The notes under the pieces: generated by a model
What the model saw: the letters and a program-made list of their open reading frames with translations, nothing else
The model's database searches: none
Told to the model about the DNA's origin: nothing
Made by a program: the position numbers and the translations under genes
Source of the DNA: Cyclobacteriaceae bacterium
GTDB lineage: Bacteria; Bacteroidota; Bacteroidia; Cytophagales; Cyclobacteriaceae
NCBI GenBank assembly: GCA_020832375.1
Contig: JAFIEW010000008.1
Coordinates: 1-64,000 of the forward strand
DNA length: 64,000 nt
Direction: 5' to 3'
In this document: in pieces, positions 1-64,000 of the stretch
How positions within the stretch are numbered: the stretch's first letter is position 1
Layout: the number at the start of each line of letters is the position of its first letter

Positions 1-144
1 ATATTCATATTAATTATACCCATCATAAATAATGCCATACTTTCATACCCCAAAGAATCGAAGTTTTGATATGTAATAAACCTATCTTAAAACTGCATTC
101 TTTTAAAATGAAAACTTAAGCAAAAACACAATTTAAGGACGGTA

Positions 145-172
145 GTGAGCATTTTCGAGAGAAAATACTCAC
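145..172 (-). terminator. Hairpin downstream of kdsA
   Basis: Inverted repeat with 12-base arms (145-156 and 161-172), one mismatch and a GAGA loop, about 80 bases past the kdsA stop codon. No T-tract follows on the minus strand, so it could be a 3' end stabiliser rather than an intrinsic terminator. The rest of 1-249 is AT-rich and shows no gene. Confidence 0.3.
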
Positions 173-249
173 ATAAATAGAGTTTAAAATTACAGTAAAA
201 ATAAATAAACACAAATAAAAACTACTTTATTTATCAATTCTATGAATTT

Positions 250-1071
250 TTAAGCACTATGAATTTTTAAAATTTCCATCAAAAAGGCCTTCATTCCAGA
301 AAGTGGAATCATATTAGGCCCATCGCTCATAGCCACCTCAGGGTTAGGATGTGTCTCAATAAAATAACCATCTATACCTGTTGCCGCGGCTGCCTTAGCC
401 AAGTAAGGAGCAAACTCACGATTACCACCAGAAGACCCTCCTGCCGCTCCCGGCCGCTGTACTGAGTGGGTTACGTCAAAAAGCACAGGTGCATACTGTC
501 GCATAATAGGCAATGATCGCATATCAACTACCAAGTTGCCATAGCCGAAGGTAGTTCCTCTTTCGGTAAGCAAGGCAATCGGATTATCAGCCATAGCATT
601 AACCTTATTAACTGCATATTGCATATCTTCTGGCGCCATGAACTGTCCTTTTTTAATATTTACAATCTTACCCGTTTTTGCTGCAGCCAACAATAAATCG
701 GTCTGTCTGCATAAAAAGGCAGGTATTTGCAATATATCAGCCACTTCTGCGACCTCAGATGCCTGATAGCTTTCATGAATATCAGTTACTATCGGTAAGT
801 CAAAAGTACGTTTGATATGTTCCAATATCCGCATCCCTTCGTCCATACCCTTACCTCGAAAGCTATCTGCTGAAGTACGGTTGGCCTTATCAAAACTTGC
901 TTTAAATACATAATTAAAGCCCAATTCTCCCGCAATTTCTTTCATTTTACCAGCCACTTCTTCACAGAGCCCTTTGCCTTCGGCCGCACACGGACCAGAT
1001 AATAATAGCGGCTTGTCCCCTCCCACTGTCACTCCTTCTATGATTGAAATTACTTGCTGATGCTTTTCCAT
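250..1071 (-). CDS. kdsA: 3-deoxy-8-phosphooctulonate synthase (KDO-8-P synthase)
   Basis: Condenses phosphoenolpyruvate with D-arabinose 5-phosphate to KDO 8-phosphate, the first committed step towards the KDO sugar of the lipopolysaccharide core; cytoplasmic. The 273-residue product has the normal family length for this TIM-barrel enzyme. It carries the N-terminal GPCAAE motif, the KASFDKANRTS segment that belongs to the PEP-binding region, and the typical RGTTFGYGNLVVDMRS and HSVQRPG segments. The gene is the last of three minus-strand genes and follows kdsC, which acts on its product, after a 95-base gap that contains a hairpin. No truncation or missing key segment was seen. Confidence 0.97.
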   Translation of the reverse strand: MEKHQQVISIIEGVTVGGDKPLLLSGPCAAEGKGLCEEVAGKMKEIAGELGFNYVFKASFDKANRTSADSFRGKGMDEGMRILEHIKRTFDLPIVTDIHESYQASEVAEVADILQIPAFLCRQTDLLLAAAKTGKIVNIKKGQFMAPEDMQYAVNKVNAMADNPIALLTERGTTFGYGNLVVDMRSLPIMRQYAPVLFDVTHSVQRPGAAGGSSGGNREFAPYLAKAAAATGIDGYFIETHPNPEVAMSDGPNMIPLSGMKAFLMEILKIHSA

Positions 1072-1115
1072 TAGTCTATTATGATCTTTTTTGAGTATTA
1101 AAATTTATTTACAAA

Positions 1116-1144
1116 AAATGGACACCTCAACTCAGTGTCCATTT
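1116..1144 (-). terminator. Terminator-like hairpin between kdsC and kdsA
   Basis: Ten-base perfect arms (1116-1125 and 1135-1144) with a 9-base loop. On the minus strand the second arm runs into a short T-tract, the layout of an intrinsic terminator. It lies after the kdsC stop and before the kdsA start, so it may lower read-through into kdsA, or kdsA may have its own promoter in the remaining ~45 bases. Confidence 0.5.
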
Positions 1145-1166
1145 GTAATTTTATCCTTGAAGTATA

Positions 1167-1676
1167 TTAATTTTCTTTTTCGTGGGATGAGAATGCTAGT
1201 AAGTAATCTGCCACTTCTCGCAGAACCCCCCTACCACCACCATACTTGCTTATATAATGAACCGATGATTTTACAGCATCCACAGCGTCATTTGGACAAA
1301 CTGCTATGCCTACCTCGGACATAATGGCTAAATCTGGAATATCATCCCCCAAATACAAAACCTCATCTAAGTCACAACCAAAACGAATCAATTCCTTTTC
1401 CAGTTTCGGAAGCTTTTCTTTTACACCTTGATGCAAGAAGTGAAAACCTAATTCATCTAAGCGTTTTTCTACGATCTTAGAACTTCTGCCAGTGATAGCT
1501 CCCAAAATAATTCCAGATTTCCGCAAGGCAACGGCACCATAACCATCTTTTACATTGAATTGCTTCAGTTCATTCCCGTCCTCTCCATAATAAATAGATC
1601 CGTCTGAAAGCACTCCGTCAATGTCGGTAACGAGCATTTTAATTTTCTTGAGTTTCTCGATCAATACGTCATCCAT
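1167..1676 (-). CDS. kdsC: KDO-8-phosphate phosphatase (HAD family, KdsC)
   Basis: Removes phosphate from KDO 8-phosphate to release KDO. The 169-residue protein is a compact HAD hydrolase of the tetrameric, capless KdsC type. The nucleophile motif TDIDGVLSDG places the catalytic aspartates at residues 18 and 20; a Thr in GAITGRSS, a lysine in the middle and the LGDDIPDL metal-binding motif complete the HAD core. It starts two bases after the stop of the upstream GNAT-nitrilase gene, so the two are translationally close, and it precedes kdsA. The last residues (SSHEKEN) are encoded by a copy of a short motif that recurs in intergenic DNA of this window, so the C-terminus may be a recent extension. 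Confidence 0.93.
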   Translation of the reverse strand: MDDVLIEKLKKIKMLVTDIDGVLSDGSIYYGEDGNELKQFNVKDGYGAVALRKSGIILGAITGRSSKIVEKRLDELGFHFLHQGVKEKLPKLEKELIRFGCDLDEVLYLGDDIPDLAIMSEVGIAVCPNDAVDAVKSSVHYISKYGGGRGVLREVADYLLAFSSHEKEN

Positions 1677-1678
1677 GA

Positions 1679-3214
1679 TTACTTATTTTTTAGGACTACC
1701 TTATATAGATCGTGTCTACGCTGGGCCAAGTTACGCACACTACCCTGAGTTTTGAGCTTCTTCAAAAGATCTAGATCCAAATCCACTATAAGAGTGGTTT
1801 CAGTATTTGGGGTAGCCTCTGCCACAATCGCATCATGAGGAAAGGAGAAGTCAGAAGGAGAAAATACCGCAGTTTGGCTATATTGAATATCCATATTTTC
1901 CACTCTCGGCAGGTTACCCACTGATCCGGTAATGGCCACATAACATTCATTTTCAATTGCACGAGCTTGTGCGCATCTTCTCACTCTTAAATAAGCATTT
2001 TTGGTATCCGTCCAGAAAGGAACAAATAAGATATCCATATCTTGGTCTGCAAGGATTCTCCCCAATTCTGGAAACTCTACATCGTAGCAAATCAGAATTC
2101 CAATTTTACCAGCATCGGTTTCAAAAACTTTTAGACTGTCGCCACCCTGAAGCCCCCAATAACTGGATTCATCAGGAGTAATATGCAATTTCAGCTGTTG
2201 GTCCCAAGTACCGTCACGACGGCAAATGTAAGAAACATTATGTAGCTTATGGTTATCGTAAACCGGCATTGAGCCAGTGATGATATTGATATTGTAAGAC
2301 ACCGCCATATTGAGCATTTCCTCACGGATCTCCTCAGTATAATCTGAAAGAAGTCGTACCGCATCGGAAGCTTCAACATCATTAAACATTGACATCAAGG
2401 GGGCGTTGAAAAACTCTGGGAAGAGCACAAAATCCGCTTTATATCCAGCTACTGTATCTACAAAAAACTCTACCTGATGCAGCATATCCTCAATTGAGCT
2501 CACCCTACGCATTTGCCATTGCACCAATCCAATTCTTGCCTCAGACTTTCTACCACCTATTAGCACCTCCTTCTCCTCATAGTAGATGTTGATCCACTCT
2601 AGCAGTGTCGCATAGCTTTTACTATCGGTATCATCTGGTAAGTATTTGGTAATTACCTTTCGTACGTGGAAGTCATTGGCCAACTGAAAACTCAATACGG
2701 GATCATAAATCTCTTTATTCTTGACCTCATCTATATATTTACGAGGGCTAATTTTATCAGCATATTCTTTATAACCAGGAATTCTTCCTCCAGCAATAAT
2801 TGCGCGCAGCTCGAGATTTTCACATAGCTCTTTTCTTGCATCATAAAGTCTGCGACCTATTCTCATCCCTCGATACTCAGGATGAACAAATACATCGGTA
2901 CCATAAAGCGTATCCCCTTCCGGATCGTGGGTATCAAATTTACCATATCCGGTAATCTGGTCATAAGTGTGCTTATCGCCAAATTTTTTATAATCCACAA
3001 TCAAACAGAGCGCCGCAGCTACTACCTTTCCATTATCTTCGATACATATTTGACCCTCAGGAAAAACGTCTAACTGATTTTCAAACTCGGCTTCTGTCCA
3101 AGCACCGCCTGCCTTGGCATATACCGAAGACATAATTTCCTTTATGTCGGGATAGTCGGATATTTCAAGCGTTCTTAACTTAAGACGGTGTTCTAATTCA
3201 TGGATATTTGACAT
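1679..3214 (-). CDS. GNAT acetyltransferase-nitrilase fusion (carbon-nitrogen hydrolase)
   Basis: Two-domain enzyme of 511 residues. Residues ~13-200 form a GNAT fold with the acetyl-CoA-binding signature VHPEYRGMRIGRRL at ~110-123. Residues ~225-490 form a nitrilase-superfamily domain with the complete Glu-Lys-Cys triad: E267 in FPEFF, K342 in LKLHITP and C376 in LICYDVEFPE. The nitrilase domain should hydrolyse a carbon-nitrogen (amide or nitrile) bond; the substrate cannot be read from the sequence. This fusion is a known family in Bacteria. It is the first gene of a minus-strand group with kdsC two bases downstream, which suggests co-transcription but does not prove a role in KDO synthesis. 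Confidence 0.9.
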   Translation of the reverse strand: MSNIHELEHRLKLRTLEISDYPDIKEIMSSVYAKAGGAWTEAEFENQLDVFPEGQICIEDNGKVVAAALCLIVDYKKFGDKHTYDQITGYGKFDTHDPEGDTLYGTDVFVHPEYRGMRIGRRLYDARKELCENLELRAIIAGGRIPGYKEYADKISPRKYIDEVKNKEIYDPVLSFQLANDFHVRKVITKYLPDDTDSKSYATLLEWINIYYEEKEVLIGGRKSEARIGLVQWQMRRVSSIEDMLHQVEFFVDTVAGYKADFVLFPEFFNAPLMSMFNDVEASDAVRLLSDYTEEIREEMLNMAVSYNINIITGSMPVYDNHKLHNVSYICRRDGTWDQQLKLHITPDESSYWGLQGGDSLKVFETDAGKIGILICYDVEFPELGRILADQDMDILFVPFWTDTKNAYLRVRRCAQARAIENECYVAITGSVGNLPRVENMDIQYSQTAVFSPSDFSFPHDAIVAEATPNTETTLIVDLDLDLLKKLKTQGSVRNLAQRRHDLYKVVLKNK

Positions 3215-3791
3215 ACTTATATTTTGTTTTTAAAATTCAAAATTAGACTTTTTTGATCAAAATTTCATTCCGTAATGCGGACTTTACTTAAAATAAAAAA
3301 AGTAAGTGAGATGGTACCAAATGATTCAAAAGGCGTGAATATAAAAGTTGGCTATCTACGAAAACGAGTATGATATTTTTTTTGTTTTACGAGGGATGAG
3401 GAACTAATAAATCCTTAAGTGCAAAAATTACCGATCAGCTTACCTGATACAAGGCTAGATTTAAAGTCTCGAATAACTATTTATGCTTTAGCAATGATGA
3501 TCTCAAACATAATAGTACTCATAAGTTCTTAGGATTTTATAGCATAAAAGTCACGATCAAGAATTAGCGCCAATACTATCAATAAGCATGCATATATTGT
3601 CATCCCACGCAAAATAAAAATATAGAATGATAAAAAATCAGGGTCTTAATAGTGAAAATTCGAACATTTTTTTAGAATTTAGAACAGTTTTTCATGGTTG
3701 TTTAATTTCACATCTCCCATGAGTAAACAATATGCAGTCTTAATTGATCATAATTGACCATTAATAATAAGAGAAAGGCAAATTTCAACTT
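3215..3791. other. Intergenic region between divergent genes
   Basis: 577 bases of AT-rich DNA between the GNAT-nitrilase gene and the acylase gene, which must hold both promoters. No open reading frame of note. It contains two copies of the short T-rich plus CGTGGGATGA-like motif: 3390-3399 on the plus strand (variant CGAGGGATGA) and 3600-3609 on the minus strand (exact). A weak purine-rich stretch (AGAGAAAGG) lies shortly before the acylase start. Confidence 0.6.
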
Positions 3792-6212
3792 ATGCGGATT
3801 TTTAAATTTTTATTGTTTAGTACACTAGCTTTAGCATTCGTTTTAGCACTCAACTTTCCCATTCAAGACTACCCGGCATTGGGCAAATTGTTAAGTCCTA
3901 CTCATGGGTTTTGGCAAAATGGCGAAACAGAAACGGATTTAGAAAGTGAAAGAATCATAGTCACTGCCATAAAAGACGAAATAGAGATCTATTTTGACGA
4001 GCATTTAATACCTCATATTTTCGCTGACAATGAGGCGGATATGTATTTTGCTCAAGGCTATGTTTTGGGTAAATACAGGTTGTGGCAAATGGATTTTATC
4101 ACGCGAGCTGCCTCAGGCCGATTATCAGAAATTGTAGGACCAGCCACCCTAGACATGGACCGCAACACCAGGAGGCAAGGTATGATGATCGGTGCAGAAG
4201 CGAGTTTAAAAGAGATGATGCGCGACCCCTACACTGAGGAAATGGTCAATGCCTATACTGAAGGTGTCAATGCTTATATATCTTCCCTTACTTTTAAAGA
4301 TTATCCTATTGAGTTTAAGCTTTTAGGCTACGAGCCTGAACCTTGGACACCACTAAAGTCCGCTCTTTTACTTAAGTATATGGCAGACAATTTGACGGGT
4401 ACTGACAAAGATTTCGAAAACACGAATCTTGTGCAGGCTTTAGGTCAAGAGGTATTTGACTTATTATATCCTGATTTTTACCCAAAGGAATATAGCGAGC
4501 CTGTTATATCAAAAACCAAAAAATGGGATTTCTCACCTGTAAAGGTGACCAAACCAGACGTTATCTTCCCATCAATAAAAAAAGATAGTATTATCGCTCA
4601 GTCTAACCCAGATAATGGTAGTAACAACTGGGCACTGAGTCCATTGAAAACAAAAGATGGTCACCCTATTCTTGCTAATGACCCTCACTTAGGTTTAAAT
4701 TTCCCTTCGATTTGGTTCATGATTCACTTAAACTCACCGGGACAACAAAGTATGGGTGTAACCCTACCAGGTGCATTGGGTGTGATCAGTGGCTTTAATG
4801 AGTCTATCGCTTGGGGTGTCACCAACGCTACAAGAGACGTAAGAGATTGGTATAAGATAGAGTTCAAAGACGAATCACGTTCAGAATATGCCTTTGATGA
4901 TAAATGGCTAAAAACTCAAAAATACATTGAGGAGATCAAAATTAAAGGAGAAGAATCCTTCTTCGACACTCTCATAACTACTCACTACGGCCCAGTAGTT
5001 TACGATAAGAACTATAAATCTGAGAGCGAAAAGGCAAACTATGCCTTACGGTGGACGGCTCACGATCCGTCAAATGAGCAAAAAACTTTCCTTATGCTCA
5101 ATAAAGCCAAAGATTATGATGACTATGTTGAGGCATTGAGCTTTTATCAATGTCCTGCACAAAATTTTGTTTTTGCCTCGAAGTCTGGAGATATAGCACT
5201 TACTGTCAACGGAAGATATCCTATAAAATGGGAAAATCAAGGTAAATACGTGATGGACGGAAGTCAATCAGCCTTCGAATGGAGCAACTTTATACCTTAC
5301 GAGCACTTACCAAGAGAAAAGAATCCTCCAAGAGGATATGTGAGCAGTGCCAATCAGCATCCTCACAATGCAGAATATCCTTATTACTTTTATGACCCTT
5401 TTACTAGTGATTACAGAAATAGAAGACTTAATGCACTACTAGAAGAAAAAGAAAGGCTTACCGTCGAAGATAATAAGCGCATACAGACTGACAACTATAA
5501 TTTGATGGCCCAAGAATATGTGCAGCTTTTGTTAGATAGCGCCACAATAGCTAATCAAAAAGGGGAAGCTAAAAATATCGCGGTAGCGCTTTCTAATTGG
5601 AATTATTTTAATGAGGTAGGAAGTAAAGAAGCGAGTTATTTCGAAGTATTTCAACATTTCCTACTCGGTAACTTATGGAAAGGACTTGGAGAAAAGGTAG
5701 ATGCCGCTTACTATCGACCAGCAAAACTACAAAGCTATCTACTTTTGAAAGAAGACAGTACCTTAGGCTTTGCTCCTAATACAAGTTTCCGAAATAGAGA
5801 TGCACTAGTGAAAGAATCTCTAGCTCAAACCGCTGACAGCATAAATAATTGGATTGCTAAATATGAAATGGAGCCAAAATGGGCTGATTTTAAAAATACC
5901 TCTATCACGCACTTAGCTAGAATCGCTCCTTTCGGAATGGAAGGGGTGAATGTAGGAGGTAATAAGGATATTCTTAACGCCACGAGCAGTTCTCACGGTG
6001 CTTCTTGGAGAATGGTAGTTGAAATGAGAAATAAACCTGAAGCATATGGAATTTATCCAGGAGGACAGTCGGGTAATCCAGGAAGTACATTTTACGATAA
6101 CCTCACAGAAAAATGGGCTCGTGGGGAATATTTAAGCTTAAATTTCTCTAGTTCACCTAGCGATTATCGTCTAAATTTCTTAAAAAGAATCGAGTTTAAA
6201 CCAGAAAATTGA
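3792..6212 (+). CDS. Penicillin-acylase family Ntn hydrolase (S45 peptidase family)
   Basis: Predicted exported amidohydrolase that matures by self-cleavage. The 806-residue precursor starts with a hydrophobic N-terminal segment (residues 4-22) that can act as a signal peptide or anchor. An alpha-chain region contains the family motif YFAQGYVLGKYRLWQMD (~85-101). The autoprocessing site is G276-S277 followed by NNWALS, making Ser277 the new N-terminal nucleophile of the beta chain. Downstream motifs such as DPHLGLNFPSIW and the GVISGFNESIAWGVTN block (oxyanion region) fit the family. Members cleave acyl groups from beta-lactams, acyl-homoserine lactones or other N-acyl compounds; the substrate here is unknown. 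A small membrane-protein gene follows after four bases. Confidence 0.92.
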   Translation: MRIFKFLLFSTLALAFVLALNFPIQDYPALGKLLSPTHGFWQNGETETDLESERIIVTAIKDEIEIYFDEHLIPHIFADNEADMYFAQGYVLGKYRLWQMDFITRAASGRLSEIVGPATLDMDRNTRRQGMMIGAEASLKEMMRDPYTEEMVNAYTEGVNAYISSLTFKDYPIEFKLLGYEPEPWTPLKSALLLKYMADNLTGTDKDFENTNLVQALGQEVFDLLYPDFYPKEYSEPVISKTKKWDFSPVKVTKPDVIFPSIKKDSIIAQSNPDNGSNNWALSPLKTKDGHPILANDPHLGLNFPSIWFMIHLNSPGQQSMGVTLPGALGVISGFNESIAWGVTNATRDVRDWYKIEFKDESRSEYAFDDKWLKTQKYIEEIKIKGEESFFDTLITTHYGPVVYDKNYKSESEKANYALRWTAHDPSNEQKTFLMLNKAKDYDDYVEALSFYQCPAQNFVFASKSGDIALTVNGRYPIKWENQGKYVMDGSQSAFEWSNFIPYEHLPREKNPPRGYVSSANQHPHNAEYPYYFYDPFTSDYRNRRLNALLEEKERLTVEDNKRIQTDNYNLMAQEYVQLLLDSATIANQKGEAKNIAVALSNWNYFNEVGSKEASYFEVFQHFLLGNLWKGLGEKVDAAYYRPAKLQSYLLLKEDSTLGFAPNTSFRNRDALVKESLAQTADSINNWIAKYEMEPKWADFKNTSITHLARIAPFGMEGVNVGGNKDILNATSSSHGASWRMVVEMRNKPEAYGIYPGGQSGNPGSTFYDNLTEKWARGEYLSLNFSSSPSDYRLNFLKRIEFKPEN

Positions 6213-6216
6213 TCAT

Positions 6217-6600
6217 ATGTATTTTTTAATCAAAACTATTCTTATTGCTTTTATTACTTGGATTGCTGGCCCCACCCTCCCGTGGTATGGTGCTGTAATT
6301 GTGCCTATGGCTTTTTTTATCATTTTTCCTTCAAAAGGTATAAACGCCTTTTTATCTGGCTTTTTAGGGGTCGGTCTACTATGGCTTGCACTTTCTTTTC
6401 AACTCAATGAGGCAAACGGCAGCTTACTTGCTGATAAAATGGCTTTATTATTCGGATTCAATTCGGGAAACTGGCTAATACTCATTACTTGGGGCTTAGG
6501 AGGCATTGCTGGAGGAATTGGCGCGTTGGCGGGATACTCCGCTAGACAACTGGTATTCCCCAACAAGAAAAAAGAACGAGGCGGTTACTATTCAGCCTAA
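6217..6600 (+). CDS. Small polytopic membrane protein
   Basis: A 127-residue very hydrophobic protein with about four membrane segments (roughly 3-20, 25-42, 45-62 and 85-108) and a basic C-terminal tail (NKKKERGG). It has glycine-rich helices near the C-terminus. It starts four bases after the acylase stop and is probably co-transcribed with it. I do not recognise the family; nothing in the sequence indicates catalysis. Confidence 0.75.
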   Translation: MYFLIKTILIAFITWIAGPTLPWYGAVIVPMAFFIIFPSKGINAFLSGFLGVGLLWLALSFQLNEANGSLLADKMALLFGFNSGNWLILITWGLGGIAGGIGALAGYSARQLVFPNKKKERGGYYSA

Positions 6601-6608
6601 TAGCATAA

Positions 6609-6820
6609 AATCTATATGCTTAATCGCTTGTGTGTACCTTAAATTTCTAAAGAGGTATTATTGTTTTAAAGCGCTGAAGACGCGATATAACAAAGTACAG
6701 GGTGAAGCAATGTTAGAAAAAGAAAGCATGCATTTAGCCCTGAATGTGCTTCATAACGAAACAATTTGTTTCTTATCAAAGCGTATATCTACTTTTATGT
6801 GATTATACGGATAAGCATAA
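6609..6820 (+). repeat. MITE-like dispersed repeat, copy A
   Basis: About 210 bases that align along their full length with 48973-49190. Both ends carry an inverted ATGCTTATCCGC-like sequence: TATGCTTAATCGC near 6615 and, reversed, ATACGGATAAGCAT near 6806. Shared internal blocks include TTTAAAGCGCTGAAG at ~6664 and GCGTATATCTA at ~6781. A small hairpin (GAAAC...GTTTC, ~6759-6773) sits where copy B has a different but also paired sequence. A short reading frame through this copy is not a gene. The flank 6821-7081 before the YtxH gene is AT-rich and otherwise featureless. Confidence 0.7.
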
Positions 6821-7081
6821 AAAACTAAATCCCATTGAAGTTCGATCTACTTATTAGCCTTATTATGAATTAAATGGTGATTATCAATAAAACATTGAAT
6901 TAATATAAATCATCAAATTTAATGATGGCTTATTTTAAAATATTTTATTACATATCTACTGCATGAGGCTAGTCACTAATGAAACCTTTCACATTCTTCA
7001 TGAAGTAAACCCTTTGTAACCTGATTATTGTTTTTCTCGTGAAATAAATTGAAAAACAACTTTTAACCATAAAACTTAGTT

Positions 7082-7330
7082 ATGAACAGCACAGAAAAAA
7101 CTTTATTTGCATTTTTAGCAGGAGCTGCCGCCGGAGCAGTGGCAGGTTTACTATTAGCACCTGATAGTGGAACTAAGACGCGTAAAAAATTAAAAAGATC
7201 TGCAAATGATCTTATGGAAGATTTAGAAGACACATGGGAGGATAGCAAAAAAACAATTGAAGATTTAACCGACGAAGCCACAAAGGAAATAGACAAGTAT
7301 AGCAAAAAGATAAAAAATAGCATCAATTAA
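7082..7330 (+). CDS. YtxH domain protein
   Basis: An 82-residue protein of the YtxH (gas-vesicle-like, DUF) family. An N-terminal glycine/alanine-rich membrane segment (FLAGAAAGAVAGLLLAPDSG, ~10-29) contains the family hallmark LLAPDSGTKTRKKL, where the basic patch follows the helix. The rest is a charged amphipathic coiled-coil-like tail. Members are small stress-associated membrane proteins without known catalytic activity. It is a single gene: 481 bases separate it from the upstream gene and an intrinsic terminator follows 24 bases after its stop. Confidence 0.9.
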   Translation: MNSTEKTLFAFLAGAAAGAVAGLLLAPDSGTKTRKKLKRSANDLMEDLEDTWEDSKKTIEDLTDEATKEIDKYSKKIKNSIN

Positions 7331-7353
7331 TTTCTGTATTAGTGTAACTAAAC

Positions 7354-7389
7354 AAAAAAACCAGTCTAATGTATTAGTACTGGTTTTTT
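7354..7389. terminator. Bidirectional intrinsic terminator
   Basis: Long inverted repeat: AAAAAACCAGT followed by CTAAT, a short loop, ATTAG and ACTGGTTTTTT. The stem is flanked by A and T runs so it can work in both directions, ending the YtxH gene on the plus strand and the convergent outer-membrane protein gene on the minus strand. Confidence 0.9.
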
Positions 7390-7512
7390 AATTGACTATC
7401 CTTTAGATTTCATAGTTAAGTGATGTAAACCATTTATGCAATAAAATAAAGCTCATCACAGCGAAATTCGATTGAATTACAATCTAGACATCAACTATTT
7501 CTACCGATATAA

Positions 7513-8403
7513 TTAATGCATGGCTCTGAATCCTGGTTCATAAATGATTCTTGCAAAGGTACTTATTCCTCTTTGCTGCCTGTTAGTTGGAATACCGCTT
7601 ACAATACCGAGCATTAGGTTGTGCGCAAGAGCTACCCGCATCTGCGGCCTTAGTGTTGTATTCCACCCGTGATGCATATTCAACTGGTTAACCTCTAACC
7701 CTATAAAGTTACGTGTACCTGATATCATATAGTGAAAATTGCTATTGATCTCAAAGCCTCTTTCCCATGGGTGGTCACCAAACTCCTTAATGAATCTAGG
7801 GCCTGTGTAAATCAGAGTATGATAATTAGATCCCCAACGTTTGGCTGCAATAAAAAAGGGGTTATACAAATTGCCTCTGAAGGAATTTTCTAACGTACTA
7901 AACTGTAATCGATTCACTTCAAACTCATGAATATAACCCAAAGCCAAAGTGGTACTGTATTTTTCTGAGACCAAGAAAGACCATTGCATGGCCAACTTGA
8001 TGCTTTCTAAAGACGATCCATAAGTAGAGTAAGTAGTATCGCTAACCCCCGAACGAATGGGGCCATCAAAATGGAAAGGCAACTCTATTTCCAAGCCTAA
8101 CCTGTCTATAGGAGCCCACTCGTACTCAACTAAAGCCTCATAAACATCTCGTTCGGGCGCTGACTTCATTCCCATAGCGACATTCCATTCCTTTTCGCCC
8201 TTTCGTGCTCCCAGGTCACGAATCAAGTCAATGTAAAGAGGCTCGGCATGTAGCACTTTAGGTTTATCACCCATCTGTTTTTCTACCTCCTCAATAAAGA
8301 GGCTGTCTCTGATAAGACGCTGCATTTGCAGACTGTCTAAATTCTCGACCTGCGCCAGCACCACCGACGGCAAGGAGATAATTAAAAAAAGAATTTTCTT
8401 CAT
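7513..8403 (-). CDS. Predicted outer-membrane beta-barrel protein
   Basis: A 296-residue protein with a Sec signal peptide (MKKILFLIISLPSVVLAQ) and a predicted mature start around residue 18. A charged N-terminal part (~20-55) is followed by a HAEPLYIDLIRDLGARKGE stretch and then by alternating hydrophobic/polar strands with many aromatic residues, typical of a beta barrel. The end (FARIIYEPGFRAMH) is not the usual terminal aromatic. The function is unknown; similar proteins are common in the Bacteroidota. It is monocistronic, flanked by the bidirectional terminator. Confidence 0.75.
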   Translation of the reverse strand: MKKILFLIISLPSVVLAQVENLDSLQMQRLIRDSLFIEEVEKQMGDKPKVLHAEPLYIDLIRDLGARKGEKEWNVAMGMKSAPERDVYEALVEYEWAPIDRLGLEIELPFHFDGPIRSGVSDTTYSTYGSSLESIKLAMQWSFLVSEKYSTTLALGYIHEFEVNRLQFSTLENSFRGNLYNPFFIAAKRWGSNYHTLIYTGPRFIKEFGDHPWERGFEINSNFHYMISGTRNFIGLEVNQLNMHHGWNTTLRPQMRVALAHNLMLGIVSGIPTNRQQRGISTFARIIYEPGFRAMH

Positions 8404-8811
8404 TTGATTTTAAATCAGCTAAAAAGTGAAATCTTTTGATAAAAATACAACGCTAAATTTCAAATCTTAACCAAGCCCAGATACATTAACTCGTGTAAAA
8501 AAGTCGCAATTCATATCTGATAAGTATCATAATTTTCTGGCTGCGAAAGTAAATGAATTTTTGATATATTGATGCTTTGCAAAAAAAATAAATTACAAGC
8601 TGCTACTAGTGAGTTAAATATGGTAAATTAAGAGTTTATTAAATATCCTCAAATATATCCCAAAAGGTTTGACTTGACGCAAAAAACACTGTCTACTCCT
8701 CGAATTGCAGCAATTTATTGAACTAGAAAATAAGATTAAATAAAGTGAACGGAGATTAAAGTCAAAAGAATAAGACAAGCTTTAATACCCCTTCATCTCA
8801 CGCTAATCAAA
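8404..8811. other. Intergenic region
   Basis: 408 AT-rich bases between two minus-strand genes, holding the promoter of the outer-membrane protein gene near 8404-8500. The only repeat noted is a variant of the short dispersed motif on the minus strand (8793-8802, CGTGAGATGA), just past the stop of the FAD oxidoreductase gene. No gene is seen. Confidence 0.55.
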
Positions 8812-10065
8812 TCACTTTTGACCAATCGGCTTCCTTTTATTGATTACAGCTTGAGCCGCGATACGGCCAGAATACATGGCAGCGTTTAGTGACCCATTAA
8901 GCAAATAATCTCCTGCAAGAAAAACATTTTCAGAAATTTGGGTGGCCGTACGTTGCATATTGAAATTAACATCATCCACATTAGGAAGTGCATTTTTCAC
9001 AACATAAGTCTTTAGATGCTTGAATGCTGACTTATTTACACCCAATATTTCCGCGCACTCTGAAGCGATTTCATCCTCAGCGCCAAAATGATCGCCTATT
9101 GCAGAAACAGAAAGTAATGCTCTCTTTCCATCACTATAGGCGGAAGAAACTTGATCTAAAAATACAATATTGTTAGAAAGGTATTTTTCCTCAGGAATCA
9201 AGCCAATCATCGGTTCATTAATCAAAGCCTCTGGGAGGGTGAAATAAAAATTACTAACTACGCGGAAGTTTCGTATTTGTCCTTTCAACTGATGCAATAG
9301 ATCATCAGGTCTAGTAGCAACGATAATACTATCAGCTGTGAGCTCCTCACCGTTTTCTAGGATAATTTTTTCCATATTAATGGCTTTCACTCTGGTATTG
9401 AAGCAAAATTGAGTCGAAGTGAGCTGAGATGCTAACTGCCTTGGTATTTCTTCTATACCTTTGGCAGGTAGTGTAGCATTACCTAGAGAAAACATTTTAA
9501 AGACAAACTTAAACATTCTATGAGAGGTATTGAGATCATTCTCTAAAAATATACCCCTGAAAAAAGGCTTAAAAAATTGATCTATCACTTGATGGCTGAA
9601 TCCATAATTCTTCAAATATTCTAGTGTACTTATAGACTTTTCAGAAGCGATCGCATCAAGACTAATCTTTTTTAACTCATTGGCCAACATCCACATTTTT
9701 AGTTTGTCGCCAAGCGAAGCTACCGAAGAAAATAAAAAGGGGAAGAACCGATTAAATTGTCTAGACGGATCGGCAAGTAACAGTTTTTTACCTTCGACAA
9801 AGACATAGGCTCCAGGATCCAATTTTTTTAAATTTAGATCCTGATAATTGAGATATTGCTGAGCCTCAGGATATTGATCGAGCATCACTTGAAAACCACG
9901 ATCTAAAAGAAAACCATCAACCTGATCAGTTTTTACTCTTCCTCCTACCCTATCTTCAGACTCAATAATCATCACCTCTTTTCCAGCTATTTCCAACTCG
10001 ATTGCAGCAACTAATCCTGCCACTCCCGCCCCTATTATAATCACCTTATCTTTGATTTCACTCAT
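8812..10065 (-). CDS. FAD-dependent oxidoreductase (amine oxidase / phytoene desaturase-like)
   Basis: A 417-residue flavoprotein. The N-terminal Rossmann motif IIIGAGVAGLVAAIELEIAG (~9-28) is followed by the acidic residue that binds the FAD ribose (IIESEDRVGGR, ~34-44), the arrangement of the flavin amine oxidase/phytoene desaturase superfamily. A second FAD-contact motif near the C-terminus (NVFLAGDYLLNGSLNAAMYSGRIAA) completes the FAD site. Substrate unknown; relatives act on carotenoids, protoporphyrinogen or amines. It stands alone, divergent from the symporter genes; the intergenic region has a strong palindrome. Confidence 0.88.
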   Translation of the reverse strand: MSEIKDKVIIIGAGVAGLVAAIELEIAGKEVMIIESEDRVGGRVKTDQVDGFLLDRGFQVMLDQYPEAQQYLNYQDLNLKKLDPGAYVFVEGKKLLLADPSRQFNRFFPFLFSSVASLGDKLKMWMLANELKKISLDAIASEKSISTLEYLKNYGFSHQVIDQFFKPFFRGIFLENDLNTSHRMFKFVFKMFSLGNATLPAKGIEEIPRQLASQLTSTQFCFNTRVKAINMEKIILENGEELTADSIIVATRPDDLLHQLKGQIRNFRVVSNFYFTLPEALINEPMIGLIPEEKYLSNNIVFLDQVSSAYSDGKRALLSVSAIGDHFGAEDEIASECAEILGVNKSAFKHLKTYVVKNALPNVDDVNFNMQRTATQISENVFLAGDYLLNGSLNAAMYSGRIAAQAVINKRKPIGQK

Positions 10066-10484
10066 GTTTTATGCCTTTTATAAAATACCTTTGGTTTAAA
10101 TACGCTCAAATGATGTTATTTGACAAATAAAATATACCAGAAGATGGCTATTTTGTTGTCTTTGTTATAAGTTTAAATCGAATCAGTTTACAAAACTTTT
10201 TGTAAACTCTTGTAGGATACTCAATACATGATGAGACCACAAGACTTAATATTCATGGCCCATTGAAAAATGTCAAACATAGTATTCATCAAAACCTAAA
10301 GTAAAGGATATTGCGATTAGAAGCAAAACATCATCGTATACTAAGATGATAGTCTTAGAATGCAAAGAAAAAGATTTATTGCTATAAAATAGTTACAAGA
10401 GCTTAGGGCTTCCAGAAAAAACATCGCCCTGTAGTAGAGTGTGAGCAATTAAAAAGTTGAAATAACCTTGGTAATAACATCCAA
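10066..10484. other. Divergent intergenic region with palindrome
   Basis: 419 bases between the FAD oxidoreductase and the symporter-linked peptide gene. Besides the palindrome at 10188-10209, no gene or repeat was recognised. Confidence 0.55.
10188..10209. promoter_or_regulatory. Perfect palindrome, candidate operator
   Basis: Ten-base perfect inverted arms GTTTACAAAA (10188-10197) and TTTTGTAAAC (10200-10209) separated by CT. It lies 123 bases from the FAD oxidoreductase start and 276 bases from the symporter peptide, in a divergent promoter region. The symmetry and short spacer suit a dimeric repressor; an RNA hairpin with a 2-base loop is unlikely. Confidence 0.45.
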
Positions 10485-10637
10485 ATGGAAAATAAAAACA
10501 GCCATACAAACAAAGAATCGCAAAGTAGTGCGCCACCATTATTTAAAAAGTGGAATCATTGGTATATGCTTGTAGTAGGAAATCTGATTTTTTGGATCAT
10601 TGCTCTTTACCTCTTTTCCTACTTATATGGTGGCTAA
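10485..10637 (+). CDS. 50-residue single-span membrane peptide, putative symporter small subunit
   Basis: Short gene that is easily missed. It begins MENKNSHTNKESQ, continues with a polar proline-containing linker and the aromatic motif FKKWNHWYM, and has one membrane helix (~29-47, LVVGNLIFWIIALYLFSYL) ending in a YGG tail. It stops 36 bases before the sodium:solute symporter gene on the same strand. Several SSS-family transporters have small membrane partners encoded directly upstream (for example the DUF485 and DUF4212 families); this one is shorter and has a single helix. A role as an accessory subunit is an inference from position, size and topology. Confidence 0.65.
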   Translation: MENKNSHTNKESQSSAPPLFKKWNHWYMLVVGNLIFWIIALYLFSYLYGG

Positions 10638-10673
10638 ACATAAAACTCAACAATAACTCTGAATGACTACAAT

Positions 10674-12362
10674 ATGAATTCAATCGACTGGATTGTATTA
10701 CTTGGTACGCTCTTTTTTATTGTGGCTTATGGCGTATACAAAAATCGCCAACAGCAAGACCTTAATAGTTACTTAAAAGGAGGTAACACTGCTCATTGGT
10801 GGACAATCGGCTTGTCAGTAATGGCCACCCAAGCAAGTGCCATCACCTTTTTGTCTACACCGGGTCAAGCCTATGAAGATGGTATGCGATTCATACAATT
10901 TTACTTTGGGCTTCCTCTTGCTATCATCATACTTTCTATTACCTTCATTCCTATATATTACAAACTAAAGGTGTATACGGCCTATGAATTTTTAGAGAAT
11001 AGATTCGATTTAAAAACAAGGCTTCTAGCTGCTTTTTTGTTTCTCGTTCAACGCGGTCTTGCAGCTGGCATCACCATTTACGCTCCAGCAATCATACTTT
11101 CGAATGTTTTAGGCTGGCCTTTATTTTACACTAACCTACTGATCGGTACATTGGTTATTATCTATACCGTAAGCGGAGGGACAAAAGCTGTATCTCAGAC
11201 GCAAAAGCAGCAAATGGCGGTAATTTTAGTTGGAATGGTGGTAGCCTTTGGCTTTTTAATCCACTATTTACCACCACAAGTAGGTTTCTCTGAAGCAATG
11301 AACATAGCTGATCATATGGGTAGACTAAACCCCATTACATTTGATTTTGATCCCAATGATCGCTATAATATTTGGTTAGGCCTTCTTGGAGGCTTCTTCT
11401 TAGCAATGTCTTATTTTGGCACTGATCAAAGTCAGGTGCAGCGTTATCTTTCAGGCAGCTCCATAACCCAAAGCAGGATGGGTTTAATATTCAATGCTAT
11501 ACTAAAGATACCGATGCAGTTTTTTATTTTGTTGGTTGGGGTATTAGTATTTGTATTTTACCAGTTTGAACAGCCACCAGCTTTTTTTAATCGACCAGCA
11601 ATGGAAGAACTAAGAAGTATGGAGGACTATAGAGAAGAGTTAAGCCAGCTAGAGGGGAAACAAGGCCTCATTTTCAGAGAAAAAAGCGAGATTTTAAACC
11701 AATGGGGGCAATTTAATGCTGAAGAGAAATCTAGCTATGGTGAGCAACTCAGGGCCTATGATCAAGAGATGAAAGGTATAAGAGTGGAAATCGGGCAGCT
11801 TTACAAGCAAGCTAAACCAAAGGCTGAGCCTAAAGATACTGACTACATCTTCATTAGTTTTATTTTAGATTACTTACCCTATGGACTAACAGGTTTGCTC
11901 TTGGCTGTTATTTTTTCAGCTGCCATGTCCTCAACTGCATCAGAACTAAATGCACTCGCCTCTACAAGCATAGTAGACTTCTACAAAAGGGTGTTTAAAA
12001 AAGATGATGAGAGTATCAATTACGTATTTGTTTCTAGAATGGCAACCTTATTTTGGGGGCTGTTAGCGATTGCTTTTGCAAGCTTCGCATCGATGGTTGA
12101 TAACTTAATTCAAGCAGTCAACATCTTAGGCTCACTTTTTTATGGTACTATACTGGGTATTTTCTTGGTAGCTTTTTACCTTAAAAAAATAAGAGGTAAT
12201 TCAGTATTTGTTTCAGCGATTATTTCTGAATCCATTGTCTTATTCCTCTTTTTTTATACAGAAATAGGTTACCTATGGTTCAATGTGATCGGGTGTTTAT
12301 TAGTGATCTTTTTATCAGCAATTTTTGAAATGCTATCAGCCAAAAAACAAGAGAACCGATAA
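10674..12362 (+). CDS. Sodium:solute symporter (SSS family)
   Basis: A 562-residue polytopic transporter with 13-14 predicted membrane helices. The N-terminal block (NSYLKGGNTAHWWTIGLSV...ATQASAITFLSTPGQAYEDG) is characteristic of SSS proteins, including the SAITFLSTPG part of the substrate/sodium-binding region; a later FGTDQSQVQRYLSG motif is also typical. A charged, helical cytosolic insertion at ~310-385 is longer than in classic members. Substrate unknown (sugars, sialic acid, amino acids or inositol are transported by relatives). It follows the 50-residue membrane peptide, and an inverted repeat lies 8 bases after its stop. Confidence 0.93.
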   Translation: MNSIDWIVLLGTLFFIVAYGVYKNRQQQDLNSYLKGGNTAHWWTIGLSVMATQASAITFLSTPGQAYEDGMRFIQFYFGLPLAIIILSITFIPIYYKLKVYTAYEFLENRFDLKTRLLAAFLFLVQRGLAAGITIYAPAIILSNVLGWPLFYTNLLIGTLVIIYTVSGGTKAVSQTQKQQMAVILVGMVVAFGFLIHYLPPQVGFSEAMNIADHMGRLNPITFDFDPNDRYNIWLGLLGGFFLAMSYFGTDQSQVQRYLSGSSITQSRMGLIFNAILKIPMQFFILLVGVLVFVFYQFEQPPAFFNRPAMEELRSMEDYREELSQLEGKQGLIFREKSEILNQWGQFNAEEKSSYGEQLRAYDQEMKGIRVEIGQLYKQAKPKAEPKDTDYIFISFILDYLPYGLTGLLLAVIFSAAMSSTASELNALASTSIVDFYKRVFKKDDESINYVFVSRMATLFWGLLAIAFASFASMVDNLIQAVNILGSLFYGTILGIFLVAFYLKKIRGNSVFVSAIISESIVLFLFFYTEIGYLWFNVIGCLLVIFLSAIFEMLSAKKQENR

Positions 12363-12370
12363 AGATTAAC

Positions 12371-12402
12371 AGTTCGGATGGGGTGATCACCTCATCCGAA
12401 CT
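12371..12402. terminator. Hairpin after the symporter gene
   Basis: Sixteen-base arms starting AGTTCGGATG and ending CATCCGAACT, with one G-T wobble and no real loop. No T-tract follows on the plus strand. It sits between the symporter and the convergent sensor kinase and probably marks the 3' end of one or both transcripts. Confidence 0.6.
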
Positions 12403-12511
12403 AAATTGAAGTGGTTTTACACTATAGTAAAGCCGATCAAAGTGTTCTTACCATATATTAAATAAAAACAGATACTTATCTATTTGAATGATTGCTGCGA
12501 AAGAAAACCTT

Positions 12512-15500
12512 CTACCCCCACTTGACCGGAATAGTACAAATGAAATTTGCTCCACCTGCTGCTTTTGAAATACTAACTTCAATGCTTCCTCCTAATAATT
12601 CGATTGCTGTATTCACGATATATAAGCCTGAACCATTTCCCCTCGAGCGCTCATCTCCCCTAAAATTTTGATCAAAAATTCTATCTAAAATCGATGTTTC
12701 AATACCCAATCCATTATCATGCACAGAAAAAATCAGGTAACCATTATCCATTTTTTTTGCATGAATGATCACAATAGGTTGATGATCATCACCAAGCTTT
12801 GAAAAGACTAGAGCATTTTCTATAAGATTTCCGCAGATAGAATCCATCAACTTATAGTCTGTAATGATTGGCTCATCTATTTCACAGTCAATGTCAATAA
12901 TGACATCTTTGATCATGACAGTTTTTTCAAGGTTAAGAAGTATTTTATCAATAAGGTCACGCAAAAAAAACTTTTTGCTTCTGATTACATGAGCCTCCAA
13001 ATTTTTCAGAAATACCTGCTTTTGAAGTATTTTTTCGATATTGTTCAACTCAGCTTCAGCCATTTTAAGTAATTTGGCCCTACCTTCATAACTTTCAGGA
13101 TATTTCCCTAAAGTGATGAGGCCTTTTATTCTTGCGAGAGGCCCATTGAGATCATGTGCCGTCCGATAAATAATGCTATCTAGTGCCTCATTGTATTTTA
13201 AAACTTTTTGGTAGGCTGATTTTAGAGCCTTGGTCCGCTTTTCTACAGTAGCTTCTAGCTTTTCATTGGCAATTTTTAACTGAGTATTTTTTTCTTCAAT
13301 GATACTATGCGCATCATTCAAAGCAATATTCTGATCTTCAATCTTACTTTTTTGAAGTAAGATTTCTTCATTTTGCATCTTCAACTCTTCGGTTCGTTCT
13401 TGGACTTCTTGTGCTAACTTCTGAGCCATACGCTGAGCATTACGGTCCTTTATAAAAAAGAGATAAAGAATTAACAAAACAATAGAGCTTATAACACTTA
13501 CGACCACATAAGTATTTTTCCAGAAGGGTACAGGAACGACTAAGGTCAATAGGTGTTGCTTATCATTCCAAGCTCCCCCTCTGTATGATGTTCGAACAAA
13601 AAATTGATAAACACCTGAAGGAAGATTATTATAAGTTGCAAAATTCCTATTATTGAGCTGCCAATCATCATCAAAACCTTCCAAATAATAAGAATAGGTA
13701 TACTTTCCACTTGCTAAAAGATCAGCTACGGCAAAGTCTATAAAAACTTGATTTTCGTTGACTTTGATTTGAAACTGTCTGTTTGCAATCAAATTACTAT
13801 CTAACTTAACCTCCTTGCCTGAAAACTTTAATCCTAAAAGATAAACATCAGGTGATCGGGGCTCGACATTAAACGCTCTTGGGTCTAAGACATTGAGCCC
13901 TTGAATTCCTCCAAAATATAAATAACCTTCACTATCTTTAAAGTAAGCTAGTTGATTAAACTCATTACTTTGAAGACCATCTCTATAATCAAAAGTTCGA
14001 AAAGAATATTTATATTGTTGCGAATCATAACTAATTAAACACAAACCATTATTTGTACTAAGCCAATAAACATCCTTTCCATGCGCTAAGGCAGCCAATA
14101 CAATATCATTTGGTAAACCAGCATCTGTATTAAATAAACGAAAGTAGGTCTCATCTCTTTTTTTTATCAAAAACCCATCTGAAGTACCCAGTAGTAAATT
14201 CCCTGCATCATCTTTATCAATGAAATAAACTTCGTTGATTGGTAACAGCTGACCTTTCTTATCTTTAATTTCAACTTTTTCAATATGATTGTTCAAAGAA
14301 GAAAACTTCAATAATCCATTCCTACCAGACGCTAAATAAAATGAATCGATGGAGTCTTGAAAGATTCTAAATAGATAATCAGAATCAATAGAGTTGCTCG
14401 GAATTCTTACTTTAGTAGCTATATTTTTTTTAGTATCAATCTTTCCTATGCCTTGCCCATAGGTACAAAAATAAATATCACCGTCGCCCAATATAATTAG
14501 ATCAGTAACTGGAGAGCTAATTAAACCTCCATCCTTGAAGGTATTAATACGACTAAGAATTGAAGTATTTATATCATAAACCAATATGCTTTTATCAACT
14601 GTGGCTAAGTAAAATTTTGTTCCAACCTCCACCATGTCAATAACCCCAGATAGGTCAAAAAACTCTGAAGAAAATTTAGGCGAATTGCCTGAAGCCTTTA
14701 ATATATTTAATCCCCCATCATAAGTACCCACCCATATATTACCGAAACTATCTTCGCCAATATAACCAATAACCTCACCCGCTAAGGTGCTTTTATCGAA
14801 AGTTTGAAATAGCGCTGATATAGGGTTTATTACATTCAAGCCTGCAGTATGAGTTCCAACCCAAAACAATCCCTCACGATCACGAAATATGCTTTTTAGT
14901 GCGTTACTACCTAAGCTTCTGGTATCATAAGGATTATTAACAATTCGTTCTTTGAGAGTAAGGTCTAAAATATTATATATCAATACTCCTTCTTTGCTAG
15001 TAGCAATCCATAACTCATCCTTATCACCTAATACCATTTGTTGAATTGAAGAAGAGCTTATTTTTTGTAAATCATCCTTATGGACATCAAAAATAAAACC
15101 TCCTGTATCAGTTGAAAAACCTATTCTAGATTCGTCTAATAAATCTATCCTAATGATTGATCCATTATCTTCAGAACTAAATAAATTACTGTGATTTGTT
15201 AACTCCCTTGAAGATAAATTATACTTATATAATTCAAAATTATGACCACCTATCCAAAGGTCATCGCCATTAACGATATTAATGCTCAATACATTCTTCA
15301 GAGGTAAGGCAGCGAGTTCTTTAGTTGTAAGGTCTTCAAGTTTATTATTCATTATCTGAACGCCACCGTCTTCAAGAGCTAGAAATAAAAGATTATCTTG
15401 GGTACAAAAATCATTAATCCTATTACTTTTAAGTTCAGGGTGTCTCTCTTTGGTTACAGGAGATACATGCAAACTGTAAATATCAATCAAATTAAAGCCA

Positions 15501-15853
15501 CCCCCAAGGGTAGTGACTATCAAATCGTTACTAAAACCTTTGCCAACCTTACTGATGCTATTATAACTAAGAGATGAGGTGTCGTTTCGATTATGGCGAA
15601 AAGTTTTTACATTCTCACCGTCGTATCGATTTAAACCATCTTGAGTGGCTATCCAGATAAACCCTCTATTATCTTGATAGATATCATTTGAGGTATTTTG
15701 AGTTAACCCATTAAGAACAGTAATCTTTTCAAATACGTAATGACTTCTTGACTCTGTGGCACTAGCTTCATGCCAAAGAAGCAATATTATCAGAAAAAGA
15801 CTCTGAATAAAAACTACGAGTTTAAGTACATAAGACTGTAAATACTGTCTCAT
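12512..15853 (-). CDS. Two-component propeller sensor histidine kinase
   Basis: A 1113-residue membrane sensor. A signal-anchor segment (~10-27) is followed by two-component-regulator propeller repeats (motifs such as IWIATQDGLNRYDG, FWVGTHTAGLNV and IWVGTYDGGLNI) over ~40-660, then a Y_Y_Y domain (~690-780, SYYLEGFDDDWQ), one transmembrane helix (~785-806), a long coiled coil (~815-890), and a kinase core with phospho-acceptor H900 in AHDLNGPLARIKG, N-box NLIENA and G-boxes DNGLGI and GSGLYI. It has no receiver and no DNA-binding domain, so it is not a classical hybrid (HTCS) regulator and would need a separate response regulator, none of which is adjacent. Confidence 0.93.
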   Translation of the reverse strand: MRQYLQSYVLKLVVFIQSLFLIILLLWHEASATESRSHYVFEKITVLNGLTQNTSNDIYQDNRGFIWIATQDGLNRYDGENVKTFRHNRNDTSSLSYNSISKVGKGFSNDLIVTTLGGGFNLIDIYSLHVSPVTKERHPELKSNRINDFCTQDNLLFLALEDGGVQIMNNKLEDLTTKELAALPLKNVLSINIVNGDDLWIGGHNFELYKYNLSSRELTNHSNLFSSEDNGSIIRIDLLDESRIGFSTDTGGFIFDVHKDDLQKISSSSIQQMVLGDKDELWIATSKEGVLIYNILDLTLKERIVNNPYDTRSLGSNALKSIFRDREGLFWVGTHTAGLNVINPISALFQTFDKSTLAGEVIGYIGEDSFGNIWVGTYDGGLNILKASGNSPKFSSEFFDLSGVIDMVEVGTKFYLATVDKSILVYDINTSILSRINTFKDGGLISSPVTDLIILGDGDIYFCTYGQGIGKIDTKKNIATKVRIPSNSIDSDYLFRIFQDSIDSFYLASGRNGLLKFSSLNNHIEKVEIKDKKGQLLPINEVYFIDKDDAGNLLLGTSDGFLIKKRDETYFRLFNTDAGLPNDIVLAALAHGKDVYWLSTNNGLCLISYDSQQYKYSFRTFDYRDGLQSNEFNQLAYFKDSEGYLYFGGIQGLNVLDPRAFNVEPRSPDVYLLGLKFSGKEVKLDSNLIANRQFQIKVNENQVFIDFAVADLLASGKYTYSYYLEGFDDDWQLNNRNFATYNNLPSGVYQFFVRTSYRGGAWNDKQHLLTLVVPVPFWKNTYVVVSVISSIVLLILYLFFIKDRNAQRMAQKLAQEVQERTEELKMQNEEILLQKSKIEDQNIALNDAHSIIEEKNTQLKIANEKLEATVEKRTKALKSAYQKVLKYNEALDSIIYRTAHDLNGPLARIKGLITLGKYPESYEGRAKLLKMAEAELNNIEKILQKQVFLKNLEAHVIRSKKFFLRDLIDKILLNLEKTVMIKDVIIDIDCEIDEPIITDYKLMDSICGNLIENALVFSKLGDDHQPIVIIHAKKMDNGYLIFSVHDNGLGIETSILDRIFDQNFRGDERSRGNGSGLYIVNTAIELLGGSIEVSISKAAGGANFICTIPVKWG

Positions 15854-16125
15854 TAAATTTTTAGGCTTAGTATCAAGAATACCGTTTTTAGGAGCTGGTA
15901 ATTGATAAAAACAGCACTATAATTTTCATTTTGTGCAGGCTTTATATCAGCTAAATTTAGTGAAAAATAAGCTGAAACATATTGAAAAATTGAAGTATTT
16001 GTTCTTTTTAATAGATGACTTACTTATGCTAGCGTCATTTAAGCAAAAGGGGGATGCGAGAGAGTGCCTAACAGAATTGATATAATCATATTTTTTATTG
16101 GAAAAATTTGGTTTAAACAGGTCTT

Positions 16126-16560
16126 ATGTACTATATTTGGATAAATTTAAACTTTACCAGTATGTACGCCACTAAATATATAAATACTACTAAAGGCCAG
16201 TTAGTCTGGCAACCCAAACAAGGTTATGCAAGCATAAAATGTACTAACCTCTCCTTAGACCTAATCAATAATCTTATTATCATTGCCAATGATTTTAAAA
16301 GAAAAAATGGTAGATATTTAACTATTGACCTTACCAACATACCAAATTTGGAACAAATAAAAAGCTCTGAATTGCTGAGCTTCGTATTACCAAGTCTTTC
16401 AATTTCTGGCTTGAAATACTGCGCAATTATACATTATAACTCCACCGGCCTGAAAGCTCTTATCGATGAGTTTTTACCTAAAGAATTATCTACACTTTTA
16501 TTAGAAGTAGAAACATTTGATAATGTAGATAATGCGAGAGTATGGATCGAAAGTTTATAA
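16126..16560 (+). CDS. Small hypothetical protein with a STAS/SpoIIAA-like pattern
   Basis: 144 residues; an alternative start at 16162 gives 132 residues and removes an odd leader. Mixed alpha/beta, with no signal peptide or membrane span. The strand-helix layout (YLTIDLTNI..., then ...ISGLKYCAIIHYNSTGLKALIDEF, then ...LEVETFDNVDNARVWIESL) resembles the SpoIIAA-like/STAS proteins seen widely in the Bacteroidota, where the last segment reads FDNVDNARxWI. That is a resemblance from memory, not a search. It stands alone between two minus-strand groups. Confidence 0.65.
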   Translation: MYYIWINLNFTSMYATKYINTTKGQLVWQPKQGYASIKCTNLSLDLINNLIIIANDFKRKNGRYLTIDLTNIPNLEQIKSSELLSFVLPSLSISGLKYCAIIHYNSTGLKALIDEFLPKELSTLLLEVETFDNVDNARVWIESL

Positions 16561-17012
16561 AATATAACTGTAATACTTTATAAATACGGAGCTTCGAAAA
16601 ATATAGGACTTCATCATCCTGTATTTAAGCTCTTTAAAAAATACCAAGATCATGTCATTTATACAACATACATCAATTAATGCCACAAAATAATAGGCTT
16701 GTATTCATGTTGTAACAAATTTTAAAGAGTTATACTGGCCACTGAATTAAAAAATGAGTTCGATCTGCTGCATAAAAAGGACTAAACCTCAACTAGTCCT
16801 TTCTACATTCAAGTATTACTCTGATAAGGTTTAATAACCAAGAAAATATCGAAGCTCACTAGAATTGTTACTCTCAAAACCTTTAAAGTCTCACCAACTT
16901 TTTATCCCTTTATTTACTATTTGAATTATCAGCAAATTGAAGCATGAGCTTCAGCTCGTTCAATCATTTTTTATGGACAATTGAAACCAAAACATAAAAT
17001 AAGCAACTACAT
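16561..17012. other. Intergenic region between convergent genes
   Basis: 452 AT-rich bases with no gene. It contains one clear hairpin (16776-16802, listed separately); the remainder shows nothing recognisable. Confidence 0.55.
16776..16802. terminator. Intrinsic terminator-like hairpin
   Basis: Nine-base arms AAAGGACTA (16776-16784) and TAGTCCTTT (16794-16802), preceded by an A-run on the plus strand. It lies between convergent genes and can end transcripts from either side. Confidence 0.6.
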
Positions 17013-17828
17013 TCAATATGTTCTTAACTGACTCCATAAATCTATATTAAAATAAACCATCACTGCATTGGTAACATCTACAATCTGACTACTTCTTGGG
17101 GAGTACTGTCGGATGTAACCTATTTCTGAACGAGCCCAATCCCAATACCTAATGCCGAAACCTACAAAATTACGGTTTTGCACCAAATAATTCTGATTTC
17201 GAAATGTGTTGAACTCTGCATGAGCTTCTGCATAAGCTACTGCATAGATCACATTATTAGCGTAATAACTATCTTTAGTAAGTGGCTTTCTCACGCGGAT
17301 ACGATAGCGAAAACGCAGAGAATTGTATGGTCCTACATTAGAACCATCTAAGTCTCTTCTTCTGTACTCCAAACGGTATCGGTGGGTAAAAATAGAATTC
17401 CCTACCAATTGATCAGTATAAAACTCCACAGTAGATCTCATTTCGCGCTCTACAGGTCTACCCTCATCCCCATCAATCACATACCTAGGCTGAGTAGTGA
17501 AAAAACCAATCGGACTTACTGCTAAGCCGGCAGTCTTTCTGATCTGATAGCCTACCCAAGGACGTATAGAAAGCCGCTGTGGCTCTTGTAAAATGGCAGT
17601 ATTATTTTCTAAAGGCGATTGGCGCCTCATATAAACATCGGCTGACCAAGTCCATCTACCACGATCTCGAAAAAAATCTTTTACAGTAAATTTCGCATAA
17701 GTACCCCAATGTTCTCTGGTTTCTGCACCAAAAGGAGTTCCATGCTCTGGTAACTCTTGAGCGCAGACTCCATAGCATAGACTAAATAATAAAAATGCTG
17801 TAATATATCTTGCCAAAATAAAATTCAC
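17013..17828 (-). CDS. DUF2490 outer-membrane protein, paralogue 2
   Basis: A 271-residue exported protein with a signal peptide (MNFILARYITAFLLFSLCYGVCAQ, cleavage after residue ~23). The body matches the DUF2490 pattern: W-rich N-terminal strand (RGRWTWSADVYMRRQ), RLSIRPWVGYQ, SPIGFF, FTHRYRLEYRRRD and RFRYRIRVRKPL, with the late RNFVGFGIRYWDWARSEIGY signature. This is a predicted 10-12 strand beta barrel in the outer membrane; its function is unknown. It is clearly a paralogue of the next gene upstream (same motifs in the same order) and the last of a three-gene minus-strand group. Confidence 0.88.
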   Translation of the reverse strand: MNFILARYITAFLLFSLCYGVCAQELPEHGTPFGAETREHWGTYAKFTVKDFFRDRGRWTWSADVYMRRQSPLENNTAILQEPQRLSIRPWVGYQIRKTAGLAVSPIGFFTTQPRYVIDGDEGRPVEREMRSTVEFYTDQLVGNSIFTHRYRLEYRRRDLDGSNVGPYNSLRFRYRIRVRKPLTKDSYYANNVIYAVAYAEAHAEFNTFRNQNYLVQNRNFVGFGIRYWDWARSEIGYIRQYSPRSSQIVDVTNAVMVYFNIDLWSQLRTY

Positions 17829-17905
17829 TTTAATATTTTTAATGCCAAACTCCTCTTTTATAATGGCATTATTCTAATACACTTTCCTAATCCTTTTATA
17901 ATAAA

Positions 17906-18715
17906 TTATCTTGAGGCTTTGAGAGCCGATAAATAGTCAATAAAGAAATACAGCATTACCCCTTGACTGATATCACGAGTAATGAGGTCTCCTCTTAAAT
18001 TATACTGGTGCAAATAACCAGCCTCTACCCTAGCCCAATCCCAAAACCGATAGCCTAACCCAAGATAATTTCTATTTTGAGAAATGAAATTAGTTCCATG
18101 ATCCCTTCCAAACTCTAAATGCAATTCAGAGAACCCAACCAAATAAGCTACATTATTATGAAAGAAAGTAGACTTATTGATAGGTATACGCGTTCTAATC
18201 CTATACCGAATACGGAAATTTTGAAGCGTACCATTTCCTAACTGATTATCTATATCTCTCCAGCGCGATTCAAGCATATATCTATGGGTGAACATAAGCT
18301 TTCCTAAGTACTGATCAGTCATAAAACGAAAAGTAGATCTTAACTCCCTAATGGTAGGTAGATCAGCATCTTCAGGACTACCCAAAAAGTCTTGATTATG
18401 AAAAAAGCCAATAGGTGAAAAACTGTAGCGAGTGCGAGGACTAAATTGAAAGCCTATCCATGGCCGAATGCTCATTCGAAGTGGTTCGGAAAATGGATTA
18501 TTATTATCATAACTATCTTGCCTTCTTGCTACTACGTCCACTTCCCAAACCCAATCTCTATTAGTATTGACAAAATCTGAAACATACATCTTAGAGTAAA
18601 TTACAGAATGCCTCAAATCGCGAGAGGACTCTTGAGCGAATCCAGCTAAGGATGGAAAAAATGAAAGCACAAATAAAATGATTGTGCTTATCAAAAATAT
18701 AAAATTGAGCCTCAT
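17906..18715 (-). CDS. DUF2490 outer-membrane protein, paralogue 1
   Basis: Second DUF2490 beta-barrel protein, 269 residues from the ATG at 18715, which gives a clean signal peptide (MRLNFIFLISTIILFVLSFF, cleavage near GFAQ). The frame stays open to an ATG at 18775, which would overlap the upstream gene by 11 bases and add a non-hydrophobic leader, so I prefer 18715. Motifs RMSIRPWIGFQ, SPIGFF, FTHRYMLESRWRD and NYLGLGYRFWDWARVEAGY parallel those of its downstream paralogue. The tandem pair suggests a duplication. It directly follows the amber-interrupted secreted protein gene. Confidence 0.87.
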   Translation of the reverse strand: MRLNFIFLISTIILFVLSFFPSLAGFAQESSRDLRHSVIYSKMYVSDFVNTNRDWVWEVDVVARRQDSYDNNNPFSEPLRMSIRPWIGFQFSPRTRYSFSPIGFFHNQDFLGSPEDADLPTIRELRSTFRFMTDQYLGKLMFTHRYMLESRWRDIDNQLGNGTLQNFRIRYRIRTRIPINKSTFFHNNVAYLVGFSELHLEFGRDHGTNFISQNRNYLGLGYRFWDWARVEAGYLHQYNLRGDLITRDISQGVMLYFFIDYLSALKASR

Positions 18716-18764
18716 CTTATGGAAATGAAGAAAATGATGAATACTCAAATTAACATTCAGTTGA

Positions 18765-20471
18765 CTAGAGCTCATCTTTCTCCTTTCCTTTTGGTATTTC
18801 CAAATAGTTAATTATTTCAGAAACCTTATCGGTACGACGCAACTTCCGCTCTAAATCCTCAGTTTCTTCGTCACTCATTTCAGCGATTTCTAACATCCTA
18901 ATTTCATACCTAATTAAGAAGGCGATTTTATCTTTAACTTTAGTAATATCCCTCTCAGACCGTAACTCTTCCAGCAAATGACTGAGTAGTTGCTCGACAC
19001 CTCTTTGATAAATTCGTCTTTTGATACGAGACTCCATATCTTGCCCTTCCAAAAATGGATTATAGCTATAGCGGGTAAAGGCCTCGTCTAAATTGTTTGG
19101 CATTGCGTCTATCCTCGCAACAAAAGGATGAACCTCTATTAGAACTTGCATCATTTGGATAAGCTCATTTGCCTTCTGTTGCTTCTGATAATCACTTTCT
19201 AACCGGCTATATTCATTGATAAGTCTTCTGCGTCTTTCAGTTAAAAAGTAATCATGAAGTGATTGCCCTATTTCAGAGCGAATAGATCGATCTCTAGAAA
19301 TTAAACCAAGGCCTGATCGCTCACGCCTAATTTCCTGATTTTTAAATGGAAGATATAAAAGATCAGCACTATCTACATATTGAATCATTTGGTCTTGTAA
19401 GTCTGCAGTGAGGGTCTCCATCCGAATTGCATCAAGCTCACGGCTCACAAAAGCATTTACCTTCAAACTGTATGAGACTAGGCTGTCTTTATAATGGTCT
19501 AATTGAGACACAAAGTCAACACCTGAATTAACTGATACACCCATATCAAGGCTAACGGCTCTCCTGCTGTCTTCAAATGTATATTTAATAGTATCAAACC
19601 TTATGAACCCTGGTAGTCCTTTATTGTAATAGCTGTATCGATCCTCAAAGCGAAAGGCATCAACCGTCTCTAAGTCGATATACCTTCGTATTTGATCTAA
19701 TCTCAACGACAACCAATTCATATAAGCATAGGCAAACGCCATGGAGTCTGTTCGCTCTTTATTTATTCTAAAAACACGATCATTTTTTAAGCTATCATAC
19801 AAAATTTCTAAGTCTACTAACCGTTGACCAATTTCTACAGTTTTTTTAGCATCTTCAGGAGGGTAGACATACTCGAATCTTCTTGTGAAACCTCCAGAGA
19901 ATTGATTTATTCCAGGTAATGAAAAGTAGGGTCTGTTTTCATTGAAAAAAGCATCTAGCGACCGCTCGATTATAGGCAAAGCCATTCGCTGCGCCTTTTC
20001 TTCATTCATAGTCCTGCGATATCCATCATCGAAAAAAGGATCAAAAGTTTCATCGCTCAACTTAAAGTTAATAGTGTCCGCACCAGCCCGCACTGCCTTG
20101 AGTTTACTTTCAGCATCTCGATAACGTATATTATAGACTGGCTCTGGTTTACCAACTATAACATTAAACACCTCAATAAGTATTCCTTCATCATATATCC
20201 GCTCCTCCTCATATCGCTGTCCTTCAAAGTCATAAGTCAAAAACCAAGTCCCATCAAAAAAACCACCTTCAGAAAATTGTCCCTCTATGCGATAATTGAT
20301 TGTGTCTACCTCTTCCTTAAACTTAAAAGAGCCTTTTAGAAAGCCTTCTTCAAAAACTGCCTCTGCAGATTGTACAATTTCTTGATTACTGCCATCTCGA
20401 ATAGATGCCTTGCTTAAACTCCACAAGCCAACAGCATTACCCTCACTCATCCGCCCTTCCACTTTGAGCAA
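18765..20471 (-). CDS. Downstream part of an amber-interrupted secreted repeat protein
   Basis: 568 residues from a TTG at 20471 (first ATG at 20450). It continues in the same frame as the gene upstream: only 11 sense codons and one TAG (20505-20507) separate them. The N-terminal part repeats the motif EGxxSxxxxxGxW (EGRMSEGNAVGLW, then EGQFSEGGFFDGTW), already present once before the stop (EGNYSSNLKSGFW), so the two pieces belong to one repeat array (MORN-like). The rest (~150-568) is a charged, helical region rich in Arg, Glu and Tyr with coiled-coil character; I do not recognise it. With no signal peptide of its own, this part would be mislocalised unless the stop is read through. Confidence 0.7.
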   Translation of the reverse strand: MLKVEGRMSEGNAVGLWSLSKASIRDGSNQEIVQSAEAVFEEGFLKGSFKFKEEVDTINYRIEGQFSEGGFFDGTWFLTYDFEGQRYEEERIYDEGILIEVFNVIVGKPEPVYNIRYRDAESKLKAVRAGADTINFKLSDETFDPFFDDGYRRTMNEEKAQRMALPIIERSLDAFFNENRPYFSLPGINQFSGGFTRRFEYVYPPEDAKKTVEIGQRLVDLEILYDSLKNDRVFRINKERTDSMAFAYAYMNWLSLRLDQIRRYIDLETVDAFRFEDRYSYYNKGLPGFIRFDTIKYTFEDSRRAVSLDMGVSVNSGVDFVSQLDHYKDSLVSYSLKVNAFVSRELDAIRMETLTADLQDQMIQYVDSADLLYLPFKNQEIRRERSGLGLISRDRSIRSEIGQSLHDYFLTERRRRLINEYSRLESDYQKQQKANELIQMMQVLIEVHPFVARIDAMPNNLDEAFTRYSYNPFLEGQDMESRIKRRIYQRGVEQLLSHLLEELRSERDITKVKDKIAFLIRYEIRMLEIAEMSDEETEDLERKLRRTDKVSEIINYLEIPKGKEKDEL

Positions 20472-20504
20472 CTCCCCAGTGGTGCTTGTTTGAGATATAA
20501 ATTG

Positions 20505-20843
20505 CTAAATACAAAGTACATCCACTTCGAAATATCCCTGCTCGTATCGCCAAAAACCCGATTTTAGGTTTGAACTGTAATTGCCCTCAGCTCGCTTATG
20601 AAAAATCACCCTAGGGCTTAGGCTATCTTTACGCTGACTAAGGAAATCAAACCGGCCAGTAAGAATACTATCGCCCTCTAGCAAACGGAACCCGTAATTG
20701 GCAACACCTTTATCTCCTGCAGTATCAGTAAATGTAGCTGACTTTCGTTCTTGGGCAAGGGTTTGCGTGGGATGAGCAACCCAAACAAGCATCATACATA
20801 AAACAAAAGAAAAAAATACCTGGTAAAGTTTTTTTTGCTGCAT
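20505..20843 (-). CDS. Upstream part of an amber-interrupted secreted repeat protein
   Basis: From the ATG at 20843 this piece has a good signal peptide (MQQKKLYQVFFSFVLCMMLV, cleavage near TLAQ) and one EGNYSSNLKSGFW repeat, then ends at TAG (20505-20507). An ATG further upstream (20915) would add a leader that spoils the signal peptide. The reading frame continues after the TAG without a shift through 11 codons into the 568-residue piece, giving a hypothetical product of about 690 residues. A point mutation to TAG, a strain-specific pseudogene, a sequencing error or read-through are all possible. The signal-peptide region carries on its opposite strand an exact copy of the short dispersed motif CGTGGGATGA (20766-20775). 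Confidence 0.65.
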   Translation of the reverse strand: MQQKKLYQVFFSFVLCMMLVWVAHPTQTLAQERKSATFTDTAGDKGVANYGFRLLEGDSILTGRFDFLSQRKDSLSPRVIFHKRAEGNYSSNLKSGFWRYEQGYFEVDVLCI

Positions 20844-21101
20844 AGTAGCTAATATCAAACGATTGGCGAAACAGTAGGCTATGATTGATAGCTTTTGCTC
20901 TTGACTTGTAAACACTCGATTATCATTAAATGGCTAATTTACCAACATTTGGCTGGAAACCCATTTTTGAATGGAGAAATCTGACCATAGTAAAGATCAC
21001 TTATAATTAATAAGCCAAAGATCGTACTATATAGCTTCGCCTGTCTATGAAAACTTTTGAAAAAAAACACTTCCCAGTTGCGATTGAAAAGGAAGCTATA
21101 A

Positions 21102-24026
21102 TTAATACGCTAAAATAAATTCTTGCAGATTGACAGAACGCTCAAGGCCGAGCTTTTTCCTTAATCTGTATCGTGCGATTTCAACTCCCCTAGTGGAGAT
21201 ATTGAGCAAATATGCTATTTCTTTGGTACTCAAGTTTAGTCTTAGGTAGGCGCTCAACTTCATTTCTTGAGGGCTAAGGTCAGGATAGGCTTCTTTTAAT
21301 CGACGAGCGAAGTCCCCATGTACTTGATCAAAATGAACTTCAAATTGTTCCCAATCATGGTCTGAGGCGATATTTTTATCTATATTCTTGATAATCTTAT
21401 GAATCTCAGCCTTCACCTCTTCATTTTTACTCTTTTTAGTGATTACATTGAGACTTGACTTTACCGAATTTATAAACCCATTTTTATTAATCAGGTGCAT
21501 AGTGGATGTAGCAAGCTCCTTATTTTTCGCTTCGATCTCTGCTTGTAATTTATCGCTCTTTAGTCTTTCTATTTCTTTTTCGGAACTTTTCAGCTCCAGC
21601 TCTTTAGCATTTATTTCTTTTTCTTTGGCTTGAGTGATTCTAACTGTTTTACGCCTATACCTTGCTTCAAAGGAAACAAAAACCATTAGCCCAACAATTA
21701 AAAGCAAGCTTACATACAAGCCATAAGCCCACTGCGTACGATACCATGGGGGTAGAATAACAAAGGTAAATCTTGCCTCTTGACTGATGTGATGATATAT
21801 ATTGCGCGCGCGAACTCTAAAAGTATAAGTCCCCTCTTTTAATTGAGTATATTCCTTGATTGTCTTTTGTGTCCACTCACTATAGTCTTTTTCTAAATTT
21901 TCCAAGAAAAATTGATAATCCATTAAATCATTTCCTGTCATGAAGGGCGCCGCAAATTCAAAGCTTATACTATTTTGTTGGAATGAAAACACATATTTTA
22001 CCTCCTCTGGCTGAGAATAATGAAATGCACCATCACTTTGATATCTACCGAAGCTTACGATAGAGTCCTCATTCCCACTAATTGCAACTTGTCGTATGAT
22101 CGTTTGAAAGTCTAAATTAGTATCATAATTAATGCGATCGTCGAAATGAATAAAACCCTCTTTTGCAGCAAAGAGAACTTGATTGACCTCAGGTGACATG
22201 ATGAATTGTAGGTCGTCATTTAGGAGTAGATCCAACCGATTAAAAAGATTATTGATTGGTTGATAACTACCATCTGTTTTCTTTTTTAAAAAGCCTATAC
22301 CCGTTAAAGACACATAAAAAATATTCCCCATATCGTCTTCATCTAAACTGACCAAGAGCGTCTCTCGAGGTATATATCTGTCTAATGCTGTATAAGGTAC
22401 GAATCTATCCTTTAATGTATCAAATTGATAAATGCCCGCTTCTGTGGTGAATAAAATTTGATTCCCTAAACGCCGTACATTGATCAGGCGATTACCAGGC
22501 AAACCATCTTCATGGGTAAAATACCGGTATTCTACGCTTTGTAAATCATCGCTTAAAAAAAGTTTGTATACACCCTTATATCCATGCGTCATCCAGACCC
22601 CACCATCATCAACGTCTTCAATCATAACACGAGAGGACTCTGAGAAGCCTTCAATACGATGACTAAAAACTAAACCATCAGCTGTTTTTTCGAAGATAGC
22701 AAGACCACTATAATTACCTTGTAGTACATAATCGGGGTGCGAGTCTAAATCAATGAACATCCAAGAACCCGGAATTGAAGAAATGGATTGAGCTTTTTGA
22801 TTTTTAATACTAAAAGTACCAAAATGATGTCCCATAATTAGCTCATCGCCTAGTGGAAAAAAGCTATATACTTGACCGCTTGTGTTTTCTATTAGTTCAA
22901 AGTTATTTTGTTGATTGTGATTAAGATTCTGAACGTAAACACCATTATTGGTACCAAAATACAATTGCCCATCATGAATGGTAGCGGCATAGCCCGTACC
23001 AGGAAGTCCTGAATGCTCATTAATATGGGTGAAGGGTAATGCCAATTCAACTAAACTTATTCCGTTATTATGCCCTAGCCATAAGTTGGAGTTTCTATCT
23101 TCAAAGAGAGATAAAACCGTGCGATTTTCGATACCGCTGTCTTTATTGAGCTGCCGAATAAAATTAGCATATCGATCAAATAAGTAAAGACCATCATTTT
23201 GAGTACCAATAGCGATATTGCCGTTCTGTAATCGAATCATCGTATTGACAGTGGCCTGTTGAAAAACCTCATGGTAGTTGGTACTCCATGGTTGAAAACC
23301 GGAGTTATCCATAATATAGATACCATGATTAATGGTAGCAATCAATAATTTATCTTTTTCTATCGGGATGATACCAGAGACACGCTTGCCTGCCAAAAAC
23401 CCGCCTCCATCTAAAGGCTTAAGTTCATTGCCTATCAATTTGGTTAATCCAATCGCTGGTTGATTCACAAAAATCTGATCATTGACAAGATAAAAATTCT
23501 CAGGACGGTCATTTGGACTAACAACCGCATGAAATTGGTGATTTGAATCAAAAACAAATATTTCATCAAAGGTGCAAAAATAGAGCATGCCATCTAGTAC
23601 AAAAATCCTCCATGTCTCATCGAAGTTTCTCAAGTCATTGGGTAATTTATCGGCCAATGAAATATACTCTAGCGTACCTCTTTCATCTGGTGAAAAAAAT
23701 CCAAAATCACCTTGTCCAGCTACATAGATAAGCCCATTATCACCAATACAAACGTCTCTACATTTTACTCCAAGCCCTAAGATATGCCGACTCCAATTTA
23801 AGCCGTCATATTCGAGCAGTCCAAAATTATTCGCTACATATATTATCCCTTCTGTGCCTTGAGTGATTGTCCAATTCTGAATGCCCCCTTGGTAATCTTG
23901 ACTAGAAAAATAAGTTGAAAAAGGCAATCCAGGACTTTTGAACTGACCCCAAACAGTGGTCACAGATAAAAGAAGAAGAACACACGATTGATATATTATT
24001 TTCATGACTTCGGCACTTGGTTTCAC
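21102..24026 (-). CDS. Membrane propeller regulator with C-terminal LuxR-type HTH
   Basis: 974 residues; the ATG at 24005 gives a clean signal peptide and is an equally good start. Predicted order: signal peptide; two-component-regulator propeller repeats (~35-640, for example GIIYVANNFGLLEYDGLNW); Y_Y_Y domain (~690-765); one transmembrane helix (~775-797); a Lys/Glu-rich coiled coil (~800-860); and a LuxR/GerE helix-turn-helix at 916-974 (SPQEMKLSAYLRLNLSTKEI then STRGVEIARYRLRKKLGL). Periplasmic sensing would thus be coupled directly to DNA binding without phosphotransfer. It is divergent from the SusC gene, 291 bases away, so it is the likely local regulator of the glucan-utilisation genes; this is an inference from position. 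Confidence 0.93.
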   Translation of the reverse strand: MKPSAEVMKIIYQSCVLLLLSVTTVWGQFKSPGLPFSTYFSSQDYQGGIQNWTITQGTEGIIYVANNFGLLEYDGLNWSRHILGLGVKCRDVCIGDNGLIYVAGQGDFGFFSPDERGTLEYISLADKLPNDLRNFDETWRIFVLDGMLYFCTFDEIFVFDSNHQFHAVVSPNDRPENFYLVNDQIFVNQPAIGLTKLIGNELKPLDGGGFLAGKRVSGIIPIEKDKLLIATINHGIYIMDNSGFQPWSTNYHEVFQQATVNTMIRLQNGNIAIGTQNDGLYLFDRYANFIRQLNKDSGIENRTVLSLFEDRNSNLWLGHNNGISLVELALPFTHINEHSGLPGTGYAATIHDGQLYFGTNNGVYVQNLNHNQQNNFELIENTSGQVYSFFPLGDELIMGHHFGTFSIKNQKAQSISSIPGSWMFIDLDSHPDYVLQGNYSGLAIFEKTADGLVFSHRIEGFSESSRVMIEDVDDGGVWMTHGYKGVYKLFLSDDLQSVEYRYFTHEDGLPGNRLINVRRLGNQILFTTEAGIYQFDTLKDRFVPYTALDRYIPRETLLVSLDEDDMGNIFYVSLTGIGFLKKKTDGSYQPINNLFNRLDLLLNDDLQFIMSPEVNQVLFAAKEGFIHFDDRINYDTNLDFQTIIRQVAISGNEDSIVSFGRYQSDGAFHYSQPEEVKYVFSFQQNSISFEFAAPFMTGNDLMDYQFFLENLEKDYSEWTQKTIKEYTQLKEGTYTFRVRARNIYHHISQEARFTFVILPPWYRTQWAYGLYVSLLLIVGLMVFVSFEARYRRKTVRITQAKEKEINAKELELKSSEKEIERLKSDKLQAEIEAKNKELATSTMHLINKNGFINSVKSSLNVITKKSKNEEVKAEIHKIIKNIDKNIASDHDWEQFEVHFDQVHGDFARRLKEAYPDLSPQEMKLSAYLRLNLSTKEIAYLLNISTRGVEIARYRLRKKLGLERSVNLQEFILAY

Positions 24027-24209
24027 CTAGATAAAGGTTCAATTTTAAAGATAATTGATAAGGGTTAAAAAAACTAAAATGATGTACTTAATTAAAGAAA
24101 TTGTAGCAGATAATTTGAACAGTTGGAAATTTAAAAAACGATTGAAACGATCAAATAAAGCATATTTTATAAGGAATGATGAGTTTTTGAGAAATAGGTA
24201 AAAATACAC

Positions 24210-24267
24210 TGATGTAGTATTGATGTAGCGTAAAATATGGTTTTACGCAATCGTTGGTGCATATTTG
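24210..24267 (+). promoter_or_regulatory. Candidate operator and promoter of the SusC operon
   Basis: Three elements in a row. A direct repeat TGATGTAG at 24210-24217 and 24221-24228 is spaced by 11 bases, one helical turn. A perfect inverted repeat GCGTAAAA/TTTTACGC lies at 24228-24235 and 24241-24248. CATATTTG at 24260-24267 is one base off the Bacteroidota -7 consensus TAnnTTTG. They lie 51-108 bases before the SusC start. The direct repeat fits two adjacent HTH contacts on one DNA face. Confidence 0.45.
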
Positions 24268-24317
24268 AATATGACTAAAAAAGAAAAAGATCTTCACCAA
24301 TCTTAAAATTCAAACCA

Positions 24318-27300
24318 ATGAAACAAACACTACAAGTTCTGACAGTGCTTTTGCTCTGTTTCCATCTTGTTCATGCTCAAGAAACCACCATATCTGGTAC
24401 TGTATATTCTCTTGAGGATGAAGAAAGCCTACCAGGAGTATCAGTAACTGTTAAGGGTACTACCATAGGTGTAACAACCAATATTGATGGTCAATATTCC
24501 ATTGATGTCCCGTCAGATGCAAATGTATTAGTCTTCACTTTCGTGGGTATGGTCAAGGAAGAAGTAAGAATCGGTAATCGATCTACGATTGATGTATACC
24601 TTTCCCCTAACATTGAACAACTATCCGAAGTAGTGATCACAGGTTACGGAGGCCAGACAAGCAGAAAAGAATTGACTGGTGCTAGTGTTCGTGTTGACTC
24701 GAAAGAGATAACACAAAGACAAGTACCACGACTTGATCAAGCATTACAAGGTGCTGTTTCGGGTGTAAGCGTCACAACAAACTCAGGATCGCCAGGTGGA
24801 AGTTCAAATATCAGAATAAGAGGTATTTCTACAAGCGGTGATAACAATCCTCTAATAATCGTTGATGGTGTTATCTATGATCAAGCTGGTTTAAATGCAC
24901 TCAATCCGAATGATATCGAGTCCGTGAACATCATGAAAGATGCAACAGCTGGTATTTATGGAGTAAGAGCTGCAAACGGAGTAATTATCATCGAAACTAA
25001 AAAGGGAAAGAAAAACTCTAAACCACAATTTCGATTTGATGGATATTACGGAATTCAAGAAACATCCAACCAGCTTGACTTATTAAATGCATCTCAGTAC
25101 GCTATTTTAGTGAATGAGGCACATCTAGCTGGTGGCAGGCCTTTGCCATTCCCTAACACTCAACTTGGAGAAGGAACTGACTGGCAGAATGAAGTATTTC
25201 AGCAGGCTCCCATCCAAAATTATAATTTTGGAATGTCGGGGGGTAGTGACAAAACTACTTACGACATTGGTGGCTCTTATTTTGGACAAGAAGGTATTGT
25301 TGGTGGCCCTAAAGCTAACTTCGATCGATATAATGCCCGAATCAATTTCACAACTGAGTTAGCCCCAAAGCTTACCTTTACCAATGTAATGCTCTTCACT
25401 CATGAGCGGACAAGGACGCTACCAGAAAATGGGATTGGATCTGTGCTATACAATACCATCAATGCCTATCCTACAGAGCCATTAAGACAAGACGATGGCC
25501 GTTTTTCATTTTTAGAGAGAGTCCAAGATATTATTAATCCATTGGCTCAAATGGAAAACACCTTCAACCAGTCTATAGTCAACAAAATTACTGGTAAACA
25601 GGAATTAGCCTATCAGATCAATGACCATTTAAAAGCAAGTGGTAGAATAGGATACAATTACTCTATGGTAGATTTTGATCAATTCAGTCCATTAGCATGG
25701 TTTGGCCCGGGCAAGGCACCTAATACAGCTCTTAACGAAAATTTAGACCCTGTTCAAATTGCTATTGGTGATCCAGATGAAGGTGGTGTGCTGATCGACC
25801 GAGGTGCTAGCGTGTTTGAATCGCGCACCACCTTTTTGGACTATGTCTTAGAGGGTTTTCTAAACTACGATAGGACTTTTAATGATGTCCATAATTTCTC
25901 GGCAACCTTTGGTGTATCTTTCAATGAAGTAACTTCTCGATCGCTAAGCGGTACTGCATTTAACATTCCGAATAACTCTATTGACTTAGCCAATGTAGGT
26001 GCAAATCAAGCTCCAGGAGGTTTTCTCAATAATGTAGGCGGTTTTAGAGGTATTCAACGTTTGTATTCACAATTTTTAAGAGCGGAATATGATTACAATA
26101 AAAAATATCTTTTTTCTAGTGTCATTAGAAGAGATGGGTCTACCCGTTTCGGTCCCAACAATCGATTTGGCTATTTCGGCTCCGGTTCAGCCGCTTGGGT
26201 TATCTCAGAAGAAAGTTTCTTTAACTCAAGTGTTTTCGACTTCGTGAAGCTAAGTGCTAGCTTTGGTGTAGTAGGGAATGATAGGATAGGTGATTTTGCT
26301 TGGAGAGGTTTGCTTAATGGAGTTGGAAACTATGTTTTTGACGGCGTAATCCAACAAGGAGTGGCAATTGGAAGAGCGTCCAATCCTGACTTGAGATGGG
26401 AGACCACCCAACACACTAATCTAGGAGTAGACTTTACAATGTTCTCGAAAATTGACGCATCGGTTAATTACTTTATTAAAGACACCAGAGACCTACTATT
26501 TGTGCCTGATGTAAGTGCACTTTTAGGAAGCTTTGGAGCTGGTGGATTCCCTCCTTTTGTTAATGCAGGAACGGTGCGTAACCAAGGTTTAGAAGTCGAC
26601 TTAAATTTTAACTTAATTGAAAGAAGAGATGCAGGTTTATCTATTAATTATAATTTCACTTACCTAAGAAATGAAGTGCTAAGTGGACCAGACGGATTTG
26701 ATTTTATTCCTGGATCGCCATTTGGTGTTGGTGGAGAAATTGCAACTAGATTTCAAGTTGGATTCCCCATTGGTTACTTCTTTGGATTTGAGACCGACGG
26801 TATCTTCCAGAATCAAGCCGAAATCGATAATAACCCCGTAACACAACCTGGCGCCCGACCTGGTGACCTGAGGTTTGTTGATCAAAGCGGTGATGGAAGA
26901 ATAGATTTTGGTGGTGATTCGGACAGGACCATGATAGGAAGTCCAATTCCCGATTTTATTATGGGTATGAATGTAAATGCCAACTACAAAGGCTTTGACT
27001 TTTCAGCCAATATCTTCGCTTCTATCGGTAATGACATCGTGAGAAATTACGAAAGGCAGCAACCTTTTGCCAACCGCCTTGAATATAGATTTGATCGTTG
27101 GATAGGTCCTAATACTAGCAATGAACACCCACGTGAAACCGTCGGAAGCACAAGAAATACGGTATTTTCTGATTATTTCGTAGAGGACGGATCATTCGTA
27201 AGACTAAGAAACATTCAAGTAGGATACACCTTCCCTAATCGCACGACCCAGTATTTAGGAATAAGCAATTTAAGAGTCTATGCTTCTTCTATCAACCTCC

Positions 27301-27431
27301 TCACTATCACCGGTTACAAAGGATTTGACCCTGATATTGGAGGTGGCGGTGGCCCTCTAAGCCAAGGAATTGACTTTGGTTTTTATCCCCAGCCTAGAAC
27401 ATTCATGGGTGGTCTATCTCTCAATTTCTAA
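24318..27431 (+). CDS. SusC-type TonB-dependent outer-membrane transporter
   Basis: A 1037-residue SusC/RagA-family receptor that imports oligosaccharides across the outer membrane with energy from TonB. Signal peptide (residues 1-20), carboxypeptidase-D-like regulatory domain (~22-105, ISGTVYSLEDEESLPGVSV), TonB-box/plug region beginning LSEVVITGYGGQTSRKELTG (~98-117), plug with the SusC motif GVNIMKDATAGIYGVRAANG-like segment (~195-215), then a 22-strand barrel to the C-terminal PRTFMGGLSLNF. Length is typical. It is the first gene of the operon and its SusD partner starts 17 bases later. Together with GH16 and GH3 enzymes the substrate is most likely a beta-1,3-glucan oligosaccharide. Confidence 0.97.
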   Translation: MKQTLQVLTVLLLCFHLVHAQETTISGTVYSLEDEESLPGVSVTVKGTTIGVTTNIDGQYSIDVPSDANVLVFTFVGMVKEEVRIGNRSTIDVYLSPNIEQLSEVVITGYGGQTSRKELTGASVRVDSKEITQRQVPRLDQALQGAVSGVSVTTNSGSPGGSSNIRIRGISTSGDNNPLIIVDGVIYDQAGLNALNPNDIESVNIMKDATAGIYGVRAANGVIIIETKKGKKNSKPQFRFDGYYGIQETSNQLDLLNASQYAILVNEAHLAGGRPLPFPNTQLGEGTDWQNEVFQQAPIQNYNFGMSGGSDKTTYDIGGSYFGQEGIVGGPKANFDRYNARINFTTELAPKLTFTNVMLFTHERTRTLPENGIGSVLYNTINAYPTEPLRQDDGRFSFLERVQDIINPLAQMENTFNQSIVNKITGKQELAYQINDHLKASGRIGYNYSMVDFDQFSPLAWFGPGKAPNTALNENLDPVQIAIGDPDEGGVLIDRGASVFESRTTFLDYVLEGFLNYDRTFNDVHNFSATFGVSFNEVTSRSLSGTAFNIPNNSIDLANVGANQAPGGFLNNVGGFRGIQRLYSQFLRAEYDYNKKYLFSSVIRRDGSTRFGPNNRFGYFGSGSAAWVISEESFFNSSVFDFVKLSASFGVVGNDRIGDFAWRGLLNGVGNYVFDGVIQQGVAIGRASNPDLRWETTQHTNLGVDFTMFSKIDASVNYFIKDTRDLLFVPDVSALLGSFGAGGFPPFVNAGTVRNQGLEVDLNFNLIERRDAGLSINYNFTYLRNEVLSGPDGFDFIPGSPFGVGGEIATRFQVGFPIGYFFGFETDGIFQNQAEIDNNPVTQPGARPGDLRFVDQSGDGRIDFGGDSDRTMIGSPIPDFIMGMNVNANYKGFDFSANIFASIGNDIVRNYERQQPFANRLEYRFDRWIGPNTSNEHPRETVGSTRNTVFSDYFVEDGSFVRLRNIQVGYTFPNRTTQYLGISNLRVYASSINLLTITGYKGFDPDIGGGGGPLSQGIDFGFYPQPRTFMGGLSLNF

Positions 27432-27448
27432 TCCAAGCTTATAGAAAG

Positions 27449-28939
27449 ATGAAAAATATATTAATTACATTCATATTATCGGTCTTCTTGTTGGGAATCT
27501 CGTCATGCGATTCAATTCTTGACGTTGACCCATTGTTTACTGAGGATGCAGAGAGTTTCTTCAATACTCCAGAAGACTACGAAAGGGCATTAATTGCCTC
27601 TTATGACTTACTCCAAACATCATACCTCACCAGCTGGATTGGAGAGATGGCTTCTGACAACGCAATAGCAGGTGGTGAAAGTGTCAATGATACCCGTGGA
27701 CTTCATGATATCGCAGATATGAATCATGGTGGCGTCAATGATGAGCTACAGTTAATCATGAGATACAATTATACAGGTATCGCACGATGCAACTTCTTAT
27801 TTGAAGCGAGAGGCCAGCTTGAAAATCTACCTAATGAAGACAGAATTTATGCTGAGGCCTCTTTTCTCAGAGCCTATTTTTACTTTGAGTTGGTTCGCTA
27901 TTTCGGAGATATGCCATTAATTATCGATCGCAGAATAGGTATCGATGAGGCAACACAAATAGACAGAGCACCAGCATCAGAAGTTTATGCACAAATAGAA
28001 AGAGATTTGCTGAATGCTGTAGAACATCTCGAATGGACTAATCCAACAGTTGGGAGAGTGACCAAAGGACCAGCTTTAGCATTGTTAGGTAAAGTGTATC
28101 TCTTTCAAGAAAAGTTTACTCAGGCAGCTGAGGTGCTAGATCGTGTAATCAATGAAGGTCCATATAGTCTGCTACAATTCGAAACTAGCGAAGAGTATAC
28201 AGCAATGTTTACTGTAAATCAGGAAGGTAATAGCGAGTCTGTATTTGAAATTCAGTATACAGGCGTTCAAGGGGGTAGCTTTGATTGTTTTGTTTGCTTG
28301 CAGGGTAATATATCTCCTGGTTTTAACGGGATAAGAAACTTTGTAGGCCCTATTTACGCACCAGGTTTTAGCTACAATCTACCTACCGAAAACCTTTATA
28401 ACTCCTTTGATCCTAATGACCTACGTCGTGATGGTGCAGTGCTCAACATAGATGCATTTATTGCGGCTCAACCAGATCCAAGTGCTATTTCATTTTCAGT
28501 TGGAGGTGGTGGCCATACCGGTTTCTACAACAATAAATATATCCAACGCCAAAATGAACTAGGACTTCCGGACCAAAGACTTACTAGTCCTGTGAACTAC
28601 CGAGTGATCCGATTGCCAGATGTTTATTTGATGGCTGCCGAAGCACACAATAGAGGTGGTGGGAATGACGGACTAGCTCAGCAATACCTTAATAATGTAC
28701 GAGAAAGAGTTGGCTTACCAACAGTCAACGCAACAGGAACATCACTTACAGAGGCTATCTGGCAAGAACGTAGATGGGAACTAGCAGGTGAAGGACTACG
28801 CTTCTGGGATCTTGTAAGAACCGGACAGGCAGCCGCAAATATAGAAGGATTCCAAGTAGGAAAGCATGAGCTATTCCCTATACCACAAGTTGAGATTGAC
28901 TTAGCAGGTGGCAACTGGCAACAAAACCCTAATTATTAA
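27449..28939 (+). CDS. SusD/RagB family glycan-binding lipoprotein
   Basis: A 496-residue surface lipoprotein that caps the SusC barrel and binds the oligosaccharide. The lipoprotein signal peptide ends at C20 (LLGISSC). The alpha-helical TPR-containing SusD fold is evident from AEASFLRAYFYFELVRYFGDMPL (~131-153), typical of the family, and the C-terminal block with VYLMAAEAHNRGG and WQERRWELAGEGLRFWDLVRTG, followed by the terminal HELFPIPQVEIDL. The start lies 17 bases after the SusC stop, implying co-translation as a pair. Confidence 0.97.
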   Translation: MKNILITFILSVFLLGISSCDSILDVDPLFTEDAESFFNTPEDYERALIASYDLLQTSYLTSWIGEMASDNAIAGGESVNDTRGLHDIADMNHGGVNDELQLIMRYNYTGIARCNFLFEARGQLENLPNEDRIYAEASFLRAYFYFELVRYFGDMPLIIDRRIGIDEATQIDRAPASEVYAQIERDLLNAVEHLEWTNPTVGRVTKGPALALLGKVYLFQEKFTQAAEVLDRVINEGPYSLLQFETSEEYTAMFTVNQEGNSESVFEIQYTGVQGGSFDCFVCLQGNISPGFNGIRNFVGPIYAPGFSYNLPTENLYNSFDPNDLRRDGAVLNIDAFIAAQPDPSAISFSVGGGGHTGFYNNKYIQRQNELGLPDQRLTSPVNYRVIRLPDVYLMAAEAHNRGGGNDGLAQQYLNNVRERVGLPTVNATGTSLTEAIWQERRWELAGEGLRFWDLVRTGQAAANIEGFQVGKHELFPIPQVEIDLAGGNWQQNPNY

Positions 28940-28971
28940 TAAATTAATTTCACAACTAACACAATTTAACT

Positions 28972-30324
28972 ATGAAAAAACTTAATGTTTACATGATGCT
29001 TTTCGCTATGCTCTTTTTCTTTGGAGCCTGCAGCGATGATGATGACAATGGGGCAACAAACCCACCGACAGAAGAAGATGCTGGCTTTACCTTTTCTGTT
29101 TCAGATCAAAGCCCAAACATATTAATCTTCACCGCAAACAATGAAAATTTATTGCACCGCTGGGATTTTGGTAATGGATCATCTGCCGAAGGGGCTGAGG
29201 TTGAGGGTAGATTTCCATCAGCTGGAACTTATACCGTTACACTTACCGTAAATAACGCTTTGGGTAGTGCTTCTTCTTCTCAAGAAGTTGTGATTGCTGA
29301 AGACGACTTCACGCTTTTAGACGAAGAACTAGTGAATTTCCTTACTGGAGGCCCTAGTGCGACTGAAGGTAAAACTTGGGTCATAGATTCTTTGAATGCC
29401 GGCCATTTTGGTGTTGGGCCCGCAGATGGCGATTCTCCAGAATTCTTCGCAGCAGGTTCATTAGAAAAACCCAATACTGGTTTATATAATTCTGAATACA
29501 CCTTCACCCTTGATGGTCTGAGATTTAATCAAAACACTAATGGTACAGTATACATACACAATTCATATGCTGAAGAATTCGCAGGTTCCTTTGAAAACTT
29601 ATTTGATTTTTCTGCTCCATTTGAAGCGGATCAGAGTGTCAATTGGTCACTTCTAATTGAAGATGGTGAAAACCCTAAAATCACATTCAATAATTCAAAA
29701 AGCTGGATTGGATTATTTGTTGGTGATGACAGAGAGTATGAAATCCTTGAGATAGAAGAAAACCGTATGGTCATTAGAACTATTCAAGAAAATAACGAAG
29801 ACTTAGCTTGGTATCACACCTTGATCCCAGCTGGATTTGATAGTGGAGGTGCAGAGCCAGAACCTGCAACATTAGCGACGCTTCCTTTAAACTTTGATGA
29901 TCAAACACCAACTCTTACTTCCTTTGAAGGAAATGCTGCAGAAATCATAGATAATCCTGATAAAAGTGGTTTGAACACCAGTAATCGAGTACTACAAATC
30001 ACAAAAGGTGGTGGAGCATTCTTCGCGGGAACATTCTTCGACCTAGAAAACCCGATAACACTTAGTGAAACAGAAGTAACTCTTTCTATATTGATTTGGA
30101 CACCAAAAGAAGTCACCTTCAGAGTTGTCCTTGAAGGGGGTGTGGGTGCCGTACCTGTAGACAGCGAAATAACTGCAACTGAAGAATGGACTGAAGTAAC
30201 CTTTACCTATTCTACAGAAGAGGCAGGTGAGAGAACTAGACTAACTATTATCCCTGATTTTGATGAGGATGACTTTGAACCAGGTGTTGAATACTTTGTT
30301 GACCAAATTAGAGTTGTCGATTAA
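28972..30324 (+). CDS. PKD-domain surface lipoprotein, putative glucan-binding protein
   Basis: A 450-residue lipoprotein (lipobox ending at C20, followed by an acidic surface-export-like tract SDDDD). Residues ~40-108 form a PKD domain (WDFGNG and GTYTVTLTV motifs). A middle region (~120-285) contains many aromatics and no recognised catalytic motif. The C-terminal ~150 residues (~300-450) look like a beta-sandwich carbohydrate-binding module. Its position after SusD is that of a SusE/SusF-like accessory binding protein in glucan loci. A binding role is inferred, not shown. The gene ends just before the tRNA-like hairpin at 30357-30389. Confidence 0.85.
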   Translation: MKKLNVYMMLFAMLFFFGACSDDDDNGATNPPTEEDAGFTFSVSDQSPNILIFTANNENLLHRWDFGNGSSAEGAEVEGRFPSAGTYTVTLTVNNALGSASSSQEVVIAEDDFTLLDEELVNFLTGGPSATEGKTWVIDSLNAGHFGVGPADGDSPEFFAAGSLEKPNTGLYNSEYTFTLDGLRFNQNTNGTVYIHNSYAEEFAGSFENLFDFSAPFEADQSVNWSLLIEDGENPKITFNNSKSWIGLFVGDDREYEILEIEENRMVIRTIQENNEDLAWYHTLIPAGFDSGGAEPEPATLATLPLNFDDQTPTLTSFEGNAAEIIDNPDKSGLNTSNRVLQITKGGGAFFAGTFFDLENPITLSETEVTLSILIWTPKEVTFRVVLEGGVGAVPVDSEITATEEWTEVTFTYSTEEAGERTRLTIIPDFDEDDFEPGVEYFVDQIRVVD

Positions 30325-30336
30325 TTATTAATTCAA

Positions 30337-30389
30337 AAGTAGTTATCACTACTTACAGCTGTGAGGGGGTTCGAATCCCCCTTACAGCT
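30337..30389 (+). other. Tandem hairpins with a tRNA acceptor/T-arm minihelix
   Basis: Hairpin 1 (30337-30354): arms AAGTAGT and ACTACTT around TATC. Hairpin 2 (30357-30389): a 13-base-pair stem, arms AGCTGTGAGGGGG and CCCCCTTACAGCT, closing a 7-base TTCGAAT loop. Bases 30365-30381 match a tRNA T-arm exactly (GGGGG, TTCGAAT, CCCCC), and the outer 7 pairs (GCTGTGA with TTACAGC) imitate an acceptor stem followed by TCA. There is no D arm or anticodon arm, so it is not a tRNA gene. No T-tract follows. It lies between the binding-protein genes and the glycosidase genes. Confidence 0.7.
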
Positions 30390-30436
30390 CAAAAAATAGC
30401 CCACGGATGGGGCAAGAAATTTTAAAACAAACAACT

Positions 30437-31561
30437 ATGAATAGGCTCATTCCAATCTTAAGTATTTTATTTCTCACGCTGACACTTTGGTCATGTGATG
30501 AAGACGATAATAACGAAGTCCAGCCCGCACCTCCTAACAATCTTTTGTTACAAGTTGAAATGACTAATGAGGCAGAAGGTGAGGTAGAAATCACTTTCAA
30601 TGCCAACCTGAGCAATTTTTTTCGACTCTTCACTGGTGACAGCGATGAATTCCAAGAATTCCAGTCTGGTCAAACGGTGGCTCACACTTATAACCAAAGC
30701 GGTGAGTTCACCATCAGGGTTCAAGCTCATACCACATCAGAAGTATTCATTGCTGAAGAAAGAGAATTAACTATCGATTTGAGAGATATCGACCCAAACG
30801 CTGGGTTTGAAAGTCCTGAATCTTACGAGGGCTACAAGCTAGTATGGAGAGATGAATTTGACGGGAATACCCTTTCAAACGACTGGGTACATGATATTGG
30901 TACAGGCGCATCAATAGGATTAAATGGCTGGGGAAATAATGAATTGCAATATTACAGACAGGAAAATACTAAAATAGAAGATGGATTCCTGATTATTGAG
31001 GCGCGGAGAGAAGGCTTTGGAGGTAGAAATTTCACCTCCTCAAGAATAAAGACAGAAGGGCAACAATCTTTTGCTTTTGGTAGAATCGATATCAGAGCTC
31101 GCATGCCATATGGCCAAGGTATATGGCCCGCACTATGGATGCTAGGTGATAGCCATTCTGATATAGGCTGGCCTGCTTGCGGTGAAATAGACATTATGGA
31201 AATGATCGGAGGCGAAGAAAATAGAGTTCATGGCACACTTCACTGGCTACAACCTTCGTCAAGTGGTGGATTCCATGCAGAATTTGGTCACTCAAAAAGG
31301 CTCAGCACAGGAACGTTGGCCGATCAATTCCACGTTTTTTCTCTTGTTTGGGATGAGAGCACTATCACCTTTATGCTTGATGATCAAGCCTACGGTTCAA
31401 TTGATCTTAGACCAAGCCACATGGCTGCATTTAAAGAAAAATTCTTTTTCATCTTTAATGTCGCGGTGGGAGGAAACTGGCCTGGAAGCCCAGATAGTAC
31501 ATCCACCTATCCTCAGCAAATGGTTGTAGATTATGTTCGTGTATTTCAAAAAGTTGACTAA
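30437..31561 (+). CDS. GH16 endo-beta-1,3-glucanase (laminarinase), lipoprotein
   Basis: Start chosen at 30437 because the resulting signal peptide (MNRLIPILSILFLTLTLWSC) ends in a lipobox at C20 and is followed by an acidic DEDD tract; the frame is open to 30407. Mature protein: an N-terminal PKD-like domain (~35-115) and a GH16 catalytic domain (~130-374). The catalytic signature GEIDIME gives nucleophile E250, assisting D252 and acid/base E255. GWGNNELQYY and the WPALWMLG segment are typical of laminarinase-type GH16 enzymes. It should cleave beta-1,3-glucan at the cell surface. The gene follows the tRNA-like hairpin and precedes GH3 by 18 bases. Confidence 0.94.
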   Translation: MNRLIPILSILFLTLTLWSCDEDDNNEVQPAPPNNLLLQVEMTNEAEGEVEITFNANLSNFFRLFTGDSDEFQEFQSGQTVAHTYNQSGEFTIRVQAHTTSEVFIAEERELTIDLRDIDPNAGFESPESYEGYKLVWRDEFDGNTLSNDWVHDIGTGASIGLNGWGNNELQYYRQENTKIEDGFLIIEARREGFGGRNFTSSRIKTEGQQSFAFGRIDIRARMPYGQGIWPALWMLGDSHSDIGWPACGEIDIMEMIGGEENRVHGTLHWLQPSSSGGFHAEFGHSKRLSTGTLADQFHVFSLVWDESTITFMLDDQAYGSIDLRPSHMAAFKEKFFFIFNVAVGGNWPGSPDSTSTYPQQMVVDYVRVFQKVD

Positions 31562-31579
31562 CTATTAATTAAAAAAAAA

Positions 31580-33868
31580 ATGACATCACTGAGTATATGC
31601 AAGTTCAGTACCTTATTCACTCTTTTGTTGATCACTCCTTTCTTGGGTAGGACTCAAGATCGTAATATAACTTCTAAAGTTGATTCATTGCTATCCATCA
31701 TGACTTTGGATGAGAAAATCGGACAACTCAATCAATATTCTGTTGGAGCTGAACTAACGGGTCCAGGTAGCAAAGAAGGTCAGGACAGCATTAGATACGA
31801 GCATCTAAAAAATGGCCAAGTAGGTTCTGTTTTGAATTTAGTGGGTGCCAAAGAAACCGCAGATTTACAGCGCTTTGTAATGGAAAACTCACGCCTTAAG
31901 ATACCGATGCTCTTCGCATATGATGTTATTCATGGATACAAAACGATGTTTCCAATTCCATTAGGTGAAAGCGCTTCTTGGAATTTAGAGTTGATGCAAG
32001 AAACCGCAGCGGCAGCGGCTAAGGAAGCTGCAGCGGCTGGTATACATTGGACCTTCGCTCCCATGATTGATGTTTCTGTAGATCCTCGATGGGGACGAGT
32101 AATGGAAGGTGGCGGTGAAGATCCATACCTCAATTCCGTAATTGGAGTTGCAAGGATCAAAGGTTTTCAAGGTGAATCTCTGTCCGACCCCTTTACGATA
32201 GCAGCCTGTGCAAAGCATTTTGCAGGGTATGGATATGGGGAAGCGGGTATGGATTACAACAATGTCATTGTCAACCGGGAAACACTATTAAATCAGATCA
32301 TCCCTCCATTTAAAGCGGCCGCAGATGCGGGTGTAGCCACCTTCATGAATGCTTTTAACGATATCGACGGTATACCTTCTACTGCCAATCAATATCTACA
32401 ACGTAAGCTTTTAAGAGGTGATTGGGGCTTTGAGGGTGTGATGGTATCAGATTGGAACTCTATCGGTGAGATCATGAGTCATGGTGTGGCGAAAGACCTC
32501 AAAGATGCAGCAAGACAAGCCATTCTAGCGGGATCTGATATTGACATGGAAGCCTCTGCCTACGTCAATCATCTCAAGGAACTTGTGGAAGAAGGTACGG
32601 TTTCCATTGACTTAATCGACGAGGCAGTAAGAAGAGTATTATACCTTAAGTATGAATTAGGTCTTTTTGACAATCCTTATGCGTATAGCGACGAGGCAAG
32701 AGAAAAAGAGGTGATTCTCAGCGAAGAAATGATGGCACTTAGCAAAAGAGCTGCCTTAGAGTCGATGGTCTTACTAAAAAATGAGAACCAACTTTTACCA
32801 TTAGATCCGAGCAAAAAAACAGCTGTCATCGGCCCATTGGCAAAAGATAAAGACAGTCCGCTAGGTAACTGGAGAGCAAAAGCTGAAAGTAACTCAGCTG
32901 TAAGTTTATGGGAAGCCTTAGAAAAAAGGAATTTCAAAGCACTCACTCATGAGGAAGGATGCAAACTAAGTGTAGGAAAAAATAACTTTTTTGAAGTGCT
33001 TACTATTGAAGAAGAAGATAGATCTAGCTTTGCTTCAGCGATAGAAGCTGCAAAATCTAGTGAGCAAGTGATCATGGTTTTAGGAGAAACCGCTTTCATG
33101 TCAGGTGAAGGGAGAAGCCGCTCCAGCATTGAATTAGCAGGTCTTCAAAAGGAATTACTGAAAGCTGTATATGAGGTGAATCAAAATATTGTTCTAGTGC
33201 TAATGAATGGCCGGCCTCTTGCCTTAAGCTGGGAAGATGAACATATTCCGGCAATATTGGAAACATGGCACCTTGGTCATATGGGGGCTGAAGCAATTGC
33301 TGATGTACTATTGGGGGAGTATAATCCTCATGGCAAATTACCAATAAGTTTTCCAAGAGCAACCGGGCAAATTCCTGTGCAATACAACCATAAAACCACA
33401 GGAAGACCAAACACGCAAGGGGGGCAGGTATTTTTCACTCATCACAATGATATAGAAAGAACAGCCCTCTACCCTTTCGGATTCGGATTATCCTATTCTA
33501 CATTCGAGTATTCTGATTTTAAAATAAATGCGACAGAAATGACCGCATCAGGTAGCATTAAAGCTAGTATTGTGGTAAAAAACAGCTCTGATATAGACGG
33601 ATATGAGGTGGTACAACTTTACCTACAAGACGTAGTAGGCAGTGTGACAAGGCCAGTAAAAGAGTTAAAAGGATTTGAGAGGGTAAAACTAAAAGCTGGC
33701 GAATCAAAAACAATCTCCTTCGAAATCACGGAGGATCAATTAAAATTTTATCGAGCTAATGAAACTTTCGGTTCTGAACCTGGTGAATTCCGGGTATTTA
33801 TTGGACCCCATTCAGCGATTGATGAATATTTAAGCTTTGAATTAATTGACGATAGACTTAAAAATTGA
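31580..33868 (+). CDS. GH3 beta-glucosidase (BglX-like)
   Basis: A 762-residue exo-acting glycoside hydrolase. Signal peptide (~1-24). GH3 N-terminal TIM-barrel domain with WTFAPMIDVSVDPRWGR and the AKHF motif (211-214); nucleophile D291 in GVMVSDWNS. The GH3 C-terminal alpha/beta domain (ML LLKNENQLLPL region ~395-620) is followed by a fibronectin type III-like domain (~665-750). Length and order match BglX-type periplasmic beta-glucosidases. It should trim glucose from imported laminari-oligosaccharides. It is the second of three glycosidase genes in the locus. Confidence 0.96.
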   Translation: MTSLSICKFSTLFTLLLITPFLGRTQDRNITSKVDSLLSIMTLDEKIGQLNQYSVGAELTGPGSKEGQDSIRYEHLKNGQVGSVLNLVGAKETADLQRFVMENSRLKIPMLFAYDVIHGYKTMFPIPLGESASWNLELMQETAAAAAKEAAAAGIHWTFAPMIDVSVDPRWGRVMEGGGEDPYLNSVIGVARIKGFQGESLSDPFTIAACAKHFAGYGYGEAGMDYNNVIVNRETLLNQIIPPFKAAADAGVATFMNAFNDIDGIPSTANQYLQRKLLRGDWGFEGVMVSDWNSIGEIMSHGVAKDLKDAARQAILAGSDIDMEASAYVNHLKELVEEGTVSIDLIDEAVRRVLYLKYELGLFDNPYAYSDEAREKEVILSEEMMALSKRAALESMVLLKNENQLLPLDPSKKTAVIGPLAKDKDSPLGNWRAKAESNSAVSLWEALEKRNFKALTHEEGCKLSVGKNNFFEVLTIEEEDRSSFASAIEAAKSSEQVIMVLGETAFMSGEGRSRSSIELAGLQKELLKAVYEVNQNIVLVLMNGRPLALSWEDEHIPAILETWHLGHMGAEAIADVLLGEYNPHGKLPISFPRATGQIPVQYNHKTTGRPNTQGGQVFFTHHNDIERTALYPFGFGLSYSTFEYSDFKINATEMTASGSIKASIVVKNSSDIDGYEVVQLYLQDVVGSVTRPVKELKGFERVKLKAGESKTISFEITEDQLKFYRANETFGSEPGEFRVFIGPHSAIDEYLSFELIDDRLKN

Positions 33869-33934
33869 ATCAATCCTAGATTAGCCTTGAAAAGGTCAAT
33901 CCAACTTAAATAAGTCCATCACTTAAAAATATAT

Positions 33935-34759
33935 ATGAAAAGCGGCATAAACTCTATTTTAATTGCACTGAGCAGCTTCATCTTGATCATGTCATGTGGA
34001 TGTTCAAAAGCACAAGATAGCAACCTTATATGGGAAGATAACTTTAATAATGGGCTTAACCTTGAAAATTGGACCATAGATCTTGGTGATGGCTGCCCTG
34101 AATTATGTGGGTGGGGTAACAATGAACTCCAAACTTACACTGACAATACTGAAAACCTAAGAATAGAAGATGGAAAGCTGATTATAGAAGCTCATTCTGT
34201 AGAAGGAAAGAATGCTTTTAGCTCAGCTAAAATTCTTACTGAAGGCAAATCAGATTGGACTTATGGTTACTTTGAAATCAGAGCGAAACTACCCAGTACT
34301 AAGGGTACTTGGCCTGCCATTTGGATGCTTCCATCTAAAGGAAAGGATAGAAAGTGGCCGCTAGATGGAGAAATCGACATCATGGAACATGTTGGCTACA
34401 ACCCTAATATGATCTATGGCAGTATCCACACGGATGCATACAACCATATTAAAGGAACAGAAAAAACAGACAGCATCTTTTTAAATGATGCTTCAACTAA
34501 TTTTCATGTTTACGCACTCAATTGGACTGAAGACAGACTGCAATGGTTTGTAAATGGAAAAATGTACAATGAAATTATCAAAAAAGATACCGACGGCCCT
34601 TCAGAATGGCCATTTGATCAACCTTATCACTTGATCATTAATCTAGCTGTAGGAGGAAATTGGGGGGGTAAAAAGGGTATTGATGAAACTTCGTGGCCAG
34701 ATCAATTAGTGATCGATTATGTAAAAGTATACGAGACGTTTCCGCATGAAGCGCATTAA
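33935..34759 (+). CDS. GH16 beta-glucanase, lipoprotein
   Basis: A second, shorter GH16 enzyme of 274 residues, with no accessory domain. Lipoprotein signal peptide with candidate cysteines C21/C23 (LIMSCGCS). Catalytic motif GEIDIMEHVGY gives E146, D148 and E151. GWGNNELQTYTDN and WPAIWMLP segments align with the other GH16 of the locus. It is likely an endo-beta-1,3-glucanase that handles a different chain length or branch pattern than the first. It is the last gene of the operon and an intrinsic terminator follows. Confidence 0.94.
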   Translation: MKSGINSILIALSSFILIMSCGCSKAQDSNLIWEDNFNNGLNLENWTIDLGDGCPELCGWGNNELQTYTDNTENLRIEDGKLIIEAHSVEGKNAFSSAKILTEGKSDWTYGYFEIRAKLPSTKGTWPAIWMLPSKGKDRKWPLDGEIDIMEHVGYNPNMIYGSIHTDAYNHIKGTEKTDSIFLNDASTNFHVYALNWTEDRLQWFVNGKMYNEIIKKDTDGPSEWPFDQPYHLIINLAVGGNWGGKKGIDETSWPDQLVIDYVKVYETFPHEAH

Positions 34760-34785
34760 AATATAGTGTTTGTTTGTATGTTGTG

Positions 34786-34819
34786 AAAGGCCCTGATCAT
34801 GTTGTCAGGGCTTTTTTTT
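34786..34819 (+). terminator. Intrinsic terminator of the glucan-utilisation operon
   Basis: Stem with arms AAGGCCCTGA and TCAGGGCTTT around a 7-9 base loop, followed by a run of nine T. It is 27 bases after the GH16 stop on the plus strand. Past it, 34820-35043 shows nothing recognisable. Confidence 0.92.
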
Positions 34820-35043
34820 TGGCGAGCATTGAGGGAGTATTGGGTAACTTAAATAGTCTAAGTTAAAACATATACTCAATCGATGCATGCTATCTGCAAT
34901 TTGGGACGCTACAGTATAATTGATAGCTCAAGCTATAAATAAGAAAAAATGTAGGACCTAAAAATTTAACGTACGATTCTATAACCTAAAATGTGATGCT
35001 AGACTAAATTAACCAAAAGTTGAAATCAAATAATACATAATAT

Positions 35044-36387
35044 TTAATCCTTTAAAGGAACTATCCAAGAGTGAGGCCTGAAAGGATACCATTTTTCAGT
35101 CGCCAAATCAACCTCAGGGTCGATCAATAGTTGAAAAGGTCTACCATTAAGGCTCGCTTTTACATCAGCATAAACCTCCACCTTCTCATAGCCTTCTGCC
35201 TGATACTTCCTTTTGAGGTACTGAGCATACTGCCACACCATGTCCGGTTTAGTTCCTATCCTTGACGCTTGTTTTGGTGTAATATCTGGGTTTTTGTACG
35301 GGGAATGAACCTCCAACTCACCATCTTTAATCACTCTAAAGCTTGCATTGCCCGACTTAGAGCGCAGCATCATGTGCCAAGAAAGTCGATGACCTTCTTC
35401 TGTCCAATGTACATTACCAGGGTACAGCCAATGCCTCAGGGGTAAAAGTACCATAAAAGCAAAAAACACCACCCAAGTAAATTTAATTGCACTCTTTTGC
35501 CAATCACTATGAATTAAAGATTGCTGAACATTGTCTAAAGAAACAATTGGTCTTTTTCTAAAAAAGAAAGCTCTTACTTTATCTTTCTCAAAGAAAAATA
35601 CTGACATGGCCAACATCATATAAGGGAAGATACCAATTTTAAAAACAAAACTATTGAAAAGGTGAAAAAAGAAAGCGGCAGGAACAGTATATTTTCGGGT
35701 CTTTTTCCAAAGTAGCAAAGGTACAATGGCACCATCAAACAATATCCCCATATAGGCAACGAAGTATTGATACCACTCCTGAGCTAAGAGGGGACCAATA
35801 ATAGGATAATCTTTTTTATAATTAAACCATAAGCTTACAGGCTTTGCCTGTATCCAATCAGGATATATCTTTGCTATTGCCGCATAGGTATAAACAATGA
35901 ACATGAGCCAAATGAAAGAAAGCTGGGTCCATTGAGGTACAAATAGCTTCTCTTTGGTTCTTCCTTGTTTTACATCTAAGGAGAAATATTTGTGTGCGGG
36001 TAAAAATATGAATAATGCTGTGAGTAAAACCATCAGGTAATAGTGGTTATTATAACTCGTTTTTTGCATCAAGTATACACTTGTCCACATGAAAAAATAC
36101 AATGTAGCTGCGATCCGGTAGTGGTAGCCTAGCATAATGCCAAGACCACAAATCCCCATAAAAATAAAATAATAGTACATCCCATCGCCTGGTAAAGGCT
36201 GAAGCCATGGATGGAAGGAGATAAATGAAAAGTTGAAATTGGGCGCTACAAAAACTCTACCCACCCAACCAGTAAGGACTGCTCCGACACCCTCTAAAAA
36301 CAACAGTAAACCAAAGCCTATACGGAATAAGGCCAAAGGAGCAATATCTACTGGCTTAAAAAGTAATTTATCGAACTTCTCTTGCAT
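35044..36387 (-). CDS. HTTM-domain membrane protein (vitamin K-dependent carboxylase-like)
   Basis: A 447-residue polytopic protein of the HTTM family, which is related to the membrane domain of gamma-glutamyl carboxylase. The N-terminal block PVDIAPLALFRIGFGLLLFLEG is characteristic. About seven to eight membrane helices span ~15-300 with the conserved KTSYNNHYYLMVLLT segment. The C-terminal ~115 residues form a soluble domain (W-rich, HWTEEGHRLSWHMMLR). The catalytic lysine of eukaryotic carboxylase cannot be assigned here. Function in bacteria is not established. Monocistronic, divergent from the patatin gene. Confidence 0.88.
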   Translation of the reverse strand: MQEKFDKLLFKPVDIAPLALFRIGFGLLLFLEGVGAVLTGWVGRVFVAPNFNFSFISFHPWLQPLPGDGMYYYFIFMGICGLGIMLGYHYRIAATLYFFMWTSVYLMQKTSYNNHYYLMVLLTALFIFLPAHKYFSLDVKQGRTKEKLFVPQWTQLSFIWLMFIVYTYAAIAKIYPDWIQAKPVSLWFNYKKDYPIIGPLLAQEWYQYFVAYMGILFDGAIVPLLLWKKTRKYTVPAAFFFHLFNSFVFKIGIFPYMMLAMSVFFFEKDKVRAFFFRKRPIVSLDNVQQSLIHSDWQKSAIKFTWVVFFAFMVLLPLRHWLYPGNVHWTEEGHRLSWHMMLRSKSGNASFRVIKDGELEVHSPYKNPDITPKQASRIGTKPDMVWQYAQYLKRKYQAEGYEKVEVYADVKASLNGRPFQLLIDPEVDLATEKWYPFRPHSWIVPLKD

Positions 36388-36713
36388 GCAATTGTAATAT
36401 TTGAGTAATAATTAGACATAGGAATCTAGTGAATCATCAAGCTTTATTCTGATAATGAGAGCAAATTAGTGAATTTATCTAAATGTATCTTGTAGAAGAC
36501 ATGAATTAACAGGAGCTAAACTAAAAGATGGCTTAACATCCAGAACGCACTTTAGCTGACCGTATAGACCTGGAGAGTTTGTACCCTGATTCCCCGCTGG
36601 CATAAAACAGTCGCTTTTCTTTTTTTAAAGTCAATCAATGACTTTTTATATTCGTTAACAATATTGGTCTTACATATTCCCATTAGATTTGCCAAAAATT
36701 ATTAATCATCCAC
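36388..36713. other. Divergent intergenic region with a small hairpin
   Basis: 326 bases that must contain promoters for the HTTM protein and the patatin gene. A 7-base hairpin (AAAGTCA at 36627-36633 and TGACTTT at 36639-36645) with TT after it on the plus strand lies ~70 bases before the patatin start and could be a leader structure or attenuator. Nothing else was recognised. Confidence 0.4.
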
Positions 36714-37667
36714 ATGAACATTAACGATCTTAGAGGTAGAGAAATAGCCTTAGTGCTTTCAAGTGGGGGCGCACGAGGAGTGGCACATATTCAAGTGATT
36801 CGAGAACTTTTGAATCTTGGATGTCATATTCATAGTATTGCAGGATCATCCATCGGAGCGGTGATTGGCGGAATGTATGCAGCTGGAGAGCTAGATACCT
36901 ATGAGGAATGGGTGCTTAGTATGGATAGACTAGCGGTATGGAAATTGGTGGATTTCACACTGAGTAATAAAGGCTTCATAAGAGGGGAAAGAGTATTTTC
37001 TGAAATGAAAAAGCTGGCTCCAGATCAAAAAATCGAAGACTTAGCCATTAACTTTTCAGCTGTCGCCACCGATCTATATACCCACCAAGAAGTAGTCTTA
37101 AATAAAGGATCACTCTACGATGCCATGCGGGCATCTGTAGCAATACCTTCGCTTTTTACACCGGTCATGCAAGACGGGCATCTGCTTGTAGATGGCGGTG
37201 TGGTCAACCCAATTCCTGTAAATTGTATTCAAAGACGAGAAAATGATGTTTTGGTGGTGGTAGATGTCAACTCTCCTATTGCATGGGAGGAAGACGACGA
37301 AGCTAAGCCCCAAAGTCTAAACACAGACACCTCTGACTGGATTAAGTTCATTAATCCAAAATACAGCGAAGGCATAGAAAAATTCACCAATAAATGGTCA
37401 AAATTTCTAAAATCTGATAAAGATAAAAGCAAAAAAGAGCCCGGATACTTTGATCTGATCAATGAAACACTACTTGCACAACAATTTAAGCTTAGTGAAT
37501 TGACCCTAAGAAACTTTCAACCTGATGTGCTTGTACAATTCCCAAAGGACTCCTTTGGTACTTTTGAGTTTTATAGGTCAAATGAAATTTTACAAAAAGC
37601 TAAAAAAGCATTCTACCACTCAATAGAGGCAGAGCAAGTATCGAAAAAGAAGCAAAAGACATCTTAA
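36714..37667 (+). CDS. Patatin-like phospholipase (RssA/NTE family)
   Basis: A 317-residue cytoplasmic serine hydrolase. The patatin domain (~9-175) has the glycine-rich oxyanion motif SSGGARG (16-22), nucleophile Ser46 in GSSIG and catalytic D160 in DGGVVNP, so the Ser-Asp dyad is intact. A helical C-terminal extension (~200-317) with many lysines is outside the catalytic domain. Expected activity is acyl hydrolysis of phospholipids or lysophospholipids. Single gene with its own terminator. Confidence 0.93.
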   Translation: MNINDLRGREIALVLSSGGARGVAHIQVIRELLNLGCHIHSIAGSSIGAVIGGMYAAGELDTYEEWVLSMDRLAVWKLVDFTLSNKGFIRGERVFSEMKKLAPDQKIEDLAINFSAVATDLYTHQEVVLNKGSLYDAMRASVAIPSLFTPVMQDGHLLVDGGVVNPIPVNCIQRRENDVLVVVDVNSPIAWEEDDEAKPQSLNTDTSDWIKFINPKYSEGIEKFTNKWSKFLKSDKDKSKKEPGYFDLINETLLAQQFKLSELTLRNFQPDVLVQFPKDSFGTFEFYRSNEILQKAKKAFYHSIEAEQVSKKKQKTS

Positions 37668-37670
37668 AAT

Positions 37671-37703
37671 AAAAAAGGAGTGACCGATTGGCACTCCTTT
37701 TTT
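37671..37703. terminator. Bidirectional intrinsic terminator
   Basis: AAAAAAGGAGTG then a short loop then CACTCCTTTTTT. The stem with A and T flanks serves the patatin gene on the plus strand and the convergent outer-membrane protein gene on the minus strand. Confidence 0.9.
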
Positions 37704-37767
37704 ATACATCTTGAGTTCAATATGATCTTTCAATTGCAAAACCAGAAAGAAAGTCTCTACTGAAGTA

Positions 37768-38916
37768 TTAGATAATAATACCAAAAGTAAACGGTACAAG
37801 GTCGGGTCCTCTATTTTCATGAAAAACACTATTCATATCATAGTCGAAGAAGAAATCCCAATTACGATAGGAGACCTTTCCTCTAACACCGTATCTCCAA
37901 TTATTGAGAAAGAAATTTCCACTTTGTCTATCTCTCTGCCTGCCTCCATCTCTAAACCGAGCCATGGTATACCCTCCTGTACGGTAGCCTATGAAAGGTC
38001 CTGCTCCCACTACGAGACCTCGATTATTGCTGGAACTCCATGTTTTGCGACCGTATGGGCCGGCGATTTGAACCACTGGAATTAATGACATATTCAAATG
38101 AGGAACTACAAATTTTGATCTTCTGTGGCTCACATCATCTAGAGAGGTAAAAAACTCCACACCTTCACTCCCACTCCTCATCCTAGTTGATGCTTCTGCA
38201 AAGCGATAGTTGTGCCAGCTAAAGCTTTTTGTCCATTCGATCGCTACAGGAGAATTACTCATTCTACCAACACGAAAGCGAGTAGTAGCTGCAAGAGCAA
38301 CGAATCTGCTTCCAAAAGGACTTAGAGCAAAGAGCTCATTATTCTGATCAGGAAAACCATCAGGTCCAACATAATTGTTGAGTCCAAGTTCGAGATTAAA
38401 TGATGACTCTATCCTTTTTATTCTATTAGCGCTCGACTTTGGGGTGATGATGAGAGGATCATCCTTCTTCTGATCCCAGTTTTTATCGCTACTACCTTCT
38501 TTCCAAGTAGCCTTTTCTTTTACCTCTCGCTCAGCAATTTGGCTTTCATCTTCAGCATCCGCTACTGGATCAAGGTCTTCAGTCAGTCTTCTTGGTTCAT
38601 CAGTACTTGCTCTGCCTCTAAGATTCGTGTCTGTTGAGGGAGACTCTACCCCATCAATACTTACCCTATCCTCAATTTTCATCGTACGATTAGATCGATT
38701 GTCATCTTCTCTCGCTACTTTTATAGCTCGATCTATGATAGCATTCAAATCATAGTACATCAACTGCTTGATTCCCTCATTTTTATTAAGGTAAAAAATC
38801 ACTTCATTCCCCTTACCAAGATCTACCAAAAGGGTATCTTTTTCTTGAGCCACTAATACCGTGCTACCTAAAAGAAGCGGCCAAAGCAAACCCATTATTA
38901 ATACTTTAACTTTCAT
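37768..38916 (-). CDS. Outer-membrane beta-barrel protein in a sigma-factor operon
   Basis: A 382-residue exported protein with a signal peptide (~1-23, ending VLVAQ). A charged, low-complexity linker (~75-165) rich in Asp, Glu and Arg separates a small N-terminal region (KGNEVIFYLNKNEGIKQLM) from a C-terminal beta barrel (~170-382), with alternating strands such as RFVALAATTRFRVGRM and FTFGIII at the end. No enzymatic motif. It is the third gene after an ECF sigma factor and a putative anti-sigma protein, so it may be a target or sensor of that system. Confidence 0.75.
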   Translation of the reverse strand: MKVKVLIMGLLWPLLLGSTVLVAQEKDTLLVDLGKGNEVIFYLNKNEGIKQLMYYDLNAIIDRAIKVAREDDNRSNRTMKIEDRVSIDGVESPSTDTNLRGRASTDEPRRLTEDLDPVADAEDESQIAEREVKEKATWKEGSSDKNWDQKKDDPLIITPKSSANRIKRIESSFNLELGLNNYVGPDGFPDQNNELFALSPFGSRFVALAATTRFRVGRMSNSPVAIEWTKSFSWHNYRFAEASTRMRSGSEGVEFFTSLDDVSHRRSKFVVPHLNMSLIPVVQIAGPYGRKTWSSSNNRGLVVGAGPFIGYRTGGYTMARFRDGGRQRDRQSGNFFLNNWRYGVRGKVSYRNWDFFFDYDMNSVFHENRGPDLVPFTFGIII

Positions 38917-39009
38917 CTTATTATTGTTTTCTATTTCCTAAATTCATTTTTTTAAAACTTCGTTAAGTAGCTGTACTACCTCACACTAAGCATATCTTGG
39001 CCAAGCTGC

Positions 39010-39780
39010 TTAATCTATTTCTATTCTTCTATCCCTAGCAAGTAGTTCATTTTTCAATTCTATCAGCCTACCTGGCTTAAAAACTTTCTCTTTTGCCTCT
39101 TCCTTTTCCTCCATCAACCAATTAATTACCTTTAAAACTTGTTCCGATCGAGAGGCCATGTACACTTCTTGTGCAGGTACAGAAGCATCCTTTTTTTCTT
39201 GTTCTTGAGCGCGAGCCCACTTAATGCTTACCGGCTCGGTTATCAATCTTTCTATCTCATATATAGCCGATCCTTCGGATAAAAAGTTTTCGACCACACC
39301 ATTTGAATTATCATGAAGCGCAAGTAACTCTAAAGGCGCTATTTCTATTTTTTTTCTTTCTTCTTGGAATGAGAACGCAGTATCTACCTTGGTGAAATTA
39401 GCCGGTGTCGATGTCTGCATTTGAGCACTCTGATTTTCAAATACTTGAGTTATTACGCCCTGAGCATCTTCAGTAAGATTACCTTCAGCAATGCTATCCA
39501 AGGTCATGGCTAATCCTCTGTCGGCTTCATAAGGCGCTATTGTTTTGAGCTCAGGAATATCAGCAATTGATTGATCCTCGACGTTCATTCTATCGCCAAA
39601 AAAACTTTGTTGTACGAGCCCAAATACCCCTAAAAGAACTAGGACGCTTGCCGCTACATAAAGCCATGCCGGCTTTCTGGAGGATTGAGGGTTCACCTTC
39701 TTCCAAAGATCAGCCGGTGGCCGTTTTTGGTGAGATGCTAGTTTACTTCTTAGTTCGATATCAAATTTCCGCTCACTCAT
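39010..39780 (-). CDS. Putative anti-sigma factor, single-span membrane protein
   Basis: A 256-residue protein. The N-terminal cytosolic segment (~1-35, with the LASHQKRPPADLWKKVNP motif that is frequent at the start of Bacteroidota sigma-linked proteins) precedes one membrane helix (~38-58, AWLYVAASVLVLLGVFGLV) and a ~195-residue periplasmic part. No HxxxCxxC zinc motif, so it is not a classical ZAS-type anti-sigma factor. The gene lies 53 bases downstream of the ECF sigma gene and upstream of an outer-membrane protein gene. The anti-sigma role is inferred from topology and position only. Confidence 0.65.
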   Translation of the reverse strand: MSERKFDIELRSKLASHQKRPPADLWKKVNPQSSRKPAWLYVAASVLVLLGVFGLVQQSFFGDRMNVEDQSIADIPELKTIAPYEADRGLAMTLDSIAEGNLTEDAQGVITQVFENQSAQMQTSTPANFTKVDTAFSFQEERKKIEIAPLELLALHDNSNGVVENFLSEGSAIYEIERLITEPVSIKWARAQEQEKKDASVPAQEVYMASRSEQVLKVINWLMEEKEEAKEKVFKPGRLIELKNELLARDRRIEID

Positions 39781-39833
39781 AATTTTTTATTTATTATCTA
39801 CCTATGGTAGATTATTATTCTTTACCAGCTTAA

Positions 39834-40466
39834 TCAAATGATCATACTTAGGCCAGCTTGTCCCTGTTTTGGTATAGCACTTCCAGCATTAGCTAAACTT
39901 GCTTCGCCATATTCAGATGCTTGATCGATCAGTTGTTGTAGCATCTTTCGAGCTTTACTCAATTGCGATTTTGAAGTACCTTCACTTATCCCTAATTGTT
40001 CGGCTATTTCCTTATGTCCATATCCTTCTACTGCATATAAGTTAAGTACCGTCCTGTATCCTAGTGGTAAATCACAAATTAATCGGTGGATATCATCAGC
40101 TTCCATTTCGAGCATATTTGTTGACATCAGACCTGGTTCTGCAACACCCTCATCATCAAAAGAGCTTACCTTTTCCAAATTTTTGTGTGATCGGATAAAC
40201 ATCAGGCATTCATTGACCACAATCCGCTTCATCCATCCTTCAAAGGATCCATCACCAGCAAACTGGCTCAACTTATCAAAAATCTTTCGATAGGATTCTG
40301 AAAGGGCGTCTTGAGCGTCTGCTTCATTCTTTAAGTATCGCAGTGCGACAGAATAGAACAAACCACTAGTTTTGCTATATAAGGCATACTGTGCTTTTTC
40401 TTTTCCAGCTTTACAGCCCTCGAGGATATCTTCGTAAGTAGTATATGTTTTCCCTAATCCGAACAT
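39834..40466 (-). CDS. ECF-type RNA polymerase sigma factor
   Basis: A 210-residue sigma factor. Sigma-70 region 2 at ~25-95 (ALRYLKNEADAQDALSESYRKIF, promoter -10 binding) and region 4 at ~135-190 (LPLGYRTVLNLYAVEGYGHKEIAEQLGISEGTSKSQLSKAR, HTH for the -35 element). No region 1.1 or 3, as expected for the ECF class. First of three minus-strand genes with a putative anti-sigma and an outer-membrane protein. A 578-base region upstream holds its promoter. Confidence 0.94.
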   Translation of the reverse strand: MFGLGKTYTTYEDILEGCKAGKEKAQYALYSKTSGLFYSVALRYLKNEADAQDALSESYRKIFDKLSQFAGDGSFEGWMKRIVVNECLMFIRSHKNLEKVSSFDDEGVAEPGLMSTNMLEMEADDIHRLICDLPLGYRTVLNLYAVEGYGHKEIAEQLGISEGTSKSQLSKARKMLQQLIDQASEYGEASLANAGSAIPKQGQAGLSMII

Positions 40467-41044
40467 TTATTTATTTGCCAATGATACCTTAAAGATGCAG
40501 TTTTTTAAATAGAGGTTGCCTAGTGCTGAAAAAATATTTCATAGCTAGTCCGCAGACTGTGTTTTGTTATATGCCTATCCGCATATTTACATAAAAAAAG
40601 ATCCTATATTGTCCTATAAATAGCTTTACACAAAAAGGTGGGAGTATTATCGAGAAAAATATAATGCTATCAACCCAGTTTAGGTTTAAATTATAAATAA
40701 AGAGCAGGATCTGATTAACATATGTAAAGTTTTTATCAAAACTAGAAAGGCTAAGCGGGTGAATCTAGAACAATAGCGCCAAAACCTCTTCTGCCTGATT
40801 CAATATTACATAGATATCGAATAAAAAAGCAATAATATTTTTGAAGAATAAAAAGGACGCATTATAAAACTTGCCGCGCTGCCCCATCATTCAAGCTAGC
40901 CATCAATTGTTTGTCAATCCTGGCTACACCGCTCATCTCACGAAAAATAAGAAAAAAGATCTACTACACGAATTCAAGTCTTTTCTTTAAAAAGGAAACA
41001 AAAATCAGCCAGATTCATTAAATAAAAAGTCTTAAAACAAATAC
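40467..41044. other. Divergent intergenic region with repeat remnants
   Basis: 578 bases between the sigma-factor gene and the RND pump. It contains a solo end of the ~210-bp repeat family (TATATGCCTATCCGCATA, ~40569-40586) without the rest of that element, and one minus-strand copy of the short dispersed motif (40933-40942, CGTGAGATGA with an AT-rich flank). No gene was recognised. Confidence 0.5.
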
Positions 41045-44000
41045 ATGATATCCAACTTTTTTATAAGAAGAAGACTTACCGCTGTCGTGATCAGCATCGT
41101 GCTCGTTACTTTAGGCTTGATAGCGCTACAAAACTTACCCATCACACAATATCCACAAATATCCCCTCCTGTAGTCCGGGTTACGGGTGAATATCCCGGA
41201 GCCGACGCTAAGACCATTGAGGAAACCATGACTACCCCCTTGGAAACGGCTATTAATGGCGCTCCTGGCATGATTTACTTGGAAAGCAATAGTTCAAATG
41301 ATGGATCGATGACGATAGATGCTACCTTCGATATTGATGTAGACCTAGACGTGGCAGCCTTCGAAATTCAAAACCGTGTGGCCGTAGCCGAGGCGCAACT
41401 TCCTGATGCGGTGAGACGGCTAGGACTCACTGTACAAAAAAGAAATCCTTCCTTACTCTTGCTCGTAGCCATGTATTCGCCCAATGGAACGCATGATGTA
41501 GAATTTATGGACAATTACACCAATATATTCGTTCGTGAGCGACTTTTGCGAGTGCCGGGTGTAGGGGACGTATTTTCAAGAGCCGATGATTTCAGCATGC
41601 GTATATGGCTGCAACCTGACAAAATGAGCCAAGTAGGACTCACTGCTAGTGAAGTGATTGCTGCAGTTCAAGAACAGAATGTGGAAGTCGCTGCAGGAAT
41701 TATTGGTGGACCTCCACAAAAAAAACAACAAGCCTTTGAATACACCGCCTTTGTAAATGGGAGGCTGAAAGACCAAGAGGAATTTGAAAGAATCATCTTG
41801 AAGCGTAATGAGGCTACTGGAGCCTTAGTCTACTTAAAGGATGTAGCACGGGTACAGTTGGGAAAATTTGACTATGCCGGAAAAAACTTTGTAGATGGCA
41901 ATCGTGCATCTTACCTTTTGGTATTTCAGCTACCAGGAAGCAATATTCTAGATATATCAGAAGGTATTCACAAAAGTATGAAAGAGCTTGAACCTGATTT
42001 ACCAGCCGATGTGGACTACATCATCCCCTTCGACTCAAGCCTGGTGGTGCAAGCATCTATCAATGAGGTGGTCAAAACACTCTTTTTTGCATTAGGATTG
42101 GTGGTATTGGTGGTCATGATCTTTCTTCAAAACCTAAGGACTACCCTCATCCCTATACTGATCATACCCGTGTCTTTGATTGCCTGTTTGATCTTTTTTG
42201 GCCCTCTTGGTTTTTCTATCAACACCCTCACATTATTTGGTTTCGTTTTGGCTATAGGGATCGTGGTAGACGATGCTATTGTCGTGGTGGAGGCGGTGCA
42301 GCTAAACATGGATAAATATGGCATGTCCTCTGTTGAAGCGACCAAGGAGGCCATGAAAAAAATTAGCGGACCGGTGATTGCCATGTCGCTCATCGTGGCG
42401 GCAGTTTTCATTCCGGTAAGCTTCATACCAGGCATTGTGGGTAGGCTATATCAACAATTCGCTATTACCATCGCTTTATCCGGTTTGATTTCGGGTTTTG
42501 TAGCACTTTCCTTGACGCCAGCCTTATGTGCCATGTTTTTGAAAGCGGCCAAAGATACCAGGAGTCCTTCTTTTGCTAAAAAATTCCAAAAAGCCTTCGA
42601 TCGAGGATTCGAGCGCTTTCAGTTGGCTTATATGCGCATGGTAGCTTGGTCACTTCGAAATGCTAAAGGTGTTTTGGCATCATTAATAGGCCTATTTTTG
42701 GTTTGTGGAATGATATTCTATCTACAACCTACTGGCTTCATTCCCACGGAGGATGAAGGTCGCGTCTTCATTACTTTTGAACTACCCGAAGGAGCATCTA
42801 CTGAAAGAACGGTGACTGTTCTAGAATCCATGATGGAGATTTTACAAGAAACGGAAGAAGTGGCACATTTTTCAGCATTAGCGGGACTCAATGTAGTCAC
42901 TTTCACCTTCAAGTCGAACAGTGGTACTATTTTTACTCAATTAACGCCTTGGGAGGACCGAACAGGTAAGAATCAAGACGTTAAAAGTATCCGAGAAAAG
43001 TTACTCAAGCGATTTGAAGCATTATCAGATGCCGAAGTCGTGATTATACAGCCACCTGCTATACCTGGACTTGGTACCACTTCAGGTTTTTCATTTGTGC
43101 TGCAAGAAAAGAGCGGTAATCGCCCCATTCGTGAATTTGAATCCGACATGCGTAGTTTCATCGAAAAGGCCAATGAAAAAGAAGAAATTAGCGGTGCTTT
43201 TTCATTTTTCAGCGCAAATTACCCCGCCTATCAAATTAACCTAGACCGTGAAGAGGCTCAGAAGAAAGGAGTGCCAATTGGAGAAGTATTTACCACGCTG
43301 CAAACCTTTCTAGGTAGCTTTTATATTAATGATTTTGTGATTTATGGCCGAAGCTTTAGAGTAGTCGCTCAAGCCGACACCGCATTCAGAGACGAAATAG
43401 AAAAAGTTAATCAGTTTTATGTAAGAAATCAAGAAGGTAGAGAAGTACCCTTAGAGAGCTTGGTCAGTTTTGAAAAGATTCAAAATGCCCCACTCATCTC
43501 ACATTATAACCTTTTTCGATCAATTTTGATTAATGGAGATGCAGCCCCTGGATTCAGCTCAGGCCAAGCAATCGCTGCACTCAGGGAGGTTGCTGATAAA
43601 GAACTACCCAGTGGATATTCTTATGAGTTTAGTGGCCTAAGTAGAGAAGAGAAAGCCGGCGATGGAAGTGCTGTATTGATTTTTGGCCTATCCCTTTTCT
43701 TTGTTTTCCTTTGTCTTACAGCCCTTTATGAATCATGGTCAGTGCCTATGAGTGTCCTCTTAGCTGTACCTACAGGTGTACTCGGTGCTGGACTTGCTCT
43801 ATTGATCTGGCCTCAACTCAACAATAATGTCTACGCACAGATAGGCCTAGTTACCCTTATTGGATTATCAGCAAAAAATGCTATTCTCATAGTGGAGTAT
43901 GCAAAAGAAAGAGTCGATAGTGGAAGCTCTATTGTTTTAGGTGTCATGAGAGCCTGTCAACTACGCTTTCGACCTATATTGATGACCAGCTTTGCCTTTA

Positions 44001-44185
44001 TCTTTGGTGTTTTGCCGCTAGCCCTAGCTTCAGGAGCAGGCGCTTTAGCCAGACAGAGCATCGGCTGGACGGTACTCGGAGGCATGATCACTGCAACCGC
44101 ACTTTCCCTATTTTTTGTACCAGTACTCTTTCTAGTGATTGGTCGGAAAAAGTACCAAGCGTCAGATCAAAACATCAAGACTTAA
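41045..44185 (+). CDS. RND-family efflux pump inner-membrane subunit (AcrB/MexB-like, HAE1)
   Basis: A 1046-residue proton-driven exporter with 12 membrane helices and two large periplasmic loops. The start is typical (FFIRRRLTAVVISIVLVTLGLIAL then LPITQYPQISPPVVRV). Proton-relay aspartates D409-D410 are present in GIVVDDAIVV of helix 4, and a lysine lies in helix 10 (GLSAKNAILIVEYAK). Such pumps normally work with a periplasmic adaptor and an outer-membrane channel, usually encoded next door; neither is adjacent here. Flanking gaps are 578 and 242 bases. Substrates cannot be read from the sequence. Confidence 0.94.
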   Translation: MISNFFIRRRLTAVVISIVLVTLGLIALQNLPITQYPQISPPVVRVTGEYPGADAKTIEETMTTPLETAINGAPGMIYLESNSSNDGSMTIDATFDIDVDLDVAAFEIQNRVAVAEAQLPDAVRRLGLTVQKRNPSLLLLVAMYSPNGTHDVEFMDNYTNIFVRERLLRVPGVGDVFSRADDFSMRIWLQPDKMSQVGLTASEVIAAVQEQNVEVAAGIIGGPPQKKQQAFEYTAFVNGRLKDQEEFERIILKRNEATGALVYLKDVARVQLGKFDYAGKNFVDGNRASYLLVFQLPGSNILDISEGIHKSMKELEPDLPADVDYIIPFDSSLVVQASINEVVKTLFFALGLVVLVVMIFLQNLRTTLIPILIIPVSLIACLIFFGPLGFSINTLTLFGFVLAIGIVVDDAIVVVEAVQLNMDKYGMSSVEATKEAMKKISGPVIAMSLIVAAVFIPVSFIPGIVGRLYQQFAITIALSGLISGFVALSLTPALCAMFLKAAKDTRSPSFAKKFQKAFDRGFERFQLAYMRMVAWSLRNAKGVLASLIGLFLVCGMIFYLQPTGFIPTEDEGRVFITFELPEGASTERTVTVLESMMEILQETEEVAHFSALAGLNVVTFTFKSNSGTIFTQLTPWEDRTGKNQDVKSIREKLLKRFEALSDAEVVIIQPPAIPGLGTTSGFSFVLQEKSGNRPIREFESDMRSFIEKANEKEEISGAFSFFSANYPAYQINLDREEAQKKGVPIGEVFTTLQTFLGSFYINDFVIYGRSFRVVAQADTAFRDEIEKVNQFYVRNQEGREVPLESLVSFEKIQNAPLISHYNLFRSILINGDAAPGFSSGQAIAALREVADKELPSGYSYEFSGLSREEKAGDGSAVLIFGLSLFFVFLCLTALYESWSVPMSVLLAVPTGVLGAGLALLIWPQLNNNVYAQIGLVTLIGLSAKNAILIVEYAKERVDSGSSIVLGVMRACQLRFRPILMTSFAFIFGVLPLALASGAGALARQSIGWTVLGGMITATALSLFFVPVLFLVIGRKKYQASDQNIKT

Positions 44186-44427
44186 TAGTAATACAAAAAA
44201 GTTAATTGCGGGTTTACTTTGGAAGTCCTAAGTATAAGTTTTTCATGGTCCGCTGCAGCTCAAGAGCTAAGTAGAAGTCTTCGTTTTTTCGCCTAAAACT
44301 GTTTCCCTGATTCATCAGAATATTATCAGAGCTAGCACAAGCCAATAGCCTTAGTAACTTATACTCAAATTGATATTTTCATCAACAGCAAGTAAAACAA
44401 GCCGTTAATAAAAATAAAAAAATCACT

Positions 44428-44970
44428 ATGCTATCTAATCTTAAATTTAAATCGATTATTTTTATTTTCTTGATTCTCCCATTTCACATGAATGGTCAAT
44501 CCGGCGAGATTGAAATCAAAGAAAGACAAATTCAAGTCAATGAACAATCTGATAAATTTAAAATCCAAGAAACGCTCAATCATTTAGAAATTTTGAATAA
44601 AACCGTCAAACTTGTACACTGGAATGCGGAAGGCCCTACCGCTTATGTACTTCACGAGCTAACTGACGAATTTATTGAAGAAATTGATGGTCACACAGAT
44701 TTAATAGCTGAACAGTTTCGCGTACTAGGTCATTATCCTGAGATTGATTTGGCTCAATTAAATGAAATGAAGGACGATTTTTACTTTCCAAATGAAAAAA
44801 TTAAGGTTGAAGATGCCATTCAACAATTGATTGAAAATTACGAATTGGTTATCACCACTTTAGATGCTAAAATAGAAAAAGCCGAAGCAGACTTAGTTAC
44901 TCAAGACTATTTTATTGATTTGAAAACAGATTTGCTTTTACAGCAATGGAAATTGAAGATGCAACTCTAA
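44428..44970 (+). CDS. Dps/ferritin-like protein with N-terminal signal peptide
   Basis: A 180-residue protein of the Dps family, which binds and oxidises ferrous iron in a 12-subunit cage. All four di-iron ligands of the inter-subunit ferroxidase site are conserved with the usual spacing: H64 (VHWN), H76 (VLHEL), D91 and E95 (DLIAE). The C-terminal helix ends QQWKLKMQL as in other Dps proteins. Unusually, the protein starts with a hydrophobic export-type signal (MLSNLKFKSIIFIFLILPFH, cleavage near MNGQ) and a 20-residue linker, so it is predicted to be periplasmic rather than DNA-bound. Single gene with a terminator. Confidence 0.88.
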   Translation: MLSNLKFKSIIFIFLILPFHMNGQSGEIEIKERQIQVNEQSDKFKIQETLNHLEILNKTVKLVHWNAEGPTAYVLHELTDEFIEEIDGHTDLIAEQFRVLGHYPEIDLAQLNEMKDDFYFPNEKIKVEDAIQQLIENYELVITTLDAKIEKAEADLVTQDYFIDLKTDLLLQQWKLKMQL

Positions 44971-44998
44971 AACAACACCTTAGATTTTATAGTAAATG

Positions 44999-45023
44999 GC
45001 GCTAAAGAATTAGCGCTTTTTTT
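44999..45023 (+). terminator. Intrinsic terminator after the Dps gene
   Basis: Arms GCGCTAA (44999-45005) and TTAGCGC (45010-45016) around a 4-base loop, followed by seven T. Strong plus-strand terminator 29 bases after the Dps stop. Confidence 0.92.
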
Positions 45024-45180
45024 ATGCAGTATAGGTGGACTTTTCTTGCTATTCTTATCGGTTCGTCGCAACTTTGACTCATCTTCATGACTAAGGCAAA
45101 TAGAATTATGAAAGCATGGCTTAAATAATTTGATCTTAATCAACTTCAGAAAATCCTTTTCAACTAGTCAAGAAAGCGCT

Positions 45181-46536
45181 TTGCTAACATACATAGAAAA
45201 ATTACTCACCAGCTTTGGCGAAAACATGTGGGGTATACCCCTACTTATTTTATTGGTAGGAGGTGGCATCTACCTTACATTTTTCAGTGGTTTTATTCAG
45301 TTTGCCTATATCCGTCATGCCATCAACATTCTAAGAGGAAAACATGACGAGCCTGGTAGTAAAGGAGAAATAAACCACTTCGAAGCTTTGAGCGGCGCAA
45401 TAGCAGCAACTGTAGGTATGGGTAATATTAGCGGAGTTGCTATTGCCATCACCATGGGTGGCCCTGGTGCTCTTGTTTGGATGTGGATCAGCGCCATTCT
45501 AGGTATGTCAATTAAGTTTTTCACCTGTTCTCTAGCAATCATGTATCGCGGCTACGACTCAGCCGGCAAGCTACAGGGTGGCCCCATGTATGTGATCAGA
45601 GAGGGCCTCGGTAAAAAATGGATGCCTTTAGCCATTTTCTTTTGCATTGCGGGGATGCTGGGACCTTTACCTACCTTTCAAGCCAATCAGCTCACCGATG
45701 TCATTAGAGTCAACCTACTTGAAATGCCTGATACCCTAGTAGTAAATTTAAGCATCGGCTTGGTGATCATGGCAATCATAGCTGTGGTTATCTTAGGTGG
45801 CATTAAGCGAATAGGCAAGGTTGCAGCGAGTGTAGTTCCTTTGATGGTCGTCATTTACCTGATAGCTGTACTCATCATATTATTTAATAATCGAGCGGAA
45901 GTACCCGCTATGTTTTCGTTGATTTTCAATGATGCCTTTCGTGCAGACTCTGTACTTGGCGGCGCCGTGGGTTCGCTCATCATTATCGGCGCAAAGCGTG
46001 CAGCATTTTCCAATGAAGCGGGTATAGGTACCGCCCCTATGATTCATGGAGCCTCAACTACCAACGAACCAACTAAAGAAGGCTTAGTCGCCATGTTAGG
46101 CCCAGCCATCGACACCATACTAGTTTGTACGCTTACTGCTTTAGCCATATTGTCCACGGGTGCATGGAAGAGTGGCTCACAAGACGGAATATTGCTCACC
46201 ATGCAAGCTTTCGAAATAGGACTGTCTTGGGTAGGAAAATACATTCTCATCCTCTGTGTGGTTTTCTTTTCTTTGAGTTCACTATTCACCTTTTCTTACT
46301 ATGGCACCAAATGTCTTGGTTTCATGATCGGCGCAGACAAAGCGCACTATTTCAACTACTTTTACCTCGTCAACGTGATCATTGGTGCAGTAGCATCCTT
46401 AGATGCAGTCATTGGACTTATAGATGGCATGTATGCACTCATGGCCATACCCACTATGGTATCAACCTTGCTACTCGCCCCCAAAGTAAAGGCAGAAGCA
46501 AAACGATACTTTAAGAAAATAGCAACTCAGAGGTAG
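45181..46536 (+). CDS. Sodium:alanine/glycine symporter (AGCS family)
   Basis: A sodium-coupled amino-acid transporter with about 11 helices. No ATG exists near the start of the frame; the N-terminus of relatives (short hydrophilic stretch, then LLTSFGENMWGIPLLILLVGGG) fits a TTG at 45181, preceded by AGAAAG, giving 451 residues. Another TTG at 45130 would add 17 residues. The AGCS signature EALSGAIAATVGMGNISGVA is intact, as is the later GAKRAAFSNEAGIGTAPMIHG block. Substrate is probably alanine or glycine. An exact copy of the short dispersed motif follows 10 bases after the stop. Confidence 0.93.
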   Translation: MLTYIEKLLTSFGENMWGIPLLILLVGGGIYLTFFSGFIQFAYIRHAINILRGKHDEPGSKGEINHFEALSGAIAATVGMGNISGVAIAITMGGPGALVWMWISAILGMSIKFFTCSLAIMYRGYDSAGKLQGGPMYVIREGLGKKWMPLAIFFCIAGMLGPLPTFQANQLTDVIRVNLLEMPDTLVVNLSIGLVIMAIIAVVILGGIKRIGKVAASVVPLMVVIYLIAVLIILFNNRAEVPAMFSLIFNDAFRADSVLGGAVGSLIIIGAKRAAFSNEAGIGTAPMIHGASTTNEPTKEGLVAMLGPAIDTILVCTLTALAILSTGAWKSGSQDGILLTMQAFEIGLSWVGKYILILCVVFFSLSSLFTFSYYGTKCLGFMIGADKAHYFNYFYLVNVIIGAVASLDAVIGLIDGMYALMAIPTMVSTLLLAPKVKAEAKRYFKKIATQR

Positions 46537-46545
46537 ATTTTTTTT

Positions 46546-46555
46546 CGTGGGATGA
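46546..46555 (+). repeat. Short dispersed motif CGTGGGATGA with T-rich left flank
   Basis: Exact copy right after the AGCS stop, preceded by eight T. Other copies or one-base variants: 1181-1190 (+), 3390-3399 (+), 3600-3609 (-), 8793-8802 (-), 20766-20775 (+, genic), 40933-40942 (-), 55569-55578 (-), 59070-59079 (+) and 60325-60334 (-). Most are intergenic. Function unknown. Confidence 0.55.
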
Positions 46556-46799
46556 AGATAGTAGATCGCTCACAGTGATAATATTAGTGCTTTATATGCT
46601 TTTATATCTTACTCATGAAACCAGCGTAATGATTAATTTTGTTAGATATTAGCTCACAAATGGTTTCTATGATGGCGATTACTTATGAACAGCTAAAAAA
46701 CAGCCTAAACACTTGTTTTAAGCCCTATTTCAATTCCAATAGGTAAATAGATGATTTCAAAAGACGTATTAAAGTAGACTTCTTCAATAAAAGTATCCT

Positions 46800-47759
46800 A
46801 TGAAAAATCACAAAATACCCGTTCGTATCCTCACAGGATTTTTAGGTTCAGGCAAAACAAGCCTACTCAACGAATGGATGCGTGCGTTTCCTTCCAAAAA
46901 ATATGCAATTATTGAAAATGAATTGGGTGCAGAAAGTATTGACAGTCAACTGATCGAGAAGCCAACTGAAGATGTCTTTGAACTTAAAGATGGTTGCTTA
47001 TGCTGTAGCTTAAATGATAACCTTTATGAGCTACTTGAAGCACTTACTCAAAAAAGAGAGGAATTTGACGAGCTGATCATTGAAACAACAGGAATTGCCG
47101 ATCCATCTACCGTTGCACTTCCGTTTAAAACACATCCAGCCATCGAAAATCATTTCGAGCTAAGGTCGGTCATTGCTATTGCAGATGCGCAACACATAGA
47201 AGATCAGCTGAAAGAGACTGCAGAGGCAGCCCTTCAAATAGGCTATGCTGATATCATTCTGATCAATAAAATAGACACAGTTAGCGATCTGTATGTAAAA
47301 GACATTTCTAGCATACTTATTAAAATCAATCCATTTGCAGAAATACTCCAAGGAACAAAAGGAAATTACCCTGTAGAGGAATTAGATGCATACTATGCAG
47401 AGGAACACTCAGGAAAGATAAATTCACCCAATCATCAATCTAATTCACATCAACATGGTGATATTAAGGCGATTCATTTCAGCTTTGAAGAGGCATTTGA
47501 TGTTGATCAATTGCAAAATAGACTTTGGGCATTTCTCATGTTTCAGTCACAAAGTCTCTACCGCATCAAAGGGGTGGTTCATCACCCTGATTATGACCAT
47601 AGAATCATCATACAAGGGGTGGGTAAAAAGCTAGTGGTTGAGAAGGGGGTAAAGTGGAATGCTACGGAGCAAAAAAGAAGCCTTTTTGTATTTATTGGTC
47701 GTAACTTGAAGGAAGATGCCTATAGGAAAATACTTGAACCAAGTGTATTGATGCACTAG
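46800..47759 (+). CDS. CobW/COG0523 family GTPase, putative metal chaperone
   Basis: A 319-residue G3E-family GTPase. P-loop GFLGSGKTS (13-21), the metal-binding CLCC motif at 66-69 (ELKDGCLCCSLND) and the guanine-specificity motif NKID (~157-160) are all present. A histidine-rich insert (NHQSNSHQHGD, ~208-220) separates the GTPase domain from the CobW C-terminal domain (~222-315). Such proteins deliver zinc, cobalt or other metals to client proteins. No cobalamin biosynthesis gene is close, so a zinc or general metal role is more likely than cobalamin. No zinc-responsive operator or riboswitch was recognised in the 263 bases upstream. Confidence 0.9.
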   Translation: MKNHKIPVRILTGFLGSGKTSLLNEWMRAFPSKKYAIIENELGAESIDSQLIEKPTEDVFELKDGCLCCSLNDNLYELLEALTQKREEFDELIIETTGIADPSTVALPFKTHPAIENHFELRSVIAIADAQHIEDQLKETAEAALQIGYADIILINKIDTVSDLYVKDISSILIKINPFAEILQGTKGNYPVEELDAYYAEEHSGKINSPNHQSNSHQHGDIKAIHFSFEEAFDVDQLQNRLWAFLMFQSQSLYRIKGVVHHPDYDHRIIIQGVGKKLVVEKGVKWNATEQKRSLFVFIGRNLKEDAYRKILEPSVLMH

Positions 47760-47835
47760 CAACCGCAAGGCTTGAAAAAATCAATACAAAATAATTTTTG
47801 AAGGGATTAGCTACTATCCTCATTCCAAGTAAAAA

Positions 47836-47871
47836 AACACCCACTAACATTAGGAATGAAAGGTGGGTGTT
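47836..47871. terminator. Intrinsic terminator between convergent genes
   Basis: Arms AACACCCAC (47836-47844) and GTGGGTGTT (47863-47871). On the minus strand the hairpin is followed by seven T, so it is primarily the terminator of the small outer-membrane protein gene; it also lies downstream of the COG0523 gene on the plus strand. Confidence 0.85.
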
Positions 47872-47893
47872 TGTAATACTCCAATGATATGCT

Positions 47894-48481
47894 CTATCGA
47901 ATAGATGTTTTGAAGCGGTAGCCTAAAGAATATTGCCACATGCCAGCTCTACCCTCAGCACTAAAGCTTTGGGATTCTGTTACATCATAATTCATAGGAA
48001 CGATGTAAGACACCGCCATCACGAAAGAACCTAGTTCTATTCCTATCTCAGGAACTAAACCAAGAGAAAAGGCGCGAGCACCTGGAAGCTCTTGTCCATT
48101 AATGGTGACATCAGGGGAAGAAAAGCGTGAAACACCAGTAGTTAAGCCTACATACGGGCTCACATTGGAGGTAAAGAAACGATACTGTCCTTTCGCTCCA
48201 AACACAGAAAGTCCATAAGCACCAATGTTATCTCCTGATGTAAATACAGCATTACCGTTGACAGCAAGACCTACACCCACCTTAGCTAAATTCTCTGGGT
48301 GAAACATTGCATCAAAGGCATAGCCGAGTCCAAAAGAGGCCGCTGCCCCTCCTTGATCCACAAACATTGAGCCTTGAGGATTGGAATAACTCAGATTAAA
48401 TCCGATTGAAATGTCTTGTGCCTGTACAATCGATGCAAAACCAAGACAAATGCTGAGTAGTAGTGTTTTGATTAAGTTCAT
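47894..48481 (-). CDS. Small outer-membrane beta-barrel protein
   Basis: A 195-residue exported protein with signal peptide (MNLIKTLLLSICLGFASIVQAQ) and about eight predicted strands (for example ISIGFNLSYSNPQG, GAKGQYRFFTSNVSPYVGLT and FVMAVSYIVPMNY), ending in an aromatic-rich strand (WQYSLGYRFK). Fits the OmpA/OmpW-like 8-strand class often annotated as outer membrane beta-barrel protein. No function can be assigned. Monocistronic with its own terminator. Confidence 0.8.
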   Translation of the reverse strand: MNLIKTLLLSICLGFASIVQAQDISIGFNLSYSNPQGSMFVDQGGAAASFGLGYAFDAMFHPENLAKVGVGLAVNGNAVFTSGDNIGAYGLSVFGAKGQYRFFTSNVSPYVGLTTGVSRFSSPDVTINGQELPGARAFSLGLVPEIGIELGSFVMAVSYIVPMNYDVTESQSFSAEGRAGMWQYSLGYRFKTSIR

Positions 48482-48972
48482 GTGATAATTTGGATTAATT
48501 TTTAAACATATACTTTCAATATTGATAGCTATACTATCGGTAATGCAAATATAAATAAAAGATTCGCACCGCTAATACTTATGTAAGATTATAAATCATT
48601 TATGAAATTTAAACTTGGTATGCAGGAAAAAACCAACTATTATGCACTGAAAATTAGAATATTTAATATAAATCAATTCAATACATCAAATATGATTTCT
48701 CGCGAAGGTAAAATAGAGAAACAAGCTTTCTTTGTTGTTACTGATAGAAAAATGATCACCTTCAAACAGCTTACTTTAAGCTTTCCACGTTTTTTCATGA
48801 AACACTAAATCAGATTTAACATTTACGAGAATGATAAAGGCAAGCATCAAATTGTTGGATTGAGACCTTTGGATAGATAGGTTTAAAGCATTTTGTTTAG
48901 AAATGATGCATATAATAAGTGCTAAAACTAGATTTTGAAAAGTCATTATCATTTTTTTTAGCTTTGTGTGCA
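48482..48972. other. Intergenic region before repeat copy B
   Basis: AT-rich DNA upstream of the small outer-membrane protein, holding its promoter near 48482-48560. Two short frames (48601-48808 plus and 48776-48973 minus) show no family features, signal peptide or start context, and I do not call them genes. Confidence 0.5.
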
Positions 48973-49190
48973 TGATCTAATATGACTATCCGCTTGTATG
49001 CAACTTAAATTTCAAAAGAAGTATGACGGTTTAAAAGCGCTGAAGGTGCTATATAGCAAAGCACAGAGTGAAGCCCTGTGAGAAATAGTAAGCATGATTT
49101 AACTTTACCCTGAAAGGGCGTCACAACCTAACAAGTTGTGTCTTTGCGAGACGTATATCTATTTATGTAATTATGCGGATAAGCACATAA
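48973..49190 (+). repeat. MITE-like dispersed repeat, copy B
   Basis: Second full copy of the ~210-bp element, same orientation as copy A. Left end ATGACTATCCGCTTG (~48982-48996) and right end ATGCGGATAAGCAC (~49173-49186) are inverted relative to each other. Internal hairpins: TGCTATATAGCA (self-complementary), CACAG...CTGTG and CACAAC...GTTGTG. The last replaces a different but also paired sequence in copy A, which suggests conserved structure rather than conserved sequence. It lies just past the 3' end of the hybrid kinase gene. Confidence 0.7.
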
Positions 49191-49254
49191 TCTAAATCAT
49201 TTAAGCTAGAGTATATCTTAACCAAAAAAGATTGGAATAAGTAAACTCACAAGG

Positions 49255-52200
49255 CTAATCTACATCGATAACACCATTAATATAATGCTGAGTAGATTTT
49301 GCAATCGAAAGCATCTTTTCAAAAAGTTGGTTTTCTCTAGAATCCAAAAGCCTTGTGTTTTCTTGCTTTATATAACTTTCATAATCATCAATACATTCTT
49401 TAAGGGCTAGCAAATGAGCTGTGGCACAAGTACCTCTCAACTTATGAATAACTTTCATAAGCTTAGCCATTTGCCTGTTGGCTCTTGCTTTGGACCAACT
49501 CTCAGTCAACTCATCGATTGATTTAATCAACATATATAAAACTTGATTGAGACTCTCAGATTGTAGTCCAGTAGTTTTCACCAGAGTATCAAGATCAAAT
49601 AGAATCACCCCATCTTTTTGACCGATATTAGTAGAGTGTGTTTTTAAATCACCATTTTCAATAAAGTCAGTTAGTAATTCAGCGAACTCTGATTTATCAA
49701 TGGGCTTGCTAATATGAGCATCAAAACCAGCCTTTTCTATGGCATCAACAGCCTTTCTATCAGTAGCCGCAGACCACGCTACAACAGGAATCTGACTGTA
49801 GTTCGGACTCGATTTCACAAATCTACAAATATCAAAACCATCAAGGTTGGGCATCTGCAAGTCTGTAATGATAAAACTAGGTAGAGCCTCTTTAGAAAGA
49901 ATTTGTAGTGCTTCCTTACCCGAACCACAGGTTTTTACCTCTATTTGCGAAACTTCCTTCTTCAACATACTCTCCAGAAGGAATGCATTTACTTCATTGT
50001 CATCTACTACCAGTACGGAAATCTGTTTATTTATTTGTCGCCTTTCTTCTCGTTTAGAATACTCAAACTGATCTAATTTCTGAAGGATTTCATTAGATGA
50101 AAATGGTTTCATTAAAAAGCCATCAAATAGACCAACAGATTCATTCATAGCTTTATCAGCTTTAGAATTGCTGATGGCAATGGTCTTTACATCTTGGTTA
50201 AACTTTCTGAATAGATCAGACTGTATAAATGGGAAATCTTCTTTACAGCTTTCATAGTCAATAAGCACTAAGGGTGCTTTATCTTCTTGCGGAGTCTTGT
50301 ACTTAATAAAATCTTTAAAAGTGATAAAACAATGACCTTCTATAGGGTAATCAAGCATTTCACAAAAGTTATCCAAGAACTTTTTATCCTGATCAATAAG
50401 AAAAACATGCCGCGTTTTTTTAATCCTTTCTAGACAATTGATCGTGTATTGAGGGTTTTTGATCTTCATTGTGAAAAAAAACTTTGACCCTATTGCTTTC
50501 TTGCTTTCTACACGAAGTGCACTATTCATGAGAGTAAGTAAGTAGTTCGAAATAGTAAGTCCTAAGCCCGTTCCCCCATATTTTTCAGATGTATTAATTT
50601 CTTCTTGAGCAAAAGCCTCAAAAATCTGATCCAATTTATCATCAGCTATCCCTACCCCAGTATCTTGGACTTCAAAAATAATTTGATCGTGATTTTGCGC
50701 ATCAAGCAATACAGCAAGCTGTACGTATCCTTGTTCTGTAAATTTCACAGCATTACTTAAAAGATTAATCAACACCTGCTTCAGCCGTAGAAAATCAAAA
50801 ACCAACGTTTTAGGTAGAGATGCAGGAAGCCTTAGGTAAAGTTTAATATTTTTGGCATTTGCTTGATAACTCAAGGTTGTAATGCATTCATTGCAAAGTT
50901 GGTGAAGGTCATTTTCTTGCTCATTCAGATCTAATTTACCAGCTTCTATTTTTGCCATGTCTAAAGTGTCATTGACTAAATCAAGTAATGACAGGGATGA
51001 CTGTGCCAAAGAGTCCACATAGCTTTTTTGTAAATTATCTAGTGTTGTTTGCTGCAATAATTCTGTAAACCCTTTTATACCTGCCAAAGGAGTTCGTAAC
51101 TCGTGCGTCATGTGAGCAAGAAATTCAGATTTAGCATCATTTGCAGACTGGGCTTTCCGTTTTTCTTCTTTTAGGTCACTTTCTAATTGTATACGACCTA
51201 AGGCGTGCGTTAAAGAGTCACAGTAAGAATGAATTAATGACAAAGCCGTGTCGTCTAAACTAATTTGAGAATCTTGCTTATCAAATATGATCAAACCAAA
51301 AAAGTCTGCCTCTACCCAAAGTGGAAAGATGAAACTAGAACCTTGATGTTCAATTAAAAAACTCATGGATTCTCTTAAGCTAAGATCTTTACTCGGCTCT
51401 AAAAATTGATCAGGCCTAAGCTTATTAAAGACTTCGAAGAGCTTAACATCCCCAAAGTACTGGTAGCGGGGGTCTTTCTTTTTTGAATAGCTTAATTGCC
51501 TCACCCATTCGAAAGTACTTTTAAAACTATTCTTTTGTGGCATCCACTGACAAATATGAATACAATCAAATTCCAGAGCATCTCCCATTGGACGGATACT
51601 TCGAAATAAAGAGGATGAAAAAGTCTTTCCTTTAAGTAAAAAGGATACAGCCTCTGTATTTGCTTTTAACAAAAGCTCTTTTTTCTCTAATTGAGCTTGA
51701 AGTCGTTTGCTTTCGGATATATCCTGAACTGTACCAAAAAGACTTTTCTTGTTAGTAATAGGATCTTCTACAATTCGCCCAACATCACGAATCCATATCA
51801 TTTTGCCTTCTGCAGTTCTTGCTCTTAGCTCTACGTCGTATGGTATTCCAAACTCCATGGCCTGCTCAAAGCATTGATGCAAAAGAACCTGATCTTTGGG
51901 TAAAATTAAATCGTCAATGTTATCAAGGGAAGGCTGAAAATCGATGTTTAAGCCAAAAATCCTCTTCGTTTCATCAGTCCACAAAAGTTCACCGTTCGCC
52001 TCATGATACACCCATCCACCAATTTTGGCAATTTGGCTTGTTTGATGCAATAAACGCTTAGTCTCGTAGAGTTGCTCACGATGTTCCACAAGCATGCTAA
52101 TATCAGTAGTGACTCCAGTCAGGAGCAAGGCCCTCCCAGCCCCATCCCGCTTATGAACAATTGTTTTTTGAAGTACATTAATATAGCCTCCTGTTGCTTT

Positions 52201-53304
52201 TTTAATACGGCATTCCATTTCATATGGACTCAAAGTAATACTTACGCCGTAAAGCTGCTGATCAAAGAAGGGCAAATCTGAAGGGTGGTAAAAAGATCTG
52301 AATTCTTTAATACCCAATGAATGATAATTAGCATTCAAAGATTTACCAAATAATATTTTTGCCAAAGAATGATTAATGATTACTTGATCTTTATTTACTA
52401 CAATCTCGAAGGTTCCTACTCCTGTTGCCTCGAGGGCATGATGAGTTCTATTACGTTCTTCGGACAATAGATTGTCAGAAAATTTCTGATCGACAGATGG
52501 AAATAAATAACCTGAATAAACATCTTGACCATCAACCCTACTTTGACTTTTCTGATTGATTTCATTAACCCATAAATAACTACCATCAGCTTTTTTAATG
52601 CGGTAGGTATACTGTGCTATATTATCCACCTGCCTTGTTGTAATTTCCCAATCACGAAGGGCAGCTAAATCATCAGGATGCATCAAAGAATAAAAATCTA
52701 CACCTTTCTGAGTAAGCTCTTGCGGCTCATAGCCAAGAATCTCCTTTACATTTGAAGATACATAATGAAATGTCCACGGAGAGTTTATAGTTGTCTCAAA
52801 CATGATGCCCCGAGCCTTTTGATATTGAAAATAGAAATCAATTAGGCTTGGGTCTTCTTTGATAGCTTGATCTTGATTAATTTTTCGCCCACCAATTAAC
52901 AATATCTCATATGCATTATGAAGGTAAAGTTGATCAAAAACATGAAAATCGATAGATAGCTTTTCATGACCAAAAGATAGTGTTTTGGAAAATGAGCTCC
53001 CCAACAAGGCACCCCATTGTGACCTATGGAATACTTCGCTTAAGAATGAAAGGTCTAGACGATCTAGCTGATTAAAGTTTTTATCATTTTGAGCTGATAA
53101 GGGCATTAATCTCAAATCCACTACAGCGTTTTTTTCACCAACAGGATGACTCACCAAGATTAAAAAATCATGCTTTTTGGTGATCAAAGCTTCCATAAGA
53201 GCTCTATTTTCTCTTTGAAGGTCAATTAAAAGCTGTCTATCAGACTCAGTCATAACAAAAATAATAAACAACAATATAGTACATAATAATTGATAGTTAA
53301 ACAT
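49255..53304 (-). CDS. Multi-PAS hybrid sensor histidine kinase with two receivers and HPt
   Basis: A 1349-residue hybrid kinase. Three PAS-type domains with PAC-like segments (~165-270, ~285-405, ~420-535), a GAF-like domain (~545-705), HisKA with H734 in AHMTHELRTPLAG, HATPase (~795-950; N-box NLLSNA, G-boxes DTGVGIAD and GGTGLGL), a receiver-like domain (~965-1080, D1016), a second receiver (~1093-1215, D1148 in IITDLQMP) and a C-terminal HPt domain (~1230-1349, H1287 in IHKLRG). The full phosphorelay H-D-H is present on one chain; the output regulator is not adjacent. Start uncertain: ATG at 53253 would remove a hydrophobic 17-residue leader. Confidence 0.92.
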   Translation of the reverse strand: MFNYQLLCTILLFIIFVMTESDRQLLIDLQRENRALMEALITKKHDFLILVSHPVGEKNAVVDLRLMPLSAQNDKNFNQLDRLDLSFLSEVFHRSQWGALLGSSFSKTLSFGHEKLSIDFHVFDQLYLHNAYEILLIGGRKINQDQAIKEDPSLIDFYFQYQKARGIMFETTINSPWTFHYVSSNVKEILGYEPQELTQKGVDFYSLMHPDDLAALRDWEITTRQVDNIAQYTYRIKKADGSYLWVNEINQKSQSRVDGQDVYSGYLFPSVDQKFSDNLLSEERNRTHHALEATGVGTFEIVVNKDQVIINHSLAKILFGKSLNANYHSLGIKEFRSFYHPSDLPFFDQQLYGVSITLSPYEMECRIKKATGGYINVLQKTIVHKRDGAGRALLLTGVTTDISMLVEHREQLYETKRLLHQTSQIAKIGGWVYHEANGELLWTDETKRIFGLNIDFQPSLDNIDDLILPKDQVLLHQCFEQAMEFGIPYDVELRARTAEGKMIWIRDVGRIVEDPITNKKSLFGTVQDISESKRLQAQLEKKELLLKANTEAVSFLLKGKTFSSSLFRSIRPMGDALEFDCIHICQWMPQKNSFKSTFEWVRQLSYSKKKDPRYQYFGDVKLFEVFNKLRPDQFLEPSKDLSLRESMSFLIEHQGSSFIFPLWVEADFFGLIIFDKQDSQISLDDTALSLIHSYCDSLTHALGRIQLESDLKEEKRKAQSANDAKSEFLAHMTHELRTPLAGIKGFTELLQQTTLDNLQKSYVDSLAQSSLSLLDLVNDTLDMAKIEAGKLDLNEQENDLHQLCNECITTLSYQANAKNIKLYLRLPASLPKTLVFDFLRLKQVLINLLSNAVKFTEQGYVQLAVLLDAQNHDQIIFEVQDTGVGIADDKLDQIFEAFAQEEINTSEKYGGTGLGLTISNYLLTLMNSALRVESKKAIGSKFFFTMKIKNPQYTINCLERIKKTRHVFLIDQDKKFLDNFCEMLDYPIEGHCFITFKDFIKYKTPQEDKAPLVLIDYESCKEDFPFIQSDLFRKFNQDVKTIAISNSKADKAMNESVGLFDGFLMKPFSSNEILQKLDQFEYSKREERRQINKQISVLVVDDNEVNAFLLESMLKKEVSQIEVKTCGSGKEALQILSKEALPSFIITDLQMPNLDGFDICRFVKSSPNYSQIPVVAWSAATDRKAVDAIEKAGFDAHISKPIDKSEFAELLTDFIENGDLKTHSTNIGQKDGVILFDLDTLVKTTGLQSESLNQVLYMLIKSIDELTESWSKARANRQMAKLMKVIHKLRGTCATAHLLALKECIDDYESYIKQENTRLLDSRENQLFEKMLSIAKSTQHYINGVIDVD

Positions 53305-53464
53305 CGATTAATACAAGAGAATATCTTGTATGTAATATATATGCGCTATATTTGCTTATAAAGAAAATTTACGTCAAAAAGTGACAGTGAGGTAAGGCCA
53401 AAAAATCAATATTACAGAATAACCATTTTAAAAAATGAAGTATAAATTACTTTATCGAAAATAA

Positions 53465-55384
53465 TCAAATGGCAAATATTTTGCCATTTTCGTCATAAGC
53501 AATCATTCCCTCCTCCATCAAAAAACTAATGGTTTGAGAAAAAACCTCATCCTTCCAGTTTAAATGCCTTTTCAAATCATCAGGATAATAAGCTCCTTTC
53601 TTTAAAAGACCCAAAAGACTTTCTATATTCGATTGTGAAGTACTTAAAGCTGACTTTTTGTTTTTTTTCGTACAAACATCACATACGCCGCACGCTGTTT
53701 TTAAATTTTCACCAAAGTAAGACACAATCTTTTTAGTACGGCAGTAATCATTATCTTTTATATATTCCTCAACCGCCTTCATTTTACTAGCCGCCAGCTG
53801 CTGACGCTGCTCATAATACAATCGATCGATCCCTAGACTTTCTACCGCCCTTCTTGGGGTAACAAAAGTAATCAGATCATGATCAGATGCGGGCTCGTAG
53901 AGCACAATATCCATCTGATTAAGGTGCTCTAAAAGGTATTTAACCCTTGATGGATTAAGACCACAGTGCTGCCCCAACTCTACTTCATTGACCTTTTGAA
54001 TACCATGATAAAGCTCGCCACCATACAATCGTAGTAGTTGCTCTAGTAGGCTCTCATACACAGGATGATCAACTATAAACTTATATAAATCACGAGAATT
54101 GACTTTAATTACCAAGCTACTAAAGGCAGTACCTCGAGTGCTATATTGTATCAAACCAAGCTCTTCGAGGCGCTTCAGACCACTATAAGTCTGAAAGGGA
54201 TCCAAAGAAAATTTTTGTACAAAACCCACCAATTGAATCGGATAAGAAACCATGAAACCAGAGCCTACCGCGAGCTTAAAATGAACGGCAAGGCAATTAT
54301 AGAGGTGTTTTAGCTTTTCTAAACTAGGGTAGCTTTGGATATGATTTTCATGCAAACTTTTAATGTCTCTGTCGTTGTAAAGCAGAACGGCATAAGCTTT
54401 TTTCTCATCTCTGCCAGCCCTTCCTGCTTCTTGGTAGTATGCCTCTAGCGTGTCAGGTAGGTCTAAATGAACTACTAATCGCACATCAGGTTTATCGATG
54501 CCCATACCAAAAGCATTGGTCGAAACCATTACACGCACTTGATTGCCTATCCAATGATTTTGCTTTTTAGCTCTCACATCCCCTGCCAATCCTGCATGGT
54601 AAAAGTCTGCAGAAACACCTTGCTCATGAAGCCATAAAGCCACTTGCTTTGTCTTTTTACGATTTCTTACATACACTATGGCAGTACCTGGCACCCTATT
54701 AAGCATATACAGTAGGCGAGCTGGCTTATTGGTTTCATGAAGTACAGAATAGCTCAAATTGGCTCTCGAAAAGCTCTTTTCAAATATCTGATGATTTTCC
54801 TTGTCGAAGTGAAGCTTGTCAATTAGGTCGAGCTTTACTTCGGGTGTAGCAGAGGCTGTCAGCGCGATGTATTTCACACTAGGCAGATGCTCTTCCTTAA
54901 ATCGACCAATAGAAAGATAGGGCGGTCTGAAATCATACCCCCACTGAGAAACACAATGTGCCTCGTCTACTACCAAAAGACTGACCCTCATTTTCTTGAT
55001 GCGTTCTTTGAAAAGATCTGTATTCAGTCTTTCTGGTGAAATATATAAAAATTTCACTCCCCCGTAGACGCAATTGTCCAAAATACGATCAATATCAGCT
55101 TTTTTTAAGCCTGAATAAATAGCTACGGCATTGATTTTCCTTTTGACGAGCTGCTCAACTTGGTCTTTCATCAGGGCGATGAGTGGCGATATGACAATGG
55201 TAATCCCCTCTAAAAGTAATCCAGGAACCTGAAAACAGATACTTTTTCCACCTCCCGTTGGCAATAAGGCAAGGGTATCATGCGATGACAGAACCGATTC
55301 TATAATCTCCAACTGCAAAGGACGAAAGGAAGGGTATCCCCAATATTGCTTTAATACATCAGTAGGATGAGTTTCCATGATCAA
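53465..55384 (-). CDS. recQ: RecQ-family ATP-dependent DNA helicase
   Basis: A 639-residue superfamily 2 helicase that unwinds duplex and recombination intermediates 3' to 5'. Walker A TGGGKS (43-48), DEAH box (140-143) with the RecQ aromatic loop SQWGYDFRPPY, motif VI QEAGRAGRDEKKA, zinc-binding cysteines (CRTKKIVSYFGE then CGVCDVC, ~553-580) and a winged-helix region. The C-terminal HRDC domain seen in E. coli RecQ is not evident, so this is the shorter form common in the Bacteroidota. The last codons form a palindrome. Confidence 0.95.
   Translation of the reverse strand: MIMETHPTDVLKQYWGYPSFRPLQLEIIESVLSSHDTLALLPTGGGKSICFQVPGLLLEGITIVISPLIALMKDQVEQLVKRKINAVAIYSGLKKADIDRILDNCVYGGVKFLYISPERLNTDLFKERIKKMRVSLLVVDEAHCVSQWGYDFRPPYLSIGRFKEEHLPSVKYIALTASATPEVKLDLIDKLHFDKENHQIFEKSFSRANLSYSVLHETNKPARLLYMLNRVPGTAIVYVRNRKKTKQVALWLHEQGVSADFYHAGLAGDVRAKKQNHWIGNQVRVMVSTNAFGMGIDKPDVRLVVHLDLPDTLEAYYQEAGRAGRDEKKAYAVLLYNDRDIKSLHENHIQSYPSLEKLKHLYNCLAVHFKLAVGSGFMVSYPIQLVGFVQKFSLDPFQTYSGLKRLEELGLIQYSTRGTAFSSLVIKVNSRDLYKFIVDHPVYESLLEQLLRLYGGELYHGIQKVNEVELGQHCGLNPSRVKYLLEHLNQMDIVLYEPASDHDLITFVTPRRAVESLGIDRLYYEQRQQLAASKMKAVEEYIKDNDYCRTKKIVSYFGENLKTACGVCDVCTKKNKKSALSTSQSNIESLLGLLKKGAYYPDDLKRHLNWKDEVFSQTISFLMEEGMIAYDENGKIFAI
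53467..53489 (-). terminator. Palindrome overlapping the end of recQ
   Basis: Arms AAATGGCAAA (53467-53476) and TTTGCCATTT (53480-53489) encode the last residues of RecQ (NGKIFAI) and its stop. A T-rich stretch follows on the minus strand. Probably a coding-overlapping intrinsic terminator. Confidence 0.6.
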
Positions 55385-55588
55385 TCAGTTGGAATGTAGT
55401 GATCCCTTAGACTTTATCAAAAGGGTCAAATAAAAATATGCATCTATCAGTAACTGTACAAACTATTGCCTTTTGAAAGTTGAATTGATTTTTTAGCTTT
55501 TCAATAACCTCAATGACAGCTAAAATTATCCAGGAAATTATTTTGAAATGAGATGTAGAATTAGCTCCTCATCTCACACAAAGCAAAA

Positions 55589-55783
55589 TTATTGATCATT
55601 TTTTCTTTTGGCTCTTCGATAGAAGCCATAGCCTACTATGACGATCATGGGAATGATGATGAAAAAAACATAATCGTCCATACCTTCCGGTTGATTAGGA
55701 ACTGTTTGATCTGGATTTGGAGCCTCTTGAGCTACCTGTATCAATGTAAAGATGAATAGATTGAGCGTCGAAATCATGGTCAA
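55589..55783 (-). CDS. Small membrane protein
   Basis: A 64-residue protein with a hydrophobic N-terminal segment (~5-18), a proline/glutamine-rich linker (EAPNPDQTVPNQPEG) and one strong membrane helix (DYVFFIIIPMIVIVGYGFY, ~37-55) with a basic tail RRAKRKNDQ. Could be a lone single-span protein with a signal peptide. Not recognised. It lies between recQ and the folB/DivIVA pair, in a separate transcript, with 204 bases to recQ. That gap contains a variant of the short dispersed motif (55569-55578). Confidence 0.6.
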   Translation of the reverse strand: MTMISTLNLFIFTLIQVAQEAPNPDQTVPNQPEGMDDYVFFIIIPMIVIVGYGFYRRAKRKNDQ

Positions 55784-55860
55784 AAATTTTAGACATTAAT
55801 TACTTCACGAATTCTTAAGCCTTTGGTTAGTTTCGCGATTTTCAATGGATAGATGAATCT

Positions 55861-56235
55861 TTATAAATCATTTCTTGTGAGCGTTTGCCGCAATTTCGAA
55901 CGCGCACAAACACCGCCGATAGGCGGATTATGCTTGCTAAGTTGCACTTCCACCTCATAAACAGCATCGAGCTCCTTTAAAATACGATGTGCCATTCTGT
56001 AAACCAAAGATTCTAACAGCTTGGTGGATTGCTCCATCTCGGATTTTACTATCGCATAAAGTTGCTCATAATTCACAGTAAGATTAAGGTCATCGTCCTT
56101 GGCAGCATTAATGATATCGGCTTTCACGAATAGGTCAACCGTATATTTGTTGCCAATTTTCCGCTCTTCAGGATAAAAGCCATGATAGGCAAAAAACTCC
56201 ATTGCTTCGAGTGAAATAGTACCTAGTTTACTCAT
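55861..56235 (-). CDS. folB: Dihydroneopterin aldolase (FolB)
   Basis: A 124-residue enzyme of folate synthesis that converts 7,8-dihydroneopterin to 6-hydroxymethyl-dihydropterin and glycolaldehyde. The N-terminal signature AMEFFAYHGFYPEERKIGN contains the conserved YHGxxPEE substrate loop; the lysine of SKHNPPIGG (~102) is the expected general base. Length is typical. Its start overlaps the stop of the DivIVA-domain gene by four bases (ATGA), so the two are translationally coupled. Confidence 0.94.
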   Translation of the reverse strand: MSKLGTISLEAMEFFAYHGFYPEERKIGNKYTVDLFVKADIINAAKDDDLNLTVNYEQLYAIVKSEMEQSTKLLESLVYRMAHRILKELDAVYEVEVQLSKHNPPIGGVCARSKLRQTLTRNDL

Positions 56236-56960
56236 ATGCCATCAAAAAAGGATTGGTTATTTTTATCACTGCCTCCATCTTTATTTTCTTCGGTCTTTTG
56301 TGATTTTGAGCTTGTCTGTCCCGGATCTATTACCTCAAGTGCATCAATTTTAGCATTGATATCTTTCTTCCACTGGGGCTCTTCCTCTACCGAACGTGAT
56401 AAGTTTTGTGCATCAGCCACTGTTTTTTTCAGTTGATTGCGTGTTTCGCTACGCTGCAATCGAACCGCTTTTTCAACCATATTTTGAGCAAAATTTTTGA
56501 TTTCCTCGGCCACGTCATCTCTTTGGTTTTCAAGAGACTTACAAGACTGCTCTAGTGTTTTGAGCGTCTCCTGCATCTCTTCTACCATCTGCTTGACGCG
56601 ATATTCTGTCTCCTCTATCACATCGCGCGCTTTATTTTTTGATTCACTAATGATGCCATTGGACTTCATCCTAGCTTCTTTGAGCATGATCTCCGCTGTC
56701 TTATTGGCGTGATCAATCATATTAGCACCGGTATCTTCTGCGGTTTTGAGAGTCTTAAATAGTGAACTTTCTACCTCACGTAGTTTTTCTACTTCGCGCT
56801 CTGTTACCTGCAATTTGTATTTCAACTCCTTGTTTTCATCCAATAATTTTTCCCACTCCTGAGATAGACTTAGTAAAAAAGCCTCTACCTCGTCTTTGTC
56901 ATAACCGCGAAAGCCTTTTTCAAAATCCTTCTGTCGTATTTCTAATGGGGTAATTTTCAT
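56232..56960 (-). CDS. DivIVA-domain coiled-coil protein
   Basis: A 242-residue cytoplasmic protein. N-terminal DivIVA motif (KITPLEIRQKDFEKGFRGYDKDEVEAFL, ~2-29) followed by a long coiled coil (~30-170) with the AEEIMLKEARMKS-like heptads, then a charged C-terminal tail. DivIVA-domain proteins sense membrane curvature and organise poles or division sites; in the Bacteroidota these proteins are little studied. Paired with folB through a four-base overlap, an arrangement probably reflecting transcription rather than function. Confidence 0.9.
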   Translation of the reverse strand: MKITPLEIRQKDFEKGFRGYDKDEVEAFLLSLSQEWEKLLDENKELKYKLQVTEREVEKLREVESSLFKTLKTAEDTGANMIDHANKTAEIMLKEARMKSNGIISESKNKARDVIEETEYRVKQMVEEMQETLKTLEQSCKSLENQRDDVAEEIKNFAQNMVEKAVRLQRSETRNQLKKTVADAQNLSRSVEEEPQWKKDINAKIDALEVIDPGQTSSKSQKTEENKDGGSDKNNQSFFDGI

Positions 56961-57211
56961 TTTTGATTGCTTATTATCTCATCAATTAGTCAAAATATAA
57001 AACCGACACGAGTCGCACATTATTTACGCAAAATACAAATAATAAAATGCTAATTACAGTAAAGATCACTTAAATTATAAAAATACACCTCGTCTTTAAA
57101 AACACTTCTAAAATAGTGACTCTCAAGAAGTCTTCATTAGTATAGGAGTCCAAAAAAACTAGCTTAATAAGTGAGGTGATGCAATCTTATCTAAAAATCA
57201 GTAATTCTCGT

Positions 57212-58153
57212 TTAAGATTGGTCAACTGTCTCATTTTTTAACCTCCACATTGAGATGCTGCGGTCATCTGAAGCGGAAATAATATGGTAATCATCGCCTT
57301 TAGGCTTTCTCCATAGCACTTTATTAACGCTTGTTCCATGACCCGCGTGCCTAGCCTTATCGAGCACCTTTAAAAGCCCATAACTCTTCCCGTCCCAAAC
57401 TTTTACAGACTTATCCATGCTGCAAGTCAAAAAGTATTTTCCATCATCGCTGAAAGCGATGTGGTTAATGGCGTACATATGAGCCACGATCTGTCCCTTT
57501 TCCTGATACTCATTTTGAATATCCCAAGCCTTAAGGTGAGCGTCACGACTACCACTCAACAAAAACTTACCATCATGAGAATATTGAAGAGTAAAAACAG
57601 AATTGTCGTGGGCAGCGAAGTCGTACTTCAGGCTTAAATTTCTCAAATCATAGACTCTGATTCTTTTATCGCTATACCCTACGGCTAGCTCCGCACGTTC
57701 TTGATGATAGGCCATGCACCTCGCACTCTCTTCGCTATCATTGAGTATTTTGACCATATTCAATCCATTGAGTGTCATAATATGTACTCTACCAGCGCCA
57801 TCAGAAGCAAACAAATAATCCTGAACAATGAAAATATCGAAAATGGCTACTTTTCCAAGCTTCCTAGAAGCCACAATTTCCTTACTACTAGGCCTAATAA
57901 GATGAACCCCCTCAAAATTTTGACCTACGGCTAGTAGATCACGCTCGGCATCATAATGAAGTGCATAAACAGAGCCATCAACTTTAGCGACTAATTGACC
58001 ACTCTCTGGCTTATCTATATGCCATTTTACAACAAGTCCATCACCTCCGGCACTAAAAAATTCCTTTTCATCCTTTCCTTTTTCTAAGGTGTAAATGCAA
58101 TCTTTATGACCCAAAAGGCTGAATGTCTTTTCTATGTCTAGTTTCTTTCTCAT
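57212..58153 (-). CDS. WD40-repeat protein
   Basis: A 313-residue protein built of about seven WD40 repeats (for example FTLQYSHDGKFLLSGSRDAH...KAWDI and IAFSDDGKYFLTCSMDKSVKVWDG, ~180-265), which form a beta propeller used for protein binding. No signal peptide and no fused catalytic domain, so it is cytoplasmic. Function unknown; no partner gene is adjacent (the DivIVA gene is 251 bases away). Confidence 0.88.
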   Translation of the reverse strand: MRKKLDIEKTFSLLGHKDCIYTLEKGKDEKEFFSAGGDGLVVKWHIDKPESGQLVAKVDGSVYALHYDAERDLLAVGQNFEGVHLIRPSSKEIVASRKLGKVAIFDIFIVQDYLFASDGAGRVHIMTLNGLNMVKILNDSEESARCMAYHQERAELAVGYSDKRIRVYDLRNLSLKYDFAAHDNSVFTLQYSHDGKFLLSGSRDAHLKAWDIQNEYQEKGQIVAHMYAINHIAFSDDGKYFLTCSMDKSVKVWDGKSYGLLKVLDKARHAGHGTSVNKVLWRKPKGDDYHIISASDDRSISMWRLKNETVDQS

Positions 58154-58390
58154 GAATGGATATAAGGATGATAAATTAGATGTTTAAGTCTATGAAAACT
58201 TTGATATTTAGCGTTATTTTTAGCTAAAAAGTTCCTATTGAAGAATGATATATCCACTTTAAGTGCAAAGAATGCAGATTGCCTTTGTAAGGTAAATTTA
58301 CTACCAAAAACGCTTTACGTCATAAAAGACATTATATTTGATCAAGTAAATCTATTTTATAGCCACCGCTTACAATGAAACGAACAATAG

Positions 58391-59023
58391 ATGAGCGCTC
58401 ATTCTCCCATTTATCGCGAAAATAAAGAGTATACCTTATGCTGCTTGCCGGTAGAACCCATGCCAGAAAATGAACAGTTTTTACAAAAGGCCTTTCGATA
58501 TACTTGGCAAATTCCGCAGCTCAACAAAAATAAGTCGTATTTATCTGGCCACTATACTGCAAGAAAGGCTTTAGATTTAGTACTACCTAGCAATGAACCT
58601 AGTATCGCTTTATTACAAAACCCCGATGGAAAACCCCTACTCAACCTACCAAAGAAAGTAATTTCGCTAAGCCACGGACCACAGCTAGCCGGTGCTGTGA
58701 TAGCGGGGAAACCTATCGGATTAGACATTGAAGCTCCACGCGAACAATTGCTGAGGATTCAAGATAAGTTTCTGCACCCTTCAGAAGTTGGGTTTGCTAA
58801 AGGAAATCTAGATACTTTGACTCACATATGGACTGCCAAGGAAGCCATCTACAAACTAATCAGTCAAAAGGGATTGAGCTTTAAAGAAAACATATACCTT
58901 GAAGAAATTCATACCGATACTGGACTAGCCATAGTAAACCATCTGGAAAAAAAATATATTATCCATCTCGATTATTATTACCAAAACGATCAAGTAATCT
59001 GTGTGGCCAAAATCAGCAATTAA
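58391..59023 (+). CDS. 4'-phosphopantetheinyl transferase (Sfp-type)
   Basis: A 210-residue transferase that moves the phosphopantetheine arm from coenzyme A to carrier proteins. The two Mg-CoA motifs are present: GLDIEAPREQLLRI (~115-128) and WTAKEAIYKL (~156-165), separated by the usual ~40 residues. The N-terminal half (HYTARKALDLVLP...ISLSHGP) also matches the family. Likely substrates are the acyl carrier protein of fatty-acid or flexirubin/polyketide synthesis. Standalone gene. A variant of the short dispersed motif lies ~47 bases after its stop (59070-59079). Confidence 0.93.
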   Translation: MSAHSPIYRENKEYTLCCLPVEPMPENEQFLQKAFRYTWQIPQLNKNKSYLSGHYTARKALDLVLPSNEPSIALLQNPDGKPLLNLPKKVISLSHGPQLAGAVIAGKPIGLDIEAPREQLLRIQDKFLHPSEVGFAKGNLDTLTHIWTAKEAIYKLISQKGLSFKENIYLEEIHTDTGLAIVNHLEKKYIIHLDYYYQNDQVICVAKISN

Positions 59024-59281
59024 TGCTGGCAATTTTTCATCCTACTAAAAGATAAAGCTATTTTATTTTCGTGGAATGAGAACACAATTAGTCTGATCTA
59101 TAAGTATTCTATTCATGATACGATTAGTATTAACTCACCATGATTTGGACAGTGTCAGGCACGATATTTGAACTTTAGCTTTTACTTTGTACTTTTAAGA
59201 AAGTAAATTGGTTTCAAGAATAACCACACCATTGAAACACTCGTGCACATCTTTAGATTTAAGCCGATGATATAATCCTTC

Positions 59282-60007
59282 ATGCATCTTTTCAAACACA
59301 TATCATTAAGCTCCTTTTTCCGCATCTTTAAAAAATGCAGATGGCTATGCCTTGGCTTTCTATCCTTTATTTGTGTAGCCTGTCACCCGCCTATAGAGCC
59401 ACCGCCTCGAATACTAAATTTAGACTATCAAACTCAGTATGCACCTTTCGACACTGTCAACATCCGATTTGATGTAGAGGCCGTTTCGGGTATATCTGAA
59501 ATTAAGGTGACTAATTTATATGATGCTAGCTTTTCATTGATGCCTTTAGATAAAGAATTTACCCACAGACAAGCTGTAGATTTTCGACAAGCAACCAATA
59601 CGGGTATGGTAGGCACCTTTCTTGCTTATGAGATTTTTGTAAAAGATAGCAAAGGCTTCCAAAGGGTGGATACCGTTTACAAAGAGGTAGAAGATGAAAA
59701 TATTCAGTTTAAGATCCTGCATCAAGGAAAGCATTTGTCCGAATTAAAGCGAGGCGAAACTTATCATCTAGATATTTATGCAAGTAGCAACATTGCTATC
59801 GCTGAATTGGGGATTTTTAAAAATACTCAGAGACGTTTTTTTGATGATATACTACTTTTTGAAGTGAAAATCCATGAAGTGTCACCCTTTGAATATCAAA
59901 CCAGCATTGAAATTAATATTACCGAAGACGCCGAATCATACAACTTTAATTTATACACGCTTTCCGATAGATTTGCTATGAATAGAATACCAGTAGTTGA
60001 TCGCTAG
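59282..60007 (+). CDS. Predicted exported or lipoprotein, hypothetical
   Basis: A 241-residue protein. The N-terminus has basic residues, a hydrophobic segment (~22-33) and a cysteine at 34 in FICVACHPP, which resembles but does not fully match a lipobox. The mature part is a beta-rich fold (~45-241) possibly of the immunoglobulin-like type (FDTVNIRFDVEAVSGISEIKVTN). No catalytic motif seen. Flanked by large gaps, monocistronic. Confidence 0.65.
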   Translation: MHLFKHISLSSFFRIFKKCRWLCLGFLSFICVACHPPIEPPPRILNLDYQTQYAPFDTVNIRFDVEAVSGISEIKVTNLYDASFSLMPLDKEFTHRQAVDFRQATNTGMVGTFLAYEIFVKDSKGFQRVDTVYKEVEDENIQFKILHQGKHLSELKRGETYHLDIYASSNIAIAELGIFKNTQRRFFDDILLFEVKIHEVSPFEYQTSIEINITEDAESYNFNLYTLSDRFAMNRIPVVDR

Positions 60008-60348
60008 AATTAATTTTTAAAAATATTACGGCTTTACTTAGGCTTGCTTAAAAAGTACCAAGTACAATAGGTTCGAGGGGGCAAAGCGATGATGTACTGA
60101 TATACCTCGAGCTCAAGCCAACGTAGAAGATGTTGTGCTTAGGGTTAAGCTACAAAACGTCGATTTCAGACATTTTGGTGCAAGCATTTTCTCTATTTTT
60201 GCTTAAAACCTATGCGCACAAATAAAGTTTGGACCTTATGGTTTATTAATCAACAATTTAGCTGTTTTTAAGCAGACCCTACGTACCCAGTACTCACCGA
60301 TACAGCGTGAACCTCCTCCTATCCTCATCCCGCGCAAAAAAAAAAAAA
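60008..60348. other. Intergenic region with homopolymer tract
   Basis: 341 bases between convergent genes. A run of 13 A (60336-60348) adjoins the GH3-type ligase stop, which is read as T13 on the minus strand, followed by a variant of the short dispersed motif (60325-60334). The rest shows no gene or repeat. Confidence 0.55.
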
Positions 60349-61881
60349 CTAAGCTGACCGCTCTTTTAACATGCTCAAAATATCTTCTAAGTACTCTCGA
60401 TGGTTGGATAACCTAGGCACTTTATTCTGACCACCAAGCTTACCTCTTTTTTTCATCCATTGATAAAAAGTACCTTGTGGCACCGCATGCACGATAGGTC
60501 TTTGCAAGGCTAGATCTTTATACCGCTTGGCGTCATAATCGGAATTAAGTTTTCTCAAATGCTCGTCGAGCACATTGATAAATCGATCCATTTCTTTAGG
60601 CTTCTGCCCAAACTCTATGATCCACTCGTGTCCACCTTTTTTATTACCCTCCAAATAGAGTGGCCCTGCTGTAAAATTATCAATAGAGGCATGAGTAAGC
60701 TCACAAGCTTGAGTGATCGCTGCCTCGGCGTTTTCGATGATCACTTCCTCTCCGAAGGCATTGATAAAGTGCTTGGTGCGTCCGCTGATGCGAATACGGA
60801 ATGGGTCCAGTGACGTGAAGCGCACGGTATCACCGATCTTGTATCGCCATAGACCCGCATTAGTGGTAATGACGACAGCATAATTTTTATTAAGCTCTAC
60901 CTCATCAAGCTGAAGGGTGCTTGGATGCTCATTTTCAAATTCATCCATAGGAATGAATTCATAATAGATGCCGTAGTCAAGCATCAGTAACAAGTCTTTG
61001 CTATCGGGCTGATCCTGAATACCAAAAAAACCCTCTGAAGCATTGTAAGTTTCAACATAGTTCATACCAGGGATTGGAATGAGCTCTTCAAAAAGCTTTT
61101 GGTAGGGTTGAAAAGCTACGGCTCCATGAAAAAACACCTCTAAGTTTGGCCATATTTCACGGATGTCCTTTGCTTGTCGGAGTTCAAGAATCTTATTGAT
61201 CAGCAAGATGGTCCATGTAGGCACCCCTGTGATCGAAGTGACATTTTCCTCTGAAGTAGCAAGTGCCATTTTTTCGATCTTACTCTCCCATTCGTCCATT
61301 AGGGCGATTTCTAAGCTTGGGGTACGTGCAAATTGCACCCACATGGGCAGGTTTTTCATGATGACAGCAGAAACATCGCCACAGTAAGTTTTTTCGTTAT
61401 TGTTGAACTGGTTAATTTGATTGCTCCCCCCTATCGCTAGGCCTTTTCCATCAAAAAGATTGCTATCAGGATTGTGATTGTTAAAATAGAGCGAAAGCAT
61501 GTCCTTTCCTCCTTTAAAGTGGCACTCCTCAAGAGCATCTTGCGAAACGGGGATGTATTTACTTCTTGCAGAGGTAGTTCCTGAACTTTTGGCGAACCAA
61601 ATGATCTCAGATGGCCATAAAATATTCTGCTCTCCTTTTAAAATACGATCAATATAAGGGTATAGATCTTGGTAATCCGATACGGGAATTTGCTCTTTAA
61701 AACTATCTATGCTATGAATATCATTGAAACCATGACGGATGCCAAAGGCGGTGCTTCTTCCCGCTTTCAATAATTTTTCTAGATGCTCTCGTTGGACATC
61801 ATGAGGATGCTTCATAAAAAGCTCTATCTGATGAATGCGCTTGCGCATCACCCAAGTAATGAAAGAATTAATAAGTCCCAT
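60349..61881 (-). CDS. GH3 auxin-responsive-promoter family acyl-adenylate ligase-like protein
   Basis: A 510-residue member of the GH3 (plant auxin-conjugating enzyme-like) superfamily, an ANL-type adenylating fold. Adenylation P-loop motif SSGTTSARSKYIP (~104-116), the middle YNASEGFFG motif and the later GLWRYKIGDTVRF motif (nucleotide/acyl binding) are present. In plants the family conjugates amino acids to carboxylates; the bacterial substrates are not known. Its start codon overlaps the lptB stop by one base, so the two are translationally coupled. T13 follows its stop. Confidence 0.88.
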   Translation of the reverse strand: MGLINSFITWVMRKRIHQIELFMKHPHDVQREHLEKLLKAGRSTAFGIRHGFNDIHSIDSFKEQIPVSDYQDLYPYIDRILKGEQNILWPSEIIWFAKSSGTTSARSKYIPVSQDALEECHFKGGKDMLSLYFNNHNPDSNLFDGKGLAIGGSNQINQFNNNEKTYCGDVSAVIMKNLPMWVQFARTPSLEIALMDEWESKIEKMALATSEENVTSITGVPTWTILLINKILELRQAKDIREIWPNLEVFFHGAVAFQPYQKLFEELIPIPGMNYVETYNASEGFFGIQDQPDSKDLLLMLDYGIYYEFIPMDEFENEHPSTLQLDEVELNKNYAVVITTNAGLWRYKIGDTVRFTSLDPFRIRISGRTKHFINAFGEEVIIENAEAAITQACELTHASIDNFTAGPLYLEGNKKGGHEWIIEFGQKPKEMDRFINVLDEHLRKLNSDYDAKRYKDLALQRPIVHAVPQGTFYQWMKKRGKLGGQNKVPRLSNHREYLEDILSMLKERSA

Positions 61882-62627
61882 TAAATCTTTCTTTTAAGTT
61901 CGAAATGTTTACCTAAATACACCCTTCTCACTTGCTCATCGGCTGCTAGTTCTTCGGCTGTACCTGCCTTAAGTAATTTACCCTCAAACATCAAATAAGC
62001 CCGGTCAGTAATGGATAGGGTCTCATTCACATTATGGTCGGTAATCAAGATCCCGATGTTTTTATTTTTGAGCTGACCAACTATGGTTTGAATTTCCTCT
62101 ACTGCAATAGGGTCTACTCCAGCGAAAGGCTCATCAAGTAGTACGAATTTTGGATCCACAGCAAGTGCTCGAGCAATCTCGGTTCGGCGTCGCTCCCCCC
62201 CGGACAGCACCATCCCTTTATTTTTGCGAACATGAGTTAAACTAAACTCCTCCAAGAGAGACTCCATTTTATCCTTCTGCTCAGCCTTAGAAAGCTTGGT
62301 CATCTCAAGTACTGCCATGATATTTTCTTGTACAGACAAACCTCGAAAAACCGAGGCTTCTTGAGCTAAATAGCCAAGACCCTTTTTTGCTCTTCTATAC
62401 ATAGGCAGATCAGTAATATCTTCGTCTTGCAAGTAAATATTACCTTCATTTGGAGTAATAAGACCCACAATCATATAGAAAGTAGTGGTTTTTCCTGCGC
62501 CATTAGGGCCAAGTACACCTACAATTTCACCTTGAGACACTTCTACTGAAATATCATTTACCACGCGTTTACCCTTGTACTTTTTTACAAGATTTTTTGC
62601 ACTCAAGGTCAATCGCTCTGCTTCCAT
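61881..62627 (-). CDS. lptB: LPS export ABC transporter ATP-binding protein (LptB)
   Basis: A 248-residue ABC ATPase that powers LPS extraction from the inner membrane with LptFG. Walker [10 protein letters not shown] (~40-48), Q-loop, the LSGGERRR signature (~141-148), Walker [14 protein letters not shown] (~161-173) and the switch histidine ITDHN (~195-199) are all present. Length and the [26 protein letters not shown] segment are characteristic of LptB. Coupled by a one-base overlap to the GH3-type ligase gene downstream; LptF/LptG and LptC are not in the window. Confidence 0.95.
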
Positions 62628-62904
62628 TTTATTGTTTTTTTTTCAGCAAATGCTGTTTTAAAATACCATCATCCTATCCAAGGAACCAAAGTCTTGTTCA
62701 TCTCGATTTTCCAAATTCTTTCAAAAACGCCTCTTTAGATTTTTAGACAATCCATTATCCGTACTATACTTATCATTGAGAGAATTAGAAATCAACATTA
62801 AAAATAATTTATCACGCTAGGCTTTCTGTTCCCTAAACCTAAAATCAATCTTTTTCAAATTAGTCTGGTGAAAACAGATTAAAAAGAAAAACTTTTTATG
62901 AATT

Positions 62905-63909
62905 CTAATTCATCTTACCAATGGCGACCTTATCTAATATTTTCCGAATCACCATTTTACTTGTTACGCCGTCTGCCTCTGCCTCATAATTTAATAAAAT
63001 TCTGTGGTTGAGTACATCTTCTGCAATATCTTTCACATCTTCTGGAAGCACATAATCCCGACCATTAAAGTAAGCCATCGCTTTGGCGGCCCTATTCATA
63101 TTGATTGCAGCTCTCGGGGACACACCAAATTGGATGTATTCCGCTTCTTCCTTCAGTCCGTAGTCAAGCGGCTTACGAGAAGCAAAAACCAACTCGATAA
63201 TATATCGCTCAATACTTTCAGCCATGGTGACAGCGTTAATATCATTTCTGATAGCAAAAATGTCATCCTTATTCAAGATCGTTTTTACTTCATCATTAAA
63301 CTGCATATTACTCATGCGGCGCATGATTTCTAGTTCATCGTCTTTACCTGGATAGTCCACGAAAACTTTCATCATGAATCTATCAACCTGCGCCTCAGGC
63401 AATGGATAAGTACCCTCTTGATCGATCGGATTTTGAGTGGCTAAAACTAAAAATGGCTTGTCTAACTTATAGGTATTATCACCAATGGTAACTTGTTTTT
63501 CTTGCATTGCCTCGAGAAGAGCGGCTTGAACTTTGGCTGGAGCACGGTTTACCTCATCGGCTAGTATTAGATTAGAAAAAATTGGTCCTTTTTTTACCTC
63601 AAAGTCAGACCTTTGAGGATTGTAAACCATCGTACCTATTAAGTCACTTGGAAGTAAATCTGGGGTGAATTGTATTCTATTAAAATCTAATTTTAAAACA
63701 CCTGCCAATGTATTGACTGTGAGTGTTTTTGCCAATCCTGGAACCCCCTCTAGCAAAATATGACCGCTTGTGAAAAGCCCGATCAGTAATCGATTGACCA
63801 TATAGTGCTGTCCTACTACTACTTTTTCAACTTCTTTGTATACCGCCTGAATTTTTTCTCTATTCCCCTCAGTTTTTTGAATTTCATTCATTGCATTTTC
63901 TTCCATCAT
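62905..63909 (-). CDS. MoxR-family AAA+ ATPase
   Basis: A 334-residue AAA+ ATPase of the MoxR group. Walker A LLEGVPGLAKT (~54-64), Walker B LILADEVNRAPAKVQAALLE (~112-131), sensor 1 LATQNP and the PLPEAQVDRFM sequence typical of the family. MoxR proteins act as chaperones for von Willebrand-domain proteins, usually encoded downstream (DUF58 and BatA-type genes). Here lptB is downstream after 277 bases, with no such partner on that side; they may lie upstream beyond the window. 63910-64000 shows nothing recognisable. Confidence 0.94.
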   Translation of the reverse strand: MMEENAMNEIQKTEGNREKIQAVYKEVEKVVVGQHYMVNRLLIGLFTSGHILLEGVPGLAKTLTVNTLAGVLKLDFNRIQFTPDLLPSDLIGTMVYNPQRSDFEVKKGPIFSNLILADEVNRAPAKVQAALLEAMQEKQVTIGDNTYKLDKPFLVLATQNPIDQEGTYPLPEAQVDRFMMKVFVDYPGKDDELEIMRRMSNMQFNDEVKTILNKDDIFAIRNDINAVTMAESIERYIIELVFASRKPLDYGLKEEAEYIQFGVSPRAAINMNRAAKAMAYFNGRDYVLPEDVKDIAEDVLNHRILLNYEAEADGVTSKMVIRKILDKVAIGKMN

Positions 63910-64000
63910 CTGCAGGTTCTTTTGGTAGTCTTTAGCTTTAAATATTTAATTAATGGTAGTTACATCAAAGTAACGATAATCATCTTGATTTAGGGCACTA

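Follow-up and report, generated by a model that had tools for sequence, protein, structure and literature searches.

A second Dps-type mini-ferritin with a predicted Sec export signal in a Cyclobacteriaceae bacterium

Dps is generally portrayed as a guardian of DNA in the cytoplasm, so a member of the family whose gene appears to begin with an export signal raises the question of whether the protein leaves the cytoplasm and what it does there. We have analysed such a gene, P0001, in a window of 64,000 nucleotides (the whole stretch studied: contig JAFIEW010000008.1 of a Cyclobacteriaceae bacterium, positions 1 to 64,000), with its features collected in Table 1. The open reading frame is intact from ATG to TAA over 180 codons, and the frame read on the opposite (minus) strand of 44428-44970 is interrupted by stops. 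On the sequence evidence below, we consider it quite probable that P0001 is a second, Sec-exported, periplasmic Dps-type mini-ferritin, which would detoxify iron and peroxide and has no DNA-binding tail.

Table 1 Features of the P0001 locus in window coordinates
Feature	Coordinates	Strand	Basis
ORF, exported Dps-type mini-ferritin P0001 (predicted), 180 aa	44428..44970	+	ORF calling, Pfam, phmmer
Predicted Sec/SPI signal peptide, residues 1-23, cleavage between G23 and Q24 (Q-rule)	44428..44496	+	hydropathy, invariant NGQ
N-terminal linker of predicted mature protein, residues 24-44 (QSGEIEIKERQIQVNEQSDKF)	44497..44559	+	
Dps/ferritin-like four-helix domain with H64, H76, D91, E95	44560..44967	+	Pfam, phmmer, model, structure matches
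Intrinsic-terminator-like hairpin, then T run	44998..45017	+	region score 2 (one hairpin, both strands); shuffles mean 0.6

The initial annotation had called P0001 a Dps protein with all four ferroxidase ligands, and we can confirm this. The protein matches the Pfam family Ferritin (PF00210) with 54.4 bits over residues 47-180 (cut-off 24.5), and in phmmer H64, H76, D91 and E95 align with the HW..., H, D and E positions of Dps proteins of solved structure, which we take to be the ferroxidase ligands; W65 and W174 are present as well. The scores against these solved Dps proteins are at most 46.7 bits, and the NCBIfam equivalog PRK09448 for E. coli-type Dps gives 50.9 bits, under its curated cut-off of 114. 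An AlphaFold2 monomer model from a five-row alignment (pLDDT 76.1, pTM 0.69, residues 1-27 below 50) places helices at 24-66, 72-99, 108-115, 127-151 and 156-179, i.e., four long helices in a bundle, the second and third of which are separated by a short one (108-115). The best Foldseek match of the model is M. smegmatis Dps (E 4.7e-7), all the matches listed being Dps. In VIA-align, M. smegmatis Dps2 (Z 21.5) and D. radiodurans Dps2 (DrDps2, Z 21.0 and 20.9) stand ahead of other Dps from 20.5 down, with the leading scores tied within 1 with other Dps and nearly all of the rows listed being Dps. The modelled fold is that of Dps, without favouring any one subgroup.

In the predicted mature tail (QSGEIEIKERQIQVNEQSDKF) we have found no Lys-rich DNA-binding segment of the E. 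coli type, hence DNA binding of that type by P0001 is unlikely. The computed pI of the mature protein (4.49) is no argument for a lack of DNA binding, because the signal-less Dps of the same genome (L002) has 4.59 and the Algoriphagus orthologue 5.6.

As for the leader, the N-terminus (MLSNLKFKSIIFIFLILPFHMNGQ) contains K6 and K8, followed by no D, E, K or R across S9-G26. The best 11-residue Kyte-Doolittle mean is 2.87 (residues 9-19), compared with at most 0.94 from residue 25 on, and shuffling the whole protein brings a mean this high into the first 30 residues in 340 of 50,000 cases (~0.7% by chance). The hydrophobic core covers ~11-12 residues and P18 is present, with residues 1-23 as the likely leader; that is, the hydrophobic N-terminus described in the initial annotation stands, but its length of 20 residues does not. 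The leader has been judged from hydropathy, the alignment and the Q-rule. Hydropathy splits signal-bearing from signal-less Dps imperfectly (18 against 74 ORFs, labelled by eye from the same N-termini): the lowest signal-bearing value is 2.01, while the highest signal-less one is 2.34 (an over-extended TTG start) and the next 2.01, and the signal-less same-family Dps L063 has 2.15.

Conservation in orthologues is stronger evidence for the leader than hydropathy. P0001 has two close orthologues, in Algoriphagus ornithinivorans (Cyclobacteriaceae, Cytophagales) and A. algorifonticola, at 38-41% overall identity. Both start with MKRFTFLFVFMMAWVLEVNGQ, and N22, G23 and Q24 of P0001 are invariant in the alignment with them, though the linker after N-G-Q is 15 residues shorter in the two orthologues. 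The initial annotation had predicted a hydrophobic export signal and suggested looking for it in other Cytophagales; there it is kept, as a hydrophobic leader ending in N-G-Q, in both close orthologues. With a signal of this kind present in both of its closest relatives, that of P0001 is probably real.

According to the available sections of two papers (PMC5837995, PMC10653852), the usual cleavage site of signal peptidase I in Bacteroidetes lies ahead of a Gln, and this Gln is afterwards cyclised. The predicted leader of P0001 with its N-G-Q junction fits this 'Q-rule'. Position -3 of the proposed site is Met in P0001 and Val in both orthologues, and Met at this position is unusual. An X-Q junction also occurs in 8 of the 16 other window ORFs with 150+ aa and a hydrophobic N-terminus, including one RND-pump membrane protein (probably by chance) and one possible lipoprotein (33935-34759). 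For P0001 itself, a lipoprotein reading has been ruled out, because the protein contains no Cys and so no lipobox. A PF04389 (M28) search for a glutaminyl cyclase was left unused, since cyclases and peptidases could not be separated by it.

The leader might instead remain in place as an uncleaved N-terminal anchor, making P0001 a membrane-tethered Dps cage for iron storage or trafficking. The available text of PMC6868200 does report DrDps2 to be membrane-attached via its N-terminal tail, along with a tail-less cytosolic form. However, the core of P0001 is short and is followed by P18 and the conserved N-G-Q, which is the usual look of a cleaved Bacteroidetes leader (sections of PMC5837995), and we regard an anchor as unlikely.

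Another in-frame ATG lies at M21, just past the hydrophobic segment, and could give a leaderless form in the source species. If translation began only there, P0001 would be an ordinary cytoplasmic Dps, and the upstream frame would be open by chance. The base composition ahead of the two ATGs is neutral in this respect (A+T at 23 against 22 of 30 positions). But both orthologues have no Met at that place and keep the same kind of leader, whereas orthologues starting after the hydrophobic segment were what the initial annotation had named as evidence against export. Between the two Algoriphagus genes, 24 codons differ synonymously and 4 change the amino acid; in the first 21 codons (through Q) there are 2 synonymous changes and no others, a small test with n=2. 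A start at M21 is thereby very improbable.

Slightly less credible still is an exported, periplasmic P0001 with a structural instead of a catalytic role, binding peptidoglycan as Borrelia NapA, a periplasmic, peptidoglycan-associated Dps described in the available text of PMC8118282 as without DNA binding: the four ferroxidase residues are kept across P0001 and its two orthologues at ~40% identity, which argues for selection on iron chemistry, and NapA, having no classical signal sequence in the same description, is a parallel. The structural and iron readings need not exclude each other, because NapA is also reported to sequester iron and copper (PMC8118282).

The source genome (4.1 Mb, 99.99% complete) contains three PF00210 matches, namely a 174-aa ferritin, a 154-aa leaderless Dps (L002) and P0001. 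Since it holds an ordinary signal-less Dps already, P0001 is an extra gene. L002 has the fold family and the motif in common with P0001; it differs in having no leader, is 26% identical and falls in trees among signal-less Cytophagales Dps, and the ordinary Dps proteins read from relatives are likewise without a leader. P0001 being only 26% identical to the resident Dps and grouping elsewhere, we have rejected the possibility that the latter recently acquired a leader.

The trees are based on the domain only, from 24 residues ahead of the first ligand, which prevents the leader from pulling proteins together. P0001 and the two Algoriphagus proteins come together with 100/99, apart from the own Dps, and this placement is firm in the sequence trees. 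In a 60-row tree (thinned from 94 by dropping rows at least 80% alike in ungapped comparison, DrDps2 itself among them), the signal-bearing Dps and one leaderless tandem copy form one group (100/97), within which P0001 stands with L044 and L040 (99/91). For a 56-row tree, actinobacterial and lactobacillar Dps were added, the long-branched L118 and L113 and the redundant L036 and L121 were removed, and 14 further signal-less rows were thinned. Its wider group (89/97) includes P0001, DrDps2 and also four signal-less actinobacterial Dps, with the joints open, and a single clade of signal-bearing Dps is not rejected (p-AU 0.385). That is, the suggestion of one group of signal-bearing Dps becomes weaker with more data. 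A profile of P0001 and its two orthologues (A1) scores A. tumefaciens Dps higher than DrDps2 (55.4 against 35.3 bits), which speaks against a close tie between P0001 and DrDps2. A grouping of the P0001 type with a long-branched Lactiplantibacillus Dps (94/73 in a discarded tree) has been dismissed, the lactobacillar Dps lying outside in the 56-row tree.

The distribution of the P0001 lineage is patchy. Among 390 genomes of the same family, two besides its own have a close relative (93 and 91 bits), and the next match has 47 bits; thus the type is found in 3 of the 390 sampled family genomes, own included, and in 2 of 72 Algoriphagus genomes. We have rejected the idea of orthologues being widespread in the family: in the loci read (labelled L here; the best 30 of each search, with L016 left out), L044 is the sole other leader-bearing Dps besides the two orthologues. 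Among 395 genomes of the phylum, no further one has the type at 1e-8, the best other match having 40.6 bits, and the loci read behind that match are ordinary Dps except L040. A single-protein scan of the genome contigs with P0001 gave no match. The plasmid and phage collections returned distant Dps only (190 matching plasmid records and 76 Streptomyces phage records), with no record covering 80% of the query, and the viral contig search gave two copies of one distant Dps. Some Phaeobacter matches span the leader of the query, and the protein is leaderless in the one record read. Dps-like genes do occur in phages and virus-like contigs, such as L118:2874-3377 (a viral contig) and Streptomyces phages like NC_048730. 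The P0001 gene has a G+C content of 32.2% and the window one of 38.1%; as 46 of 635 sliding segments of 543 bases are equally low, this says little about a foreign origin.

A periplasmic ferritin-like cage had been called unusual for the Dps family in the initial annotation, which is right as to frequency, but not in the sense of unprecedented, considering DrDps2 and Borrelia NapA. Exported or periplasmic Dps is rare, not new, and P0001 adds to a known kind. For DrDps2 (DR_RS15920, MP1; PDB 2c2j, 6tgt), a signal peptide has been proposed (sections of PMC9820295), and dodecamers, both membrane-attached and cytosolic, have been linked to iron storage (sections of PMC6868200). Like P0001, it has a Dps domain and a hydrophobic leader, here with an A-Q junction (L115), and D. 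radiodurans also has a second Dps in the cell (PMC6868200). The two proteins are ~22% identical (structure match Z 21.0) and share one wider tree group, with 100/97 via the close relatives L112 and L114 and 89/97 with DrDps2 included. On the other hand, P0001 is without the C-terminal extension and the D-G-R motif of the Dps2-type and, unlike DrDps2, has no two-component system directly beside its gene. Judged by the sizes of the genes next to that of DrDps2 (L115:1-1127, NC_000958), 1356 and 660 bases, the response regulator name RadR and the sensor kinase name RadS seem to have been exchanged. NapA of Borrelia burgdorferi resembles P0001 in its periplasmic location (predicted for P0001), and differs in its peptidoglycan association and in having no classical signal, as far as the available text of PMC8118282 describes it. 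Among the open-licence literature matches listed, none is a paper about a Bacteroidota Dps with Sec export, and the available parts of two Dps reviews (PMC10536872, PMC7762939) make no mention of exported Dps.

Judged by sequence, signal-bearing Dps are found in Cytophagales, Deinococcus, Sphingomonas and Methylorubrum. The Cytophagales Dps2-type proteins (L044, L070, L079, L085/L104, L102, L103, L105, L106, L107, L109 and L116) have an X-Q leader and the Dps motif, as P0001 does. Leader-bearing L044 (27% identical to P0001, 47 bits) is the best family match outside the orthologues. Used as query with a threshold of 1e-14, it finds matches in 10 of 241 order genomes: eight have a leader-bearing copy (L105 by an internal ATG of an over-long frame), and the remaining two are G949 (L108, leaderless, first His lost) and G651 (the Algoriphagus orthologue). 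In the phylum, 10 of 395 genomes match it at 1e-12 or better, leader-bearing in G370 and G130 and not in the other eight, and in plasmids it finds Sphingomonas and 18 Deinococcus records; the D. psychrotolerans protein as query then led to DrDps2. The protein at L108:1492-2046, a leaderless Dps2-type, is probably without ferroxidase activity, because its first ferroxidase His is Arg (KQARWN). At L081:1330-2001 and 2086-2631 there is a tandem Dps pair, one copy with a signal peptide and the next without, which lends itself to a comparison of exported and cytoplasmic forms.

Several of these Cytophagales genes lie beside a response regulator or catalase/peroxidase gene, neighbours that are frequent in the exported Dps2-type group but not universal. 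A divergent response regulator gene stands beside the signal-bearing Dps2-type gene in L102 (read by eye, split frame), L103, L104 and L107 of Cytophagales and in L112, L114 (one small gene between) and L115 of Deinococcus, and in Sphingomonas (L111) the regulator is on the same strand, with a kinase between; there is none beside the gene in L105. The regulators are Pfam-confirmed in L103, L104 and L107, and known by annotation in Deinococcus and Sphingomonas. This link across three phyla suggests a dedicated sensor. Behind the signal-bearing Dps gene, a gene for catalase or haem peroxidase is found in L116 (Fibrella, Spirosomataceae) and in L070/L081, L106 and L109, three genomes of one family of the order; in L070/L081 it comes after the second, leaderless copy.

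P0001, by comparison, has no two-component system or catalase/peroxidase gene among its direct neighbours. The upstream neighbour, an AcrB-type RND pump gene (41045-44185), has the same orientation, and downstream are a Na/Ala symporter and a CobW-type GTPase. The hairpin of Table 1, with a similar one after the stop of the orthologue gene in A. ornithinivorans, suggests that transcription ends after the P0001 gene. We have found no sigma-70-type promoter match in 44100-45200; Bacteroidota promoters differ from that type. In A. ornithinivorans a TonB-dependent receptor gene is divergent from the orthologue, and an RND gene with adaptor lies ~2.7 kb downstream (L066:8170-10485), while the same stretch of A. 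algorifonticola (L067) has no RND gene. We take the RND proximity in the window and in A. ornithinivorans, at different distances, as chance, and there is no shared neighbourhood pointing to a partner of P0001.

For P0001 as an exported mini-ferritin, we infer export, cleavage, location, cage and activity as follows. Residues 1-23 would be removed by signal peptidase I before Q24, and the mature subunit of 157 residues would fold in the periplasm and assemble into a Dps-like cage, with H64, H76, D91 and E95 forming ferroxidase centres across subunit interfaces. Fe(II) would then be oxidised with H2O2 or O2 and stored as ferric mineral, so that Fenton-active iron and peroxide are removed outside the cytoplasm, and the cytoplasmic job would be left to the ordinary Dps L002.

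More tentatively, and with doubt prevailing, the signal-bearing Dps of Bacteroidota, Deinococcota and Alphaproteobacteria may all belong to a single ancient line of extracytoplasmic mini-ferritins that has mostly been overlooked. They would serve as an outward defence against iron and peroxide, in part linked to two-component systems and catalases of their own, and P0001 would be a branch that has diverged strongly and been pared down to a periplasmic cage standing alone. Orthologues of P0001 are carried by named, cultured Algoriphagus species, which makes the protein open to ordinary fractionation. If true, a conserved Sec-exported Dps in Bacteroidota would mean that in some Gram-negatives the periplasm, as the place of Fe(II) entry and of first contact with external peroxide, is also provided with an iron sink of the ferritin type.
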